A stretch of 64,000 nucleotides of DNA from a bacterium 1xD42-67 (GTDB lineage Bacteria > Bacillota > Clostridia > Oscillospirales > Oscillospiraceae): contig RAYO01000010.1 of NCBI GenBank assembly GCA_003612335.1, positions 1-64,000 of the forward strand, read 5' to 3'. Positions 1 to 64,000 of the stretch are shown piece after piece. Both the position numbers and the translations under genes were made by a program. The notes under the pieces were generated by a model. It had not been told where the DNA came from and did not search any database. It was given only the letters and a program-made list of their open reading frames with translations. Each line of letters opens with the position of its first letter. Positions within the stretch are counted from its first letter, which is position 1.

Positions 1-93
1 AAAAAATGTCAGGAAACGAACTCCTTGTCCCCCATGGCTTTGACGCCCCTTTTTGGTAGACATTTGGTAGACCTGGGCACGGTTTGCCTGAAA

Positions 94-126
94 ACAGAAA
101 AGGGGCCGTCCGAAAGGACGGCCCCT
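94..126 (-). terminator. Rho-independent terminator of the amylosucrase operon
   Basis: An 11-bp perfect stem (101-111 with 116-126) closes a TTTC loop when read on the minus strand and is followed by a T-rich run (100-92). It lies about 30 bp past the stop of the GH13 gene and ends that transcript. The first 93 bases of the window hold only a short direct repeat of TTTGGTAGAC and no gene that I can support. Confidence 0.85.
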
Positions 127-159
127 GGGGGGACGGATATTCGACCGGTCTGCTGGGCC

Positions 160-2028
160 TCACGAGAGCGCTGTCTTCGAGCTCGCAGGAACATCTCTCA
201 ACAGCCATGCAAAACCGTTGGGCCACAGCTCGATGCTGTGGATATCTTCATATCGGGTGCCATACATCAGCTCAGTATAGGGCCCGCTCCGGTCCGCCCC
301 GGCATGGACGAACTGATCGCTGAAGTTGAACAGACAGATCAGTTCCCGATCCCCGGATCGGCGGCACAGTGCCAGGACCCGGCTGTCGCCGCTGTCCTCT
401 ACCTGCACATCGGCCGCAGCATCGAAGCAGGGCTCGCCGGCTCGGATAGATATCAGCCGCCGCAGGCCCTGGAAGAGCTTGCCCTGATAGGTGTCCGGGT
501 CGTCCCGCAGCTCGGCCAGCCCCCACTGGAACCGGCCCCGGTGGAGGTAGCGGCTGTCCCCTCGCTTCTCCAGGTCCGCGTGGTAGGTGTAGTCGTTGAA
601 CTGGCCCACCTCGTCTCCGCTGTAGATCACGGGGATACCGCTCTGGGAGAGCATCCAGGCGTGGAGGGTCAGATCGCAGGCCACCGCCCGCTCCAGGGCG
701 CAGGGATCCCCCTCGAAATCAGCCGCCTCCAGCCCGCAGAGAGAGGCGGTGGTGCCGCACAGCCGGGCATCTCCCAGGCGGGGATCGTCGTTATACAGCT
801 CCCCCCGGCTGGGACTGCCCTGCCATCTGCCTGTGAACCAGTCGTTGAGATATCGCTTGTGGGCCACCTCGTCGATCCCGCGCTCCTCCCTCAGCCAGGG
901 GTAATCCAGCCCCCAGCCGATATCATCATGACAGCGCAGGTAGTTCAAAAACAGGAAATCCTTGGGCAGGGCGCAGAGGATCTCCATCTGCCGTTTCAGC
1001 AGGGAGGCATCTCGGGTGGCCAAGGCGTGCCAGGTGGTGGCCATCGTGGTGACATTGTAGAGCATGTGGCATTCCGGCTCCTCTGGAGTGCCGAAGTAGG
1101 GGGCCACCTTGGCCGGCTCCATCACCACCTCCCCCAGCAGCAGGACGCCAGGACAGACGATCTCACACACCATGCGCAGTATCCTGGCCAGGGTGTGGAC
1201 CTGGGGCAGGTTCCGGCAGTTGGTGCCCAGCTCTTTCCAGATATAGGGGATCGCGTCCAGACGGATGACGTCGATCCCCCGGTCAGCCAAAAAGAGGAGG
1301 TTCTCGGTCATGTCGTTGAACACCATGGGGTTGGCGTAGTTCAGGTCCCACTGATAGGGGTAGAAGCTGGTCATGACGATCTGGCCGTCGTCCAGCTGGG
1401 TGAAGCTGCCCGGAGCGGTGGTGGGGAAGACCTGGGGGACGGTCTTTTCAAACTCCCGGGGGATGTCCCAGCTGTCGTAGAAGAAGTACCGCTCCCGGTA
1501 GCCCGGCTCCCCCGCCCGGGCCTTTCGGGCCCACTCGTGGTCCTCACTGGTGTGGTTCATCACGAAGTCCAGGCACAGGCTGATCCCCGCCTTCCGGCAG
1601 GCGGCGGCCAAAGACTCCAGGTCCGCCATGGTGCCCAGCTCGGGCTGGACAGAGCGGAAATCAGAGACGGCGTAGCCCCCATCGCTGCGCCCCTTCGGAG
1701 ACTGGAGCAGGGGCATGAGATGGAGATAGTCCACCCCGCACTCCTTGATGTACTTCAGCTTCTTTTTCACCCCGGCCAGATCGCCGGCGAAGTTGTCTAC
1801 GTAGAGCATCATGCCCAGCAGGTCCCGGCGGCGGTACCAGCCGGGATCTGCCTCCCGGCGGGCGTCCTGGTCCCGGAGGGCCTGCTTCCGATCCTCCCAG
1901 CACATCTGGAGCATATGGACGAAGTAGTCGAAGGCCCCCTCGTCCCGGTACAGCCCCATATAGAGCCGCTTCAGCTCATCATACCGGCGGTACAGCCGGT
2001 CGTGGAACTTAGTTTTCCTGATCTTCAC
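160..2028 (-). CDS. Amylosucrase-family glycoside hydrolase (GH13 subfamily 4)
   Basis: Predicted cytoplasmic alpha-retaining enzyme acting on sucrose, as glucosyl transferase or hydrolase. The (beta/alpha)8 barrel shows the GH13 residues: nucleophile Asp about 258 in DVIRLDA, acid/base Glu about 300 in LLGEVV, and Asp about 368 in CHDDIGW. The stretches YLHLMPL, SDGGYAVS and QWDLNY are characteristic of amylosucrases. About 622 residues with no signal peptide, close to the usual length of the subfamily. I chose the GTG at 2028 because GGAGGAG sits 6 nt upstream; a TTG at 2043 would add five residues and bury that Shine-Dalgarno. The start overlaps the end of the DUF624 gene by 20 nt, so the two are probably translationally coupled. 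Beside an alpha-galactosidase and an oligosaccharide importer it would process the sucrose freed from raffinose; that role is inferred. Confidence 0.88.
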   Translation of the reverse strand: MKIRKTKFHDRLYRRYDELKRLYMGLYRDEGAFDYFVHMLQMCWEDRKQALRDQDARREADPGWYRRRDLLGMMLYVDNFAGDLAGVKKKLKYIKECGVDYLHLMPLLQSPKGRSDGGYAVSDFRSVQPELGTMADLESLAAACRKAGISLCLDFVMNHTSEDHEWARKARAGEPGYRERYFFYDSWDIPREFEKTVPQVFPTTAPGSFTQLDDGQIVMTSFYPYQWDLNYANPMVFNDMTENLLFLADRGIDVIRLDAIPYIWKELGTNCRNLPQVHTLARILRMVCEIVCPGVLLLGEVVMEPAKVAPYFGTPEEPECHMLYNVTTMATTWHALATRDASLLKRQMEILCALPKDFLFLNYLRCHDDIGWGLDYPWLREERGIDEVAHKRYLNDWFTGRWQGSPSRGELYNDDPRLGDARLCGTTASLCGLEAADFEGDPCALERAVACDLTLHAWMLSQSGIPVIYSGDEVGQFNDYTYHADLEKRGDSRYLHRGRFQWGLAELRDDPDTYQGKLFQGLRRLISIRAGEPCFDAAADVQVEDSGDSRVLALCRRSGDRELICLFNFSDQFVHAGADRSGPYTELMYGTRYEDIHSIELWPNGFAWLLRDVPASSKTALS

Positions 2029-2701
2029 CGCGATCTCCTCCAAACTGTTTCAAAACGGTACGGATGAAAAAGCTCCCCAGCAGACAGGGGACAGAAAAGC
2101 CGATCAGCAGCAGATAGAGGGCGCTGATCGGGAAGGCCAAGACGGCAGCCGCCAGCGTGCCGTAGACGGACAGGGCGGCCAGCGCCGCTCGAAGGGGCCT
2201 CCCCACCCCCAGGATCAGGGCCAGCCGCAGGCACTCCTTCGCCGGCCGTTCGGCGGCGAGCAGGCCATAGAGGTAGGCGGAGGCCAGGATGGTCACCAAA
2301 AAGACGGTGGAGCACAAGGTGAACGGGGCCAGCAGCAGGGGCTGGACCGCAGCTCCGCTGAGATAGTACCACGCCCCATAGCCCGAGACCACCAGGGGCA
2401 GGGCGGTGCAGGAGAAGGCCAGATATCCCCGTTTCCAGTGCTGCCGGAAGGCGGTCCGGTAGTGATAGCCGCAGTCCACTGTCTGGTCCAGGACCATCCG
2501 CCGCACCACATGGACCATGGCGAAGATGGCCGGCGGGACAGTGACCACCGGGACACAGCTGAGCAGGAAGAGCAGATTGAGCTTGAGCAGCGAGACACAC
2601 TCCAAAGAGAGGATCTCCCCCAGGCGGGCCGCCCCCGTCTTCTCCGGGGCGTCAGGATCCACCCCCGGGCCGGGCGTAGCATAGTCTTTTTTGAAGAACA
2701 T
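2009..2701 (-). CDS. DUF624 (YesL-like) membrane protein
   Basis: A 230-residue integral membrane protein with about five hydrophobic segments; the first follows the N-terminal sequence LSLECVSLLKLN. DUF624 proteins are typically encoded next to carbohydrate ABC importers and their function is not established. The ATG at 2701 (MFFKKDY) is chosen because AGGAGGAGGGG lies just upstream; a longer frame reaches 2767 without a ribosome binding site. It is the first gene of a two-gene minus-strand operon with the amylosucrase, divergent from the MsmK-type ATPase gene. A role in assembly or regulation of the sugar importer is only a guess from context. Confidence 0.8.
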   Translation of the reverse strand: MFFKKDYATPGPGVDPDAPEKTGAARLGEILSLECVSLLKLNLLFLLSCVPVVTVPPAIFAMVHVVRRMVLDQTVDCGYHYRTAFRQHWKRGYLAFSCTALPLVVSGYGAWYYLSGAAVQPLLLAPFTLCSTVFLVTILASAYLYGLLAAERPAKECLRLALILGVGRPLRAALAALSVYGTLAAAVLAFPISALYLLLIGFSVPCLLGSFFIRTVLKQFGGDRGEDQEN

Positions 2702-2738
2702 GGCCGCTCCCCTCCTCCTGTGTCCACTGTTTCTAGAA

Positions 2739-2767
2739 AATATATCATGGGGGCCGCCAGGTAGCAA
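2739..2767 (-). promoter_or_regulatory. Sigma-A promoter of the DUF624-amylosucrase operon
   Basis: On the minus strand TTGCTA (2767-2762) and TATATT (2744-2739) are separated by exactly 17 bp, placing the start of transcription a few bases before the Shine-Dalgarno of the DUF624 gene. Confidence 0.6.
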
Positions 2768-2850
2768 GGGTAATATCCTGACCTGACGGGGAGATCTGCC
2801 GCATCCCTCCCCAATGTCATATCTTTACACAGAACATCCGGAATTTACCC

Positions 2851-2879
2851 TTGTCGCCCCCCAAGACCCGTGATATCCT
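2851..2879 (+). promoter_or_regulatory. Candidate promoter of the MsmK-type ATPase gene
   Basis: TTGTCG (2851-2856) and TATCCT (2874-2879) are spaced 17 bp apart, 31 bp before the ATG. The match to consensus is only moderate, which would suit an activated promoter. Confidence 0.4.
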
Positions 2880-2910
2880 GGGGCAAAGATCGCAAAGGAG
2901 GAGATCCCCT

Positions 2911-4008
2911 ATGGCAAGCATCACATTCAAGCACGTTGAGAAGACCTACCCCGGCAACGTCACCGTCGTCCCCGACCTGAACCTGGAGATCCAGGACAAG
3001 GAGTTCGTCATCCTGGTGGGCCCCTCGGGCTGCGGCAAATCCACCACCCTGCGGATGATCGCCGGCCTGGAGGACATCAGCAGCGGCGAGCTGTACATCG
3101 GCGACCGGGTGGTCAACGATGTGGCCCCCAAGGACCGGGACATCGCCATGGTCTTCCAGAACTACGCCCTGTACCCCCACATGACCGTCTACAAGAACAT
3201 CGCCTTCGGCCTGCTCCAGAAGAAGGTCCCCAAGGACGAGATCGACAGACGGGTCCACGAGGCGGCCAAGGCCCTGGATCTGGAGCACCTGCTCAACCGC
3301 AAGCCCAAGGCCCTGTCCGGCGGCCAGCGCCAGCGTGTGGCCCTGGGCCGGGCCATGGTCCGAGACCCCGCCGTCTTCCTGCTGGACGAGCCTCTGTCCA
3401 ACCTGGACGCCAAGCTGCGCACCGCTATGCGGGCCGAGATCAGCCGGCTGCACAAGAAGCTCCAGACCACCTTCGTCTACGTCACCCACGACCAGACCGA
3501 GGCCATGACCATGGGCGACCGGATCGTGGTGATGAAGAACGGGATCATCCAGCAGAACGACACCCCCCAGACCCTCTACGACTACCCCTGCAACCTCTTC
3601 GTGGCAGGCTTCATCGGCTCCCCCCAGATGAACTTCGTGGACGCGGTGATCGCCCAGAAGGACGGCGCTTTCTTCGCCCAGGTGGGCGGGAACAGCATCG
3701 CCCTGGCCGCCCGGATGGACAAGGCCGCTCTGGCCCCCTATGTGGGCAAGACGGTGGTCCTGGGCATCCGCCCCGAGGACATCGACGCCGTGCCCGCCAG
3801 TCAGGCCCACGACCTGGAGGGCAAGATCGAGATCGCTGAGCTGATGGGCGCCGAGATCAATCTCCATGTGGACTTCCAGGGCACCCGCCTGGTGATCCGC
3901 GCCGCCTCTACCTACACCGGCCGGGAGGGAGACACCGCCGCCCTGGTTCTGGACAAGGAGAAGATCCACCTGTTCGACAAGGAGACCGAGCTGGCCATCG
4001 CCCACTGA
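2911..4008 (+). CDS. Carbohydrate ABC transporter ATP-binding protein (MsmK/UgpC/MalK type)
   Basis: The ATPase subunit that powers a CUT1-type sugar importer at the inner face of the membrane. Of 365 residues, the first 235 or so form the ABC domain: Walker A GPSGCGKST, signature LSGGQRQR, Walker B VFLLDEP and D-loop SNLDAK, with the switch His in YVTHDQ. The rest is the TOBE/OB regulatory domain typical of MalK-like subunits. The ATG at 2911 follows AAAGGAGGAG at good spacing. It is separated from its permeases by the AraC gene and the binding-protein gene. Such MsmK proteins often serve several importers, so it may not be dedicated to the permeases downstream. Confidence 0.95.
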   Translation: MASITFKHVEKTYPGNVTVVPDLNLEIQDKEFVILVGPSGCGKSTTLRMIAGLEDISSGELYIGDRVVNDVAPKDRDIAMVFQNYALYPHMTVYKNIAFGLLQKKVPKDEIDRRVHEAAKALDLEHLLNRKPKALSGGQRQRVALGRAMVRDPAVFLLDEPLSNLDAKLRTAMRAEISRLHKKLQTTFVYVTHDQTEAMTMGDRIVVMKNGIIQQNDTPQTLYDYPCNLFVAGFIGSPQMNFVDAVIAQKDGAFFAQVGGNSIALAARMDKAALAPYVGKTVVLGIRPEDIDAVPASQAHDLEGKIEIAELMGAEINLHVDFQGTRLVIRAASTYTGREGDTAALVLDKEKIHLFDKETELAIAH

Positions 4009-4054
4009 TCTCCTTCCTGACGCATCCGATCTTCACTCACGAGGAGAGATCCCT

Positions 4055-4930
4055 ATGCCCCACCGCCTTGAGAAACGCACCATCCAGCCCGCAGCCCCCG
4101 ACGAGACCGTTCGGGGGCTGCTGGCCCTGCCCCTGGCCCAGGTCCTCCCCCTTGCCGCCGGCAGCTGGTCCGGGGGCTACGGCAGGACTGGGGACTATGT
4201 TTTCATCGCTGCGGTCCAAGGCAGCCACACTGTCTCTGCCCATGGCCAATATGCCCTGCTGGATCCGGGCCAGGCGTTCCTGCTGGACAGCCCGGGGGAT
4301 TGGTCCCTCCAGGGGGTGTCAGACGGGCTGTGCATGACCGTCCTCCTCCAGGGAGAGCTGGTCCCCCGGCTGCTGGAAGACCGGCTGTCCGGCGGCAGCG
4401 CCCTCTTCCCCCAGGGCGGGGCAGTGGTCCGGGAGGCAGTATCGTCCCTGTCCATCCTGGAGGATGAGCAGGGACAGGCCGCCGGGACGGCGGCCTCCTC
4501 CCTGGCCTGGTCCATGCTGCTCCGGCTGCGCGCCCTGCCCCAAGAGCCCCGGTCCGATCTTGGGTCCGTCCTGGTGGAGGGGGCTTTGGCCATCATCCAG
4601 GAGGAGCTCCCCTTCCTGGAGGGGGTGGAGGATCTGGCCGCCCGGCTGGAGGTGTCCGCCGCCCATCTGAGCCGGGCCTTCTCCAAAAAAGTGGGCGTGC
4701 CTCCGGGGAAGTATATCACCCGGATGCGGGTGAGCTACGCCAAGCTGCTCCTCCAGGACCCGGACGCCGCCATCACTTACGTGGCCGAGGCCGCAGGGTT
4801 CGCCAACGCCAACTATTTCTCAAAGGTCTTCCGCCGGGAGACCGGACTGTCCCCCAGCGAGTATCTGGAGAGCATCCCCCGGCAGACCGTACGGCGGCCC
4901 CACATGATGGCATATGACCAGGGCCTTTGA
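4055..4930 (+). CDS. AraC-family transcriptional regulator
   Basis: A 291-residue regulator. The N-terminal 150 residues look like a cupin-type sugar-sensing domain (QYALLDPGQAFLLDSPGDW resembles AraC-type ligand domains). The C-terminal 100 residues hold two helix-turn-helix motifs, with LEVSAAHLSRAFSKKVG followed by the AraC signature region (FANANYFSKVFRRETG, then PSEY). ATG at 4055 follows GAGGAGAG. It sits between the ATPase gene and the binding-protein gene on the same strand, so it most likely activates the importer and alpha-galactosidase genes. The CTCGATT direct repeats and a palindrome in the downstream gap are candidate targets. Confidence 0.9.
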   Translation: MPHRLEKRTIQPAAPDETVRGLLALPLAQVLPLAAGSWSGGYGRTGDYVFIAAVQGSHTVSAHGQYALLDPGQAFLLDSPGDWSLQGVSDGLCMTVLLQGELVPRLLEDRLSGGSALFPQGGAVVREAVSSLSILEDEQGQAAGTAASSLAWSMLLRLRALPQEPRSDLGSVLVEGALAIIQEELPFLEGVEDLAARLEVSAAHLSRAFSKKVGVPPGKYITRMRVSYAKLLLQDPDAAITYVAEAAGFANANYFSKVFRRETGLSPSEYLESIPRQTVRRPHMMAYDQGL

Positions 4931-5257
4931 GGGACGGGCCTTTTCCCCGCTGCGGCAAAAGGTCTCGATTCGTTGTTTTATCTAAAAGATAAACTCGATT
5001 TCTGTACAGAATAATGAAAATCAAAAAAATATTTCCAGATGTCGTCTCACCTGCTCTAAAGTCATATCTATCTGACATCCGGGTATATTTGGTCGGTCGC
5101 AGTCCATTTACACCGGGGAGGGCGCGTATTATCATCTTTACCACAGAATGTGCATTCCTGGTGTGTGAGGATCCGTATCCACGCCCCTGAACTGCCGCCG
5201 GCGATCTTGGTCATGGATACAGGCCCTGACAACAACAAAAAGCAGAGGAGTGGAGTT
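4931..5257 (+). promoter_or_regulatory. Regulatory gap between the araC-like gene and the binding-protein gene
   Basis: This 327-bp gap holds no gene. It contains two CTCGATT repeats (4964-4970 and 4994-5000, 30 bp or about three helical turns apart), an AT-rich hairpin between them, and a perfect 12-bp palindrome TTCTGTACAGAA (5000-5011) followed by an AT-rich tract. Repeats on one helix face are typical AraC-family sites. A TATTAT near 5128 could be a -10 box but its -35 is poor, consistent with an activator-dependent promoter. The assignment is inference. Confidence 0.45.
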
Positions 5258-6556
5258 ATGAAAAAGATACCCCGCATCTTGTCTCTGGTCTTGGCCATAA
5301 CACTGCTGCTGTCCGTCGCCGGATGCGGCGCGTCAGATGGCAAGACCCATTTGACCTTCCAGATCTGGGATGTCGCCCAGCGCGACAGTATGCAGGCCAT
5401 CTGTGACGCCTACACTGCCAAGAACCCCGACGTGGTCATCGAGGTGCAGGTCACCAGCTGGAACGAGTACTGGACCAAGCTGGAGGCCGCTGCTGAGTCC
5501 AATACTATGCCCGACATCTTCTGGATGCACACCAACCAGATCCTGTATTACTCCGACTTCGGGATGCTGGCCGATGTGACCGACCTCTATGACGACGTGG
5601 AGCCCAACTTCTATCAGGATCATTTCTCTGAGATCTCCATCGGCAACGCCCAGGGCAGCGACGGCCGGATGTACGGCGTGCCTAAGGACAAGGACAACAT
5701 CTTCCTGGTGTACAACAAGGAGATGTTCGACGCCGCCGGGGTGGCCTACCCCGATGAGGAGTGGACCTGGGACGACCTGGTCAGCGCCTCCCAGACCATC
5801 TATGACAAGACCGGCAAGTACGGCTACATGGCTTACAACGACGACCAGATGGGCTACTGGAGCTTCGTCTACCAGGCGGGCGGCTGCATCCTGACCGAGG
5901 ACAAGACCAGGGCCGGCTTCGACCAGCCGGGCACCAAGAAGGGCATGGAATTCTATGTGGGCCTGCAGGACTACGACTGGTGCCCCAAGCAGGCCTACTT
6001 TGCCGAGACCGCGCCCGGCACCGCTTTCTTCTCTGAGATCGGCGCCATGTACATCGAGGGCAACTGGGAGCTGATGAACAAATGCATCAACTTCCCCAAC
6101 ATGGACGGCAAGTGGGACATCGCCCCCATGCCCAAGTGTCCTGACCCCGTCAGCGGCGACGGGCGGGCCACCATCTCCAACGGCCTGTGCTACTCCACTG
6201 CCGCCCACGGGAAGACCAAGGATATCGCTCTGGACGTGCTGAAGTTCTTCGGCACCGAGGAGGCCCAGCTGCTGGCCAGCTCCTACGGCGCGGCGATCTC
6301 CGCCTATAACGGCACCGAGCAGCCCTACTTCGACGCCTTCGACAAGGCCGGCTATGACATCAACGTGGAGATGGTCATGGACCAGTTCGAGTACGGCGTG
6401 CAGAACGTGAACAACTCCGCCAAGCCCAAGTGGAAGAGCCCGGTGCTGGACGAGCTGAACAAAGTCTACAACGGCCAGCAGAGCCTGGATTCCGCGCTGG
6501 TCAACATGCAGGACATCGTAGACACTGAGACCGCCAAGAAACTGGCGGGAGACTGA
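5258..6556 (+). CDS. Sugar ABC transporter substrate-binding lipoprotein
   Basis: Extracellular sugar-capture lipoprotein of the CUT1 importer. Of 432 residues, the N terminus is a lipoprotein signal with lipobox VAGC (Cys 23), so it would be diacylated and anchored outside the membrane. The mature part has the extracellular solute-binding family 1 fold, with GVPKDKDNIFLVYNKEMF and EEWTWDDL typical of MsmE/RafE-like proteins. The ATG at 5258 follows GGAGT; upstream in-frame codons have neither a signal nor a ribosome binding site. It is first in a three-gene importer unit with the two permeases. Alpha-galactosides are the likely ligands, given the GH36 gene downstream. Confidence 0.93.
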   Translation: MKKIPRILSLVLAITLLLSVAGCGASDGKTHLTFQIWDVAQRDSMQAICDAYTAKNPDVVIEVQVTSWNEYWTKLEAAAESNTMPDIFWMHTNQILYYSDFGMLADVTDLYDDVEPNFYQDHFSEISIGNAQGSDGRMYGVPKDKDNIFLVYNKEMFDAAGVAYPDEEWTWDDLVSASQTIYDKTGKYGYMAYNDDQMGYWSFVYQAGGCILTEDKTRAGFDQPGTKKGMEFYVGLQDYDWCPKQAYFAETAPGTAFFSEIGAMYIEGNWELMNKCINFPNMDGKWDIAPMPKCPDPVSGDGRATISNGLCYSTAAHGKTKDIALDVLKFFGTEEAQLLASSYGAAISAYNGTEQPYFDAFDKAGYDINVEMVMDQFEYGVQNVNNSAKPKWKSPVLDELNKVYNGQQSLDSALVNMQDIVDTETAKKLAGD

Positions 6557-6570
6557 GAGGAGGGACCTGT

Positions 6571-7464
6571 GTGAAGAAAGGAACGAAGCTGTCCGTCGCG
6601 GCGCGGCGGGAGGAGAACTGGGGCTGGATCATGGTGGCCCCTACCATCATCGGCCTGCTGGTCCTCAATCTGTGGCCCTTCGTCCAGACGCTGTACACCA
6701 GCTTTTGTGAGCATCTGGGCTTCGGCCACTACAAATTCATCGGAGTGCAGAACTATGTCGACATGTTCCAAAAGCCTGAGTTCTGGAAGGCCACGTGGAA
6801 CACCATCTACTTCTGTATCCTCACGGTCCCTGTGGGCCTGTTCCTGTCCCTGCTGGTGGCCATGCTCCTGAACGCCAAGATCAAGGGCAAGGGCATCTTC
6901 CGCACCATCTTCTTCCTGCCCATGGTGTGCGCCCCTGCCGCCGTCACGATGGTGTGGCGCTGGATCTTCAATGCGGAGTACGGCATCCTCAACCAGATGT
7001 TCGGCCTGCATGTCAACTGGGTCACCGACTCCAAGGTGGTCATGATCGCCTGCGCTGTGGTGGCCATCTGGAGCAACATCGGCTACGACGCCGTCCTCCT
7101 CCTGGCCGGCCTGCAGAACATCTCCAAATCCTACTACGAGGCCGCCAATATCGACGGCGCCTCCAAGGTGACCCAGTTCTTCCAGATCACCCTGCCCATG
7201 GTCTCCCCCACCCTCTTCGTGGTGATGATCATGCGGCTGATGGCCTCGATCAAGGTGTACGACCTGATCTATATGATGGTGGAGGAGACCAACCCGGCAG
7301 TCACCAGTGTACAGAGCCTGATGTATCTGTTCTATCGGGAGTCCTTCGTGGCCGGCAGCCGCGGCTCCGGCTCCGCCATCGTCATCTGGACGGTGCTCCT
7401 GATCGGCATGATCACTGTGATCCAGTTCATCGGGCAGAAGAAGTGGGTCAACTACGATGTATAA
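6571..7464 (+). CDS. Sugar ABC transporter permease (MsmF/MalF type)
   Basis: One of two membrane subunits of the importer: 297 residues with six hydrophobic segments and the cytoplasmic EAA loop (EAANIDGASKVTQFFQITLP) that docks on the ATPase. The start is GTG at 6571, preceded by GAGGAGG. It begins 14 bp after the binding-protein stop and is followed 12 bp later by the partner permease, so the three are cotranscribed. Confidence 0.94.
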   Translation: MKKGTKLSVAARREENWGWIMVAPTIIGLLVLNLWPFVQTLYTSFCEHLGFGHYKFIGVQNYVDMFQKPEFWKATWNTIYFCILTVPVGLFLSLLVAMLLNAKIKGKGIFRTIFFLPMVCAPAAVTMVWRWIFNAEYGILNQMFGLHVNWVTDSKVVMIACAVVAIWSNIGYDAVLLLAGLQNISKSYYEAANIDGASKVTQFFQITLPMVSPTLFVVMIMRLMASIKVYDLIYMMVEETNPAVTSVQSLMYLFYRESFVAGSRGSGSAIVIWTVLLIGMITVIQFIGQKKWVNYDV

Positions 7465-7476
7465 GGAGGGATATCG

Positions 7477-8319
7477 ATGAAAAACAGTGCTTCTCTGGAA
7501 CGATCCAGAAAGATGACCACTATCCTCACCTATGTGGTGCTCGTCTTGGGCGCTATCATCATGATCTTCCCCTTCGTGTGGATGATCCTCACCAGCCTGA
7601 AGACCGTCCCTGAGAGCATGAAGGTGCCCCCCACCTTCTTCCCCACCGCGCTGATGCCGGGCAATTTCGGGGACGCGATGAAGAGCCTCCCCTTCCTGGA
7701 GCTGTACCTCAACACCGGCCTGATGGTCTTCTTCCGGGTCATCTGCGCAGTGGTGTTCAGCTCCATGGCAGGCTACGCCTTCGCCAAGCTGAACTTCCGG
7801 GGCAAGAACCTGCTGTTCGGCATCGTGCTGGTGCAGATGTCCCTGCCCAGCCAGATCTTCATCATCCCCCAGTATCAGATGGTAGCCAAGATGGGGCTGG
7901 CCAACACCATCTTCGCCCTGGTGTTCCCCGGCCTGGTCAGCGCCTTCGGCGTGTTCTTCCTGCGCCAGACCTATATGGGCATCCCCACCGAGATCGGTGA
8001 GGCCGCCTATCTGGACGGTTGCAACCAGTGGCAGACCTTCTATAAGGTGATGTTCCCCCTGACGGGGACCTCTGTGGCCGCCCTGACCATCTTCACCGCC
8101 GTCTTCGCCTATGGCGACCTGATGTGGCCCCTGGTGGTCAACTCCGACCTGAAGATGATGACCCTCTCCTCCGGTCTGGCCACCCTGCGCGGCCAGTTCA
8201 CCACCAACTTCCCCGTGCTGATGGCAGGCTCCCTGCTGGCCATGCTGCCCATGGTGATCCTCTATCTCATCTTCCAGCGGCAGTTCATCGAGGGCATCGC
8301 CTCCACCGGCGGCAAATAA
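7477..8319 (+). CDS. Sugar ABC transporter permease (MsmG/MalG type)
   Basis: Second membrane subunit of the importer: 280 residues, six membrane segments, EAA loop at EAAYLDGCNQWQTFYKVMFP. The ATG at 7477 follows AAGGAGG. It is the last gene of the binding protein-permease-permease unit; a hairpin at 8350-8385 and a fresh promoter separate it from the alpha-galactosidase gene. Confidence 0.94.
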   Translation: MKNSASLERSRKMTTILTYVVLVLGAIIMIFPFVWMILTSLKTVPESMKVPPTFFPTALMPGNFGDAMKSLPFLELYLNTGLMVFFRVICAVVFSSMAGYAFAKLNFRGKNLLFGIVLVQMSLPSQIFIIPQYQMVAKMGLANTIFALVFPGLVSAFGVFFLRQTYMGIPTEIGEAAYLDGCNQWQTFYKVMFPLTGTSVAALTIFTAVFAYGDLMWPLVVNSDLKMMTLSSGLATLRGQFTTNFPVLMAGSLLAMLPMVILYLIFQRQFIEGIASTGGK

Positions 8320-8349
8320 GCGTTTCCTCTTTTCTCCTTTTTCTGTGCA

Positions 8350-8385
8350 GACAGCCCCGACATTTTGACAAGTGCCGGGGCTGTC
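8350..8385 (+). terminator. Hairpin after the importer permease genes
   Basis: A 10-bp perfect stem GACAGCCCCG (8350-8359) pairs with 8376-8385 around a 16-nt loop. No strong T run follows, so it may be a weak terminator or a 3' stabilising hairpin. Confidence 0.45.
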
Positions 8386-8451
8386 GCCCTATATGACAAG
8401 ATCCCACCTCTGGACCGCCCAGGATCTGTCACTTATTTTTCCCGTTCCCTC

Positions 8452-8480
8452 TTGTCACCTTTTAAAAGATCTTGTATCAT
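8452..8480 (+). promoter_or_regulatory. Sigma-A promoter of the alpha-galactosidase gene
   Basis: TTGTCA (8452-8457) and TATCAT (8475-8480) with 17-bp spacing, 33 bp before the ATG. The GH36 gene can therefore be transcribed separately from the importer. Confidence 0.65.
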
Positions 8481-8513
8481 CAACCCGTCAAATCTTTTTC
8501 AGGGGGTATCCCT

Positions 8514-10697
8514 ATGATCGTCATCGACAAGGAAAACAAAATCTTCACCCTCCACACCCAGAACACCACCTACCAGATGAAAGCCGACGAGTATGATGTG
8601 CTCCTGCACACCTACTATGGCCCGCGGATCAGCGGCGGCGACCTGTCCTATCTGATCCAATATGCCGATCGGGGCGCCTCCCCCAACCCCAACGAGGCGG
8701 GCCACCGCCGGGACTACTCCCTGGACACTTTGCCCCAGGAGTATTCCACCTGCGGCGTGGGGGACTTCCGCCTGCCCTCCATCGAATTCGAGCCGGAGGA
8801 CGGCAGCCGCCTGGCCGACCTGCGCTATGCCGGCCACGAGCTCCGGTCGGGCAAATACTCCCTGAAGGGCCTGCCCGCCTTCTGGGGCGGGGACGAGTGG
8901 GAGACCCTGATAGTCCTGATGGAGGACGCCTCCACCCATATGTCGGTGGAGCTGTACTACGGTGTGCTGGAGCGGTACGACCTCATCACCCGGGCGGTCC
9001 GGGTGGTCAACCGGGGGACGGCCCCCGTCCGGCTGCGCCGGTGCGCCTCCCTGTGTCTGGACGTACAGCGGGGAGACTTCGACTTCATCACCTTCAACGG
9101 CTGTCACGCCCTGGAGCGTATGATGGACCGCTCCCCCCTGCGCCCCGGGGTCCAGAGCGTGGAGAGCGTCCGGGGGACCTCCAGCCACCACCACAATCCC
9201 TTCGTGATCCTCTGCGACCACGACGCCGGCGAGGACCGGGGCCTGTGCTACGGGGCGGCTCTGGTGTACAGCGGCAACTTCCTGGCCGCGGCGGAGCGCA
9301 CCCAGCTGGAGCACAACCGGCTGATCCTGGGCATCGACCCCTATCACTTCTGCTTCGATCTGGCCCCCGGCGAGGTCTTCACCGCCCCGGAGGCGGCGCT
9401 GGTGTGCTCCCCCAACGGTTTTGGGGAGATGAGCCGCCAGTTCCACCGGGCCATCCGGGAGAACCTGATCCACGACCCCCTCCGGGGCAGGCGCCGCCCG
9501 GTGCTCATCAACAACTGGGAGGCCACCGAGTTCACCTTCAACGCCGACAAGCTGGTGGACATCGCCCGGTCCGCCGCCCCCCTGGGGCTGGAGCTCTTCG
9601 TCATGGACGACGGCTGGTTCGGCGTCCGCGACACCGATATGAGCGGCCTGGGAGACTGGTCCGTCAACGAGGAGAAGCTCCCCGGCGGACTGGAGGCCCT
9701 GGTGCCCCGGATCAAAGAGCTGGGCATGTCCTTCGGGATCTGGGTCGAGCCCGAGATGATCAGCGAAGACAGCCAGCTCTACCGCGAGCACCCCGACTGG
9801 GCCCTGGGCGTCCCCGGCCGGCCCCACACCCGGGGCAGGAGCCAGCTCACCCTGGACTTCTCCCGGAAGGAGGTCCGGGACCACATCTATCAGGCCATCC
9901 AAAAGGTGCTGGACAGCGCCGACATCTCCTATGTGAAGTGGGACATGAACCGCAGCCTCACCGACGTGTGGTCCGCCGCCCTCCCCGCCAGCCGGCAGGG
10001 GGAGGTCTTCCACCGGTACATCCTGGGGGTCTATGAGCTGCTGGAGCGGATGCGCCACGACTATCCCCACATCCTCATCGAGGGCTGCACCGGCGGCGGC
10101 GGCCGCTTCGACCTGGGGATGCTCTACCACACCCCCCAGATCTGGTGCAGCGACAACACCGACGCCATCGACCGCCTGCGCATCCAATACGGCACCTCCT
10201 TCTGCTACCCACCCTCCGCCATGGGAGCCCACGCCTCCGCCGTGCCCAACGCCCAGACCGGCCGCTCCGTCTCGATGGAGGCCCGGGGAGTGGTGGCCAT
10301 GTCTGGCACCTTCGGCTATGAGATGGACCTGGGCAAGACCACCCAGGAGGAGAAGGAGATCATCAAACAGCAGGTGGCCTTCTTCAAAGAGCACTACGAT
10401 CTGATCCAGCAGGGGGACTACTACCGCCTCACCGACCCCTTCCGGAACGGGCCCTACACCGCCTGGGAGCATGTCTCCCCCGACCGGCGGGAGGCCCTGG
10501 TCTCTCTGGTCACCGGCCCCGTCCAGGCCGCGGCCCCCTTCCAGACCCTGCGCCTCAAGGGGCTGGACCCCGCGCTGTGTTACCGTGTGGACGGCCAGGG
10601 CGCCTGGCCCGGCGACGTGCTCATGAACGCCGGCTGGCCCCTGCCCTTGCCCCGGGGAGACTACCAGCCCATGCAGCTGTATCTCCAGGCGATCTGA
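8514..10697 (+). CDS. Alpha-galactosidase, GH36
   Basis: Retaining exo-alpha-1,6-galactosidase expected to remove galactose from raffinose, stachyose or melibiose inside the cell. Of 727 residues, the N-terminal beta-supersandwich is followed by a (beta/alpha)8 barrel and a C-terminal beta domain. The nucleophile is Asp 477 in YVKWDMNR and the acid/base is Asp 547 in CSDNTDAIDR; the spacing matches GH36 enzymes of the AgaA/RafA group. LFVMDDGWFG and GIWVEPEM are further family blocks. No signal peptide. ATG at 8514 follows AGGGGG. It has its own promoter and is the last gene of the alpha-galactoside cluster. Confidence 0.96.
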   Translation: MIVIDKENKIFTLHTQNTTYQMKADEYDVLLHTYYGPRISGGDLSYLIQYADRGASPNPNEAGHRRDYSLDTLPQEYSTCGVGDFRLPSIEFEPEDGSRLADLRYAGHELRSGKYSLKGLPAFWGGDEWETLIVLMEDASTHMSVELYYGVLERYDLITRAVRVVNRGTAPVRLRRCASLCLDVQRGDFDFITFNGCHALERMMDRSPLRPGVQSVESVRGTSSHHHNPFVILCDHDAGEDRGLCYGAALVYSGNFLAAAERTQLEHNRLILGIDPYHFCFDLAPGEVFTAPEAALVCSPNGFGEMSRQFHRAIRENLIHDPLRGRRRPVLINNWEATEFTFNADKLVDIARSAAPLGLELFVMDDGWFGVRDTDMSGLGDWSVNEEKLPGGLEALVPRIKELGMSFGIWVEPEMISEDSQLYREHPDWALGVPGRPHTRGRSQLTLDFSRKEVRDHIYQAIQKVLDSADISYVKWDMNRSLTDVWSAALPASRQGEVFHRYILGVYELLERMRHDYPHILIEGCTGGGGRFDLGMLYHTPQIWCSDNTDAIDRLRIQYGTSFCYPPSAMGAHASAVPNAQTGRSVSMEARGVVAMSGTFGYEMDLGKTTQEEKEIIKQQVAFFKEHYDLIQQGDYYRLTDPFRNGPYTAWEHVSPDRREALVSLVTGPVQAAAPFQTLRLKGLDPALCYRVDGQGAWPGDVLMNAGWPLPLPRGDYQPMQLYLQAI

Positions 10698-10723
10698 GCC
10701 GAGATCCGCCTATGGACAGGCTC

Positions 10724-10754
10724 CAGCCCCGCCGGACAGGATCCGGCGGGGCTG
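10724..10754. terminator. Bidirectional terminator between the GH36 and P-type ATPase genes
   Basis: A 13-bp perfect stem (10724-10736 with 10742-10754) and a 5-nt loop lie between the stops of two convergent genes. Flanking T runs are weak on both strands. Confidence 0.75.
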
Positions 10755-10758
10755 TGCG

Positions 10759-13404
10759 TCATTTAAGGGCCGCCTCCTCCCGGGAGGGGAGAGGGGCCTG
10801 CCGGCGGGAGGCGGACTTGGCCCACTCGCAGATGGGGATGGGGGCCATCGCCAGGGCCAGGACCGTGGACCACTGGGCCGGCGTCATGGGGGACACGGAG
10901 AACACCCCCTGGAGGGGCGGGACCAGCAGCACCGACAGCTGCATGGCCAGCCCTGCCAGGAAGGCCCGGTCCATAGCCGGGTTGGAGAGCACCCCCTGGG
11001 CGAAGAGGGACCTGTCCTCGCTGCGGACGTTGAAGGCGTGGAAGAGCTGGCACAGGGTGAGGGTGGCGAAGGCCATGGTATTGGCCGCAGCCCCCTCCAT
11101 CCCCGGGGCCCCCAGCCAGCGCAGGCCCAAAAAGTAGGCCGCCAGGGTGAGCCCCCCCACCATCAGCCCCTGCCAGGCCAGGCGGAAGGAGAACTTCCTG
11201 TCGAAGAGGCCGGCGGAGGCGTCCCGCGGGGGCTCCTCCATGGCCCCCTCCTCCACCGGCTCCACCCCCAAGGCCAGGGCGGGGAGGGAATCCGTCACCA
11301 GGTTCAGCCACAGCAGCTGCACCGGCACCAGGGGCATCTGCTCGAAGCCCAAGAGGGTGGCGGCGAAGATGGTGAAGATCTCTCCGATGTTGCAGGAGAG
11401 GAGATAGTGGATCGCCTTGCGGATGTTGGCATAGATCCCCCGGCCCTCCTCGATGGCGGAGACGATGGTGGAGAAATCGTCGTCAGTGAGGATCATGTCT
11501 GCCGCCCCCTTGGCCACATCGGTGCCCGTCCGGCCCATGGCGCAGCCGATGTCCGCCGCCTTCAGGGCGGGAGCGTCGTTCACCCCGTCCCCCGTCATGG
11601 CCACCACCTTCCCCCGCTTCTGCCAGGCCTGGACGATGCGCATCTTGTGCTCCGGCGACACCCGGGCGAAGACGGCGAATCTCTCGATGTCCCCCTCCAG
11701 GATCTCCTGGGGCATGAAGTCCAGTTCCGCTCCGGTCACCGTCCAGTCCCCAGGGCGGGCGATGTCCAGCTCCCTCGCCACCGCCAGGGCGGTGGCCCGG
11801 TGGTCCCCGGTGATCATCACCGGCCGCACCCCCGCCATGTGACATTTGGCCACCGCCGCCTTCACCTCCGGCCGGGGCGGGTCCATCAGACCGAACAGGC
11901 CCAGAAAGGTCAGGCCCTGCTCCATCTCCCCCGGCTCCAGCTGCCGGGGCAGGGCCTTCAGCTCCCGCCGGGCCACCCCGATCACCCGCAGGGCCCGGCC
12001 CGCCATCTCCTCGTTGGCGGCAGCGATCCTGGCCCGGTCGGCAGAGGTCATGGGCCCGCGGGGGGTGGCGGTGCACCGGTCCAGCAGCACGTCGGGCGCC
12101 CCCTTGACGAAGGCCGTCCAGCCCCCCTCCTCCCGACCGTGTATCGTGGTCATCAGCTTCCGTCCCGAGTCGAAGGGCAGATCCGCCTGCCGGGGCCAGC
12201 GCTCCAGCTCCCGGTCCTGATTCACCCCGTCCCGGGCGGCGGCCACCACCAGGGCCCCCTCGGTGGGATCCCCAGAGGCGGTGGGGGCCCCGGCCTTCCA
12301 GTCCAGCCGGGCGTCGGAGCAGAGGCAGCCCGCCAGCATGGCGTCCCGCCGCCGGGCCCCGGGGGTGAGCCACACCTGCTGGACAGTCATCCTGTTCTGG
12401 GTGAGGGTGCCTGTCTTGTCGGAACAGATCACCCCGGCACAGCCCAGTGTCTCCACGGCAGGGAGCTTCTTCACGATGGCGTTCCGGGCGGCCAGCCGCT
12501 GGATCCCCAGCGCCAGGACGATGGTGACGATGGCGGGCAGCCCCTCGGGAATCGCGGCCACCGCCAGGGAGACGGCGGTGAGGAACATGTCCAGCATCCC
12601 CTTGCCCTGGAACAGCCCCACCCCGAACATCACCGCACACACCCCCAGACACAGGAAGGACAGGGACCGGGAGATCTCCGCCATCCGCCGCTGGAGAGGG
12701 GTATCCCCCTCGCCGCTGTCCAGGAGGAGGCCGGCGATATGCCCCATCTGGGTGTCCATCCCTGTGGCCACCACCAGAGCCGTCCCCCGGCCGGCAGTGA
12801 TCAGGGTGCCCGAGATCAGCATATTTACTTGGTCCCCCAGGGGAGTGTCCGGGGGGAGGGGGTCTCTGGCCTCCTTCTCCACTGGCACCGACTCCCCCGT
12901 CATGGCCGATTCGTCGGCCTGGAGGCGGCTGCACTCCAGGATCCGGGCGTCGGCGGGGACCTGGTCCCCCGCCTCCAGAAGGATCACGTCCCCGGGCACC
13001 AGAGCGGCGGCGGACACCCGGAGGGGGACGCCGTCCCGCAGGGCCAGGGCGGTGGGAGAGGACATGCGCCGCAGCTCCTCCAGGGCCTGCTGGGCGTGGT
13101 CCTCCTGGGTGATGGAGATGATCGAGTTGACCACCACGATCACCAGGATGATCGCCCCGTCCAGCCAGTCCTCTCCGCCGCTGGCCGCCAGAGACAGCCC
13201 CGCCGCCGCCAGCAGCACCAGAATCATGGGGTCCTTCAGCTGGGCCAGGATCCGAATCAGCAGACCCGGGGGCTCCGGACGGGCCAGCTGGTTGGGACCG
13301 TACTTTTCCAGCCGCTGGGCCGCCTCCCGCTGGGACAGGCCCTGGGGCCGGCCCCCCACCTCTTCCATCACCTGCGATATGCTCCCGCTGTGCCAGCCGT
13401 CCAT
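10759..13404 (-). CDS. Cation-transporting P-type ATPase (calcium pump, P2 type)
   Basis: ATP-driven cation pump of the cytoplasmic membrane, 881 residues with the complete P2 layout. It has an N-terminal cation-ATPase domain, the A domain with MTGESVPVEKEA, membrane helix 4 with IPEGLP, the phosphorylated Asp about 329 in SDKTGTLTQN, a nucleotide-binding domain with FVKGAPDVLL, the hinge TGDGVNDAPALKAADIG and a C-terminal helix bundle. IPEGLP and the overall length favour Ca2+ as substrate; Mn2+ or Na+/K+ relatives cannot be excluded. ATG at 13404 follows GGAAGGGAG. Single-gene unit convergent with the alpha-galactosidase gene. A TATACT box lies upstream on the minus strand near 13437 but its -35 is poor. 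Confidence 0.93.
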   Translation of the reverse strand: MDGWHSGSISQVMEEVGGRPQGLSQREAAQRLEKYGPNQLARPEPPGLLIRILAQLKDPMILVLLAAAGLSLAASGGEDWLDGAIILVIVVVNSIISITQEDHAQQALEELRRMSSPTALALRDGVPLRVSAAALVPGDVILLEAGDQVPADARILECSRLQADESAMTGESVPVEKEARDPLPPDTPLGDQVNMLISGTLITAGRGTALVVATGMDTQMGHIAGLLLDSGEGDTPLQRRMAEISRSLSFLCLGVCAVMFGVGLFQGKGMLDMFLTAVSLAVAAIPEGLPAIVTIVLALGIQRLAARNAIVKKLPAVETLGCAGVICSDKTGTLTQNRMTVQQVWLTPGARRRDAMLAGCLCSDARLDWKAGAPTASGDPTEGALVVAAARDGVNQDRELERWPRQADLPFDSGRKLMTTIHGREEGGWTAFVKGAPDVLLDRCTATPRGPMTSADRARIAAANEEMAGRALRVIGVARRELKALPRQLEPGEMEQGLTFLGLFGLMDPPRPEVKAAVAKCHMAGVRPVMITGDHRATALAVARELDIARPGDWTVTGAELDFMPQEILEGDIERFAVFARVSPEHKMRIVQAWQKRGKVVAMTGDGVNDAPALKAADIGCAMGRTGTDVAKGAADMILTDDDFSTIVSAIEEGRGIYANIRKAIHYLLSCNIGEIFTIFAATLLGFEQMPLVPVQLLWLNLVTDSLPALALGVEPVEEGAMEEPPRDASAGLFDRKFSFRLAWQGLMVGGLTLAAYFLGLRWLGAPGMEGAAANTMAFATLTLCQLFHAFNVRSEDRSLFAQGVLSNPAMDRAFLAGLAMQLSVLLVPPLQGVFSVSPMTPAQWSTVLALAMAPIPICEWAKSASRRQAPLPSREEAALK

Positions 13405-13533
13405 ACTCTCACGCTCCCTTCCAATTTATTCCAGTATAGGCCGGACCTGTCCTGGATCTTGCAGAACTATGTCGAGGGGGAAAAAGAAAGGGGACAGGCC
13501 CATCAAGAGTTCCTTAAGATATGGGATATCCAG

Positions 13534-13562
13534 TTGTTTTTTTCGACAAAGCATGGTATAGT
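13534..13562 (+). promoter_or_regulatory. Promoter of the PIG-L/GT2/NAGPA operon
   Basis: TTGTTT (13534-13539) and TATAGT (13557-13562) are 17 bp apart, leaving a leader of about 60 nt before the ATG at 13632. Confidence 0.55.
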
Positions 13563-13631
13563 ATGATAGTTATCGTCCGCTGTGGGCCGGCAGGCCGGCC
13601 CTGTGTGTGCGGCGGACGGAGGGAGGACCTG

Positions 13632-15119
13632 ATGAAGCACCTGAGAGCTGTCCTGCTGCTCCTGCTGCTGGCGGTCCTGGCGGTCCCCGCCCAGGCGGCG
13701 GAGGCAGACTGGAACGGAACAGCGGCAGAGGCAGCGGGCTTTCCCAGTCCCCAGCGCCTGACCGACGGCGACCGGGGCACCTATACCACCGCCCAGGAGG
13801 GGGCGGCGGTCACCCTGTCCCGCTCCGGCGGGATCTCCGCCCTCTACCTCGAGTTCGACCGGCCCCCCCAGCCCTGGACCCTCACCGATCCCGCCTCCGG
13901 GCGGTCGGTCTCCCGGGGAGAGGAGGGCTTCCTCCACGAGTTCGCCGACCTGTCCGCCCTGCTGGAGGGCCAGCCGGAGACGGTGGAGCTCCGCTTCCCA
14001 GCGGGGACGGTCATCGCCGAGATCTACGCCTTCTCCCCCGGCGAGCTCCCCGACTGGGTGCAGATCTGGCAGCCCCCTCTGGACGAGGCGGATCTGCTGC
14101 TGATCTCCTCCCACTCCGACGACGAGCAGCTCTTTTTCGCCGGGCTCCTGCCCTACTACGGCGTGGAGCGGGGACTGGGCGTCCAGGTGGCCTATCTGGT
14201 CCAGCACTTCGAGGCCAACGGCGTCCAGGACCACAAGCGGCCCCACGAGCAGCTGGACGGGCTGTGGACCGTGGGAGTGCGGAACTACCCCATCATCTCC
14301 GGCTTCCCCGACCTCTACTCCGAGGGGAGGGACCGGGCGGAGGCCCTGGCCAACGCCCAGGCCGCCTACCGGCGGGCGGGGAACAGCTATGAGGACTTCG
14401 TGGGCTATCTCACCGCCTGTATCCGCCGGTGCAGGCCCTTGGTGGTGGTGTCCCACGACCTGGACGGGGAGTATGGCCACGGCACCCACGTCCTGTGCGC
14501 CGACGCCCTGGGCCAAGCGGTCCAGCGGGCGGCGGATCCGGAGCAGTTCCCCGACAGCGCCGCTGCCTACGGCCCCTGGCAGGCGGAGAAGCTCTATCTC
14601 CACCTGTACGGCCAGGGCCAGGTGGTGCTGGACCTGGACACGCCCCTGGACAGCCTGGGAGGGAAGAGCCCCTTCCAAGTGACCCAAGAGGGCTTCGCCT
14701 GCCATAAGAGCCAGCACTGGACCTGGTTCTACAAGTGGATCTACGGCACCAAGGAGGCTCCCATCACCCGGGCCGACCAGATCAAGACCTACTCCCCCTG
14801 CCAATACGGTCTCTATGCCACCCAGGTGGGGCCCGACCAGGGGCAGGACGACCTCTTCGAGCATGTGGAGACCTACGCCGCCCGCCGGGAGCGGGCAGCC
14901 CAGGAGGAGGCAGAGCGTCTGGCCGCCGAGCAGGCCCGGCTGGAGGCGGAGCGCGCCGCCCGGGAGGAGGCGGCCCGGCTCCAGGCGGAGGAGGAGGCCC
15001 GGGCCCAGTCCGCCCGGGAGCGGGCCCTCCTGCTCCAGATGGGGGGAGCGGCCCTGGCCGCCCTGGCCCTGTGTATCCTGGCCGGGATCCTCATATCCAA
15101 AACGAGAAGGAGGCGGTGA
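13632..15119 (+). CDS. PIG-L family deacetylase, secreted and membrane-anchored
   Basis: Probable zinc-dependent N-deacetylase of the PIG-L/LmbE fold. Of 495 residues, 1-23 are a signal peptide and about 24-140 a discoidin-like beta region. The catalytic domain has the metal motif SHSDDE (His 161, Asp 163, Asp 164, Glu 165; the usual form is HPDDE) and a downstream HGTH pair (His 283, His 286). Residues about 420-470 are a charged Ala/Glu/Arg coiled coil, followed by one membrane helix and a basic tail RRRR. The active site should face outside, so a cell-wall or surface glycan is the likely substrate. The ATG at 13632 follows GGAGGGAGGA. First gene of a four-gene operon with a glycosyltransferase and a NAGPA-domain protein. 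Confidence 0.85.
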   Translation: MKHLRAVLLLLLLAVLAVPAQAAEADWNGTAAEAAGFPSPQRLTDGDRGTYTTAQEGAAVTLSRSGGISALYLEFDRPPQPWTLTDPASGRSVSRGEEGFLHEFADLSALLEGQPETVELRFPAGTVIAEIYAFSPGELPDWVQIWQPPLDEADLLLISSHSDDEQLFFAGLLPYYGVERGLGVQVAYLVQHFEANGVQDHKRPHEQLDGLWTVGVRNYPIISGFPDLYSEGRDRAEALANAQAAYRRAGNSYEDFVGYLTACIRRCRPLVVVSHDLDGEYGHGTHVLCADALGQAVQRAADPEQFPDSAAAYGPWQAEKLYLHLYGQGQVVLDLDTPLDSLGGKSPFQVTQEGFACHKSQHWTWFYKWIYGTKEAPITRADQIKTYSPCQYGLYATQVGPDQGQDDLFEHVETYAARRERAAQEEAERLAAEQARLEAERAAREEAARLQAEEEARAQSARERALLLQMGGAALAALALCILAGILISKTRRRR

Positions 15120-15122
15120 CAG

Positions 15123-16190
15123 ATGGATCTCTCTTCCGTCTCTGTGGTCATCCCCGCCTATAAGCCGGACGCTAAGCTGCTGGACACCTTGGCCGGCCTG
15201 GTCCAGACCGGCTTTCAGGATATCCTGGTGGTGGACGACGGCAGCGGGGAGGACTTCGCCCCCCTCTTCCAACAGGTGGAGGCGCTCCCCGCCTGTACCC
15301 TCCTCCGCCACCCGGTGAACCGGGGCAAGGGGGCCGCCCTGAAGACCGCCTTCACCTATTTCCTGGACCGCCGCGCGGGACAGCGGGGAGTGGTCACCGC
15401 CGACGCCGACGGCCAGCACCTGGCCCAGGACATCGCCGCCGTCTCCCGGCAGATGCTGGAGGGGGGACACGTCGTCCTGGGGGTCCGGGACTTCACTGCC
15501 CCCCAGGTGCCCCCCAGGAGCCGGATGGGCAACCAGATCACTGTGGGGGTATTCCGCCTCTTCTTCGGCATGAGGATCGGCGACACCCAGACCGGCCTGC
15601 GGGCCTTCCCGCGGGAGGTCCTGCCCGAGCTGGCCGGCGTACCTGGGGACCGGTATGAGTATGAGACCCAGATGCTCTTCCTCATGAGCCGGAAAAAGCT
15701 CCCCTTCGGCCAGGTGAAGATCGCCACCGTCTACCTGGAGGAGAACCGCTCCTCCCACTTCCGGGTGGTGCGGGACAGCCTGCGGATCTACGCCCTGATC
15801 ATCCGCTATCTCCTCAGCTCTGTCTCCGCCGCCGTGGTCGATGCCTTGGCCTACTTCCTGCTGAAGAGCTGGTGGGCGCTGGCCCTGCTCCCCTTCCCCA
15901 CCACCTGGACCGCCGCCGCCCTGGCCCGGATCATCTCCTCCCTGTGCAACTTCCTCCTCAACGCCCGGGTGGTCTTCGGGGGGAACCCCTCCGGCCGGGC
16001 CCTGGTCCGATATTACACGTTGGCGGTGGTACAGCTCTCCCTCTCCACCGCCCTGGTCTATCTGGCGGAGCTGGCTTTCGCCATCTCTGCCCCCGCCCTG
16101 TCCACCCTGGTCAAGGTGCTGGTGGACACGGTCCTCTTCTTCTTCAGCTTCCGCATCCAGCACAAGTGGGTGTTCAACAGCGAAAAATAA
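15123..16190 (+). CDS. GT2 glycosyltransferase fused to a GtrA-like membrane domain
   Basis: 355 residues. The first 230 form a GT-A glycosyltransferase of family 2 resembling polyprenyl-phosphate sugar synthases, with VVIPAYKPD, VVDDGS and the metal-binding ADADGQH. The rest is a GtrA-like domain with four hydrophobic helices (FNFLLNARVVF-like segment near SLCNFLLNARVVF). Such fusions load a sugar onto a lipid carrier and help flip it outward. It starts 3 bp after the PIG-L stop, so the two are coupled. Together they suggest export of a sugar that is then modified outside, which is inference. Confidence 0.9.
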   Translation: MDLSSVSVVIPAYKPDAKLLDTLAGLVQTGFQDILVVDDGSGEDFAPLFQQVEALPACTLLRHPVNRGKGAALKTAFTYFLDRRAGQRGVVTADADGQHLAQDIAAVSRQMLEGGHVVLGVRDFTAPQVPPRSRMGNQITVGVFRLFFGMRIGDTQTGLRAFPREVLPELAGVPGDRYEYETQMLFLMSRKKLPFGQVKIATVYLEENRSSHFRVVRDSLRIYALIIRYLLSSVSAAVVDALAYFLLKSWWALALLPFPTTWTAAALARIISSLCNFLLNARVVFGGNPSGRALVRYYTLAVVQLSLSTALVYLAELAFAISAPALSTLVKVLVDTVLFFFSFRIQHKWVFNSEK

Positions 16191-16217
16191 ACGTATATCC
16201 GAAAGGGAATGATCCCC

Positions 16218-17759
16218 ATGAAACGCAGATCTGTCTTCTGGCGGGCCTATCTGATCTTTGTAGCTGTCCTGGCGGCGCTGGTCCTCGCCGCCACCCTTTA
16301 CGTCCGCTCGGTCTTGAAGGACTACGAGGCCTCCCAGCCTGAACGCTATGTCAAAGATGCCGCCGCCCAGCTGTCCGCCCAGGCCGCGGACGGCTCCCTC
16401 TGGACCCAGTATCCCCTCTCCGACGCCGCTCCCAGCCGCTTCGAGGAGGGCCGGGACCTGAGAGCTGCCTACCAGGCCCTGATCTCCGCCGAGGGGGTGG
16501 ACTGCGTCAAACAGTCCGCCCGCCGGACCGACGACCACTTGGTCTACGATGTGGTGAGCGACGGCTTCGTCCTGGCGGAGGTGGAGCTGCGGCCCGAGGG
16601 GGCCCCGGTGACCAAGCTGGGCATCCTCAACACCCAGAAGTGGGCCGTGGAGGAGGCCCGTCCCGTCCTCCTGGCCCGGGACTATGCCCTCACTGTCCCA
16701 GACGGGTACACAGTGCAGGTGAACGGCGTCCTCCTTTCCCCAGAGGAGGGGACCTCCGACGGCGCCGGCGGGACCAGCTACGCCCTCTCCGGCCTGCGGA
16801 CCAAGCCGGAGGTAGAGATCTCCGACCCCTCCGGGGCCAAGACGGGCTGCACCTTCAAGGGGAGCAAGGCGGTGCCCGATCTGTACCGGTACAGCCTCAC
16901 CCTCCCGGCTGCGATCGAGGTGACGGTGGACGGCGCCGTCCACCCAGGCCAGCCCCTGGAGGGGGGCCTGGTCCGCCATGACATTGCCCAGATCGCCAAG
17001 CCGGAGGTCACCGTCTCCGACCGATACGGCAACTCCCTGGTCTATGACGGGGAGGACGGCCTGCCCCTCACCTACGCCACCATCACCGCCGCCAGCGGAT
17101 ACACCGTCCAGATCGGCGGACAGACCGTCCAGCCCTCCTCTTCCTCCATCCCCTCGGACTACGAGCACTTCGCCCAGTACGTCCCAGACCTGCCCCAGAT
17201 CTCGGTCTACGACGCGGCCATCCTCCAGGACCAGGCGGAGATCAGGGCAACAGATCCCCAGGGGGCCCCCGTGGAACTGGAGCCTGGGCTGCACAGCTAT
17301 GACCTCACCGCCCTGGCCGGCCGGCTGGACGCCGTCCCCCAGGAGGTGGCGGACCAGGTGGACGTGCTGGATGTGGCTCAGAAGTGGAGCCTGTTCATGA
17401 GCACCGACGTGCGCTTCTCCCAGCTGGCCCCCTATCTGATCCGCGGCTCCTACCAGTATGAGGTGGCCGACCGGTATGCCCACAGCATCGATATCACCTT
17501 CACCAGCCCCCACTCCCTGCTCTCCCCTCCCTTCACCGACATCTCCGTGACCAACTTCACCTGGATCTCGGAGCACTGCTTCTCGGTGGATATCAGCTTC
17601 GTCAAACACATGAAGCTCACCCGGGGCGGGATGCTGGTGGACGACCCGATGAACGACCGGTTCTATTTCGTCTGGTATGACGACACGGACGACCGTGTGG
17701 ACAACGCCGCCTGGAAGCTGGCGGGGATAAAGGAGATCGTTGACGATGCAGGAACATAA
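16218..17759 (+). CDS. Membrane-anchored extracytoplasmic protein of unknown function
   Basis: 513 residues; I do not recognise the family. Residues about 4-28 are a single membrane anchor with the basic start KRRSVFWR, and the remainder is predicted outside. The outer part is rich in short beta-type repeats such as DYALTVPDGYTVQVNG and GYTVQIGGQTV, reminiscent of the repeated domains of TcaA/YvbJ-like envelope proteins. The C-terminal 100 residues (from LFMSTDVRFSQLAPYL) look like an NTF2-like or lipocalin-type beta domain. ATG at 16218 is preferred over 16209 because GAAAGGGA is then 9 nt away. The end overlaps the next gene by 14 nt. Operon position suggests a scaffold or substrate-recognition role in surface glycan work. 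Confidence 0.75.
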   Translation: MKRRSVFWRAYLIFVAVLAALVLAATLYVRSVLKDYEASQPERYVKDAAAQLSAQAADGSLWTQYPLSDAAPSRFEEGRDLRAAYQALISAEGVDCVKQSARRTDDHLVYDVVSDGFVLAEVELRPEGAPVTKLGILNTQKWAVEEARPVLLARDYALTVPDGYTVQVNGVLLSPEEGTSDGAGGTSYALSGLRTKPEVEISDPSGAKTGCTFKGSKAVPDLYRYSLTLPAAIEVTVDGAVHPGQPLEGGLVRHDIAQIAKPEVTVSDRYGNSLVYDGEDGLPLTYATITAASGYTVQIGGQTVQPSSSSIPSDYEHFAQYVPDLPQISVYDAAILQDQAEIRATDPQGAPVELEPGLHSYDLTALAGRLDAVPQEVADQVDVLDVAQKWSLFMSTDVRFSQLAPYLIRGSYQYEVADRYAHSIDITFTSPHSLLSPPFTDISVTNFTWISEHCFSVDISFVKHMKLTRGGMLVDDPMNDRFYFVWYDDTDDRVDNAAWKLAGIKEIVDDAGT

Positions 17760-18858
17760 CTTTTCCAGTCCAGGGGGCAAGCGGCTGAGGAAGGACGGCC
17801 CCTCTGTGGGGAAGACGGTGGGCAGGACCCTCCTGCGCACGCTGGCGGTGCTGGGCGCCGCCACCGCCGCCCTGGCCCTGACGCTGGTGATCTCGCTGCA
17901 CATGATCTGCGCCGGGGCCTTCCCCGCCGCCCAGCAGATGTTCGTCACCACCATCCTGGAGACGGGCCAGCTCAAGTTCCTGGCCTCCTGGTTCCTCAGC
18001 CCGGAGGAGATCCAGGAGATCGTGGACAAGAACTCGATGCAGGCCCTGGACGCCGATGTGGACACCGGCCTGATCCAGGTGGGGGCCCAGACCGGACCCT
18101 CGGGCAGTACGGAACAGGCCGACATCGAGATCGTAGAGGTCCCCGGCGCCACTTACACCGGCACTATGATGATCGTGAAGGACCCCTCTCGGGTCAGTCT
18201 GGCCACCATCTACCCCTGGCGGGAGAAGGGGATCCCCCTGGACGAGCTGGTGGAGGGCTGCGGAGCTGTCGCCGGGATCAACGGCGGGCTGTATGACTCC
18301 ACCAACAACTCCGGCGGACGGCCCTACGGGGTGATCGTCTCCAACGGGGAGATCCAGCATAACCGGCCCTACGAGTGGCCCGGACTGGTGCTGATCGGCT
18401 TTACGGAGGACGACATCCTCCAGATCATCGACATCGCCGGCATGACCGCCAAGGAGGTGGAGGTCCTGATCCAGGAGCAGCGGATCCGGGACGCCGTCAC
18501 CTTCCAGGAGGAGGCCAGCGACGCCAACAACCACTTCGTCCAGCTCATCATCAACAACGAGGCCCGGGAGATGAACGGCCGGGGCAGCGGCCTCAACCCC
18601 CGCACCGCCATCGGCCAGCGGGCCGACGGCTCGGTGCTCCTCTTCGTCACCGACGGACGGGGCAAGTCGGGCCACCTGGGGGCCTCCAGCGGCGACCTGA
18701 TCGCCGTGATGCAGGAGTTCGGGGCGGTCAACGCCGCCAATCTGGACGGCGGCTCCTCCTCCTGCATGTACTACGACGGGGAGTATCTCATGACCAGCGT
18801 CACCTTCTATTACTCCAACTCCTCCTGGAAGCTGCCCGCCGGCTTCGTGGTCCACTGA
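17746..18858 (+). CDS. NAGPA-domain (phosphodiester glycosidase-like) exopolysaccharide protein
   Basis: 370 residues. One N-terminal membrane helix (about 35-55) precedes an outside domain of the NAGPA/DUF2233 family. The family is named after the enzyme that uncovers mannose-6-phosphate by removing N-acetylglucosamine from a phosphodiester. Visible blocks are GINGGLYD, GVIVSNGEI, LLFVTDGRG and the Asp/Gly motif NLDGGSSS. In bacteria such proteins occur with exopolysaccharide or teichoic-acid genes. ATG at 17746 follows AAAGGAGA; a TTG at 17740 is too close to it. The start overlaps the previous gene by 14 nt and a strong terminator follows, so it closes the operon. Confidence 0.88.
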   Translation: MQEHNFSSPGGKRLRKDGPSVGKTVGRTLLRTLAVLGAATAALALTLVISLHMICAGAFPAAQQMFVTTILETGQLKFLASWFLSPEEIQEIVDKNSMQALDADVDTGLIQVGAQTGPSGSTEQADIEIVEVPGATYTGTMMIVKDPSRVSLATIYPWREKGIPLDELVEGCGAVAGINGGLYDSTNNSGGRPYGVIVSNGEIQHNRPYEWPGLVLIGFTEDDILQIIDIAGMTAKEVEVLIQEQRIRDAVTFQEEASDANNHFVQLIINNEAREMNGRGSGLNPRTAIGQRADGSVLLFVTDGRGKSGHLGASSGDLIAVMQEFGAVNAANLDGGSSSCMYYDGEYLMTSVTFYYSNSSWKLPAGFVVH

Positions 18859-18865
18859 AACGCCA

Positions 18866-18900
18866 AGAGCGGCCCGGATATCCGGGCCGCTCTCTTTTTT
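18866..18900 (+). terminator. Strong terminator after the NAGPA gene
   Basis: A 28-bp perfect palindrome (18866-18893) is followed by CTTTTTT. The palindrome can also serve the convergent MMPL gene. Confidence 0.9.
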
Positions 18901-18929
18901 ACGGCGGGGCATGGAGCCGCAGTATCCGC

Positions 18930-21080
18930 TCAGGGCAGATCGGCGGGCTCCCGCTCCTCTCCCGCTGTCTCATCCGCCGTCTCCCCCGCCTCGATGGCAG
19001 GACCGGCGGCGGGGAGGGGATCCTTCCAGTGGAGGCTGGTCCTGCTGAACAGTGGCTCGCAGACACACAGCACCGCCGGCATGAGGAAGATGCTCACCAG
19101 GGCGGAGACCAGGGCCCCCCGGGCCAGCATGGTGCAGATCGCGCCGATCAGGTCGATGGAGGAGACGAAGGACACCCCCAGGGTGGCGGCGAAGAGGACC
19201 AGGGCGCTGGTGATGATGGATGCGTCGGAGGAGTCCGCCGCGATCTGGATCGCCTCAAGGCGGCCTTTGCCGGCGCGCAGCTCGTCCTGGAAACGGGAGG
19301 TCATGAGGATCGCGTAGTCCACCGTGGCCCCCAGCTGGATACAGCTGATGATGCAGGGGGCGATGAAGCATACCTCCGCTCCGGTGAAATAGCTCATCCC
19401 CTGGTTGATCATGATGGCCAGCTCGATGGTGGCCACCAGCACTGCCGGGATGGAGACCGACTTGAACACGATGGCGATGATCAGGAAGATGGCGGCGATG
19501 GAGATGGCGTTGGTCACCATGATGTCCACGTTCATGGTCTCGATCAGGTCCCGGTACATGGCCCCCTCGCCGGTGATCATGGCCTCTGGGTCGTGGTCGT
19601 CCAGGATGGCCTGCATCAGTTCCAGCTGCTCGGCCACCGCGTCGGTGGCGGGCTCCCGGTCGGAGTTGACCATCATCATCTGATAGCCCCCCTGCTTCAG
19701 CAGGTCCCGCACATCCTGGGGGACGAAAAAGTCTGGGATCCCGGTGCCCAGCATCTTGTGATAGCTCAGCACACTGGTCACTCCCGGGACCTCCTCCATC
19801 CGCGTCTCGATGTCGCTCATCTGGGCGGGGGTCAGGTCGTCCCGCAGGAGGATGAAGTGGGACACCGCCATATCGAAGTCGTCCTTCAGCTTCTCGTTGC
19901 TGATGATGGAGGGCAGGTCCCGGGGCAGGGACTCGTCCAGCTTGTAATACATCTCGGTGTGCTCCTGAGAGTACCAGGCGGGAGCGGCGGACAGCAGCAA
20001 CAGCACCGCGAAGGCCCGCCGGTGGCGGATCACGAAGGAATTGATCCTGTGCATACTGGGCAGGTAGGGCCGGTGAGCGAATCGTACGATATACTTGTCG
20101 AACACCAGCACCAGAGCGGGCAGCACGAAGATGACGGTGGCGACGCCCAGCACCACTCCCTTGGCCATGACCAGACCGATGTTCCGCCCCAAGGTCATCC
20201 GCATGAAGCACAGGGCCAAAAAGCCGGCGATGGTGGTGGCGCTGGAGCCGGACAGAGACCGGAACGCCGCCACGATGGCCTGGGCCATGGCGTCCCGCAC
20301 GTCGTCATAGCGGGCCCGCTCCTCCATGTACCGGTGGTAGAGGAAGATGGAGTAATCCATGGTGACCCCCAGCTGGAGGACAGCAGCGATCGCCTTGGTG
20401 ATGTAAGAGATCTCGCCTAAAAAGATGTTGGTGCCGAAGTTATAGACGATGGCCATACCGATCCCCGACAGGAACACCAGGGGCAGGGCAAAGGATTCCA
20501 GGGTCAGCAGCATGACCGCCAGGGCCAGGACCACCGCCAGAGCCACGAAGATGGGCAGTTCCTTGTCCATGATGGCGCAGGTGTCCCGGACCACCACCGA
20601 AAATCCGGCCAGGAAGCACTTCTCATTGCACAGGGCCCGAATCGCGTCGATGGCATCCATGGTCTCGTCCGAGGCGCCGGGGAAGTCATACTGGACGATC
20701 ATCATGGTGGCGCTGCCCGAGAAGAACATCTCCCGGAGGGAGGGGGGGATCATCTCCGTGGGGATCTGGATCCCCACCATATTGGACAGCCACAGGGCGT
20801 TGGACACGCCGGGGACCTCTCGAATCTCGTTGAGCAGCTGGTTGCTGTAGCCGGATGGCATCCCGTCCACCACCAGCATGCTGGTGGCGGCCATATGGAA
20901 GGGCTCCTCCAGCAGCTTCTCCCCCTTGGAGGAGGGCAGATCCTCTGGGAGATAGGAGAGGATATCATAGTTGACGCGGGTGGCCACATAGCCCAGGGCC
21001 GAGGGGATCAGCAGCAGCACTGCCGCGAGGGCCACCAGCTTAGGCTTTCGGGTGAGCCAATGGGCGATCTTTTCCACCAT
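18930..21080 (-). CDS. MMPL/RND-superfamily transporter
   Basis: 716-residue membrane transporter with two repeats, each of one N-terminal helix, a large outside loop (about 30-190 and 380-530) and five helices, giving 12 segments. The helix-4 type motif GVTMDYSIFLYHR and its counterpart GATVDYAILMTSR are the RND/MMPL sequences holding proton-relay Asp residues. MMPL members move lipids, toxins or glycolipids; the substrate is unknown here. The C-terminal 40 residues are acidic and cytoplasmic. The start lies 16 bp downstream of the 929-residue gene, so the two form an operon and probably one complex, controlled by the divergent TetR genes. Confidence 0.9.
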   Translation of the reverse strand: MVEKIAHWLTRKPKLVALAAVLLLIPSALGYVATRVNYDILSYLPEDLPSSKGEKLLEEPFHMAATSMLVVDGMPSGYSNQLLNEIREVPGVSNALWLSNMVGIQIPTEMIPPSLREMFFSGSATMMIVQYDFPGASDETMDAIDAIRALCNEKCFLAGFSVVVRDTCAIMDKELPIFVALAVVLALAVMLLTLESFALPLVFLSGIGMAIVYNFGTNIFLGEISYITKAIAAVLQLGVTMDYSIFLYHRYMEERARYDDVRDAMAQAIVAAFRSLSGSSATTIAGFLALCFMRMTLGRNIGLVMAKGVVLGVATVIFVLPALVLVFDKYIVRFAHRPYLPSMHRINSFVIRHRRAFAVLLLLSAAPAWYSQEHTEMYYKLDESLPRDLPSIISNEKLKDDFDMAVSHFILLRDDLTPAQMSDIETRMEEVPGVTSVLSYHKMLGTGIPDFFVPQDVRDLLKQGGYQMMMVNSDREPATDAVAEQLELMQAILDDHDPEAMITGEGAMYRDLIETMNVDIMVTNAISIAAIFLIIAIVFKSVSIPAVLVATIELAIMINQGMSYFTGAEVCFIAPCIISCIQLGATVDYAILMTSRFQDELRAGKGRLEAIQIAADSSDASIITSALVLFAATLGVSFVSSIDLIGAICTMLARGALVSALVSIFLMPAVLCVCEPLFSRTSLHWKDPLPAAGPAIEAGETADETAGEEREPADLP

Positions 21081-21096
21081 AGGGCGCTCTCTCCTT

Positions 21097-23886
21097 TCAG
21101 CGGAAGATCCCGGTGATGAACGTCCAGAAGTCCCTGAACATCTGGACGATCCGGCCCCAGAAGGTGGTCTCCGCCTTGGCGGCCGCCGCCTGGACCTCTG
21201 CCGGGGCCTCCTCCACCTTGATCTCCTGGGTGCGGATCAGCACCTGGACACTGGAGGGGGAGGGGTTGCGGGGATCGGTGAGGGAGACGGGCTCGGCTCC
21301 GGCGTCCATCATCAAGATGTTGTTCACATCGCCGGTATACTCGTGCCAGGTGTCCTCCACGATGTCAGTGATGGTCGTTTTGGCGTCCCGCACGCCGTCC
21401 ACTGCGGCCATCGCCTGGGCGGTCTGGCGCAGGGCGGCGGACAGCCCTCGGAGGGTCTGCTGGGTGCCGCTGTCCAGCTGGGCGCCGGAGGTCTTCATCA
21501 ACGATTCCGTGTCCCCCAGCAGGGTCTCCAGGTCCCGCAGGACCGTGACGGCGGAGGTGCTGATCCGGCCCACATTGGCGATCCCCTCCTGGAGGGTGGG
21601 CTCATAGGCGTCCAGCACCTCCCGCAGGTCGTCCACATCCTCCAGGATGGTCTGGATCTTTTCGGTGGATCTCCGCAGGGCGGCAGACAGGTCCTCCGCA
21701 TCGTCCAGCAGGTCGGTCAGGTCGTCCAGCTGCTCACACAGGTCCGCCAGGTCACCCACCACTGCGGCAGTGGGCCGGGCCACCTTGTCCATGGCCTCAG
21801 AGAGCTGGCTCTGGATCTTGTTCAGCTGGCTGGAGGCACTGTCCAGCCCGCCGGTGATCAGGTCCACCACCGCGCCGCCCACGGTACCGCTCTCGCCGGC
21901 GGTATCTTTGCCGGCAGGATCGCCGGTCCCGTCCCCGGCGGGGAGGTCCTCTCCCGCTCCGGTGTCCTCAGAGGCAGGGGGCTCCGGCTCTGCCGCGGCC
22001 CCGTCCTCCTCCGCTCCCGGCTGGCCGGAGGGCCCCCCCTCTCCGCTCTCACCGCCGGACATATCGGCGCTGCCCGGCGCGGCGCTGGCCAGAGCGGCGG
22101 ACAGGATCCCCGTCCCGGGACGGACCGCGCCGGCGAGGGCCGCTCCTCCCATGGCGGGGGCCGTGCCGGCCAGCTCTTCCGATGTCCCATCGGCCAGGGG
22201 ACCGCTGTTGTACACGATCCACAGGTCGTTCATCTGCTTGGCCTGCTCCTTGGAGACGCCGGGCAGCTTTTCACAGAACTGCTGGAAGGTCATCCCGCCC
22301 TTGGCCGCACTGTAGAGGGCCTCCAGCGCCTTCACGCTGGGGAGCTGGGCCCCGATCTCCTCCGCTGCCTTGGCCCGGACTTGGGCATAGACCGCCTGCC
22401 CCTGTTCCGAGGTGATGAACTCCTGATAGGTATCCTGGGTCACGCCCAGGCCCATGCCGCAGATGATCTTCATGGTCTGGGCCTCGACGATCTGATCCTC
22501 TGTCGCTCCGCCGGCCAGTGCCTCCGCCAGAGGGGCCGCCTTGGCCGCCTTCTCCTCGGCAGACGCCTTGTCCTCCCCCTGGATCATCAGCATCTTGATA
22601 AAGAAGTTCTCTCTGCTCTGGGTCTGGGCTGCCTCATAGGCCCGGTGGACCGTCTTCACCTGTTCCACCAGATCCTTGCTGGACCCGATATCCCCGCCGC
22701 CGATGGAGGTCCCGTCCAGAGCCCGCTTGAGCCGGTCCAGGCTGTCCTCCATGTCCGCCGCAGTGCGCATCAGCCGCTTCACGTCGCCGGTGCCGTCCTC
22801 CAGCGCGCGCAGGGCGCTCTCCAGGTCCTTCAGCTGGTCCTTGAGGGACACTGTGGTGTCGGTCAGGCTCGTCAGCACCCCTTTTGCGTCAGAGATCGTC
22901 TGGCTGAGGGCCTGCATCCGGCCCTCCACCGGCTCCAGCAGATCGGCGATCCCCGACAGATCCATCCGCAGGACGCCCGCCTCGTCATAGAGCAGGCCCT
23001 TGCCGTTGGAGATGGTGCTCCGGGCGATGTCCAGCTGGTCCAGACCGTTGGCGGAGGCATACAGCCCCCCCTGGATGCTGCTCAGCGCGTCCAGCAGGTC
23101 GTCCAGACTGCCGGAGAGGGCCCGGTAGTCCTCCTCCAGGTCGTCCTTGCGCTGGCTCAGCTTGGCGATCTCCTCCAGCTGGGCCAGGGTGGCGGGGACC
23201 ATCAGGAAAGTCATGCCGCCAAAGGAGAAGTCGTCGCTGCCCACCCGGATGGTGAAGTGCTGCTCCTCCCCGGGGAGGGCCAGGAAGAGGACCGTGCGAA
23301 GATTGCCCACCAGCTGCACCTGGGCCCCGGGGGCCTCCAGAGACAGGATGTCATCCTGGTTGAAGATCGCCATAGCCTCCAGAGTGTAGTTGTACCGGGC
23401 GTAGTCGCTGGCCTTCTCATTGGGGACGATATCCAGAAGGATCTCCACCACCCCCGTCTTCCCCGCCAGCTCCTCGGCCCGGACGGGCACGCCGTTCAAA
23501 GTGTACCGCAGGGAGATGGTCCAGGGCAGTTCCTGGAAGGGGCGGGCGGTCTTGCCCTCGAAATAGAAGCGGGAGGGGGCCTGGTCGAACCGGAAGGCCG
23601 TGGTCCCAGTCCCGATGACAGCAGGGGTGCCGTCGGTGAGGTTCACCACCTCGTCATAGGCGCCGTAGTCGGTGAGGGAAGAGGCCCCGTTCAGGGCGTA
23701 GCTCTTCACCACGCTGCCCTCCATCAGACCGCCGTAGTAGTCCAGGGTGGCATAGTACGCCTCATCATAGGTGGGGAGAACGCCGCCGCCGGCAGGGGCG
23801 GCGGCAGACGGCAGGATGCTGCTCCCCGCCATCAGCACTGCCAGGGCCATAGACAGGATCCTGGTCTTTTCATTCCGCTGGGCCAT
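21097..23886 (-). CDS. Large secreted coiled-coil protein, partner of the MMPL transporter
   Basis: 929 residues with a clear signal peptide (cleavage near Ala 30). About residues 35-230 are a beta-rich domain. Next comes long heptad-rich coiled coil with YRALSGSLDDLLDALSS-like repeats, then a Gly/Ser/Pro/Glu linker at about 590-670, more coiled coil, and a hydrophobic, Trp/Phe-rich C terminus (FRDFWTFITGIFR) that could bind the membrane. No enzyme motif is visible. Similar proteins accompany MMPL exporters and TetR genes in Clostridia and show loose likeness to YhgE/Pip-type proteins. ATG at 23886 follows GAGGAGG. A periplasm-like adaptor or extension of the pump is the best guess. Confidence 0.75.
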   Translation of the reverse strand: MAQRNEKTRILSMALAVLMAGSSILPSAAAPAGGGVLPTYDEAYYATLDYYGGLMEGSVVKSYALNGASSLTDYGAYDEVVNLTDGTPAVIGTGTTAFRFDQAPSRFYFEGKTARPFQELPWTISLRYTLNGVPVRAEELAGKTGVVEILLDIVPNEKASDYARYNYTLEAMAIFNQDDILSLEAPGAQVQLVGNLRTVLFLALPGEEQHFTIRVGSDDFSFGGMTFLMVPATLAQLEEIAKLSQRKDDLEEDYRALSGSLDDLLDALSSIQGGLYASANGLDQLDIARSTISNGKGLLYDEAGVLRMDLSGIADLLEPVEGRMQALSQTISDAKGVLTSLTDTTVSLKDQLKDLESALRALEDGTGDVKRLMRTAADMEDSLDRLKRALDGTSIGGGDIGSSKDLVEQVKTVHRAYEAAQTQSRENFFIKMLMIQGEDKASAEEKAAKAAPLAEALAGGATEDQIVEAQTMKIICGMGLGVTQDTYQEFITSEQGQAVYAQVRAKAAEEIGAQLPSVKALEALYSAAKGGMTFQQFCEKLPGVSKEQAKQMNDLWIVYNSGPLADGTSEELAGTAPAMGGAALAGAVRPGTGILSAALASAAPGSADMSGGESGEGGPSGQPGAEEDGAAAEPEPPASEDTGAGEDLPAGDGTGDPAGKDTAGESGTVGGAVVDLITGGLDSASSQLNKIQSQLSEAMDKVARPTAAVVGDLADLCEQLDDLTDLLDDAEDLSAALRRSTEKIQTILEDVDDLREVLDAYEPTLQEGIANVGRISTSAVTVLRDLETLLGDTESLMKTSGAQLDSGTQQTLRGLSAALRQTAQAMAAVDGVRDAKTTITDIVEDTWHEYTGDVNNILMMDAGAEPVSLTDPRNPSPSSVQVLIRTQEIKVEEAPAEVQAAAAKAETTFWGRIVQMFRDFWTFITGIFR

Positions 23887-23935
23887 ATGGATTCCTCCTC
23901 GATATGATCAACGACCGTCTTCTAAAAGAAATCAG

Positions 23936-23985
23936 TTGACTTATTGAACGATGTTGATTATAATAAAGACAGTCCATCAAGTCAA
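23936..23985. promoter_or_regulatory. Symmetric, overlapping face-to-face promoter pair with palindromic -35 boxes
   Basis: Plus strand: TTGACT (23936-23941), 17 bp, TATAAT (23959-23964), driving the TetR genes. Minus strand: TTGACT (23985-23980), 17 bp, TATAAT (23962-23957), driving the exporter operon. The two -10 boxes share four bases and the whole 50-bp arrangement is symmetric about 23960.5. RNA polymerase cannot occupy both at once, and a dimeric TetR protein bound here would block both. Confidence 0.8.
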
Positions 23986-24033
23986 TAGACAAAAGCGGGG
24001 ATGTGTCTAGATCGTCCCCAAGGAGGCATCAAG

Positions 24034-24630
24034 ATGTTGAAAAATCCAGAAGACCGCCGGGCCCGGCGGTCACGCAAGCTGCTGAAGGAGAGCCTTTTGG
24101 CGCTGATGAAGGAAAAGTCCTTCTCTGAGATCTCGGTCCGAGACGTGGCGGAGGGGGCGGACATGAACCGCGGGACCTTCTACCTCCACTACTCCGGCAC
24201 CACCGAGCTGCTCCAGAGCCTGGAGGCGGAGCTGCTGGAGGAGCTCCAGGCCCTGGTAGACGCCCATATGCAGGAGACCGTGGACGACGGCACCGTCCGT
24301 CCGGTGCTGGAGCCGGTGCTGGACTTCGTGGTGGAGCACCGGGAGATCTGCTCCACCCTCTTCGCCAGCAGCGAGGCCACCGGCTTCATCCAGGCCCTCC
24401 AGCAGCTGATCCGCCGCAACGGCACCTATCTGGTGGATACCTGGTTCCACCCCCAGGATGAGAGCGCCACCGATTATCTCCTCAGCTTCCTCACTTGGGG
24501 GGCCATCGGCCTTTTGAAGGAGTGGTTCTCCCAAGACATGGCCCTGCCCCGGGAGGAGCTGACCGCCGCCGCCCAGCGCATGGTGGACGGCGCCGCCTCC
24601 AGCCTGTTCTCCCAGGGACGGCCGGCGTAA
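24034..24630 (+). CDS. TetR/AcrR-family regulator (first)
   Basis: 198 residues. N-terminal helix-turn-helix with ISVRDVAEGADMNRGTFYLHY in the TetR pattern (DNA-binding region about 10-60) and a helical C-terminal effector domain. The ATG at 24034 follows AAGGAGG. Transcribed away from the MMPL operon from the shared promoter region, and followed 12 bp later by a second TetR gene. It most likely represses the exporter and itself. Confidence 0.9.
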   Translation: MLKNPEDRRARRSRKLLKESLLALMKEKSFSEISVRDVAEGADMNRGTFYLHYSGTTELLQSLEAELLEELQALVDAHMQETVDDGTVRPVLEPVLDFVVEHREICSTLFASSEATGFIQALQQLIRRNGTYLVDTWFHPQDESATDYLLSFLTWGAIGLLKEWFSQDMALPREELTAAAQRMVDGAASSLFSQGRPA

Positions 24631-24642
24631 GGAGGGGATATC

Positions 24643-25209
24643 ATGGTCCCTTCTGCCCGTGAGGCGATCCAGGCCGCCTTCCTCTCCCTGCTGGAGGAGC
24701 GGCCCCTGCGGGATATCACCGTGAAGGACATCGTTCAGAGCTGCGGCGTCAACCGCAACTCCTTCTATTACCACTTCAAGGACATCCCCGCCCTCCTCCA
24801 GGAGATCCTGGCCCAGCAGGCGGAGGAGATCGTCGCCCGCACCGCCCCCGCCCGCTCTCTGGCTGACTGCCTGGACACTGCCGCCCGCCTGGCTATGGCC
24901 CACCGGAGGATCGTCCTCCATATCCGCCAGTCGGGGGACCGGGAGATCCTAGACCGGAACCTAATGGAGCTGTGCCGCCGGGTGGTGTGCAGCTATGCCG
25001 ACACCGCCTTCGGCCAGGTCCCCATCCTCCCGGAGGACCGGGAGATCCTGATCCGATTCTTCCAGTGCGAGTGCTTCGGCCAGATCGCCGCTTGGATGGA
25101 CAGCGGGATGCGCTATGATGTTGGGGCTCAGTTCCACCGGCTGTGCCAGCTGGGGGAGGGGATGACAGAGCTCCTCCTGCGCCGCGCAGCGGCGGAGGAG
25201 GGTGGATGA
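24643..25209 (+). CDS. TetR/AcrR-family regulator (second, DhaS-like)
   Basis: 188 residues with the TetR helix-turn-helix ITVKDIVQSCGVNRNSFYYHF, the form common in DhaS-like Firmicute regulators, and a helical C-terminal domain. ATG at 24643 follows AAGGAGG, 12 bp after the first TetR gene. Two tandem TetR genes beside one efflux operon is unusual; they could act as a heterodimer or on separate targets. A bidirectional terminator follows. Confidence 0.88.
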   Translation: MVPSAREAIQAAFLSLLEERPLRDITVKDIVQSCGVNRNSFYYHFKDIPALLQEILAQQAEEIVARTAPARSLADCLDTAARLAMAHRRIVLHIRQSGDREILDRNLMELCRRVVCSYADTAFGQVPILPEDREILIRFFQCECFGQIAAWMDSGMRYDVGAQFHRLCQLGEGMTELLLRRAAAEEGG

Positions 25210-25215
25210 GACAAG

Positions 25216-25245
25216 GACAGGGCGGCCTGAACGGGCCGCCCTGTC
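25216..25245. terminator. Bidirectional terminator between the second TetR gene and mtlA
   Basis: Perfect 12-bp stem (25216-25227 with 25234-25245) around a 6-nt loop, between convergent genes; TTAT follows on the plus strand. Confidence 0.8.
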
Positions 25246-25258
25246 TTATGCTCTGCCT

Positions 25259-27154
25259 TTAAGAGATACCGTTGAGTTTCTGATACAGCGCTTCCACGGT
25301 GGCGCTGTCCACCAGGGCGTCGGTGTCTTCCTCGGTCTCGCAGACCTCCACGATCCGGTTGAGGATATCCAGGTGCTCCTCGCCGGTGGAGGCGATGCCG
25401 ATGACCAGACGGACCAGCTCCTCATCCTCGCCCCAGACGATCCCCTTCGGGTAGGTCATGACCACGATGCCCGTCTTTTGGATGAACTCCCGGGACTCGT
25501 TGGTGCCGTGGGGGATGGCCACATGGCTGCCGATCGCCACAGGGAAGCCGGCATTCCGCTCGATCATGCCCTGGACATAGCCCTCTGTGCAGTAGCCGCT
25601 GTCCATCATCAGCTTGCCGCAGGCCCGGATGGCCTCCTCGGGGGTGACAGGTGCGCAGCCCAGGACGATGTTCTTCTTCTCCAGCAGGATCGCGCCGGAG
25701 GCGGCAGGGGCTTCCTCCTGGACGGCGGGGGCGGGGGCAGCGGTCCCCTTGCGGGCCGCCAGCAGCTCCTTCACCAGGGCGTCATACTCCGGAGCGCCCA
25801 TGAAGTTCTTGATGGGGATGATCCGGGCCTGGGGGGCGCGCTGGGCGGCCCGGCCAGAGAGCTCATGGTGGGTGACCACGATCTGGCAGTCCCCGGGGAT
25901 CTCAGACACGGGATGATGGATGACCTCGATCCCAGCGATCCCAGCGTCCTTCAGCTTGTTGCGCAGCATGGTAGCGCCCATGGCGGAAGAGCCCATGCCT
26001 GCATCGCAGGCGAAGACGATCTTCTTCACGGTCTTCAGGTCCACGGAGGCTCCGGTCGCGGCGGCGGGAGCGGCCTGGCCCTTAGAGGCGGCCTTGGAGG
26101 CGGCCACCTGGGCCTGGGCCTCGGCCAGGTCGGCGTCCTTGCCGAAGAACTTCAGCAGGAAGACGGAGATCGCGAAGCTGACCACCGCGGCCACGCCGAT
26201 ACCGGCAAAGTTGGCCACATAGCCGCCCGGAGGGGTCATCAGGGTCTCGGCGATGATGCTGCCGGGAGAGGCCGCGGCCACCAGGCCGCCGCCCAGTGCA
26301 GACAGGGTGAAGATCCCGGCCATGTTGCCGATCATGGGGCCCAGGATGACGATGGGGTTCATCAGCACATAGGGGAAGTAGATCTCATGGATGCCGCCCA
26401 CGAACTGGATGACAGCGGCGGCGCCGGCAGAGGAGCGGGTCTCGCCCTTACCGGCCACACAGTAGGCCAGCAGCAGGCCCAGACCGGGACCGGGGTTGGA
26501 CTCGATCATGAACAGGATGGACTTGCCGGCCTCCAGGGCCTGGGCGGTGCCGATGGGGGTGAAGACGCCGTGATTGATGGCGTTGTTCAGGAACAGGACC
26601 TTGGCCGGCTCCACCAGCACAGCGGTGAAGGGCAGCAGGCTGTGCTCTACCAGGAAGCTGACCCCAGCGCCCAGGATATCGGTGATCTTCACACAGGCGG
26701 GGCCGATGGCAAAGATGGAGAGCACCGCCAGGACGCCGCCGATGATGCCCACGGAGAAGTTATTGACCACCATCTCGAACCCGGCGGGGATGTGGCCCTC
26801 CATCTTCTCATCGAACTTCTTGATGCACCAGCCGCCCAGAGGGCCGCAGATCATGGCCCCGATGAACATGGTGCTGGAGGTGGAGGCGATGGCGCCCAGC
26901 GTGGCCAGCGCACCCGCCACAGCGCCCTTCTGGCCTCCGACGGCCCGGCCGCCGGTGTAGCCGATCAGGATGGGCAGCAGATAGGACAGCATGGGCCCTA
27001 CCATGGTGTTGATGGTGGCGGCGGGGCCCCACTTGCCCAGCCAGCCGTCCGGGATGAACAGGGCGGCGATCAGGCCCCAGGCGATGAAGGCCCCGATGTT
27101 GGGCATGACCATCCCGCTGAGGAAGCGCCCGAATTTTTGTACGCGTTCTTTCAA
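25259..27154 (-). CDS. mtlA: PTS mannitol transporter, EIICBA fusion
   Basis: Imports mannitol with concomitant phosphorylation to mannitol-1-phosphate. Of 631 residues, 1-340 are the membrane EIIC domain (GGIHEIYFPYVLMNP is the typical EIIC-Mtl block). About 375-465 are EIIB with active Cys 383 in CDAGMGSS, and about 490-631 are EIIA with His 549 in HVAIPHGT. Ala/Pro-rich linkers join the domains. All three are present, as in E. coli MtlA but unlike many Bacilli, where EIIA is a separate MtlF protein. The start is TTG at 27154 with AAAGGA 9 nt upstream; the next Met is residue 15, inside the first helix region. It lies 33 bp after the DeoR gene and shares its transcript. Confidence 0.96.
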   Translation of the reverse strand: MKERVQKFGRFLSGMVMPNIGAFIAWGLIAALFIPDGWLGKWGPAATINTMVGPMLSYLLPILIGYTGGRAVGGQKGAVAGALATLGAIASTSSTMFIGAMICGPLGGWCIKKFDEKMEGHIPAGFEMVVNNFSVGIIGGVLAVLSIFAIGPACVKITDILGAGVSFLVEHSLLPFTAVLVEPAKVLFLNNAINHGVFTPIGTAQALEAGKSILFMIESNPGPGLGLLLAYCVAGKGETRSSAGAAAVIQFVGGIHEIYFPYVLMNPIVILGPMIGNMAGIFTLSALGGGLVAAASPGSIIAETLMTPPGGYVANFAGIGVAAVVSFAISVFLLKFFGKDADLAEAQAQVAASKAASKGQAAPAAATGASVDLKTVKKIVFACDAGMGSSAMGATMLRNKLKDAGIAGIEVIHHPVSEIPGDCQIVVTHHELSGRAAQRAPQARIIPIKNFMGAPEYDALVKELLAARKGTAAPAPAVQEEAPAASGAILLEKKNIVLGCAPVTPEEAIRACGKLMMDSGYCTEGYVQGMIERNAGFPVAIGSHVAIPHGTNESREFIQKTGIVVMTYPKGIVWGEDEELVRLVIGIASTGEEHLDILNRIVEVCETEEDTDALVDSATVEALYQKLNGIS

Positions 27155-27187
27155 TGTAGGTCGTCCTTTCTTCTTTTAAGATACTGC

Positions 27188-27931
27188 TCACACCTCTATG
27201 ACCTCGGTGCAGTCCAGATACTTTCGGTCCGGGAGCTGGTCGGTGACGATCCGCGCCGCCTCCAGCGGCAGGATCGTGGCCGCAGTCACCCGGCCGAACT
27301 TGCTGGCGTCCGCCAGCATATAGACCGCCTGGCTCTTAGAGGCCGCCAGAGCCTTCAGCGCCGCCGCCTCGGGGTCCGGGGTGGTGAAGCCCTGGCTGAC
27401 GCTGATCCCGCTGGTGCCCAGGAACACCTTGGTGAAATTGTACCGTCCCAAGGCATGCAGCGCCTCCGCCCCCACGATGTCTACCGTGCCCAGCTTCAGC
27501 GTCCCGCCCAGCACATAGACATGGAGATCGTGCTCCGTGAGCCGGACGGCAAATTCCACACTGCTGGTCACGAACAGGGCGTTGGAGCCCTTCAGATGGT
27601 CCGCCATGTGCAGCACCGTGGTCCCGGTGTCCAGATAGACCACATCGTCGTCCCCCACCAGGGCGGCGGCATAGCGGGCGATCCGCTCCTTCTCCCGGGC
27701 ATAGCGCTGCTTGGTGGCCAGATCCGGCTCCCGGGCCAGGAACTCCTCCTCCTCCAGGCTGGTGGCCCCGCCGTGGACCTTCACCAGCCTGCCCTGCCGG
27801 GCCAGGGCGTTCAGATCCCGGCGGATCGTAGCCTCGGATGCCCCTGTGATCTGGCAGAGCTCCGCTACGCTGACGGTCTGGCGCTGAGACAACTGCTGCA
27901 GGATCGCTCTTGCACGCTGTTCAGCCAGCAT
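27188..27931 (-). CDS. DeoR/GlpR-family transcriptional regulator of the mannitol genes
   Basis: 247 residues. The N-terminal winged helix has VSVAELCQITGASEATIRRDLNALARQGRLVKVHGGA, here cited as a block at about residues 20-57. The C-terminal DeoRC sugar-phosphate sensor has YLDTGTTVLHMADHL and the usual end region with DASKFG. ATG at 27931 follows GGAGGGAGG. First gene of the mtlA transcript and divergent from mtlD, so it is the natural repressor of both and may respond to mannitol-1-phosphate or fructose-6-phosphate. The PRD-type MtlR activator common in Bacilli is not present in the window. Confidence 0.92.
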   Translation of the reverse strand: MLAEQRARAILQQLSQRQTVSVAELCQITGASEATIRRDLNALARQGRLVKVHGGATSLEEEEFLAREPDLATKQRYAREKERIARYAAALVGDDDVVYLDTGTTVLHMADHLKGSNALFVTSSVEFAVRLTEHDLHVYVLGGTLKLGTVDIVGAEALHALGRYNFTKVFLGTSGISVSQGFTTPDPEAAALKALAASKSQAVYMLADASKFGRVTAATILPLEAARIVTDQLPDRKYLDCTEVIEV

Positions 27932-27985
27932 ATCCTCCCTCCTTTCTGATTGAAATTGAATTGTTGATTGCTTTTGACTGGCATG

Positions 27986-28014
27986 ATGATACCATAGGCG
28001 GAAAAGAATGTCAA
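27986..28014 (-). promoter_or_regulatory. Sigma-A promoter of deoR-mtlA
   Basis: Minus strand TTGACA (28014-28009), 17 bp, TATCAT (27991-27986), about 55 bp before the DeoR start codon. The -35 box is perfect. Confidence 0.8.
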
Positions 28015-28185
28015 CCGCTTTTCCCTTCTCTTTATCCACAAATATCCGCCTCCATTTTTGTAACTCCCGACAAAACACGGCTTTTTGAAGGAGATCGCCC
28101 CGTCTGCCCCTCATTCTTCCTCTCGATCTTTCGATCAGCTCCCGCCACGATCTCCCTCATTTCGTCATAATCGCTCATTTGACGG

Positions 28186-28209
28186 ATATCGATCAGATCT
28201 GATCGATAT
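28186..28209. promoter_or_regulatory. 24-bp perfect palindrome, candidate operator for mtlD
   Basis: Each half is ATATCGATCAGA or its complement. It lies 20 bp upstream of the -35 box of mtlD. The length and symmetry fit a dimeric or tetrameric regulator; the DeoR protein is the obvious but unproven partner. Confidence 0.6.
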
Positions 28210-28228
28210 TTTTCGGTATTTTCCTGTC

Positions 28229-28257
28229 TTGCACTCTGCTGGAGGGGGTGCTATACT
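28229..28257 (+). promoter_or_regulatory. mtlD: Sigma-A promoter of mtlD
   Basis: TTGCAC (28229-28234) and TATACT (28252-28257) with a 17-bp spacer, giving a leader of about 60 nt. Confidence 0.75.
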
Positions 28258-28324
28258 ATCGGCAATGAGACCAGCGGCACCCAGAAAGACCCAAAACTAT
28301 CATCAATGAAGGAGCGATCTTACC

Positions 28325-29485
28325 ATGAAACGAGCGATCATGATCGGCGCAGGCAACATCGGCCGGGGCTTCATCGGGGCCCTGCTGGAAAAGAGCGGCT
28401 ACCATGTGGTATTCGCCGACGTGGCGGAGGCCCTGATCTCCGCCATCAACGAGCGGAAGAGCTACACGGTCCACATCCAGGACAAGGTGCAGGACCAGTG
28501 GACCGTCACCAACATCAGCGGGATCTCCTCCGCCGGTCCCGAGCTGGCAGAGGCCATCGCCGGCGACTGCGAGCTCATCACCACCGCTGTGGGCCTGCGG
28601 ATCCTGCCTATCGTGGCCAAGCCCATCGCCGCCGGCATCAAGGCCCGGAAGGAGGCCGGCAGTACCCAGCTGCTCAACGTGGTGGCCTGTGAGAACGCTG
28701 TCCGGGGCACCAGCCAGCTGCGGGACGCCGTCTATTCTCACCTGAGCCCGGAAGAGACCGCCTATGCCGACCAGTATGTGGGCTTCGCCGACTGCGCCGT
28801 GGACCGGATCGTGCCAAAGGCCAGCTTCGAGAACCCTCTGGACGTGGCGGTGGAGCAGTACACCGAGTGGGATGTGGAAAAGGGAGGCTGGAAGGGCGAA
28901 CTGCCCGAGATCCAGGGCTGCTCCTTCGTTGACGACCTGTCCGCCTATATCGAGCGCAAGCTCTTCACCCTGAACAGCGGCCACGCCATCTGCGCCTATC
29001 TGGGCACCCTGAAGGGCTGCCGCACCATCGTGGAGAGCATCGCCGACCCGGCCATCGGACACCTGGTCTACCGGGCCATGTGTGAGAGCGGAGAGGGCCT
29101 CATCAAAAAGTTCGGCTTCGACCCCGACGCCCACCACGCCTATATCGATCGGATCTTCGCCCGGTTCCAGAACCCCTTCCTGGAGGATGAGACCGCCCGG
29201 GTGGCCCGGGAGCCCATCCGCAAACTGGCCCCCACCGACCGGCTGATCAAACCCCTGGTCACCGCCTTCGACTACGGCCTGTGTGTGGACCATCTGATCT
29301 TCGGCGCCGCCGCCGCCCTGCGCTTCGACTGCCCCGAGGACGAGCAGAGCGCGGAGATGATCGCCAAGATCAAGGCCGAGGGCGTGGAGAAGGCCCTGAC
29401 GGCCTACACCGGGCTGGAGCCCTCCTCTCCCCTGTTCGGCCGGATCCTGGACGTGTACCGCGCCCTGCGCACCGCCGAAAAGTGA
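28325..29485 (+). CDS. mtlD: Mannitol-1-phosphate 5-dehydrogenase
   Basis: Oxidises mannitol-1-phosphate to fructose-6-phosphate with NAD, linking MtlA uptake to glycolysis. 386 residues, the usual length for the family. The N-terminal Rossmann motif is GAGNIGRGF (about 8-16). The central and C-terminal dehydrogenase blocks include VACENAVRGTS, the lysine-containing segment ERKLFTLNSGHA and AYLG. ATG at 28325 follows GAAGGAG. Single-gene transcript divergent from deoR-mtlA, ended by a long hairpin. Confidence 0.97.
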   Translation: MKRAIMIGAGNIGRGFIGALLEKSGYHVVFADVAEALISAINERKSYTVHIQDKVQDQWTVTNISGISSAGPELAEAIAGDCELITTAVGLRILPIVAKPIAAGIKARKEAGSTQLLNVVACENAVRGTSQLRDAVYSHLSPEETAYADQYVGFADCAVDRIVPKASFENPLDVAVEQYTEWDVEKGGWKGELPEIQGCSFVDDLSAYIERKLFTLNSGHAICAYLGTLKGCRTIVESIADPAIGHLVYRAMCESGEGLIKKFGFDPDAHHAYIDRIFARFQNPFLEDETARVAREPIRKLAPTDRLIKPLVTAFDYGLCVDHLIFGAAAALRFDCPEDEQSAEMIAKIKAEGVEKALTAYTGLEPSSPLFGRILDVYRALRTAEK

Positions 29486-29496
29486 GCAAGACCGCC

Positions 29497-29544
29497 GAAC
29501 GCCCCCTGACACAGCCGTGTCAGGGGGCGTTCCTCAGTTTTTCC
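29497..29544 (+). terminator. Terminator after mtlD
   Basis: A 16-bp perfect stem (29497-29512 with 29517-29532) with tetraloop AGCC, followed by CTCAGTTTTTCC. It also lies between convergent genes and may stop the methyltransferase transcript. Confidence 0.88.
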
Positions 29545-29557
29545 TGCGGGGACCGTT

Positions 29558-30805
29558 CTACAGGATCTCCAGCAGCCGCCGGCCCATCTTCTCGATCAGC
29601 GGGACCACCAGGGCGTTGCCCATGATGAAATACCGCTGCCGCTCCGGCATCCCGGTATCGGTCCAGCCGGGGCGGAAACCGTTGATCTGCTCACACTCCT
29701 CCGGGGTCAGCCGGCGCAGGCGGCCGGTGAGCCGGTCGGCCACCACGTGGGTGCTGCGGTTGGCCGTCCCCTCGCTGGTGAGCATGGTGCGGGCGGGGCG
29801 GTCCAGGGGGTCCGGGAAGGCGATGGCCCCCTCGGAGAACTGATAGGTATAGCCGCTCTTGGACTTCCGGTCGATCCGTTTGGCCCCCTTCATCCGCTGC
29901 CACTTCTCCATGTCCTGTTCCGGGATGAAGTAGCGCTCGTCCACCTCTCCCTGGGCGATCACCTCTCCCAGCAGGCGGCAGGACCGCCCGGTCTCTGGAT
30001 TGGTATAGCTGGGCATCAGTTCCTCAGACCAGATCCGGCCCTGGAACATCACGCCGCCGTTGTAGAAGGAGGCCCGGAAGGAATCCGTGATCTCCACCAG
30101 GTCCCGGTAGCCGGTCAGGTCGGTCTGGGTGCTCTTGGGCCAGTTGGGGCCCCCCTGCTCCACCGGGAAGGCTCCGGCAAAAAACCCCTCGCTGCGCACC
30201 CAGCCGGACAGACCGGTCACCTCCAGCCGGGCGGCCAGCGCCTGATACTGGGGGGTGCCTTCCCGGCAGGCGAAGAGGAAGGTCCGCCGCCGCCGCTGGA
30301 CACAGCCGTAGTCAGCGGCGTTGATCACCCGCCACTCCACCGCATAGCCCTGGTCCTGGAGGCACCGCAGGATGATCCCGAAATCCCGCCCCCGCTGGCG
30401 GGCTGGGGACTTGATCAGCCGGTCCACGTTCTCCAGCAGCACATAGCTGGGGCGGCGCTCCTGGACGATCTTGTCGATGGACCACCAGAGCACCCCCTTC
30501 TTCCCCTCGATCCCCCGGGCCCCCGTGCTGGCCACCGAGTAGTCCTGGCAGGGGAAGCCCCCCACCAGCAGGTCGTGCTCCGGGACCTGACCGATGACCT
30601 GGGAGATATCCTGATTGCAGCAGTTGGCCTCTTCTCCGAACTGGCGGACATAGCACTTATAGGCCCACTGCCCCGCCTGGCCCGGCTCCCACTGATCGGC
30701 CCACACTGTTTTGAACACCTCCGGGGCACAGCTCTCCAGACCGGCGCGGAATCCTCCCACCCCGGCGAACAGCTCCACCACTCGGATCACGTCTCTTTTT
30801 GCCAC
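29558..30805 (-). CDS. DNA (cytosine-5) methyltransferase
   Basis: Modification enzyme of a type II system, 415 residues with the m5C order. Motif I is ELFAGVGGFRAGL near residue 11, motif IV GGFPCQDYS holds catalytic Cys 86, and motif VI is LLENVDRL. The QRRRRTFLFA block (motif VIII) is followed by a target-recognition region at about 200-345 and motif X GNALVVPL at the end. It starts almost directly with motif I, so it has no helix-turn-helix extension for self-repression. The start is GTG at 30805 with a poor GGGAAA site, so a slightly later start is possible. Divergent from the endonuclease gene; by pairing with a Sau3AI-like enzyme the target is probably GATC, which is inference. Confidence 0.93.
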   Translation of the reverse strand: MAKRDVIRVVELFAGVGGFRAGLESCAPEVFKTVWADQWEPGQAGQWAYKCYVRQFGEEANCCNQDISQVIGQVPEHDLLVGGFPCQDYSVASTGARGIEGKKGVLWWSIDKIVQERRPSYVLLENVDRLIKSPARQRGRDFGIILRCLQDQGYAVEWRVINAADYGCVQRRRRTFLFACREGTPQYQALAARLEVTGLSGWVRSEGFFAGAFPVEQGGPNWPKSTQTDLTGYRDLVEITDSFRASFYNGGVMFQGRIWSEELMPSYTNPETGRSCRLLGEVIAQGEVDERYFIPEQDMEKWQRMKGAKRIDRKSKSGYTYQFSEGAIAFPDPLDRPARTMLTSEGTANRSTHVVADRLTGRLRRLTPEECEQINGFRPGWTDTGMPERQRYFIMGNALVVPLIEKMGRRLLEIL

Positions 30806-30814
30806 TTTCCCATC

Positions 30815-30858
30815 ACCACAGATCCTGTTATAATATCATCATCTGTGGTAGTATACCA
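30815..30858. promoter_or_regulatory. Restriction-modification control region with inverted repeat
   Basis: ACCACAGAT (30815-30823) and ATCTGTGGT (30841-30849) form a 9-bp inverted repeat with a 17-bp spacer. On the minus strand an extended -10 TGGTATACT (30858-30850) immediately precedes it. On the plus strand TATAAT (30829-30834) lies inside the spacer. A protein bound to the repeat would affect both the methyltransferase and endonuclease promoters. No C-protein gene is visible. Confidence 0.6.
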
Positions 30859-30905
30859 TAACTCCCAGGACTTTGAAAGAGGATCTTTTCAGGAGGTGCA
30901 GGAAG

Positions 30906-32483
30906 ATGGGCAAAGGACGCGCTCCCCTCAGAGGCAACCACTCCTTCCGCCGGGCCGAGCTGGAGGCACGGCTGACTGCCGCCCAGGGCCAGACCCTGGG
31001 ACAGGTGGACCGGGCCGGGGTCTTCCGCCGGGCGGCGGGGAAGGACAAGATCACCGGGATCGCCGGCGCGGTGATCGAGCAGTCTGTCCTGGGCCTGCCC
31101 GCCGACCAGGCCCAGAGCCCCGACCTGGACGTGGACGGCGTCCCTGTGGAGCTGAAGACCATCGGGGTCCGCAGGAAAACAGAGGGCCGCCTGACCTTGT
31201 ACGAGGCCAAGGAGCCCGCCACCATCACTGCGGTCTCTCTGGACAAGATCGCGGGGGAGACCTTCGAGGATTCCAGCTTCTGGCACAAGGCCAAACATAT
31301 CCTCTTCGTCTTCTACCACTACGATGCGCCGGGGACGGTCCCCGCCGGAGATTATGCCAAGTTCCAGATCGTGGGGCACTGCTTCTACCAGTTCTCCCCC
31401 AGCGATGAGGCGATCCTGCGGCGGGACTGGCAGCTGGTCCACGACTTCGTCTCTCATATCCAGGCCAACTATCCCATCCTGGAGGCGGAGCAGCTCTATC
31501 CCTTCCTCTCCACCTGCATCAACCGGGAGACCACCTATCTGGATACCGCCCCCAAATACCCCAATCCGCCCCGCTTCCGCCTGCGCCGGCGGGTGGTGTC
31601 CGCCATCGTCCAGGAGGCCCTGGGTCCCAACGAGCTGGCGCACCTGCCCGGCCGCTACACCGGCTATCCCGATCTGGAGCGCAGATGCGGCCAGCTCACC
31701 GCCCAGTTCCGGGGCCGGACCATCCGCCAGATCCTGGAGGCGACAGGCGGTCCCGTCATCTGCGGCCCTGTGCCCAAGCATCTGGCGGAGCGGACGGTGG
31801 TCCGCATGTTCGGGGGCGAGGCCAAGAAGATCTCCCAGATCGGGCTGTTCCAAAAATTCGGCTACATCGGCAAGACGGTGACCCTCTCCGACCGGGGATA
31901 CCACACCGAGGCCACCAAGCTCTTCCCCGCCGACCTGGAGGAGATCGCCGAGCCTATGGTCTGGGAGGAGGACGGCGCCCAGCGCATCAAGGACTTCCAG
32001 GATTCGGAGCTGTACGCCTCCCTCCAGGACAGCCGGATGCTGTTCGCCATCTTCCAGGAGCCCCCGTCCGACGGATCGGGCCAGGGCCGCCTGGAGGACA
32101 GCATCTTCCAGGGCTTCAAGGTGCTGGAGCTCTCCAGCCTGATCCCCGCGGCCAGGCCGGCCTGGGAAAAGGCCCGGCGGACCCTCCTCTCCGGCGGTCT
32201 GACCACTGTCCCTGTCCTGGACCGCCTTGGATGTCAGCGGTACACGCCTAAGACCGGTCTGCCCATGGAGGCCCCCAACCTGCCCAAGGCCGCTGAACAC
32301 GTCCTCTTCTTCCGGGGCGGCGGGAAGACCGCCGCCGATAAGGTGGAGGTGCTCGGCATCCCCATGCTCCGGCAATACTACTGGATCCACGGCAAGTTCC
32401 TGGCCGACCGCCTGCGGGAGCTGCCTTTCCTGGATGGAACGTGGGCCCCGGGCCCCCGCGGCGGAGGAGGCACAGCGCCATGA
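30906..32483 (+). CDS. Sau3AI/MutH-family type II restriction endonuclease
   Basis: 525 residues. The N-terminal domain has a MutH/Sau3AI catalytic core with Asp 73-75 in SPDLDVDG and the E-x-K pair Glu 82/Lys 84 in VELKTI. The C-terminal half resembles the second, non-catalytic DNA-binding MutH-like domain of Sau3AI. The family cuts before GATC, and Sau3AI itself is blocked by m5C in that site, matching the neighbouring m5C methyltransferase. ATG at 30906 follows CAGGAGGTG; an upstream Met at 30873 has no site. The last four bases ATGA are shared with the start of vsr, so translation is coupled. Specificity is inferred from family. Confidence 0.87.
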   Translation: MGKGRAPLRGNHSFRRAELEARLTAAQGQTLGQVDRAGVFRRAAGKDKITGIAGAVIEQSVLGLPADQAQSPDLDVDGVPVELKTIGVRRKTEGRLTLYEAKEPATITAVSLDKIAGETFEDSSFWHKAKHILFVFYHYDAPGTVPAGDYAKFQIVGHCFYQFSPSDEAILRRDWQLVHDFVSHIQANYPILEAEQLYPFLSTCINRETTYLDTAPKYPNPPRFRLRRRVVSAIVQEALGPNELAHLPGRYTGYPDLERRCGQLTAQFRGRTIRQILEATGGPVICGPVPKHLAERTVVRMFGGEAKKISQIGLFQKFGYIGKTVTLSDRGYHTEATKLFPADLEEIAEPMVWEEDGAQRIKDFQDSELYASLQDSRMLFAIFQEPPSDGSGQGRLEDSIFQGFKVLELSSLIPAARPAWEKARRTLLSGGLTTVPVLDRLGCQRYTPKTGLPMEAPNLPKAAEHVLFFRGGGKTAADKVEVLGIPMLRQYYWIHGKFLADRLRELPFLDGTWAPGPRGGGGTAP

Positions 32484-32956
32484 AGCACCCCAAGCACTAC
32501 GACACCACGCCGGAGGTCTCCCGGCGGATGTCCCGGGTCCGGCTGAAGCGGGGGGCGGCGGAGACCGCCCTGGCCAAAGCCCTGTGGCGGGCCGGCTACC
32601 GCTACCGCCTCAACGACCGGCGTCTCCCCGGCTCTCCCGACATCGCAATCTCCCGATACCGGATCGCCGTCTTTGTAGACGGGGAGTTCTGGCACGGCTA
32701 CGACTGGGCCCGGCGGAAGGAGCGGCTGAAGTCCAACCGGGAATATTGGATCGAGAAGATCCAGGAGAACATCGCCCGGGACCGGCGGAACGACCTGCTC
32801 CTCCAGCAGGCGGGCTGGTCCCCCATCCACTTCTGGGAGAAGGAGGTCAAGAAGGACCTGGCCGGCTGTGTGGCCGCTGTGGAGGACCTGATCCTGGAGA
32901 GGATCGTGGCGGATCGGGCCCCGGAGGAGGGGGAGACCGCCGCCGATCTTCTGTAA
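32480..32956 (+). CDS. vsr: Very short patch repair endonuclease
   Basis: Nicks beside T:G mismatches that arise when 5-methylcytosine deaminates, protecting methylated sites. 158 residues with the Vsr blocks: the N-terminal sequence TPEVSRRMSRVR, catalytic Asp 54 in GSPDIAI, and FVDGEFWHGYDW with the metal and aromatic residues. ATG at 32480 overlaps the endonuclease stop as ATGA, with GGAGGAGG upstream. Together with the methyltransferase and nuclease genes it forms a modification-restriction-repair cassette. Confidence 0.95.
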   Translation: MKHPKHYDTTPEVSRRMSRVRLKRGAAETALAKALWRAGYRYRLNDRRLPGSPDIAISRYRIAVFVDGEFWHGYDWARRKERLKSNREYWIEKIQENIARDRRNDLLLQQAGWSPIHFWEKEVKKDLAGCVAAVEDLILERIVADRAPEEGETAADLL

Positions 32957-32980
32957 CAGCGGACCATCCTGCCGGGACAT

Positions 32981-33017
32981 GATGCCGCCCCGCCGTCAGA
33001 GACGGCGGGGCGGCATC
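32981..33017. terminator. Bidirectional terminator between vsr and the RCC1-SLH gene
   Basis: A 17-bp perfect stem (32981-32997 with 33001-33017) with a 3-nt loop between convergent genes; T runs are short on both sides. Confidence 0.85.
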
Positions 33018-33023
33018 TCCTAT

Positions 33024-35663
33024 CTAGCCCAAAACCGAGGCCCAGGGGGTCTTGGCGGCATCGAAAGCGGCATAGTTCTTGTCCAGGATCTGACTGAGGA
33101 ACTGCACCTTAGCCTTGAGGCCGGCGTCGGAGCAGCCGGCGGCCACCTGATCGGTGCGGTGCCACAGGTACGCCCAGGTCTCGGCCCAGTCCTCGGGCCG
33201 GCTGGTCATGGCGTAGGCGGAGACATAGCTGCCATAGCCGGTGCTCAGCTCCTCCCAGGTGGAACAGGTGGCGTTCCAGCCGTTCAGGACGGCGGCACAG
33301 CTCATCACCATATGGCCCATCTCATGGCTGTAGTACTGGCTGTCTCCGCTGCCCGTGTAATAGATCTGGTCCACCTTCTGGGCGTCGTCGGAGTAGTCGT
33401 AGACGTGGAGGCCGAAGCTCTGTATCCCCTGATAGGTATAGGGGCACAGGACGATCTCCGCCTTCCGGGCCCCCTTCTTCTGGGCCATCTCCTTCAAGAA
33501 GCCCTGGGGATAGAGGTCGTAGGCCGTCTTCATGGTGCGCAGCTCGGCCAGCACGTCCTCGAAATATCCCCGGTCCATCTCGAACTGCTGGATATCACTG
33601 TGCTGGATCGGGCCGGCCTCCTTGGGGGTCCACTCGGGCAGATAGAAGATCTGGATCCCGATCTGCTCCTCCAGGGCCCGGCAGAACTCATAGGCCACGT
33701 CCACATCATAGCGGATCCGGGCCTGGCCAGTGAAGTCGGCGCCGTCGGCCAGACGAGTGCCCTTCTGCTCCATGCCCGCCGACACCGCCTCCCAGTCGAT
33801 CTGCTTCCACCGTTCGGGGTGGAGGAGGGTGACCACCATGGTGCAGCACTCGGCCCGGGTAGCGTTGGCCTTGGGCATGAAGCTGCCCTCCGCGTCCACC
33901 CCGCTGACGATCCCGTTGGAGTACAGCCAGAGGATATCGTTCTCATACCGGCTCCCCGCCACGGCAGAGGCATAGTCGCCGATGAGGGCATAGGCCATAC
34001 TATAGATCCCCAGCGGTTCGCTGGACCCTTCTGCCACCTGAGCATAGGCATAGATCCAGCTGAGCATGTAGGCGATCTCCTCGCGGGCGGCGGGCTTGCC
34101 CCATTCGGCCTTGCTGTAGCCAAAATCTGTGATCTCACACAGGTTGGCCAGGGCGATGAAGCGGTTGGCCCAGTGCTCTCCATTGGTCTGCCGGGCATGA
34201 GCCACTGCCCGATCGATGTCAGCAGGATCCAACGCCTTCTCCGCCGGGAAGGAGCCCAGCAGGATCGTGCAGACCGCCTCCCGCGTGATACTGTCGTTGG
34301 GGTGGAAGGTCCCGTCCTGATAGCCGCTGACCCCTCCCAGCTGGGCCAGCTCGGTCACATAGGGATAGAACCAGTCGCCGGAGCTCACATCGCTGAAGGA
34401 TGGAGGCCCGGAGGGCTTGGAGGGCTGTTCCGGGATCTCAGGCTGGGCGCCGGATCCAGACTGACCGGAGCTCAGGGGAGATGTGGCCGCGCCGTCCATC
34501 ATCTTGGAATAGCTCTTGCTGGTATAGCTGTAGGCCCAGACAGAGCCGTCCGTCTTCACATAGAGATATTCGCCGTCTGTCACCGCGACCTGGTCCGCCA
34601 TCCTGGTCAGGCTGCTGCCGATCTTCCACAGGGAACCGTCCGTCTTCAGAGCCGCCCCATCGGCAACTGCACAGACCCCGTCAGCCACCTTCCTGGGTAC
34701 GGTCTGCACCTTGGTGTTCCAGCTCTTTCCACTGTATATAGTGCGCTCTACGATGGTCTGGTCGCCGCCCTCAAAGCCCAGATAGCTCTTGGTATCCAGA
34801 CTGTCGTTGCCGTTATAGCCAAAGCTCCAAAGAGAACCATCCGTCTTGATGCAAAAGGTACACACCGGGTCGCAGTAGACAGCCGCCGCACCGTCCATGA
34901 CCTTGATGAAACTGCTGGAGGAGATGCCCTCACCGCACCGGCCGTCCCCCAGCTGGCCATGCAGATCCTTGCCGCAGGTCCGCAGGGAGCCGTCCGTCTT
35001 GATGATGGCGGTGTGCTCGCTGCCGCAGCTGACCTGGGCCACATCGCCCATGACGCGGACCGGGATGGTCTGGCAGGCGTCCTCTTTTCCAGTCAGAGAG
35101 ACCGACTTGATGTAGTCTCCGCCCGTCCGGCCCAGCTGTCCATAGCTGTTTTTGCCCCACATCCACAAGGTGCCGTCCTTCTTCACCGCGCCCACATGGG
35201 TGGCGCCTATGCTGAAGGAGACCACATCGTCCAGCACCTTGTTCGGTGTCCACTGGATGTGCAAATCGCCGTTGCCGTCGCCCAGCTCGCCGTACAGGCT
35301 GCCGCCCCACATCCACAGGGTGCCGTCCGCCTTCAGCGCGCCGGCGCAGTTATCGCCTACGTCCACAGCGACGACGTCATCCATGATCTTCACCGGCGTG
35401 GTCTGGGTGATCTTTGGCAGGCCGGAGCCCATATCTATGTCGTGGAGATCCCCCTTGCCGTCATTACCCACCTGGCCCCGGCTGTTATCGCCCCACATCC
35501 ACAGGGTACCGTCCGCCTTGACCACACCGTTGGCACTGCCGTGGGCCGCTGTGGAGGCCCCGCCGGGCCGGATGTCTGCATTTGCCGCCAGGCTCGTCAC
35601 CGGCAGCAGGGCCAGCACAAGAGCCAGGGCGCAGATCAGCGAGAACGATCTTCTCCTTCTCAT
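33024..35663 (-). CDS. Secreted RCC1-repeat, S-layer-homology and zinc-metallopeptidase-like protein
   Basis: 879 residues. Signal peptide 1-27 with an Ala-rich cleavage site. About 40-430 hold five or more RCC1/BNR-type repeats (KADGTLWMWG and KKDGTLWMWG recur), which would fold as a beta propeller. A Ser/Pro-rich linker leads to S-layer homology repeats at about 440-640 (FSDVSSGDWFYPYV, GYQDGTFHPNDSITR). The C-terminal domain carries HEMGH (His 780-His 784) with a third-ligand candidate in PEDWAETW (Glu 828), the arrangement of gluzincin-like peptidases. SLH repeats normally bind secondary cell-wall polymer, so the protein should sit on the cell surface. ATG at 35663 is preferred to 35672 because AAGGAG is then 10 nt away. 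Confidence 0.85.
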   Translation of the reverse strand: MRRRRSFSLICALALVLALLPVTSLAANADIRPGGASTAAHGSANGVVKADGTLWMWGDNSRGQVGNDGKGDLHDIDMGSGLPKITQTTPVKIMDDVVAVDVGDNCAGALKADGTLWMWGGSLYGELGDGNGDLHIQWTPNKVLDDVVSFSIGATHVGAVKKDGTLWMWGKNSYGQLGRTGGDYIKSVSLTGKEDACQTIPVRVMGDVAQVSCGSEHTAIIKTDGSLRTCGKDLHGQLGDGRCGEGISSSSFIKVMDGAAAVYCDPVCTFCIKTDGSLWSFGYNGNDSLDTKSYLGFEGGDQTIVERTIYSGKSWNTKVQTVPRKVADGVCAVADGAALKTDGSLWKIGSSLTRMADQVAVTDGEYLYVKTDGSVWAYSYTSKSYSKMMDGAATSPLSSGQSGSGAQPEIPEQPSKPSGPPSFSDVSSGDWFYPYVTELAQLGGVSGYQDGTFHPNDSITREAVCTILLGSFPAEKALDPADIDRAVAHARQTNGEHWANRFIALANLCEITDFGYSKAEWGKPAAREEIAYMLSWIYAYAQVAEGSSEPLGIYSMAYALIGDYASAVAGSRYENDILWLYSNGIVSGVDAEGSFMPKANATRAECCTMVVTLLHPERWKQIDWEAVSAGMEQKGTRLADGADFTGQARIRYDVDVAYEFCRALEEQIGIQIFYLPEWTPKEAGPIQHSDIQQFEMDRGYFEDVLAELRTMKTAYDLYPQGFLKEMAQKKGARKAEIVLCPYTYQGIQSFGLHVYDYSDDAQKVDQIYYTGSGDSQYYSHEMGHMVMSCAAVLNGWNATCSTWEELSTGYGSYVSAYAMTSRPEDWAETWAYLWHRTDQVAAGCSDAGLKAKVQFLSQILDKNYAAFDAAKTPWASVLG

Positions 35664-35773
35664 TCGATCCATCTCCTTCTCATCTCCGATATATGGGCCG
35701 ATCCGGCCCTCTGCTATGATAACACGATCCGGAGACTTTGGGGCAAGATCTTTTGAATTTTTTTGCCTCTTTC

Positions 35774-35826
35774 AAAAAAGCGGCGGGGATCAGGTCCAGG
35801 GCCCGGTCCCCACCGCTCCTCCTGTC
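35774..35826 (-). terminator. Terminator of the sugar-acid operon
   Basis: Minus-strand stem of ten pairs with one mismatch (35826-35817 with 35789-35780), then TTTTTT (35779-35774). It follows the LarA-like gene. Confidence 0.85.
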
Positions 35827-35829
35827 AGT

Positions 35830-37101
35830 TCACTCGAAGAGCAGCAGGTCGCCCTCCGGACTGAACTCCAGTGTCTCATACTCGCCGATCCGCTCCGCGC
35901 GGCCGCTGTCCTCCGCCGCCCGGCAGGCCGCCTCTGACATCCAGACCTCATCCAGCATGCGGCTGTTCCGGATGATCACCAGCTTGAACTGGCTGGGGGG
36001 GATCTGCCCTGCGTTCTTGATGCACGCTTTGATGACCAGCTCATCAGTGGTCAAGGTGGGGGGGATGTTGGCCAGAAAGGGCTTCATCCCGGTGATGGAA
36101 TTGACCACCATGGTCTCCTCATCGACCGCATCCCGCAGCCTCCTGGAGATGAAGTCGGCCATACCGCAGCCGCTGGCGTTCCCGCCGGAGCGGCCGCTCA
36201 GCCGCAGGACCCCAAGAGAGGCCACCTCCGGCCCGATATTGGGCAGCTTGTTGATGGGCCGGCCCACCACGGCCGGGTCCATCCCCGTGCCCGCGATCTC
36301 CTTGCCCTGCTCATAGACGATGAGGGCGTCGATCTGGTCCAGCCAGAGCCGAGGCACCATGGCCTTGGCCCGCTCCAGGATCCGGGGCTCCTCTTCGGCG
36401 ATCTCCTCCCTGCGCAGCACATAGAGGTCCGCCACCTCTTCATACCCGTTCTCGATCACGGCGATCCCGCCCACGAGCTTCAGGTGCTCCAAGGCGGTCA
36501 GTCCCACCCGCACCATGTTCTCCCCCAGATGGAGGGTCCCCAGACTGTGGGTCATGGCGCAGCCCTTGTGCTTGGCCAAGCCGATCGCCATCATCTTCAC
36601 CAGACCGCTCTGATACCGCTCCCGGATAGAGGTGTGGGTCTTGACCCGGTTCAGCAGCAGGATCCCGTCCGCCTCCGCCGCGTTGCGGTCGATATAGACG
36701 GGCAGGCCCAGTTCGGTCCTGGCCACTTCCACCACCTCCATGCTGGAGACGATGGGCGCCCCTACAAACTCCTCGGTGATCCCCAGGTCCCGGAGCATGG
36801 CGGCCTGTCCCTCCGCCGTACCGCCGGCGTGGCTGCCCATGGCGGGGACGATGAAGGGGATCCCGCCCCGCTCCTTGATGTAGTCCACCGCCGTCTTCAT
36901 GATCCTGGGGTAGTCCGCGATCCCCCGGCTCCCGCCGGTGACCGCGATCCGGTCCCCCCTCCTGATGGGGAGCTCCTTGGCCCGGAGACGGCTGGTCAGA
37001 TATCCCTCCAGGTCCTCTACCCGGGTCCGGTCCAGCTTTTGACGCACCTTTGCCGCCTTTGGGATCTCGAATCCCAACAGCATCTCCTCTAATTTCGTCA
37101 T
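35830..37101 (-). CDS. LarA-like (DUF2088, lactate racemase N-terminal) protein
   Basis: 423 residues related to the nickel-dependent lactate racemase superfamily but not an obvious LarA. Visible blocks are RGDRIAVTGGSRGI, PAMGSHAGGTAEGQ, KTHTSIRERYQSGLVKMM and SGRSGGNASGCG. Proteins of this kind are often found in hexuronate and sugar-acid operons, where they may racemise or epimerise a 2-hydroxy acid. I see no larB, larC or larE gene for the nickel cofactor in the window. The ATG at 37101 follows GAGGGAG. Last gene of a minus-strand operon that runs from the UxaA-like gene. Confidence 0.78.
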   Translation of the reverse strand: MTKLEEMLLGFEIPKAAKVRQKLDRTRVEDLEGYLTSRLRAKELPIRRGDRIAVTGGSRGIADYPRIMKTAVDYIKERGGIPFIVPAMGSHAGGTAEGQAAMLRDLGITEEFVGAPIVSSMEVVEVARTELGLPVYIDRNAAEADGILLLNRVKTHTSIRERYQSGLVKMMAIGLAKHKGCAMTHSLGTLHLGENMVRVGLTALEHLKLVGGIAVIENGYEEVADLYVLRREEIAEEEPRILERAKAMVPRLWLDQIDALIVYEQGKEIAGTGMDPAVVGRPINKLPNIGPEVASLGVLRLSGRSGGNASGCGMADFISRRLRDAVDEETMVVNSITGMKPFLANIPPTLTTDELVIKACIKNAGQIPPSQFKLVIIRNSRMLDEVWMSEAACRAAEDSGRAERIGEYETLEFSPEGDLLLFE

Positions 37102-37114
37102 GTGCTCTCCCTCA

Positions 37115-38290
37115 TCAGTAGGACGCGCGGACGGCAAAGGTCTTGTTATTTTGGGAGGCATGGATGATCTTGATGCTGGCCAGCGTCCCGTTCCGCTCCA
37201 GCTTCTCCACGTCCAGACGGACCGGGGACCCGTACAGGTCCGGATGGAGATAGAGGCGGCCGTCCCGCTCCTCAGGCTTGACCGAGAGACACTCGCCCAT
37301 GGGCTGGGTCATCGGCTCGTGGTGCTCCAGCCGCTCGTCCTCTCGGTAGAGGGCGCCGAAGGAGGCATTCTGCCACACCGTGCCCCCGGAGGAAAACATC
37401 AGGCCGTGGCTGCGGGCCAGGTCCCGGATCTTCAGCAGGTCCCCCATGGCGCTCACCCGGCCCACCAGGGGCATCAGGTGGTCCACGCCCTTCTCCACAT
37501 AGGTCTCGAAAGCAAAGGCGTTGCGGATCGACTCGCCGAATCCCAGCTTCATATCCACCCGCTCCCGCAGGGCGCGGATCCCATTCATGTCGTGGGAGTG
37601 GATCGGCTCCTCGAACCACTCGGGCTCATACTTGCGGATCCTGTCGGCAAAACGGAGGGCGTCCTCCACCTCCCAGACCTGGTTGCCGTCCACCGCGATC
37701 CCGATATCAGGACCCACCGCCTCCCGGACCAGCCGGAGGCGCTCCACGTCCCGGTCCATGTCCCTGCCCCAGTCGCTGCCCACCTTGAATTTGACAGTGG
37801 TGTTGCCCTCTCGGACATAGCGGGTCATATCGTCCACCAGCTCGGCGTCGGTCAGCAGCAGGGAACCGCCCCCCTTGTAGATGGCGGCCCAGTCCTTTTC
37901 CGCCCCCAGGAACCGGTGCAGGGGCTTCTGCTCCCGCTCCGCCATGATCTCCAGCATGATCCGGTCGAACTGGCCCAGATCGCAGATCTGGCCGCTCTGG
38001 AACCCGAAGTTGCGCAGCTTCCAGTACAGATAGTGATACCACTCCTGATAGGTGCGGCTCTCGCCGGTCATCACCAGGGGGAGGATGTTGTCCAGCATCC
38101 CGCTGGAGCAGAAGGTCCGGCCGCAGGCCCCCTCCGTGTCATACACCTCGATCCACCCCTGTAGAGGGACGAAGTCCCCAAAGCCGCCGGTGGCGTCCCG
38201 CCAGGTCCGCTTCCCCCTCACCGGGTTCAGATCGTAGTAGACGGCTTTTGAAAAGACGATCTTTTGGTCAAAGGTAAAGTAGTTTTTCAT
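37115..38290 (-). CDS. Enolase-superfamily (mandelate racemase/muconate lactonizing type) sugar-acid enzyme
   Basis: 391 residues. An N-terminal capping domain precedes a (beta/alpha)7 barrel with a Lys pair in TVKFKVG. Metal-ligand positions are Asp in AVDGNQVWE, Glu in WFEEPIHSHD and Glu in GFGESI. A late HHEP may supply the His base. Such enzymes take a proton alpha to a carboxylate and usually dehydrate acid sugars; the exact substrate is not readable. ATG at 38290 follows GGAAGGAG. Lies between the TctA-like permease and the LarA-like gene, with 13 bp to the latter. Confidence 0.85.
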   Translation of the reverse strand: MKNYFTFDQKIVFSKAVYYDLNPVRGKRTWRDATGGFGDFVPLQGWIEVYDTEGACGRTFCSSGMLDNILPLVMTGESRTYQEWYHYLYWKLRNFGFQSGQICDLGQFDRIMLEIMAEREQKPLHRFLGAEKDWAAIYKGGGSLLLTDAELVDDMTRYVREGNTTVKFKVGSDWGRDMDRDVERLRLVREAVGPDIGIAVDGNQVWEVEDALRFADRIRKYEPEWFEEPIHSHDMNGIRALRERVDMKLGFGESIRNAFAFETYVEKGVDHLMPLVGRVSAMGDLLKIRDLARSHGLMFSSGGTVWQNASFGALYREDERLEHHEPMTQPMGECLSVKPEERDGRLYLHPDLYGSPVRLDVEKLERNGTLASIKIIHASQNNKTFAVRASY

Positions 38291-38326
38291 GTCTCTCTCC
38301 TTCCTCTTCATGGATATGCCCGGATA

Positions 38327-39832
38327 TCAGACCGCAGGCTTTTTCTTCCCCCGGAGCCCCTTGGTCACGCTGAACACCACCACCGTCAGGGCGATCAGCA
38401 GGAACACCATGGCGATGGGGGACTGACGGAACGCCCCAATCAGGTCGTTCTGGGAGTACTGCAGACTGCGGATCAGGTTCAACTCCACCGTCTCCCCCAG
38501 GACGAAGCCCAGGATGAAGGGGGGCAGCGGGAACTTGAAGCGCTTCATAGCAAAGCCCACAAGACCGAAGGCCAGGGCCACCCAGCAGTCGAAGATCCGG
38601 TTGTTGGCCCCATAGGTCCCCACAAAGCACAGGGCCAGCACCACGGGGAGGAGCACATACCGGGGGATGGTGAGCACCTTGACGAAGAAGCGCATCCCCA
38701 GATACATGATCGCGAACATGAAGATCGAACTGACGATCATCGCGAAAAAGATACTGTAGACCAGCGGGGCCTGGTTGGTGAACAGCAGAGGGCCTGGGTT
38801 GATTCCTTTGATCACCAGCCCGCCCAGGAGCATAGCCGTCACCGTGTCGCCGGGGATGCCCAGCACCAGCAGGGGGATCATGGCCCCGCCGATGGAGGCA
38901 TTGTTGGACGCCTCAGAGGCCACCACGCCGTCGATGATCCCGGTGCCGAACTTCTCCGGCTCTTTGCTGCTCTGCCGGGCCACGCTGTAGGCGATGATGT
39001 TGGAGGTGCCGCCCCCGATCCCGGGCAGGATGCCGATCCCGATTCCGATCAGAGAGGAGCGGATCAGATTCCAGAGCTGCCCTGCCGCCTCCGCCAAGCT
39101 GAAGCCAAAGCCCTTGATCTTGTAGGACTGGATATGGTCCTTATCTGTGGCCCGCTCCGGCCAGATGGCGGCGGCGAATATCTCTGACACGGCGAACAGG
39201 CCGATCAGCACCGGCAGGATGTCGAAACCGCTGGCCAGCTGCCGGAATCCGAATCCGAACCGGATCGTGGTCCCGCCGGTGGGGGCCACCCCCACCAGTG
39301 AGCAGACGATCCCCAATACCGCGCAGGTGATCCCCTTGAGGGCCGAGCCGGACACCAGCGAGGCCAGCATGGTCAGGGAGAAGACGCAGATAGCGAACAG
39401 CTCATAGGGCCCGAACTTCAGGGCGAACCGGGCCAGTACCGGAGAGATGCAGATCAGGGCCGCGATGGAGAGGATCGTTCCGATGAAGGAGGCGGTGATC
39501 CCCACCCCCAGAGCCTTGCCCGCCTGCCCCTTTTTCGCCATGGGGCCGCCATCGAAGGTAGTGGCCACCGAGGCCGGCGTGCCCGGGATATTGATCAGGA
39601 TCGCCGAGATCAGACCGCCGGAGATCCCGCCGATATAGAGGGCGATCAGGAAGGCGATCCCCGTGACCGTCCCCATGCGGAAGGTCATGGGCAGGCACAG
39701 GGCCACCGCCATGTTGCTGGTGAGCCCGGGGATACTTCCGAAGACGATCCCGATCGTGGTCCCTATGAACATATACGCTAAAATCTCTGGCGTCACGACA
39801 GAAGTGAGCCCCTGTAAGATCTCAGACATCAT
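38327..39832 (-). CDS. Tripartite tricarboxylate-type transporter, large permease (TctA family)
   Basis: 501 residues with about 12 hydrophobic segments. The TctA signature is clear: VFGSIPGLTSNMAVALCLP, GGISGGLISAILINIPGTP and a mirrored GIGILPGIGGGTSN later in the chain. Such carriers use a cation gradient and an outside binding protein to import carboxylates. Two adjacent ATGs (39832, 39829) follow AAGGAGG; the first is given. It sits 9 bp after the TctB-like gene. Confidence 0.95.
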   Translation of the reverse strand: MMSEILQGLTSVVTPEILAYMFIGTTIGIVFGSIPGLTSNMAVALCLPMTFRMGTVTGIAFLIALYIGGISGGLISAILINIPGTPASVATTFDGGPMAKKGQAGKALGVGITASFIGTILSIAALICISPVLARFALKFGPYELFAICVFSLTMLASLVSGSALKGITCAVLGIVCSLVGVAPTGGTTIRFGFGFRQLASGFDILPVLIGLFAVSEIFAAAIWPERATDKDHIQSYKIKGFGFSLAEAAGQLWNLIRSSLIGIGIGILPGIGGGTSNIIAYSVARQSSKEPEKFGTGIIDGVVASEASNNASIGGAMIPLLVLGIPGDTVTAMLLGGLVIKGINPGPLLFTNQAPLVYSIFFAMIVSSIFMFAIMYLGMRFFVKVLTIPRYVLLPVVLALCFVGTYGANNRIFDCWVALAFGLVGFAMKRFKFPLPPFILGFVLGETVELNLIRSLQYSQNDLIGAFRQSPIAMVFLLIALTVVVFSVTKGLRGKKKPAV

Positions 39833-39841
39833 CGGCCCTCC

Positions 39842-40327
39842 TTAACCCAGGATCCCTGCGGGGAGCAGGAGCTTGAATCCCTTGACGAATGTGAGATAGA
39901 TGATCACAGTGGACACCACCGCTATCACCGCCATCTTTACCGGCCGGCGCTCCTCCTTCACCGTGATGACCCACGCCTGGACGAAGATATAGGCGCTGGT
40001 CATGATCAGGAAGCCCACCGTTTTGAGCAGATAGAGGTAGCTGAACAGCAGCGCCAGCTCTACCGCGAAGAGGAACCACTGCTTTTTTCCCATCTCCTGC
40101 CCGGCCTCGGCCTTCCCGCTCCCGGTCTGATCCGGCTCCTTCATGATCCCTGTCACAAGGAAGCCCAGGGAGCAGACCGCCAGGAACACCGCCATCACCT
40201 TGGGCATATAGTCCCCGCCCTTGGTCAGAGCATTGGGGGCCGGGATCGACATTGCTGACACGAACAGCAGGGCGCTGGACGCCAAAAAGAACACGCCCAT
40301 CAAGATCGTCTCACGTTTTTCTTTCAT
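39842..40327 (-). CDS. Tripartite tricarboxylate-type transporter, small membrane subunit (TctB family)
   Basis: 161 residues with four hydrophobic segments, typical length for TctB. The N-terminal ILMGVFFLASSALLFVSA and C-terminal VSTVIIYLTFVKGFKLLLP segments follow family patterns. ATG at 40327 follows GGAGGAGG. It pairs with the TctA-like permease downstream. Confidence 0.88.
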   Translation of the reverse strand: MKEKRETILMGVFFLASSALLFVSAMSIPAPNALTKGGDYMPKVMAVFLAVCSLGFLVTGIMKEPDQTGSGKAEAGQEMGKKQWFLFAVELALLFSYLYLLKTVGFLIMTSAYIFVQAWVITVKEERRPVKMAVIAVVSTVIIYLTFVKGFKLLLPAGILG

Positions 40328-40352
40328 TGGTCCTCCTCCGATCCTTCGTGGA

Positions 40353-40371
40353 CCGCCCCCCTGAGGGGCGG
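40353..40371 (-). other. Intercistronic hairpin between the second enolase-superfamily gene and tctB-like gene
   Basis: CCGCCCC (40353-40359) pairs with 40365-40371 around five bases. With no T run it may be a stabilising or attenuating hairpin. Confidence 0.4.
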
Positions 40372-40385
40372 GGATGTCCGATGTA

Positions 40386-41564
40386 TCACTCCGCACCAAA
40401 GACGAACCGGTCGGTGGTGTGGCCCTCGATCCAGTCCCAGTCATAGGTCACGCCCAGGCCGGGGCCGTCGGGGATGGAGATGCAGCCGTCGGCATCGATG
40501 GCATCCAGCTCGTCCCTGTAGCCGCCGGCATAGCAGGGGGGCGTGACGTTCCGCAGCTTAGGCCCCACCTCGGCCATCTCATAGAAATTGGTGTTGCGGA
40601 TCGCCCCGATGACCTGCCGGTGGGCTGGCCCGCAGGCGTGGACCTCCACATCCAGCCCAAAGGCCTCCGCCATATGGGCGGTCTTGATCGCGCCGGTGAT
40701 CCCCTGGTCATACTCCGGATCCACCCGCAGGAAGTCGGTCCCCCCTGCCACGATGAAGTCGCACTTCGCCTGGAGGGAACGGACATGCTCGGTGATCAGC
40801 AGCGGGGTCTTCAGCAGCTCCCGCAGCTTCCGGTGGGAGAAGGCGGAGACCGAGTTGTCCCGATAGGGATCTTCATACCAGAAGTAGCCTGCGTCGTCAC
40901 AGGCCCGTCCCACATACAATGCGTCGGCAAAGGTCTGGAGGTCAGAGGCCCCATCATACATCAGGACCATGTCGTCCCCGGCCCGCTCCCGCAGTCTGCG
41001 GATCAGGGCCGCCTCCACTTTAGCGTCACCGTCGAACCAGCCGTGGTGCTTGAAGGCCCGGTAGCCCATGGCCCTGCACTGGAGCAGGAAGTCGGTGAAC
41101 GCCTCGTAGCTGTCCAGCATCCCTGTGTGATCTCCGTGGTAGGTACTGGCATAGGCGGGGATCCTGTCCCGGAAGCGGCCCAGCATGGCGGATACCGACT
41201 TGCCGCACTGCTTCCCGGCCAGGTCCCAGAGGCAGATGTCCACCGGCCCCTGGCCCATGTGGTCCATGTGGCACAGCCGGCGGTCCCAGTCGCTGAAGAA
41301 CTCCTCTCGCCGGTCCGAGTCCCGCCCCGGCAGGTCGCTCACCAGCTGGATCGTCTGCTGGAGGGCGTGGCGCTGTCCGCCCCACTGGGTCACATACTCC
41401 CCCCGGGAGCCGTCCTCACACTCGATGACGATGGCGTATCTCTTCATGGGGAGGCTGCTCCCCTCCAGATAGCCCACATGGTTGTGGGCGTTTTTGAACG
41501 CCGCCCCCATATCCTTCAGCTCATAGGTCAGATCCAGTATCTCCACTTTTTTGATGACCGCCAT
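40386..41564 (-). CDS. Enolase-superfamily sugar-acid enzyme (second paralogue)
   Basis: 392 residues, distinct from the enzyme at 37115. The barrel shows Lys and His in YRAFKHHGWFDGDAKVE, Asp in LMYDGASD, Glu/Asp in YFWYEDPYRD, Glu in ITEHVRS and a possible catalytic His in VEVHACGPAH. The pattern fits acid-sugar dehydratases or epimerases of the mandelate racemase subgroup. The ATG at 41564 gives MAVIKKVEI. It lies between the binding-protein gene and the tctB-like gene, so it is expressed with the transporter and probably acts on the imported acid or its product. Confidence 0.83.
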   Translation of the reverse strand: MAVIKKVEILDLTYELKDMGAAFKNAHNHVGYLEGSSLPMKRYAIVIECEDGSRGEYVTQWGGQRHALQQTIQLVSDLPGRDSDRREEFFSDWDRRLCHMDHMGQGPVDICLWDLAGKQCGKSVSAMLGRFRDRIPAYASTYHGDHTGMLDSYEAFTDFLLQCRAMGYRAFKHHGWFDGDAKVEAALIRRLRERAGDDMVLMYDGASDLQTFADALYVGRACDDAGYFWYEDPYRDNSVSAFSHRKLRELLKTPLLITEHVRSLQAKCDFIVAGGTDFLRVDPEYDQGITGAIKTAHMAEAFGLDVEVHACGPAHRQVIGAIRNTNFYEMAEVGPKLRNVTPPCYAGGYRDELDAIDADGCISIPDGPGLGVTYDWDWIEGHTTDRFVFGAE

Positions 41565-41595
41565 CCTGTCCCATCCTTTCTCCGGCATTTTTAGG

Positions 41596-41624
41596 CGGGA
41601 TACAGGGTAGGGCCCCATATCCCG
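41596..41624 (-). other. Intercistronic hairpin after the TctC-like gene
   Basis: CGGGATA (41596-41602) pairs with 41618-41624. Hairpins at this position often let the binding protein be made in excess over downstream gene products. Confidence 0.4.
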
Positions 41625-41641
41625 GACTGGTCTCTTTTTGT

Positions 41642-42682
41642 TCAGGCGTTGAAATCGAGGGCGCTGAGCTTGTCGTAGATCTCCATCATGCGGGCATAGC
41701 CCTCTTCCGTGTCGAAATAATAGGGGACCTGACAGTAGGCGTTCTTGATCTGCTCTGCGTAGTCCTCATCCTCGTTGATGATCTCCCCCAGCAGGCCGCT
41801 CATCTTCTGGACGATCCGGGGGTCGGTGCCGGCGGGGAAGGCCGTGAAGTAGACGAAGGGCAGGCCGACATCATACCCCTGATCCGCGCCGATCCCGATC
41901 CCATACTCCTCCTTCAAATAGGGATTGGCGATGTCGGAGTCGGAGCAGATGGCCACCAGCTCCCCAGTCTTGAGGTAGTCCGCGATCGTACCGATGGAGT
42001 TGTCGATGATGTCCACATGGCCGCCCAGCAGCGAAGAGATCCGCTCCGAGGCGCTGCCCGCATCCACCAGCTGGATATCACAGCCGATGTTCTTCAGGAA
42101 CAGGGCGGTGGCGTGGGTGGTGGCCCCGGTGTTGGCGGTGAACTTCAGCTCGCCGGGGTGCTGCTGGGTATACTCGATCAGCCCCTTCAGGTCCTTGATT
42201 CCATAGGAGGCGTTCATGGTGATGATGTTCCCGGCGCTGTATCCCACGACGGCGCAGAAATCGAAGGCGTCCTCAAAGAGAAAATCGGTGGAGCCATAGA
42301 TATTGTTGATCAGGAAGGCGGTGTGGTGGAACATGACGACGCTGCCGTCGTTGGGGGAGTTGAGGGCCTCCATGGCTCCGGTCGCGCCGCCGTTGCCGTT
42401 GACGTTGCTCACGACGAAGGTAGCGCCGGTCTTCTCAGACAACTTCTCGGCCAGCAGACGGGCGTTGTAATCCGTGTCGCCGCCGGCGGCATAGGGAACG
42501 ATGATCTGGACGGTCTGCTTGCCGGGCCAGTCGATATCTGTGTCCCCGCTGGTGTTCCCGGCGGAGCCCTGGCTCCCGGCGCTGCCGGGCGGGGGCGGTG
42601 TCTGGCCTCCCTCCTTCTGTCCGCAGGCCGCAAGGGACAGCAGCATGGCGGCGGAGAGGAGCATCACCATTAGCTTTTTCAT
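41642..42682 (-). CDS. Tripartite tricarboxylate-type transporter, substrate-binding lipoprotein (TctC/Bug family)
   Basis: 346 residues. Signal peptide with lipobox LAAC (Cys 20), then a Gly/Ser/Pro-rich linker and the Bug-type binding fold (IIVPYAAGGDTDYNAR is the family's ligand-loop sequence). It captures a carboxylate outside and delivers it to the TctAB-like membrane part. ATG at 42682 follows AAGGAGAA. First transporter gene after the UxaA-like gene, 54 bp downstream; a short ATAGCA hairpin lies in that gap. Confidence 0.93.
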   Translation of the reverse strand: MKKLMVMLLSAAMLLSLAACGQKEGGQTPPPPGSAGSQGSAGNTSGDTDIDWPGKQTVQIIVPYAAGGDTDYNARLLAEKLSEKTGATFVVSNVNGNGGATGAMEALNSPNDGSVVMFHHTAFLINNIYGSTDFLFEDAFDFCAVVGYSAGNIITMNASYGIKDLKGLIEYTQQHPGELKFTANTGATTHATALFLKNIGCDIQLVDAGSASERISSLLGGHVDIIDNSIGTIADYLKTGELVAICSDSDIANPYLKEEYGIGIGADQGYDVGLPFVYFTAFPAGTDPRIVQKMSGLLGEIINEDEDYAEQIKNAYCQVPYYFDTEEGYARMMEIYDKLSALDFNA

Positions 42683-42736
42683 GTTTCATTCTCCTTTTTC
42701 ATATTTTCCATGATAGCATCACTGCTATGACAGACA

Positions 42737-44227
42737 CTATAAGGTGACCCCGTCCCGCAGGATCCCGATCTGATAGAAGCCGCAGCGCTCATTGCTGGCC
42801 GCATACCGGCCCTCCGCCGCCGCGATGACCAGCTCGAAGAGCTCCTGCTCCTTCTCCTCCAAGGTATCCCCCTTGATAAGGGTGCCCGCATCGAAGTCCA
42901 TCCACTCTCTCTTGCGCTGGTAGAGGGCGGAATTGGTGGCGATCTTCACGGTGGGGGCCGCAAAGGCCACTGGGGTCCCCCGGCCCGTGATGAACAGCAC
43001 CATGGTCGCCCCCGAGGCGATCTGGGCCGTCACCCCCACCAGGTCGCTGCCCGGGCCCCACACCAGGTTGAGCCCGTGCTCCTTCGCCCGGTGTCCATAG
43101 GGGATCACATCCATGACCGCGCAGTCCCCTCCTTTTTGGATGCAGCCCAGCGACTTGTCCTCGATGCTGCTGATCCCCCCCAGCTTGTTGCCGTGGGAGG
43201 GGTTCCCGCTGGCGCTGGCGCCGTACTTCTCGATATAGCCCTTGAAGGACCCGATCAGCTCCACCACCTTCTCAAAGGTCTCCCGATCCTTGGCCCGGCT
43301 CATCAGGATATGCTCCGCGCCGAACATCTCCGGGACCTCCGTGATGTCCACCGTGGCGCCGTGTTCCCCCACCAGCCGCTCGGTCAGCCGGCCCATCAGC
43401 CGGTTCCCCGTGATCCCTGAGAAGCCGTCGCTCCCGCCGCAGTTGGCCGCGATGTGCAGCTCCGAGAGGGGGCAGGGCGTCCGTCTGTCCCCACACACCA
43501 GCTCATACAGCTCGCCCAGCTGCTCCATGGCCCGCCCATACTCATCCGTCTCGCTCTGAAGGTGGATCTTCCGAAAGCGCGTCTCGTCAAAGTCCTGGAT
43601 ATAGGGCCTGACCGTCTCGAAAAGGTTGTTCTCACAGCCCAGCTCCACGAAGAACGCCCCGCCAAAGTTGGCGTTCTGGATGAGGGAGGCCACCACGCGC
43701 CGGGTGTTGATCAGATCCTGTCCCATCTGGCCGCAGCCGCAGTCGTGGGTCAGGGGCAGGAAGCCGTCGAAGCTCGGGGTCTTGGGGAACCGCTCCGCCG
43801 CCATGCGGGCGAAGGCGGTCATGTGGGTGTTGGTGCAGAAGGAGCCCGAGATCAGGATGATGTAGTTCCGGGTCCCCGCCTGGCCGTTTTTGCGCCGGTA
43901 TCCCAAAAAGGTCTCGCTGCTCCTCCCCGGCACGATCTTCTCCTCCGCCGGCTCATAGACATAGCTGCGGCGCAGGTCCCCCTGGGAGACCAGATCGTGG
44001 GTGTGGATCCAGCCGCCTGCCGGGATATCCTCCCCGGCCGTCCCGATGACATTGCCGTACTTGATCACCGGGGCCCCTTTGGGGATCCTCCGGAGGGCTA
44101 TCTTGTGTCCTTTGGGGATGTCGTCCTGCGCGGTCAGCTCGATCTGCCCGCATCGGACCTGAACGCCTGTGCGGATCTCCTTCAGCGCCACCGCCACATT
44201 GTCCTGTGGATGGATCTGATACACCAT
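42737..44227 (-). CDS. UxaA/GarD-family sugar-acid dehydratase
   Basis: 496 residues. Residues 1-90 are a SAF domain (HPQDNVAVALKEI, IALRRIPKGAPVIKYG). The rest is the UxaA catalytic part, with HDCGCGQMGQDL, GCENN and NCGGSDGFSGITGN, whose Cys/His residues may bind metal. Members remove water from altronate, galactarate or related acids. ATG at 44227 follows GGGAGG; a longer in-frame start is not supported. First structural gene behind the GntR regulator; the operator candidate at 44268-44279 lies upstream. Confidence 0.9.
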   Translation of the reverse strand: MVYQIHPQDNVAVALKEIRTGVQVRCGQIELTAQDDIPKGHKIALRRIPKGAPVIKYGNVIGTAGEDIPAGGWIHTHDLVSQGDLRRSYVYEPAEEKIVPGRSSETFLGYRRKNGQAGTRNYIILISGSFCTNTHMTAFARMAAERFPKTPSFDGFLPLTHDCGCGQMGQDLINTRRVVASLIQNANFGGAFFVELGCENNLFETVRPYIQDFDETRFRKIHLQSETDEYGRAMEQLGELYELVCGDRRTPCPLSELHIAANCGGSDGFSGITGNRLMGRLTERLVGEHGATVDITEVPEMFGAEHILMSRAKDRETFEKVVELIGSFKGYIEKYGASASGNPSHGNKLGGISSIEDKSLGCIQKGGDCAVMDVIPYGHRAKEHGLNLVWGPGSDLVGVTAQIASGATMVLFITGRGTPVAFAAPTVKIATNSALYQRKREWMDFDAGTLIKGDTLEEKEQELFELVIAAAEGRYAASNERCGFYQIGILRDGVTL

Positions 44228-44267
44228 ATTGCCTCCCATATCTCGCAGTTCATAACATATAAAAAAT

Positions 44268-44279
44268 ATCTTATAAGAT
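44268..44279 (-). promoter_or_regulatory. Candidate GntR operator in front of the UxaA-like gene
   Basis: Perfect 12-bp palindrome ATCTTATAAGAT, embedded in an AT-rich stretch. Its core TCTTATAAGA is the same as in the longer palindrome upstream of the GntR gene. It coincides with a poor -35-like TTATAA on the minus strand. Confidence 0.6.
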
Positions 44280-44299
44280 CTTGGGCGGAACGATAGCGC

Positions 44300-45010
44300 C
44301 TATCGTCCCATCCTGTCCCGGTAATAGGAGCAGGCATCTCTGCAGATCCGGTCCAGGTGTTCCGCCAGGGCCTCCACGGCCCCTTCCAGATCCCCCTGGG
44401 CCATCGCGGTCACGATCTTCTCGTGCTCATAGACCGGGAGCATGAACTCGTCCACCTTCCCCAGGTCCCGCCGCTCTTTATAGATCGGCGCCCGGGCCAT
44501 CTCCACCTGCTCGCTGATGCTGGTCAGCATCCTGCACAGCAGCTCGTTCCCCGACTTCTGCATCATCAGCTTGTGGAACTCCCGGTCCACCTGGGAGACG
44601 CCCACTGGGTCCCAATCGTCGCAGCGCTTCCTGGCTTTCTCGATGAATCCCCGCAGGTTCTTGATATCCTCCTCCTGGAGATCGGGGAAAGCCTGACGGA
44701 GCCCGCCCACCTCCAGGATCTTGCGGACCTGGAACAGATCCCGGACATCGTTCTCGCTCATGCTGACGATCGAGGAGGAGCGATAGGAATCTCCTATGAT
44801 CAGTCCGTCCGCCCGCAGCATGTTGATGGACTCCCGCACCGGTGTGACACTGCAATTGAACATCTTCGCGATGGCGCTCTCATTGAGCTTCTCGCCCATC
44901 TGGAAGCCGGGCACCTCCTGCATGATGATCATCTGCTTGAGGCGCTCATACACCTGCCTGGACAGGGAATCACGGGCTAACGAGATCTTGTCCCCACTCA
45001 TCTTTGTCAT
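44300..45010 (-). CDS. GntR-family regulator, FadR/FCD subfamily
   Basis: 236 residues. N-terminal winged helix about 15-80 (ESAIAKMFNCSVTPVRESINML), then an all-helical FCD ligand domain with metal-type His/Asp positions such as DREFHKLMM. FCD regulators commonly sense sugar acids and control their catabolic genes. ATG at 45010. It is the upstream gene of the sugar-acid operon and has its own promoter. Matching palindromes before itself and before the UxaA-like gene suggest autoregulation and operon control. Confidence 0.92.
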   Translation of the reverse strand: MTKMSGDKISLARDSLSRQVYERLKQMIIMQEVPGFQMGEKLNESAIAKMFNCSVTPVRESINMLRADGLIIGDSYRSSSIVSMSENDVRDLFQVRKILEVGGLRQAFPDLQEEDIKNLRGFIEKARKRCDDWDPVGVSQVDREFHKLMMQKSGNELLCRMLTSISEQVEMARAPIYKERRDLGKVDEFMLPVYEHEKIVTAMAQGDLEGAVEALAEHLDRICRDACSYYRDRMGR

Positions 45011-45032
45011 GTCTCCTGATCCTTTTTTCGTT

Positions 45033-45061
45033 ATTATAGCATGTTCCTCCGTCCTTGTAAA
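45033..45061 (-). promoter_or_regulatory. Sigma-A promoter of the GntR gene
   Basis: Minus strand TTTACA (45061-45056), 17 bp, TATAAT (45038-45033), 23 bp before the start codon. Confidence 0.8.
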
Positions 45062-45072
45062 GAGGGGACGCC

Positions 45073-45092
45073 ATATTTCTTATAAGAAATAT
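45073..45092. promoter_or_regulatory. 20-bp palindrome, candidate GntR operator
   Basis: Perfect palindrome with half-site ATATTTCTTA, 12 bp upstream of the -35 box of the GntR gene. It shares the core TCTTATAAGA with 44268-44279. Confidence 0.65.
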
Positions 45093-45191
45093 TTTATTAA
45101 GGTGTAGGGTCCTAAGCTGTCCGTCAGCACCAGCTCCAGATCCTCCGCGCCCCGCTCTGCCGGGGACTGCTGTTCCCTGCCGCGCCGGCGC

Positions 45192-45222
45192 AAAAAAAGA
45201 CCTGCCGGTCAGGGCAGGTCTT
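45192..45222 (-). terminator. Terminator of the S10-spc-alpha operon
   Basis: Minus-strand stem AAGACCTGCC (45222-45213 with 45206-45197), followed by a run of T (45198-45192). It sits 11 bp after the rplQ stop. Confidence 0.93.
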
Positions 45223-45232
45223 ATCGATACGA

Positions 45233-45577
45233 TCACACCAGCTGCACGATCGCCATCTCGGCGGCGTCGCCGCGGCGGGGGCCGACGCGGACGATCCGGG
45301 TGTAGCCGCCGTTGCGGTCGGCATACTTGGGCCCGATCTCCTTGAACAGCTTATTGGTCACGTCCTCCTTGGTGATATAGGACAGGGCCTGACGGTAGGT
45401 GGCCAGAGTGTTGCCCTTGGCCAGGGTGATCATTTTCTCGGCCACGGGAGCCACTTCCTTGGCGCGGGTGACGGTGGTCTTGATCTGGCCATTCTCCAGC
45501 AGATAGGTGACCATAGCGCGGAGCATGGCCCGGCGCTGATCGCTGGTACGGCCCAGCTTACGGTTCTTCTGAGACAT
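45233..45577 (-). CDS. rplQ: 50S ribosomal protein L17
   Basis: 114 residues, the short bacterial form. The N-terminal block [19 protein letters not shown] and the C-terminal [11 protein letters not shown] are diagnostic. It binds 23S rRNA near the tunnel exit. Last gene of the alpha part of the operon, separated from rpoA by 160 bp and directly followed by the operon terminator. Confidence 0.97.
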
Positions 45578-45715
45578 AGTTGACGCTCCTTCGACCTCGT
45601 GCGGCGAGATCAGATCTAGATTCGTTCATTCGGACCACGCAGGCCCGGGACAACCGGAACGGACACAGATATGTGCAGACCGCGGAACGTTACATACCGA
45701 TCTGCTTGCCCCCGA

Positions 45716-45732
45716 GCCCCCTCGAAGGGGGC
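45716..45732 (-). other. Intercistronic hairpin between rpoA and rplQ
   Basis: GCCCCCT pairs with AGGGGGC around CGA, inside a 160-bp gap that holds no gene. It lies 6 bp past the rpoA stop and could reduce or stabilise the downstream message. Confidence 0.5.
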
Positions 45733-45737
45733 GGCTC

Positions 45738-46688
45738 TCAAGTGTTCTCCTCTGCCGCCAGAGACAGCCCCATCATGGCCAGCTTGTTGATGACCTCCTC
45801 CAGAGACTTGCGCCCCAGGTTCCGGACCTTCATCATCTCCTCCTCGGTCTTGGAGATCAGGTCCTCTACCGTGTTGATGTTGGCCCGCTTCAGGCAGTTG
45901 TAGGAGCGGACAGACAGGTCCATATCGTCGATGGTCATCTCCATCACCTTGTCCCGCTGGGCCTCCGCCTTCTCCACCACGGTGGAGCGGGTGCCCATGG
46001 TCTCGGACAGGTCGGTGAACAGGGTGAAGTGGTCGCAGAGGATCCGGGCGCCCAGAGAGACGGCGTCCCGGGCATCGATAGTGCCGTTGGTCCACACCTC
46101 CAGGGTCAGCTTGTCATAGTCCGTGGCGTCTCCCACACGGGTGTTCTCCACCGTATAGTTGACCTTGCGGACGGGGGTGTAGATAGAGTCCACCGGGATG
46201 ATCCCGATGATGGACTGGCTGGGCTTGTTCTTGTCTGCCGGGACGTAGCCCCGGCCGTGGGACAGCGTCAGCTCCATGGAGAGGGTGGCATCCGGCCCCA
46301 GGGTGGCGATATGCAGATCTGGATTGAGGATCTCCACATCCGCGTCTGCCTTGATATCGCCAGCGGTGACCTTGCACTCTCCGGCGGCCTCGATATGGAC
46401 GGTCTTTACACCCTCGCAGTAGAGCTTGGCGATGATGCCCTTCACATTGAGGACGATCTCAGTGACGTCCTCCTTGATGCCGGGGATGGTGGTGAACTCA
46501 TGCTGCACCCCGGAGATCTTGATGGAGGTCACCGCAGTGCCGGGCAGCGAGGACAGCAGGATCCGCCGAAGGGAGTTGCCCAGAGTGGTGCCGTAGCCCC
46601 GCTCCAGCGGCTCGACCACATATTTGCCGTAAGAGGCGTCGCCGGGATATTCTACGCATTCGATACGGGGCTTTTCGATTTCGATCAT
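45738..46688 (-). CDS. rpoA: DNA-directed RNA polymerase alpha subunit
   Basis: 316 residues. The N-terminal assembly domain ([23 protein letters not shown]) dimerises and nucleates the polymerase. A linker precedes the C-terminal helix-hairpin-helix domain ([25 protein letters not shown]) that contacts upstream DNA and activators. ATG at 46688. It is set apart from rpsD by a 220-bp gap with a long inverted repeat. Confidence 0.98.
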
Positions 46689-46801
46689 ATTGCTGAGATA
46701 CCCTCCTTTTTTCGGCGGCGCAGGGGCGCCGCTCCATTCAGCTCACCAATATCTGAGGGTCGTCTAAGTTCTGTGTGCTCGCCGGGCTGTTTCGTATATC
46801 G

Positions 46802-46875
46802 GTGCAGGGGCGGATATCATCCGCCCACCACTCCCGCACATCGTCTTCTCAGGCGGATGATATCCGCCCCTGCAC
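46802..46875. repeat. Long inverted repeat between rpsD and rpoA
   Basis: Arms 46802-46825 and 46852-46875 are perfect 24-bp inverted copies with a 26-bp loop. Each arm is itself nearly palindromic (GGCGGAT, ATC, ATCCGCC). The layout is that of a paired REP/BIME-type or small palindromic mobile element. No T run follows, so it is not a typical terminator. The rest of the 220-bp gap shows no gene. Confidence 0.85.
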
Positions 46876-46908
46876 ACCGCTTCTATACGTGTCAGCCCGA
46901 CGAAGGGA

Positions 46909-47511
46909 TCACTTAGAATACAGCTCGACGATGAGGTGCTCTTCCACGGGGAAGTCGATGTCGTCCCGGGCGGGCATGGCATTGACGGTCCCCTGGAGGG
47001 TATTTTTTGTGCGGTCCAGCCACTTGGGCACGTTGACCACGGGGGCGTCCTCGCCGGTCAGGCGCTTGAACTTGACGGAGGAACGGCTCTTCTCCCGCAC
47101 CTCGATCACGTCGCCCACCTTGACCAGGTAGGAGGGGATATCCACCCGCTGGCCGTTGACGGTGAAGTGGCCGTGGGTGGTGAGCTGGCGGGCCTCACGG
47201 CGGGTCATGGCGAAGCCAAGACGGTATACCACGTTGTCCAGCCGGCGCTCGATGAGGGTGAGCAGGTTCTCGCCCGTCTTGCCCTGCATCCGGGACGCCT
47301 TCTCATAGTACATATGGAACTGCTTCTCCATGATGCCATAGACGAATTTGACCTTCTGCTTCTCGGTCAGCTGCATCGCGTACTCAGACTGCTTCTTGCG
47401 CATCTGGCCCTTGGGGTTGCGCTCGGTCGTCTTCTTGGCATAGCCCATGGCGGCGGGGGACAGGTTCAGCGCCTTGCACCGCTTGGCGATGGGCTGCATA
47501 TTTCTAGCCAT
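46909..47511 (-). CDS. rpsD: 30S ribosomal protein S4
   Basis: 200 residues; primary 16S binder and, in some bacteria, translational repressor of the alpha operon. [27 protein letters not shown] is the S4 RNA-binding region (here residues about 95-121). The N-terminal Cys cluster of zinc-type S4 is absent, so this is the zinc-independent form. Lies 22 bp after rpsK. Confidence 0.97.
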
Positions 47512-47533
47512 CTGTCAAAACCTCCTTCAATGA

Positions 47534-47935
47534 TCAGACGCGGCGGCGCTTCGGGGGCCGGCAGCCGTTGTGGGGGACGGGGGTCACGTCCTTGATCAGG
47601 GTGACCTCCAGGCCCACGGCCTGCAGCGCCCGGATGGCGGCCTCACGGCCCTGACCGGGGCCCTTCACGAAGACCTCCACAGACTTCAGGCCATACTCCA
47701 TGGCGGCCTTGGCGGCCGTCTCAGCGGCGGACTGAGCAGCGAAGGGGGTGGACTTCCGGGAGCCGCGGAAATTCAGCGCGCCGGAGGAGCACCAGGACAG
47801 GGCGTTGCCCTGTGCGTCAGTAACGGTGACCATGGTGTTGTTGAAGGAGGAGCGGATATGCACCTGGCCCCTCTCTACGTTCTTACGCTCGCGGCGCTTG
47901 CGCACCACTTTTTTACCTTTGGTATTCGCAGCCAT
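47534..47935 (-). CDS. rpsK: 30S ribosomal protein S11
   Basis: 133 residues. [20 protein letters not shown] and the C-terminal [11 protein letters not shown] are universally conserved S11 blocks. It forms the platform of the small subunit near the E site. The gene is 12 bp after rpsM. Confidence 0.98.
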
Positions 47936-47947
47936 GTGTATCCCTCC

Positions 47948-48316
47948 TTACTTCTTCTTATTGGCGACGGTACGCTTGGGTCCCTTGCGGGTGCGGGCGT
48001 TGGTCTTGGAACGCTGGCCGCGGACGGGCAGCCCCTTGCGGTGGCGGATGCCCCGGTAGCAGCCGATCTCGGTCAGCCGCTTGATGTCCATGGCCACGTT
48101 GCGGCGCAGGTCGCCCTCCACGGTGTACTCGTGGCTGATGACCTCACGCAGCTTGGCCTCGTCCTCTTCGGTGAGGTCCTTCACGCGGGTGTCGGGGCTC
48201 ACCCCGGCCTTGGTCAGGATCTTGTTGGCGCTGGTGCGCCCAATGCCGTAGATATAAGTGAGGCCGATCTCGATTCTCTTCTCTCTCGGCAGGTCGATTC
48301 CGGCAATACGAGCCAT
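47948..48316 (-). CDS. rpsM: 30S ribosomal protein S13
   Basis: 122 residues. N-terminal [24 protein letters not shown] region and the basic tail with [17 protein letters not shown]. It sits in the head of the small subunit and contacts P-site tRNA. ATG at 48316, 18 bp after rpmJ. Confidence 0.98.
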
Positions 48317-48334
48317 TTTTTACAGCACCTCCAA

Positions 48335-48664
<330 letters not shown>

Positions 48665-48883
48665 TCACTTGGATCTCCAAGTGATACGGCCTCGGGTGAG
48701 GTCGTAGGGTGACATCTGGATCGTCACCTTGTCACCGGGCAGGATGCGGATGAAGTTCATCCGCAGCTTGCCGGAGATATGTGCCAGGATGATGTGTCCA
48801 TTGCCGATGTCCACGTGGAACGTGGTATTGGGCAGGGCCTCGGTGACGACGCCCTCCAACTCGATCATATCGTCTTTAGCCAA
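48665..48883 (-). CDS. infA: Translation initiation factor IF-1
   Basis: 72 residues, the standard OB-fold protein: [38 protein letters not shown] and [15 protein letters not shown] regions. It occupies the A site during initiation. The start codon is TTG at 48883, with AAGGAGG upstream, which is rare for infA. The gene overlaps the KOW protein by 8 nt. Confidence 0.97.
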
Positions 48884-49169
48884 GGCTAGTTCCCTCCTTG
48901 AAGGCGGCCAGCGCCCGTCTCAATGCCCGGTCGGAGACCGGCTCTCCCTGTTTCAGACTGTGGATCACGGGGTGATCATACATGTGCAGATAACCGGCCA
49001 GTTCACACACATGGCCCAGCTTTTTGGCCTTGGGACGGGCGATCTTCCGCCGCTTCCCATCGGCCAGCAGCAGCCTGTGCTGTTCCTGATCCACACCCAC
49101 TACGCAGAAGATACCGTCTTTGTCCCGCCCGGCATCTGCCCGGACGATCCAGCCTGTGTAGTCATACAT
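48876..49169 (-). CDS. KOW-domain RNA-binding protein
   Basis: 97 residues. The KOW-like part is [19 protein letters not shown]; a basic segment [16 protein letters not shown] follows. Related to archaeal/eukaryal L14e-type proteins and usually found between map and infA in Firmicutes; probably ribosome- or RNA-associated. ATG at 49169 follows GGAG and overlaps the map stop by 8 nt. Its end overlaps infA by 8 nt, so map, this gene and infA are translationally coupled. Confidence 0.87.
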
Positions 49170-49938
49170 AAGCTCCGTCCTCCGTGACGGTGAGGATCTC
49201 CGGACCGTCCTCGGTGATGAGGATGGTGTTCTCATAGTGGGCGGCCAGGGAGCCGTCCTGGGTGACGGTGGTCCAGTTGCCCTCCAGGTTCTCCACCTGC
49301 CAGCCTCCGGCGCACACCATGGGCTCCACGGCGATGGTCATCCCCGGCTGGAGCCGGGGGCCATGGCCTGCGGGGCCGAAGTTGCGCACCTCCGGAGGCT
49401 CGTGCATCCTCGCGCCTACCCCGTGGCCCACGAAGTCCCGGACCACAGAGAAGCCGTTGGCCTCCACATAGACCTGGACCGCGTGGCCGATGTCGCTCAC
49501 CCGGCCGCCTCTGCGGGCCTTTTGGATGCCCTCCCAAAAGCTCTGCTGGGTGACCTGGATCAGCCGCATGGCTTCCTCGCTCACCTCACCGCAGGGGTAG
49601 GTGGCGGCGCAGTCCCCGTGGAATCCGCCGATGTAGGCACCCACATCCACGCTGACGATATCCCCCTCCTTCAGCTTGCGCTGATTGGGGATCCCATGGA
49701 TGACCACCTCGTTCACTGAGATACAGGTGGAAGCAGGGAACCCGCAGTAGCCCAGGAACGAGGGCTTGGCTCCGTGGCTCTCGATGAAGCGGCGGACCGC
49801 CCTGTCGATCTCGTGGGTGGTGATGCCCGGACGGATCAGAGAGCCGGCCAGGGCCCGGGCCTGGGCGGTGAGCCGCCCGGCCCGGCGCATAGCCTCGATC
49901 TCCCGAGGGGACTTGAGTGAGATCATTTCCAGCGCCAT
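49162..49938 (-). CDS. map: Methionine aminopeptidase, type I
   Basis: Removes the N-terminal Met from new proteins. 258 residues with the pita-bread fold. Metal ligands are visible in the blocks SVDVGAYIGGFHGDCAAT (two Asp), GHGVGARMHEPP (His), IAVEPMV (Glu) and ENTILITEDG (Glu). The ATG at 49938 overlaps the adk stop (TGATG). The order secY-adk-map is the usual Gram-positive one. Confidence 0.97.
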   Translation of the reverse strand: MALEMISLKSPREIEAMRRAGRLTAQARALAGSLIRPGITTHEIDRAVRRFIESHGAKPSFLGYCGFPASTCISVNEVVIHGIPNQRKLKEGDIVSVDVGAYIGGFHGDCAATYPCGEVSEEAMRLIQVTQQSFWEGIQKARRGGRVSDIGHAVQVYVEANGFSVVRDFVGHGVGARMHEPPEVRNFGPAGHGPRLQPGMTIAVEPMVCAGGWQVENLEGNWTTVTQDGSLAAHYENTILITEDGPEILTVTEDGAYV

Positions 49939-50576
49939 CAGAGCCCCAGCGCCTCCATGATGACCTTGGCGGTCCCCTCGATGGTGTCCTGGTTGGCCAC
50001 GGGGATCAGGATCCCCTTGCCCTCATAGAAGCCCTTCAGCGGCTCGGTCTCCTCGTGGTAGACCGCCAGCCGCGCCCGGACCGTCTCGGCCCGGTCGTCC
50101 TCCCGCTGGACCAGCTGGCCGCCGCAGGAGTCGCACACGCCCTCTGCTTTGGGGGGCTTTGCCTTGACGTGATAGGGAGCGCCGCAGCTCTGGCACACCC
50201 GGCGGCCCGACATGCGCTCCTCGATCTCTCCGTCCGAGATCTCGATGGACAGCACATGGTCGAAGGTGACGCCGGCGGCGTCCAGCGCCCCGGCCTGGCC
50301 GATGGTGCGGGGCACCCCGTCCAGGATGAAGCCCTTGGCGCAGTCAGGCTGCTCCAGCCGCTGGGCCACGATCCCGATGATCACCGAATCGGGCACCAGC
50401 TTGCCGGCGTCCATATAGCTCTTGGCCTCCAGGCCGGTGGGAGTGCCCGCCTTGATCGCGGCGCGTAAGATGTTCCCGGTGGAGATGGTGGGGATGCCCA
50501 GCTTGGCGCTGAGGATCTCGGCCTGGGTCCCTTTGCCGGCGCCGGGGGCGCCCAGCAGGATCAGTCTCATGCCCAT
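49938..50576 (-). CDS. adk: Adenylate kinase
   Basis: Converts AMP and ATP to two ADP. 212 residues. P-loop [10 protein letters not shown] at about 9-18, FILDGVPRT region, and a LID with four Cys (CQSCG and CDSCGG) that binds zinc, typical of Gram-positive enzymes. ATG at 50576 follows AAGGAGAG. It lies 12 bp after secY. Confidence 0.98.
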
Positions 50577-50588
50577 CGCCCTCTCTCC

Positions 50589-51983
50589 TTACTCCAGGAA
50601 GCCCTTGTAATGCCGCATGAGCATCTGGGCCTCCATCTGCTTCACGGTCTCCAGGGCCACGCCCACCACGATGATGACCGAGGTGCCGCCGATCGCCAGG
50701 GAGCTGTAGCCCACCAGGTTGCCGGTGATGATGGGGACGATGGCGATCACAGACAGGTACAGGGCTCCGAACATGGTGATCTTAGACAGCACCTTGGTGA
50801 GGAAGTCGGCAGTGGGCTTCCCGGGCCGCAGGCCGGGGATGAAGCCGCCGTTCTTCTTCAGGTTGTTGGCCACCTCGATGGGGTTGAACGCCATGGTGGA
50901 GTAGAAATAGCTGAAGCCTACGATCAGCAGGAAATAGATGATGCTGTAGAAGGGGGCCGCCGTGTCGAAGACCTTCATCAGGCCGCCGCCGAAGCCCGGG
51001 CTGTCCTTGGTGATGCCCATGAACGCGCAGATGGTGGCGGGCAGAGAGGCGATGGACTGGGCGAAGATGATCGGCATGACGCCGGACATGCTCACCTTCA
51101 TGGGGATGTGGGTGGACTGGCCGCCGTACATCTTGCGGCCCACGACCCGCTTGGCGTACTGCACCGGGATGCGCCGCTCTGCATTGTTGATATAGACGAT
51201 GAAGACCACCAGGGCCAGCATCCCCACCACGATCAGAGCGATGACCCAGGGGGCCAGGGCCTGCTTGGCATAGGCCGCGACCTGGGCCTTGGCCTGCTCA
51301 GCAGACATGCCCAGACCGGTGAAGACCTCCTCGCTGACAGCGCCGGTGCGCAGGTTGTTCCAAGCCTGCACGCCGCTGACACAATCCATGATCATCCTGG
51401 GGAACCGGGAGACGATGCCCGCGAAGAGGATGATGGAGATACCGTTGCCGATGCCGAACTCGGTGATCTGCTCGCCCAGCCACATCAGGAAGGCGGAGCC
51501 GGCGGTGAAGGAGATCACGATCACCAGGCCCACCCAGAAGGCGTTCAGGGCGCCGCCGTTGACCAGGCCGTAGCTCTTCACCAGGGTATAGTAGCCGAAG
51601 CCCTGGAGCAGGGCGATGGCCACGGTGGCGTAGCGGGTGATGGAGGCGATCTTCTTCCGGCCCTCCTCGCCGCCCTCACGGGCCATGCGCTCCAGGGCGG
51701 GGATGGCCACGGTCAGCAGCTGGATGATGATGGAGCTGTTGATATAGGGCTGGATGGACAGGGCGAAGATGGTGGCCATAGAGAAGGCGGAGCCGCTCAT
51801 GGCGTTCATCAGGCCCAGGATGGTGCCGCTCTGGCTCTTCAGATACTCCTCCAGAGCGTTGCCGTCGATATAGGGCACGGGGATGGCGGAGCCGAGGCGG
51901 AAGATCAGCAGGGCCATGATGGTGAAGAGGATCTTCTTCTTCAGCTCGGGGACCTTCCAGGCGTTGCGGATGGTCTGGATCAT
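50589..51983 (-). CDS. secY: Preprotein translocase subunit SecY
   Basis: Channel of the Sec translocon: 464 residues with ten membrane helices. IRNAWKVPELKKKILFTI starts the chain. PYINSSIIIQLL marks the plug/helix-2 area, and the cytoplasmic loops carry GQSTHIPMKVSMSGVMP and LKKNGGFIPGLRPGKPT. ATG at 51983 follows GGGAGG. It starts 2 bp after rplO. Confidence 0.98.
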   Translation of the reverse strand: MIQTIRNAWKVPELKKKILFTIMALLIFRLGSAIPVPYIDGNALEEYLKSQSGTILGLMNAMSGSAFSMATIFALSIQPYINSSIIIQLLTVAIPALERMAREGGEEGRKKIASITRYATVAIALLQGFGYYTLVKSYGLVNGGALNAFWVGLVIVISFTAGSAFLMWLGEQITEFGIGNGISIILFAGIVSRFPRMIMDCVSGVQAWNNLRTGAVSEEVFTGLGMSAEQAKAQVAAYAKQALAPWVIALIVVGMLALVVFIVYINNAERRIPVQYAKRVVGRKMYGGQSTHIPMKVSMSGVMPIIFAQSIASLPATICAFMGITKDSPGFGGGLMKVFDTAAPFYSIIYFLLIVGFSYFYSTMAFNPIEVANNLKKNGGFIPGLRPGKPTADFLTKVLSKITMFGALYLSVIAIVPIITGNLVGYSSLAIGGTSVIIVVGVALETVKQMEAQMLMRHYKGFLE

Positions 51984-51985
51984 GG

Positions 51986-52426
51986 TCAGACCACCTCCCA
52001 CTTACCACCGGCAGCCACGATCTTTTGCTTCGCGGACGCGGAGAAAGCGGAGGCCTTCACGATCAGCTTTTTGGAGATCTCGCCATTGCCCAGGATCTTC
52101 ACGCCGTACTGGCACTTGGACAGGATGCCCTTCTCCAGCAGCGCCTGAGCATCCACCACGGCGCCGTCCTCGAACTTCTCCAGGGCGGAGACGTTGACGG
52201 CCTCCAGGGGCTTGGCGAAGATGTTGTGGAAGCCCCGCTTGGGCAGGCGGCGGGCCAGAGGCATCTGGCCGCCCTCGAACCCGACGCGGACGCCGCCGCC
52301 GGAACGGGCCCACTGGCCCTTGTGGCCCCTGCCGGCAGTCTTGCCGTTGCCGGAACCGGCGCCCCGGCCCTTGCGGTAAGCCTTGGTGTTGGAGCCGGGG
52401 GCGGGGGAAAGTTCATGCAGATTCAT
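51986..52426 (-). CDS. rplO: 50S ribosomal protein L15
   Basis: 146 residues. The Gly/Arg-rich N terminus ([18 protein letters not shown]) and [19 protein letters not shown] identify it. A late assembly protein of the large subunit. ATG at 52426. Confidence 0.98.
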
Positions 52427-52442
52427 GTCGTGCGCCTCCTCG

Positions 52443-52625
52443 TTAGTTTTCCTCGGTCACCTGGAGCAGGTAGCCGATGTGGGCGATCTTGCCGCGGGTA
52501 GCCTCGTTGTCAGGCTGCACGGTGGTATCGCCGATCTTACGGAGGCCCAGGGCCTCGGCGGTCGCCTTGTGCTTGGCGATGCGGCCGTTCAGGCTCTTGA
52601 CCAGCTTGATATTCAGATTAGCCAT
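52443..52625 (-). CDS. rpmD: 50S ribosomal protein L30
   Basis: 60 residues, the usual bacterial size. [20 protein letters not shown] and [10 protein letters not shown] match L30. Lies between rpsE and rplO, 12 bp and 16 bp away. Confidence 0.96.
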
Positions 52626-52637
52626 TTTCAGCCCTCC

Positions 52638-53138
52638 TTAACCCAAGATCTCTTCCACGCTCTTGCCGCGGACGCGGGCCACTTCCTCGGGGGTGCGCAG
52701 GGACTTCAGCCCCTGGAAGGTGGCGGAGACCACGTTCTGCGGATTGTTGGAACGCAGGCACTTGGTGCGGATGTCCTTGATGCCGATGGCTTCCATCACG
52801 GCACGGACGGGGCCGCCGGCGATGACGCCGGTACCGGGGGCGGCGGGCTTCATCAGCACGCGGCCGGCGCCGAACTCACCGATCACCTCGTGGGGGATGG
52901 TGGTGCCCGACAGGGACACGCGGATCATGTTCTTCTTGGCGTCCTCGATGCCCTTGCGGATGGCCTCGGGGACCTCAGCGGCCTTGCCCAGGCCGAAGCC
53001 TACGCGGCCCTTCTCGTCGCCCACGACCATGAGGGCGGAGAACTTGGCCACGCGGCCGCCCTTGACGGTCTTGGAAACGCGGTTCAGATAGACCAGCTTC
53101 TCGATGAACTCGCTGGGCTCTCTCTCAAATCTAGCCAT
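52638..53138 (-). CDS. rpsE: 30S ribosomal protein S5
   Basis: 166 residues. [27 protein letters not shown] is the double-stranded-RNA-binding start (about 15-41), and the C-terminal half holds ARGVLMKPA-like sequence [20 protein letters not shown]. Helps decoding fidelity. ATG at 53138. Confidence 0.98.
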
Positions 53139-53156
53139 AGTGTTTTCCTCCTCCCT

Positions 53157-53516
53157 TTAGAACTGCAGGCCGCCCTCACGGGCGCCCTCGGCCAGAGCCT
53201 TCACACGGCCGTGATAGACATAGCCGCCGCGGTCGAAGACCACAGTGTCGATGCCCTTGGCCTTGGCACGCTCAGCCACATTGACGCCCACCTGCTTGGC
53301 GGCGTCGGACTTGGTGCCCTCTACCTTGAAGTCCTTCTCCAGGGAAGAAGCGGAGACCAGGGTCACGCCGTTCACGTCGTCGATGACCTGGGCGTAGATA
53401 TTGGTCTCGCTGCGGAAGACACACAGACGGGGACGCTCGGGCGTGCCGGAGATCTTGGCACGCACGCGCTTATGGCGCTTGATGCGCTGAGAACGGGTAT
53501 CGGGTCTGTTGATCAT
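53157..53516 (-). CDS. rplR: 50S ribosomal protein L18
   Basis: 119 residues; binds 5S r[21 protein letters not shown] and [23 protein letters not shown] are typical. ATG at 53516 is chosen because AAGGAGG is 10 nt away; an in-frame GTG at 53525 would lie on the ribosome binding site. Confidence 0.97.
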
Positions 53517-53533
53517 GGTTGGCACACCTCCTT

Positions 53534-54079
53534 TTACTTCTTGGCGCCGGTCTTACCAGCCTTGCGGCGGATGACCTCGTCAGTATACTTGATGCCCTTG
53601 CCCTTGTAAGGCTCGGGAGGACGCTTCTCTCTCACTTCGGCGGCGAACTGGCCCACCTGCTGCTTATCACAGCCATGGATGACGATCTTATTGGGGGAGG
53701 GGACCTCGATGGTGATGCCCTCGATCTCCTCCATGATCACCTGGTGGGAATACCCCAGGTTCATGACCAGCTTGCTGCCCTCTTTGGCCACACGGTAGCC
53801 CACGCCGTTCACGTCCAGCTCCTTCTTGAAGCCGTCGGTCACGCCCACCACCATGTTGTGGATCAGCGTGCGGGTCAGGCCATGGAGGGCCCGGTTCTCC
53901 TTGGCGTCGTTGGGACGGGTGACCTTCAACTCACCGTTCTCCATGGTGATGGCCATGCTGGGCTTGAACTGCCGGGTCAGAGTGCCCTTAGGGCCCTTGA
54001 CAGTGACGATGTTGTTGTCCTCTAACTTGATCTCCACACCGGCGGGGATGGAGATAGGGGCTCTACCGATTCTAGACAT
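53534..54079 (-). CDS. rplF: 50S ribosomal protein L6
   Basis: 181 residues with the two L6 domains. [15 protein letters not shown] opens the chain and the second domain has [11 protein letters not shown]-type sequence ([13 protein letters not shown]). It binds near the sarcin-ricin loop. ATG at 54079 follows GGAGGA. Confidence 0.98.
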
Positions 54080-54094
54080 ATCCTATCCTCCTCC

Positions 54095-54493
54095 TTACCA
54101 GACGAATGCCAGGACTTCACCGCCGACATGGGCCTGACGGGCCTTCTTGTCGGTCATGACGCCCTTGGACGTGGAAACGATGGCGATGCCCAGGCCGCGC
54201 AGGACCTTGGGCAGCTCGTCGGCGCCGGCATAGACCCGCAGGCCGGGCTTGGATACCCGCTTCAGGCCGGAGATGACCTTCTCCTTGCCGGCGTTGTACT
54301 TCAGGGCGATGCGGATGACGCCCTGGGTGCCGTCGTCGATCAGCTGGAAGTTCTTGATATAGCCCTCCTCCAGCAGGATCTGCGCGATGGACTTCTTCAT
54401 GTTGGACGCAGGCACGTCCACGGTGTCATGCTTGGCATTGTTCGCGTTGCGGATACGGGTGAGCATATCCGCGATAGGATCGGTGATCTGCAT
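54095..54493 (-). CDS. rpsH: 30S ribosomal protein S8
   Basis: 132 residues. [19 protein letters not shown] and the C-terminal [20 protein letters not shown] identify it. It binds the central domain of 16S rRNA and in E. coli represses the spc operon. The ATG at 54493 follows AGGAGG. The frame stays open upstream through the structured repeat, but that part is not S8. An unusual 680-bp gap separates it from rpsN. Confidence 0.97.
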
Positions 54494-54526
54494 TGCGTGT
54501 TTACCTCCTATAAAGATTACCGGAAT

Positions 54527-54661
54527 TGTCACGCCTCGCCTGTTCGCGACGCGCGGCTTCCCTCCGACTCGGGACACAAACATCCGGACCTGCGGCCCTT
54601 CTTGGTTTGTATCCCTCGCTTCGGTCCATCCGCGCTGCTCACAACGGCTCAGCGCTTCTCG
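54527..54661 (-). repeat. Structured repeat element, copy A (upstream of rpsH)
   Basis: About 91% identical to copy B at 61716-61851 and in the same orientation. Minus-strand RNA folds as three stacked stems: outer 54630-54635 with 54551-54556, middle 54605-54615 with 54571-54581 (11 bp), and apical GGGCC-GCA-GGUCC (54598-54586). It ends with the conserved GAGGCGTGACA, 33 bp before the rpsH start. Confidence 0.85.
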
Positions 54662-55058
54662 GTACAAGCGGCAAGGTATCGCAGGTCAGGTCCTTCCTGC
54701 GACCTGTTGACCGCCCCGCGCCTGGTTGGGGCAGGCGCATTTTATATGGGAACGTCCCGGCCTGTACACGTAGGGCCAGGGCCTTCCGTCAAGACCGCAT
54801 ACGCGGGTTTGACCAAATAGAGCTCCCCTTGGAGCCGGACTGCTAGGGGCCGACGACCTCGGCGGCCCGCTCCTCGCAGTGCCCGCAACGCCAGACAAAC
54901 GGCGCGCCGGGTCGTCGCGCCCTACACGCGTTCTCTCCCAGGCGCCTCCCACGGCCATACCACTTTCCAGAGGCACCTGGAGTTCATACGGTACGCAGGT
55001 GTGAACGCACGGCTGCGTGTGGAACGATTTGTCTTGTCCCGCAGGGACACAACTATCG

Positions 55059-55087
55059 ATTATACTCCCGTTATCCCCGATCTGCAA
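55059..55087 (-). promoter_or_regulatory. Promoter inside the ribosomal operon, upstream of rpsH
   Basis: Minus strand TTGCAG (55087-55082), 17 bp, TATAAT (55064-55059). Transcription would begin near 55052 and run through the structured gap into rpsH. Confidence 0.7.
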
Positions 55088-55130
55088 GAGTTTTTTCGCT
55101 TGAACACACGAGAGCGTGGATAGAGATGCG

Positions 55131-55160
55131 CCGGAACGGAGCTTTTCAGCCCCGTTCCGG
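55131..55160 (-). other. Hairpin following rpsN
   Basis: CCGGAACGG (55131-55139) pairs with 55152-55160; two further pairs extend it after one mismatch. It begins 14 bp past the rpsN stop, without a T run, so it could be a pause, processing or weak termination site. Confidence 0.55.
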
Positions 55161-55173
55161 GCACAGAAAGTAT

Positions 55174-55359
55174 TTACCAGGATGCTTTCTTCACGCCGGG
55201 GATCTGGCCCTTATAAGCCAGCTCACGGAAGCAGATACGGCAGATGCCGTAGTCCCGGAGGTAGGCGTGGGGACGGCCGCACAGCTTGCAGCGGTTATAG
55301 CGGCGGCTGGAGAACTTGGGCTCCCGCTGCTGCTTCAGGATCATAGACTTTTTCGCCAT
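55174..55359 (-). CDS. rpsN: 30S ribosomal protein S14, zinc type
   Basis: 61 residues, the short zinc-binding form (CKLCGRPH and CRICF supply four Cys). [16 protein letters not shown] starts it. Assembles in the head of the small subunit. ATG at 55359, 16 bp after rplE. Confidence 0.97.
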
Positions 55360-55375
55360 ATTTCAATCCTCCTCC

Positions 55376-55927
55376 TTAGCGGCCGGCAAAGGGAGCGCCC
55401 ACCAGCTTCAGCAGCTCACGGGCCTCCTCGTCGGTCTGGGCGGTGGTGCACACCACGATGTCCATGCCGCGGATCTTGTCGATCTTGTCATACTCGATCT
55501 CGGGGAAGATCAGCTGCTCCTTCACGCCCAGGGCGTAGTTGCCCCGGCCGTCGAAGGCGTCAGCGGAGATGCCTCGGAAGTCGCGGACACGGGGGAGGGC
55601 CACATTGAACAGGCGGTCCAGGAACTCCCACATCTTGTTGCCCCGAAGGGTGACCTTGGCGCCGATGGGCATCCCCTCGCGCAGCTTGAAGTTGGCCACG
55701 GACTTCTTGGCCTTGGTGATGACCGCCTTCTGACCGGTGATGGTGGTCAGGTCGTTGACCACGGCGTCCAGCACCTTGGCATTCTCTCGGGCCTCGCTGC
55801 AGCCCACGTTGACCACGATCTTCTCCAGGCGGGGGATCTGCATGGTGGACTTATAGCCGAACTTCTGCATGAGAGCAGGAGCGACCTCGTCCTGGTACAG
55901 TTTCTTCAGGTTGGGCATATCAGCCAT
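55376..55927 (-). CDS. rplE: 50S ribosomal protein L5
   Basis: 183 residues; binds 5S rRNA and contacts P-site t[36 protein letters not shown] and [18 protein letters not shown] are L5 blocks. ATG at 55927 follows GAGGAGGAG; an upstream Met at 55966 falls within the end of rplX and lacks a site. Confidence 0.97.
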
Positions 55928-55947
55928 TTCGATCAACTCCTCCTCTC

Positions 55948-56265
55948 TCAGATCTCGGCGCCGCACTTCTTGCAGACGCGGACCTTCTTGCCGTCGGCCA
56001 GCAGCTTATGGGCGGGCCGGGTGGGCTTGTCACACTTGGGGCAGACGCGCTGCACCTTGCAGGCATAGATGGGGGCCTCCTTCTGGAGGATCCCGCCCTG
56101 CTGGCCCTGCTGACGGGGCTTGGTGTGGCGGGAGACCATGTTGACCTTCTCCACGACCACCTTGCCCTCCTTGGGCATGGCAGACAGGACCTTGCCCCGC
56201 TTGCCCTTGTCCTTGCCGGACAGGACGACGACGGTGTCGCCGCTCTTGATGCTCAATTTGTTCAT
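55948..56265 (-). CDS. rplX: 50S ribosomal protein L24
   Basis: 105 residues with the KOW motif [19 protein letters not shown], an assembly initiator of the large subunit. The C terminus has two CxxC pairs (VCPKC and VCKKC), a zinc-type tail. Confidence 0.97.
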
Positions 56266-56279
56266 CGTGATACCCTCCC

Positions 56280-56648
56280 TTACAGCACTTCGGGAGCCAG
56301 AGACAGGATCTTCATATAATCCTTGTCGCGCAGCTCACGGGCCACTGGGCCAAAGATACGGGTGCCGCGGGGGTTCTTGTCGTCCCGGATGAGGACGGCG
56401 GCGTTGTCATCGAACCGGACATAGGAGCCGTCAGGACGGCGCACGCCCTTGGAGGAGCGGACGATGACGGCCTTGACCACCTCGCCCTTCTTCACGGTGC
56501 CGCCGGGCTGGGCCTTGCGGACGGAAGCCACGATCACATCGCCGATGTTGCCGAACTTGCGCTTGGAGCCGCCCAGCACACGGATGGTCTTGATCTCCTT
56601 GGCGCCGGTGTTGTCGGCGACCTTCAGATAAGTTTCCTGCTGGATCAT
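56280..56648 (-). CDS. rplN: 50S ribosomal protein L14
   Basis: 122 residues, the standard length. [19 protein letters not shown] and the C-terminal [20 protein letters not shown] are diagnostic. ATG at 56648. Confidence 0.98.
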
Positions 56649-56663
56649 GTTACCGACACCTCC

Positions 56664-56924
56664 TTATTTCGCCTTCTCGATGATCTCAACCACACGCCAC
56701 CGCTTGTCCTTGGACAGGGGGCGGGTCTCCATGACCTTGACGCGGTCGCCAATGCCACACTGGTTGTTCTCATCATGAGCCTTCAGTTTATAGGTCCTCT
56801 TCACGATCTTCTTATACAGAGGATGGGCCACGCGGTCGGCGATGGCGACCACAACGGTCTTGTCCATCTTATCCGAGACCACCAGGCCGACTCTGGTCTT
56901 GCGGGAAGAAGTTCTGTTCTCCAT
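56664..56924 (-). CDS. rpsQ: 30S ribosomal protein S17
   Basis: 86 residues, OB fold. [17 protein letters not shown] and [18 protein letters not shown] are S17 blocks. A primary 16S binder. ATG at 56924. Confidence 0.98.
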
Positions 56925-56939
56925 CTTCTATTCCTCCTC

Positions 56940-57137
56940 TTAGCGGCCTGCGAGCTGCTGCTCGCGGATGATGGTCTTGACCCGGGCGATGTCCTTCTTT
57001 ACCTCAGCGATCCGGACGGGGTTATCCAACTGATTGGTGGCGTGCTGGAGGCGGAGATCGAACAGGTCCTTCTTCAGATCCACCAGCTTGCTCTGGAGCT
57101 CAGCGGCGGACAGCTTGCGCACTTCATTGGCCTTCAT
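56940..57137 (-). CDS. rpmC: 50S ribosomal protein L29
   Basis: 65 residues forming a helical hairpin: ELQSKLVDLKKDLFDLRLQ and VKKDIARVKTIIREQQL. Sits at the tunnel exit near trigger factor. Its ATG overlaps the rplP stop by one base. Confidence 0.97.
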   Translation of the reverse strand: MKANEVRKLSAAELQSKLVDLKKDLFDLRLQHATNQLDNPVRIAEVKKDIARVKTIIREQQLAGR

Positions 57138-57568
57138 TACGCTTCACCACCCTTCTCAGTCTCCTCGCGCTTGACGATCTTGCACTTGACGGGCAGCTTG
57201 TGGCTGGCCAGGCGCAGGGCCTCGCGGGCGGTCTCCTCAGAGACGCCGGCGATCTCGAACATGACGCGGCCGGGCTTCACCACGGCGACCCAGTACTCGG
57301 GGGAGCCCTTACCGGAGCCCATGCGGGTCTCGGCAGGCTTCTCGGTGACGGGCTTGTCGGGGAAGATCTTGATCCAGACCTTGCCGCCGCGCTTGGTGTG
57401 GCGGGTCATGGCGATACGGGCCGCCTCGATCTGGTTGCTGGTGATCCATGCGGGCTCAGTGGCCTGGAGGCCGAACTCACCATAAGTGACGGTGTTGCCC
57501 CGGCTGGCCTTGCCCTTCATCCGTCCGCGGTGGACGCGGCGGTATTTTACACGCTTGGGGAGCAGCAT
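57137..57568 (-). CDS. rplP: 50S ribosomal protein L16
   Basis: 143 residues. [19 protein letters not shown] and [20 protein letters not shown] are conserved. It lines the A site. The start overlaps the rpsC stop by one base (TAATG), so the two are coupled. Confidence 0.98.
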
Positions 57569-58485
57569 TACTGAGCGCCTCCTTCCTTAGGAGCGGGGCC
57601 CTGGCCGGCGGGGCGGGGGCCGCGGTCGTTATTAGGACGGCCCTGGCCGGCGGGACGGGGGCCATTGTTGGGACCGCCCTGTCCAGCGGGACGGGGCCCG
57701 CGGTTGAAGCCGCCGCCCTGACCGGCAGGACGGGGGCCGCGGTCCCGATTGAAGCCGCCCCGGCGGTCGCCGTCACGGCGGTCCCGGCGGGGACGGTCGC
57801 GGCGCTCCTGATAGGGCTTGCTGGTATCCAGGGTGCGGGGGGTGGTGCGCAGGGCCTGGGTCAGGACCTCGCCCTTGTAGATCCACACCTTCACGCCGAT
57901 TCGGCCGTAGGTAGTGGCAGCCTCGGCGAAGCCGTAGTCGATGTCGGCCCGGAGGGTCTGCAGGGGGATGGTGCCGTCGTGATAGTGCTCGGTGCGGGCG
58001 ATCTCAGCGCCGCCCAGACGGCCGGAGCAGGAGGTCTTGATGCCCTTGGCGCCGGAGCGCATGGCGCGGCCCATGGCGTTCTTCATGGCCCGGCGGAAGC
58101 CGATGCGCTTCTCCAGCTGCTGGGCGATGTTCTCCGCCACCAGCTGGGCGTTGGTGTCCACGTCCCGGACCTCCACGATCTTCAGGTCCACAGGCTTGTT
58201 GGTCAGCTTGACCAGCTGGGCCTCGATCTTCTTGATGTCCTCGCCGCCCTTGCCGATCACCACGCCGGGACGGGCGCAGTGCAGGTAGATGCGGACCTTG
58301 GCGTTGTCCCGCTCGATCTCGATCTTGGGGACGCCGGCGCCGTACTGGGTCTTCTTCAGGAAATCACGGATCTTCTTGTCCTCCACCAGCAGGTCGCCCA
58401 CCTTCTCGCTGCGGGCATACCAGCGGGAGTCCCAATCCTTGATCACGCCCACGCGCAGGCCGTGGGGATTAACTTTCTGTCCCAT
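57568..58485 (-). CDS. rpsC: 30S ribosomal protein S3 with repetitive C-terminal extension
   Basis: 305 residues. The first 220 are a normal S3: KH domain with [14 protein letters not shown] and the C-terminal domain with [19 protein letters not shown] and [18 protein letters not shown]. The remaining 80 or so are an extra tail rich in Arg, Gly, Pro, Asn and Gln. It begins [16 protein letters not shown] and then repeats RPAGQG four times. Usual S3 length is 210-240. The tail resembles RGG-type disordered RNA-binding tails. ATG at 58485 follows GGAGGA. Confidence 0.97.
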
Positions 58486-58500
58486 ATCGTTCCTCCTCCC

Positions 58501-58833
58501 TTAGCGCTCGCTCACGACGATGGTGACGTGAGAAGTGCGCTTGTTGATCCGGTACGCCCGGCCCTGGGCCCGGGGCATGATGCGCTTGATGATGGGGCCG
58601 GGGTTGGCATAGCAGGCGGACACGTACAGCTTCTCAGGATCCATCTGGTGGTTGTTCTCCGCGTTGGCGGCGGCGCTCTTCAGCAGCTTGAGCACGGGCT
58701 CAGAGGCGGCCTTGGGGGTCTGCAGCAGGATGGCGGCGGCGGTGCCCACATCCTTGCCCCGGATCAGGTCCAGGACGATCTTCACCTTACGGGGGGAGAT
58801 CCGCAGATATTTCAGGTTAGCTCTTGCTTCCAT
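58501..58833 (-). CDS. rplV: 50S ribosomal protein L22
   Basis: 110 residues. [20 protein letters not shown], and the beta hairpin with [17 protein letters not shown] that reaches into the exit tunnel. ATG at 58833, 12 bp after rpsS. Confidence 0.98.
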
Positions 58834-58845
58834 CGTCTCTCCTCC

Positions 58846-59118
58846 TTATTTCCCGGTCTTGCTGCCCGCGTGGCCCCGGAAGGTGCGGGTGGGCACGAAC
58901 TCGCCCAGCTTGTGGCCCACCATGTCCTCGGTGACATAGACGGGCACGTGCTTGCGGCCATCGTGTACAGCAAAGGTGTGTCCAACGAAGGAGGGGAAGA
59001 TGGTGGAGGCGCGGCTCCAGGTCTTCAGGACCTTCTTCTCGTTCTTCTTGTTCAGCTCATCGACCCGCTTCAGCAGCTCAGGGGCGCAAAAGGGGCCTTT
59101 CTTGATACTTCTGCTCAT
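58846..59118 (-). CDS. rpsS: 30S ribosomal protein S19
   Basis: 90 residues. [16 protein letters not shown] and [17 protein letters not shown] are universal S19 blocks. Located in the head of the small subunit. ATG at 59118. Confidence 0.98.
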
Positions 59119-59134
59119 CTTCTACACTCCCTCC

Positions 59135-59977
59135 TTACTTGGTGCCGCGGCGCTTGACGATGAACTTGTCGGTGCGGTTCTTCGTCTTGCGGGTCTTGTA
59201 GCCCAGGGCGGGCTTGCCCCAGGGGGTGACAGGGCCGGGACGGCCCACAGGGCTCTTGCCCTCGCCGCCGCCGTGGGGGTGGTCGCAGGGGTTCATCACC
59301 GAGCCGCGGACGGTGGGCCGCCAGCCCATGTGGCGCTTGCGGCCGGCCTTGCCGATCTGGATGTTAGCGTGGTCGGTGTTGCCCACCTGGCCGATAGTGG
59401 CCTTGCAGTCCAGGCGGATATAGCGCATCTCGCCGGAGGGCAGGCGGACCTGGGCCATGCCGCTGCCGCCCTCGCCCTTGGCCATCAGCTGGGCGGCGGT
59501 GCCGGCGGCCCGGACCAGCTGAGCGCCCTTGCCGGGATAGAGCTCGATGTTGTGGATCATCTCGCCCACGGGGATGTTGGCGATGGGCAGGCAGTTGCCG
59601 GGCAGGATGTCGGCGTCGGGACCGGTCATGATCACGTGGCCGGCCTTCAGGCCGTTGGGGGCCAGGATATAGCGGCGCTCGCCGTCCTCATACTCGATCA
59701 GCGCGATATTGGCGGAACGGTTGGGATCGTACTGGAGGTTGACCACGGTGGCCTTGCCCTCCTTGTTCCGCTTGAAGTCGATGATGCGGTATTTCTGCTT
59801 GTTGCCGCCGCCGTGGTGGCGGACGGTGATCCGGCCGTAGCTGTTGCGGCCCGCATGCTTCTTCAGCACCTCGGTGAGGGCGCGCTCAGGCTTGGCCTTC
59901 TTGTCGATCCCCTCGAAGGCGGACACAGTCATGTGACGGCGGGAGGGGGTCGTGGGCTTATAAGTCTTGATAGCCAT
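59135..59977 (-). CDS. rplB: 50S ribosomal protein L2
   Basis: 280 residues. [19 protein letters not shown] in the N-terminal half and [17 protein letters not shown] (the peptidyl-transferase-near loop with its conserved His) in the C-terminal half. ATG at 59977. Confidence 0.98.
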
Positions 59978-59991
59978 TTCTCATTTCCTCC

Positions 59992-60291
59992 TTACACCAT
60001 GCCCTCGAAGAACTCGATGGACTTGGAGTCAGCGGTCAGGGTGACCATGGCCTTCTTCCAGCTGGGCCGGCGGCCTGCGGGACGGGCACCCATCCGCTTC
60101 TCCTTCCCCTGCATGTTCAGGGTGTTCACCTTGGCCACCTTCACGCCGAAGATCTCCTCGATCGCCTTGGCGATCTCGATCTTGTTGGCGCGCTTGTCGA
60201 CCTCGAAGGTGTAGCGCTTCATCTCGGTCTGCTCCATGGACTGCTCGGTGATGATGGGGCGCTTGATGATATCATAAGCAGTGGCTGCCAT
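59992..60291 (-). CDS. rplW: 50S ribosomal protein L23
   Basis: 99 residues. [15 protein letters not shown] and [20 protein letters not shown] identify it; it forms a docking site for SRP and trigger factor. The ATG at 60291 overlaps the rplD stop (TGATG). A GTG one codon earlier is equally well spaced from AGGAGG. Confidence 0.96.
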
Positions 60292-60911
60292 CACGCATAC
60301 ACCTCCTCGATGATCGCCAGGGCAGCCTTGTCGATGACCAGCTGCTTGGCGTTGACGATGTCATAGACGCTGAGGATCTTGGCCGTGGTGGTGACCACCC
60401 CGGGGATGTTCCGGGCGGACAGGACCACGTTCTTCTCCACCTCGGGGGTGATGACCACGGACTTGCCCACGCCGGCGGCGTCCAGGAAGGTCTTCATGGT
60501 CTTGGTCTTCACCTCGTCCAGCTTCAGGCCGTCCACCACCAGGATGGCGTTCTCGGCGGCCTTGGCGGACAGAGCGGACTTGAGGGCCAGGCGCTTCACC
60601 TTCTTGTTGAGGGCATAGCGGTAGGTCCGGGGCTTGGGGGCGAAGACGATGCCGCCGTGGGTCCACTGGGGGGCCCGGGTGGAGCCCTGACGGGCGTGGC
60701 CGGTGCCCTTCTGGCGCCAGGGCTTCTTGCCGCCGCCGGAGACTTCGGCGCGGGTCAGAGCGCTCTGAGTGCCCTGCCGGCAGTTAGCCAGGTGGTTCTT
60801 GACCGCCTCATGGACCACGGCCTGGTTGGGCTCGATGCCGAAGATGGCCTCGGAGAGCTCGATCTCGCCGATCTGCTTACCGGCCATATCATAAAGGTTC
60901 GCTTTAGGCAT
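60291..60911 (-). CDS. rplD: 50S ribosomal protein L4
   Basis: 206 residues. The tunnel loop is [20 protein letters not shown], and the C-terminal half has [11 protein letters not shown]. In E. coli L4 also represses the S10 operon through its leader. ATG at 60911. Confidence 0.98.
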
Positions 60912-60930
60912 GACTTGATCTCTCCTTTCC

Positions 60931-61659
60931 TTACTTGTTCCGGGCGGAAGCCTTCTGCGGGTTCACGCGGGCAGAAGCCTTCTGCGGGTTCACGCGGCCG
61001 GCCTCGGCGGCATGCTTCTCGATGATGGTCTTCACGGTGTTCTTCACATAGACCACGCCGCCCTTGGGGCCGGGGATGGCCCCCCGCACGGCGATCAGGC
61101 CCAGCTCCTCGTCCACCTGGACCACGTCCAGGTTGAGGACGGTGACCTGCACATTGCCCATCTGGCCCGCGCCGTCGCGGCCCTTGGCGATGTGGCCGGG
61201 GGTGGTGCCGGCGCCCAGAGAGCCCTGGTGCCGGTGGACAGGACCGCCGCCGTGGGTGTTGCGCTTGACGGCCGCGCCGTGGCGCTTGACCACGCCCTGG
61301 AAGCCGTGGCCCTTGCTGGTGCCGGTGATGTCCACGAAGTCGCCGGCGGCGAAGACGTTGGCGGTGAGCACGTCGCCCACCTCATACTTGGAGCAGTCCT
61401 CCAGGGGGAACTCCTTGAGGACCTTCTTGAACTCGCTCATGCCGGCCTTCTTCTGGTGGCCCAGCTCAGGCTTGGTGAGCTTGCGCTCGGGGACGTCCTG
61501 GTAGCCCAGCTGGATGGCCTCGTAGCCATCCTTCTCGGCGGTCTTCTTCTGCACCACAGTGCAGGGGCCGGCCTGGATCAGGGTGACGGGCACCACCCGG
61601 CCGGCTTCGTCGAAGATCTGGGTCATGCCGATCTTCTTGCCGATGATCGCTTTCTCCAT
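60931..61659 (-). CDS. rplC: 50S ribosomal protein L3 with duplicated C-terminal tail
   Basis: 242 residues, about 30 more than usual. Normal L3 blocks are GKKIGMTQIFDEAGRVVPVT, VDITGTSKGHGFQGVVKRH and HRHQGSLGAGTTPGHIAKG. The tail is two copies of VNPQKASAR, encoded by a 27-bp tandem repeat. ATG at 61659 follows AGGAGGAA. The 394-bp gap before it holds two structured repeat copies. Confidence 0.97.
   Translation of the reverse strand: MEKAIIGKKIGMTQIFDEAGRVVPVTLIQAGPCTVVQKKTAEKDGYEAIQLGYQDVPERKLTKPELGHQKKAGMSEFKKVLKEFPLEDCSKYEVGDVLTANVFAAGDFVDITGTSKGHGFQGVVKRHGAAVKRNTHGGGPVHRHQGSLGAGTTPGHIAKGRDGAGQMGNVQVTVLNLDVVQVDEELGLIAVRGAIPGPKGGVVYVKNTVKTIIEKHAAEAGRVNPQKASARVNPQKASARNK
60944..60997 (-). 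repeat. rplC: 27-bp tandem duplication inside the 3' end of rplC
   Basis: Units 60944-60970 and 60971-60997 differ at one base and keep the reading frame. The second unit begins with the near-perfect palindrome GCAGAAGCCTTCTGC, so each unit can form a hairpin. Confidence 0.85.
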
Positions 61660-61715
61660 TTGGGATCTTCCTCCTAAAAAAGGTTATTGGTTGACGCGGC
61701 CCATTGGGCTGGCCT

Positions 61716-61851
61716 TGTCACGCCTCGCCTGTTCGCAACGCGCGGCTCCCCTCCGATTCGGGACACAAATACCCGGGCCTGCGGCCCTCCTTGGTTCGTA
61801 TCCCTCGCTCAGGTCCATCCGCGCTGCTCACGACGGCTCAGACGCTTCTCG
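61716..61851 (-). repeat. Structured repeat element, copy B (upstream of rplC)
   Basis: Aligns with copy A with 11 substitutions and one gap. Outer stem 61819-61824 with 61740-61745, middle stem 61795-61804 with 61760-61769, apical GGGCC-GCA-GGCCC (61787-61775). Changes relative to copy A keep pairing by G-U or by restoring G-C. It ends about 57 bp before the rplC start. Confidence 0.85.
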
Positions 61852-61913
61852 TCAACTTGACCCGTCCGCCTCAAAATGCGGCAGACAGTGGGTACAACGG
61901 GGTCGGGCGCTGT

Positions 61914-62053
61914 TGTCACGCCTCGGTCCCCTCGCGGCCGGGTCGATAGCTTCTCCGGCTCCGGGCAGACCCATCCGGGGCCTGCGGCCCCTCCTCGGGC
62001 TTTGCCCTGCGCTCCGGCGCTATCTCCCCTGCTCGGGGATTCGGCGCTTCTGC
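61914..62053 (-). repeat. Structured repeat element, copy C (directly after rpsJ)
   Basis: Diverged third copy with the same architecture but different stem sequences: outer GATAGC/GCTATC (62024-62019 with 61950-61945), middle GGGCA/TGCCC (62007-62003 with 61967-61963), apical GGGGCC-GCA-GGCCCC (61991-61977). Apical loop, a GGAG-containing linker and the terminal GAGGCGTGACA are conserved. It begins at the rpsJ stop. Confidence 0.75.
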
Positions 62054-62365
62054 TTACAGCTTGATCTCGATCTCCACGCCGGCGGGGAGTTCGAGAGACA
62101 TCAGAGCCTCCACGGTCTTGGGGGAGGGCTTGATCACGTCGATCAGGCGCTTGTGGATCCGGCGCTCGAACTGCTCCCGGCTGTCCTTATACTTGTGGAC
62201 GGCCCGCAGGATGGTCACGACCTCCTTCTTGGTGGGCAGGGGGATGGGGCCGGAGACATTGGAGCCAGTGCGCTTGGCGGTCTCCACGATCTTCTCAGCG
62301 CTCTGGTCGATGAGCTGATGGTCATAGGCCTTCAGCCGGATGCGGATCATTTCTTTCTGAGCCAT
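62054..62365 (-). CDS. rpsJ: 30S ribosomal protein S10
   Basis: 103 residues, the typical size. [20 protein letters not shown] and [19 protein letters not shown] identify it; in the cell it also binds NusB for antitermination. First gene of the operon, behind a long leader. ATG at 62365 follows AAGGAGG. Confidence 0.98.
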
Positions 62366-62669
62366 GTGGGTGTTTCCTCCTTAGATACGAAGTTGAAGTT
62401 TTGGGGCTTGCTCCTCCTCCGTAACGGGTGAGCGGGCTTTCATACACGCTTTCGTGCGTATCACTCCAGGCCACGAAAAAACCGGCGCATAGACAGGCCG
62501 GTCCTCCCCGTACCAGGCGATATACGCCGTGTACGGACTCGCTCAGCCGCCCGATAGTCGGACATACTCCGCGGAAGTTACCTCATCTCTGAGCAATCTC
62601 CCGCATCATCGCAGGCGCGCCCTTTTTCAGACGCCCCGTTATCATACAACACCCGCCCGTGTGTGTCAA
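62366..62669 (-). promoter_or_regulatory. S10 operon promoter and untranslated leader
   Basis: Minus strand TTGACA (62669-62664), 17 bp, TATGAT (62646-62641), a near-perfect sigma-A promoter. The leader of about 270 nt holds CCGTAC/GTACGG with an inner GGCG/CGCC hairpin near 62505-62535. An intrinsic terminator follows at 62502-62475, then a hairpin around ATACGC/GTGTAT before the ribosome binding site. I found no gene in it. The layout suggests transcriptional attenuation of the operon. Confidence 0.75.
62475..62502 (-). terminator. Leader terminator (candidate attenuator) of the S10 operon
   Basis: ACCGGC pairs with GCCGGT (62502-62497 with 62486-62481), directly followed by TTTTTT (62480-62475), lying 110 nt before the rpsJ start. 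Confidence 0.7.
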
Positions 62670-62742
62670 GGGGTTTTTCAAAATTTTCCGGCATATTTTT
62701 AAGGGATCGGGCGGATCCCTTTGTGCGTTTTGCGGCAAAAGC

Positions 62743-62766
62743 AGGGGCCGCCCCACTGGGCGGCCC
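62743..62766 (-). terminator. Terminator of the two unknown genes upstream of the S10 promoter
   Basis: GGGCCGCCC pairs around CAGT-type loop (62766-62758 with 62753-62745), followed by CCTGCTTTTGCC on the minus strand. A second hairpin (AAGGGATC, 62701-62721) follows. Confidence 0.7.
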
Positions 62767-62777
62767 GCCGTCGGCTC

Positions 62778-63416
62778 CTACTCCCCCAGCCTCCCGCTTT
62801 TCTCCAGCAGCAGGGAGCCGTCTGCCCGGTACAGGCGGAGGGTGTAAACACCATCCTCGGGCCGTTCAGGTGACCAGGCTGCTGTATCCATGCCCAGACA
62901 CAGCAGCCACACCCCATTTTTCAGCCTCCAGCCGTTCCCGGCCCGCTGCTGTCCATCCAGCCACACCTCCACCTCCGCCCGCTCTGTCTCCTCTGGAACA
63001 TTTAAAAACAGCAGCGGGGTCCCCATCTTCAAGTTGCCACGATACGTCCAGACGGCGCTGACACCGTATATAGGGATGGAGATGATCCCATCTTCCAGGG
63101 AGCAGATCTCCAAGCTGTTATGATCCGGAATATACACATATACCTGATCTTTCGTCATGCCCACCACGGCATCCCGGTCCAAGAAGTCCAGCTCAGGCAA
63201 ATCCCGCCACTGGAGGGGACAGTCCTTTCCGCTGTTGAACACGATCTCGCTTCGAGGCAGGAGGTGGGTGCGCTCCATGCGCCGGAACTCCAGCTCCGCC
63301 GTGGGCAGGGGATAACCCGCCCGATCCCACAGGGCGTACAGGCAGATCAGCGTCAGGACCAGGTTGCAAAGAATGCTCTGCCCCCGGCCAAGCCGGGGCA
63401 GTTTTCTTTTAGCCAT
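62778..63416 (-). CDS. Single-pass membrane protein of unknown function
   Basis: 212 residues; I do not recognise the family. Residues about 14-32 are one membrane helix (ILCNLVLTLICLYALW) after a basic start, which places the rest outside. The outer part looks beta-rich with many Trp/Leu strands and has no catalytic motif I can name. ATG at 63416 overlaps the end of the upstream gene by 8 nt, so the two are coupled and likely work together. Confidence 0.75.
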   Translation of the reverse strand: MAKRKLPRLGRGQSILCNLVLTLICLYALWDRAGYPLPTAELEFRRMERTHLLPRSEIVFNSGKDCPLQWRDLPELDFLDRDAVVGMTKDQVYVYIPDHNSLEICSLEDGIISIPIYGVSAVWTYRGNLKMGTPLLFLNVPEETERAEVEVWLDGQQRAGNGWRLKNGVWLLCLGMDTAAWSPERPEDGVYTLRLYRADGSLLLEKSGRLGE

Positions 63417-64000
63417 TCGTTCCGCCCTCCTCCACCACCAGCGGTATGGTCAGTGACCACTGTGTTCCCATCCAGTCGTATTCCAGTTTGATCCACTCTG
63501 CACCCGGGGCGATCCCGATCACCGTCAGGTCAAACCGCTTCTCCAGCCAGTTCCCTCGCCCCTGATCGACCATCACATAGCCCTCATGCTCCAACCTCAG
63601 GCTGTACACCTCATAGGAGCTGGCATACTCTCTTCCGGTACTGTCCACTGCCCGGAGCCGCTGGATGACATTTTCCGAAGCCGGCGCCCAGGGCGGCCCC
63701 GCCGCCCGCAGCTGTGCAAACAGCCACCACTCCCCTGGCTCCTGCTCCGCATCCTGGAAGCAAAATAACCCCGCCCGCTTTATCCGAAATCGGTAGTCCC
63801 CTACCCGGACACTGTCCTCCGGCTGGAGGGCAGCCAACGGAGTGCGGATGACACCGTCGTCTCTGTCAGCACCGTCTCCCTGCCAGGGATCGATCCCGGA
63901 CTGATAGCAGTCTTCAATGCGGTTCCATTCGCTGTCCTGCTCCAGACCGCGCGTCCAGTCCCGCAGTCCATCGCCCCCGTACAGGACGAACGCCAGCACC
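63409..64000 (-). CDS. Unknown protein, 5' end outside the window
   Basis: At least 197 codons are present and the frame is open at the window edge, so the start lies beyond 64000. The visible part has beta-type segments (DSVRVGDYRFRIKRAGLFCF, EWWLFAQLRAAG) resembling an Ig-like or DUF4352-type extracellular domain, but I cannot assign a family. The downstream gene for a membrane protein overlaps it by 8 nt. Confidence 0.65.
   Translation of the reverse strand, partial: VLAFVLYGGDGLRDWTRGLEQDSEWNRIEDCYQSGIDPWQGDGADRDDGVIRTPLAALQPEDSVRVGDYRFRIKRAGLFCFQDAEQEPGEWWLFAQLRAAGPPWAPASENVIQRLRAVDSTGREYASSYEVYSLRLEHEGYVMVDQGRGNWLEKRFDLTVIGIAPGAEWIKLEYDWMGTQWSLTIPLVVEEGGTNG

Follow-up and report, generated by a model that had tools for sequence, protein, structure and literature searches.

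Copies A, B, and C of a structured intergenic element in the S10-spc operon studied here are probably members of a dispersed repeat of ∼130 nt that is mobile, non-coding, and non-autonomous, REP/BOX-like in character. The mobility of the element is well supported by its distribution over sites and genomes, and we infer below how it may be moved. It represents a family of short mobile repeats in gut Oscillospiraceae that has apparently not been described previously: we found no description of the repeat in the literature, and it may be among the 3161 structured-RNA candidates of the human microbiome whose list is held in the supplements of PMC8040213. Such a family would pass for an operon-specific regulator if judged from one genome alone.

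Three copies in the S10-spc operon

The window, i.e. the whole 64 000-nt stretch of DNA that was analyzed, carries its S10-spc operon on the minus strand, and all three copies are on the operon's coding strand, at 54527..54661 (copy A; model core 54529-54657), 61716..61851 (copy B; core 61718-61847), and 61914..62053 (copy C; core 61916-62049), in agreement with the positions and transcribed strand given by the first-pass annotation. We searched with R2, a covariance model made from 90 copies with A, B, and C not among them; its only matches in the window at E ≤ 1 are A (139.8 bits, E 4.6e-31), B (122.2 bits, E 7.2e-27), and C (43.7 bits, E 3.3e-8). Identity between A and B is 91%, as had been estimated. 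Copy C, of a divergent subfamily, had been recognized as the same element despite its other stem sequences, and this was confirmed both by R2 and by model R1 (26.6 bits, E 0.0013). Dinucleotide shuffles fold worse than A, B, and C, with z scores of -4.41, -2.47, and -3.28, respectively.

The copies had also been placed before rpsH or rplC. This stands for copy A, before rpsH (54095..54493, minus strand; an ORF whose start we set by eye at MQITDP), and for copy B, before rplC (60931..61659, minus strand; an ORF with tblastn relatives); copy C is better placed after rpsJ (an ORF at 62054..62365, minus strand), beginning 4 nt past the stop codon that precedes it. The count of three holds for the operon but is incomplete for the genome, where there are about ten copies, some partial. 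Rfam (release 15) gave no match overlapping a copy, either in the window at gathering thresholds or in eight loci at E ≤ 5. The operon's known leader, S10-Clostridia (RF03136), was found at 62547..62617 (minus strand; 36.2 bits, gathering 35.1).

Fold and covariation

One strand of the element forms a long, imperfect hairpin in which short helices make up a rod and are separated by purine-rich GA/GA internal loops that we read by eye as tandem GA pairs. The outer stem is 5 bp (GCGYC/GGCGU), the tip helix changes freely between copies, and the model is 130 positions long. RNAalifold applied to an unfitted MAFFT alignment of 31 copies yields 37 pairs, 18 of which have changes on both sides; an alignment of 90 copies that is fitted to R1 has 92.9% of its cells paired and both-side changes in 32 of the 37 pairs. 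When partners are slid in the 90-copy alignment, 31.7-50.2% of cells pair. The first-pass annotation had pointed to pairing-preserving changes between copies, and these are borne out by 468 double-change cells in the 90 copies, compared to a mean of 129 in shuffles; its suggestion of a selected RNA structure holds insofar as covariation keeps the sense-strand fold. Standard pairs drift to G-U far more than to A-C, by 46 to 9 where the alignment is unfitted and by 208 to 50 where it is fitted. Of the 133 copies, 131 fold better in the sense strand than in the complement under RNA parameters, and 132 do so under DNA parameters; since both sets favor the sense strand, the data fit either RNA or single-stranded DNA as the folded form.

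The set of 133 distinct copies was obtained from 137 rows by removing duplicates; duplicate loci of one copy and some truncated or very short matches, namely L187 (41 nt), the partial L033, L045, L006, L007, and L042, and L008, had been left out beforehand. At their termini, G, T, or A stands ahead of AAGCG, and CA, TA, or AT behind GTGA. The border positions covary as a pair: in a tally that took in 125 of the 133 copies, G before AAGCG occurs with C after GTGA in 70, T with TA in 27, and A with AT in 5.

Distribution among genomes

A BLAST search with copy B finds more copies on other contigs of the same genome, and R2 at E ≤ 0.1 retrieves ten copies there, two of them partial. Several of these are at contig ends, indicating assembly breaks in the repeat. 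The G000 contigs C108 (at its start) and C32 (at its end) both stop inside copies between tpiA and a phosphoglycerate mutase gene, where the assembly probably breaks at the repeat.

Within the genus, R1 matches at E ≤ 0.01 occur in 41 of 64 genomes, with 1 to 14 per genome, and in 20 of the 31 genomes of good quality. Across the family, 41 of 300 genomes, in 18 of 106 sampled genera, have R1 matches at E ≤ 0.001. At the order level, R2 at E ≤ 1e-4 matches 14 of 394 genomes, family members being counted among the 394; outside the family, the order-wide sample has a single genome with matches, three weak ones, the best at 2.6e-5. The single-contig genomes G007 and G029 have no R1 match, and R2 gives one short form of 42 nt in G029. 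The covariance-model search of Oscillospiraceae genomes that had been proposed for the element has thus found covarying copies in other genomes, with no Rfam family matched.

Insertion sites: stop codons and neighboring genes

We named sites by hand, partly with Pfam. Neighbors backed by Pfam are LexA, EF-P, NusG, PGK, PNPase, a MurE-like ligase, a transpeptidase, MurA-like and MurG-like proteins, PTA, RF1, TIM, QueT, a SpoU methylase, DUF1385, a V-type ATPase subunit, phosphoglycerate mutase, and S15; DnaK, RpsJ, RplA, and GroES were named by eye. Automatic gene calls were often on the wrong strand (e.g. for pnp and rpsH), so that the orientation totals are not evidence and were left unused (longest-ORF calls: ++57, +-25, -+17, --12, and others; codon-score calls: ++54, +-43, --12, -+12, and others). 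At most of the sites that could be named the element is in sense orientation, mostly in transcribed spacers. Besides those in the S10-spc operon, copies stand behind dnaK, efp, nusG, lexA, pgk, tpiA, and pta; further sites are inside a T-box leader and before a phage terminase gene, and a few copies are antisense (at murE, murA, and T-box sites).

Many copies touch a stop codon. Because more than one frame meets a stop codon at the 5' end of the element (TAAGCG, AAGCGCTGA, AAGCGTCTGA), ORF-based counts of such contacts are inflated by chance frames, and it is with this in mind that we report a sense frame ending from 10 nt inside to 7 nt before the copy for 65 of the 133 copies, and stop contact for 30 of 44 copies in co-directional spacers, compared to 5.6 expected under even placement. 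The C-termini at the 65 stop-touching copies fall into 32 clusters, two genes being merged in one of them, and the co-directional test took 44 of the 54 ++ rows. The same stop codons mean that insertion at this end costs little. Contact is seen at the housekeeping genes dnaK, rpsJ, rpsO, nusG, groES, efp, pgk, and tpiA. In L056, prfA ends on a TGA inside the element. For efp, relatives without the element have the same C-terminus and stop, so that the stop is native; those of rpsJ and dnaK are also native by comparison with relatives without the element.

Leader RNAs interrupted by the element

Two conserved leader RNAs, of rpsH and rplC, were brought to light alongside the repeat. The rpsH leader (54499..54816, minus strand) runs from GGTCAA.. 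to CCGGTAATC..AGGAGG and is interrupted by copy A; alignment of 17 uninterrupted relatives, which have the site of A empty, supports a fold of 34 pairs, 7 of them with both-side changes. Copy A is within the apical loop of this leader's last hairpin (TACCG..CGGTAA). The rplC leader (61682..61899, minus strand; GTACCC..GGGTCAAGT..ACCAATAACC) is interrupted by copy B; its motif is present in 41 of 41 loci of the genus, without the insert in relatives, and its fold has 22 pairs, 15 with both-side changes, from 34 uninterrupted sequences. Copy B is set into the last hairpin of this leader, where the basal stem GTTGACG/CGTCAAC closes around it and the remains of the inner hairpin adjoin it. Neither leader matched Rfam in four relatives at E ≤ 1. 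We regard the rplC leader-like RNA as a candidate L3 or L4 leader. For the rpsH leader, inspection by eye shows a sigma-70-like promoter and a terminator-like hairpin ahead of it in several relatives.

By R2, the rplC leader is occupied in 3 of 41 loci (the window, G050, and G023), the other 38 being without a match, and the rpsH leader in 2 of 24 (the window and G008). A third rpsH-leader copy is in G062, on another stretch (L238), and remnants in this leader were seen by eye in G009, G018, and G050 (composite).

The element also enters other structured RNAs. Infernal aligns L198 to a T-box leader, leaving 121 nt in the loop of one helix where the copy stands; the copy runs antisense to the T-box, and the score, 61.7 bits, is below the family's gathering threshold of 93. 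The T-box case of L058 is similar (41 bits). In rpsO-pnp spacers, the copy is inside a TTTAGCA..TGCTAAA hairpin.

Occupied and empty sites, dispersal, and tandem copies

The rpsJ 3' site has full R2 copies in 6 of 41 loci (the window, G048, G063, G046, G036, and G043) and the 42-nt short form in G029, with 34 of 41 loci having no R2 match; remnants were seen by eye in G010 and G024. Occupancy by R2 is 6 of 30 at dnaK and 12 of 30 loci at efp, where empty relatives have the same EF-P C-terminus. Most orthologous sites that we examined are empty or have unrelated palindromic repeats.

Those other repeats are of several kinds. Spacers of rpsJ, dnaK, and efp in relatives (L268, L269, L302, L305, L309, L317, and others) have palindromic repeats of the form GTAGGGGCG..CGCCCCTAC, REP-like by eye; the rpsJ 3' spacer has, in the same place, a palindromic repeat of the TAATTGA..TCAATTA type (L284, L292-L297); and a structured repeat, GGAGAGGAGGAGCAAGGAAGCG..GGACTTTGCGACGA, occurs in an rplC leader (L275), an rpsH leader (L267), and behind dnaK (L304). 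Elsewhere in the window, 34527-35528 has direct repeats of ∼62 nt with CCGTCC cores (families D1 and D2) that look coding and may belong to a repeat protein.

In G055, two copies are identical at 127 of 129 positions, while their flanks are alike at only 18/60 and 20/60, i.e. the loci are unrelated. With site labels taken from our own patterns and tandem neighbors counted as the same genome, 22 of 133 copies have their closest relative within their own genome, compared to a mean of 5.2 and a maximum of 13 in shuffles, and 20 of 58 have it at the same labeled site (mean 1.3 and maximum 8 in shuffles). These two excesses together indicate both descent in place and dispersal. That identical sites are occupied across many species could also reflect vertical descent with fast change.

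Eleven tandem pairs were found, eight with a spacing of 7 nt and three with 5 or 8 nt, and the linkers flanking an inner tandem copy are often alike. There are also a few short forms, 38-49 nt long, in which both ends are preserved. One IMG/VR contig (IMGVR_UViG_3300010262_000168, L422) has a copy (R2, 68.8 bits) just before terL, the following gene being a terminase large subunit by Pfam and PHROGs; such a phage is a possible vehicle for the element. This copy is apparently the second in a tandem. The contig came from the first of two IMG/VR pattern scans, the second of which found none, and copy B had no match among phage and plasmid records.

Search for a moving enzyme and marks of insertion

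Y1 transposases are present in 30 of the 64 genus genomes, and 30 fetched Y1_Tnp loci have no copy at E ≤ 0.1 (best 0.15). RAYT-like genes, by our own labeling, are weakly associated with copies (Fisher p 0.043 over 64 genomes, 0.066 over the 31 good ones), and some copy-rich genomes have no RAYT-like gene, among them the complete G005 with 9 copies and the 98% complete G008 with 13. Solitary element ends, fetched in search of a longer version, proved to be remnants or short forms, with no transposase-bearing version among them. By eye, no target-site duplication was seen in the flanks of single copies, and no classical terminal inverted repeat beyond the 5-bp outer stem with the covarying last pair. 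Neither a GTAG nor a CGTC tag stands at the hairpin foot in the termini of the 133 copies. Integron attC sites are likewise hairpins behind ORFs; the termini of the element look unlike the attC end motifs.

Alternative explanations

The location of A and B inside the rpsH and rplC leaders would suit a role in the S10-spc operon as its leader or as a sensor of ribosomal proteins, the latter being one of three options offered by the first-pass annotation. This we consider very improbable: most copies are at other, unrelated genes, most genus genomes lack the element in the rpsJ-rplC spacer, the leaders exist without it in 38 of 41 rplC loci and most rpsH loci, and the constant presence before a regulated ribosomal-protein gene that a sensor would show is not seen. 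A broader functional role is less easily dismissed, though still improbable, namely that the element is a cis-acting RNA (an mRNA stabilizer, or a processing or coupling element) used by the host behind highly expressed genes and spread by recombination. Sense orientation at most nameable sites, contact with the stop codons of housekeeping genes, strong covariation with a G-U bias, and the filling of the same sites in many species all speak for it. Against these stand the patchy occurrence, with most orthologous sites examined empty or given over to unrelated palindromes, the antisense copies at murE, murA, and T-box sites, and the single-contig genomes G007 and G029, where R1 finds nothing and R2 only the short form in G029.

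The evidence favors the REP-like parasite among the three earlier options, which also included an RNase processing site, yet the defining marks of REP were not found. That the element is a true REP and owes its movement to a RAYT (Y1) transposase is improbable, somewhat more so than a host-used RNA. REP termini are reported to give stop codons to flanking ORFs (PMC3733652), much as here, and the weak association of RAYT-like genes with copies points the same way; the length of ∼130 nt rather than 20-40, the untagged hairpin foot, the 30 Y1_Tnp loci with no copy nearby, and the several copy-rich genomes with no RAYT-like gene point away from it. More speculative, and in our judgment a long shot, is that the element reads RNA-level landmarks, inserting via folded RNA or coupling to transcription at stop codons and leader loops, with the target set by mRNA structure and termination rather than by DNA sequence.

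Proposed mode of spread and implications

For the dispersed, non-autonomous repeat that we favor, an enzyme supplied in trans would recognize the strand by its fold, whether in RNA or in single-stranded DNA, and insert that strand. Selection would then keep those insertions that the host RNA tolerates. New copies may be added beside an old one, ∼7 nt off, and old copies may decay to short forms with both ends. On the host RNA, the element would be a passenger hairpin that may or may not change stability or coupling locally. What emerges is a structured mobile repeat of common gut bacteria, living in their most conserved operons and settling where it is least harmful; its copies provide dozens of natural experiments on the effect of a stable hairpin at a stop codon or within a leader that resembles a riboswitch.

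Comparison with known systems

The S10-Clostridia leader RF03136 belongs to the same operon but has a separate place and fold, with no overlap with A-C. Of the marks of MITEs, target-site duplication was not seen by eye in the flanks of single copies; terminal inverted repeats are another (PMC3049150), and their nearest counterpart here is the 5-bp outer stem with its covarying last pair. REP sequences are reported to be 20-40 bp, with ends that may supply a neighbor's stop codon (PMC3733652). Both REP and our element are dispersed palindromic non-coding repeats with stop codons at their ends, whereas the REP moved by RAYT is tagged with GTAG/CGTC and ours is ∼130 nt with no such tag seen; we do not file it as REP because the REP marks of length and end tag fail. 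The pneumococcal BOX repeat, reported in a composite RNA with two T-box riboswitches (PMC3049150), is, comparing descriptions rather than sequences, a structured transcribed repeat of similar size; BOX is however modular (boxA/B/C) and streptococcal, while our element is a single rod with a changing tip that is found in hairpins and at stop codons. The repeats bcr1-bcr18 of the Bacillus cereus group are reported to be intergenic, some MITE-like and some with conserved RNA structure, with about half transcribed (PMC3446304); by description, again not by sequence, they resemble ours as intergenic repeats and differ in host group. The element, filed under none of these groups, is akin in kind to the REP, BOX, and bcr repeats.
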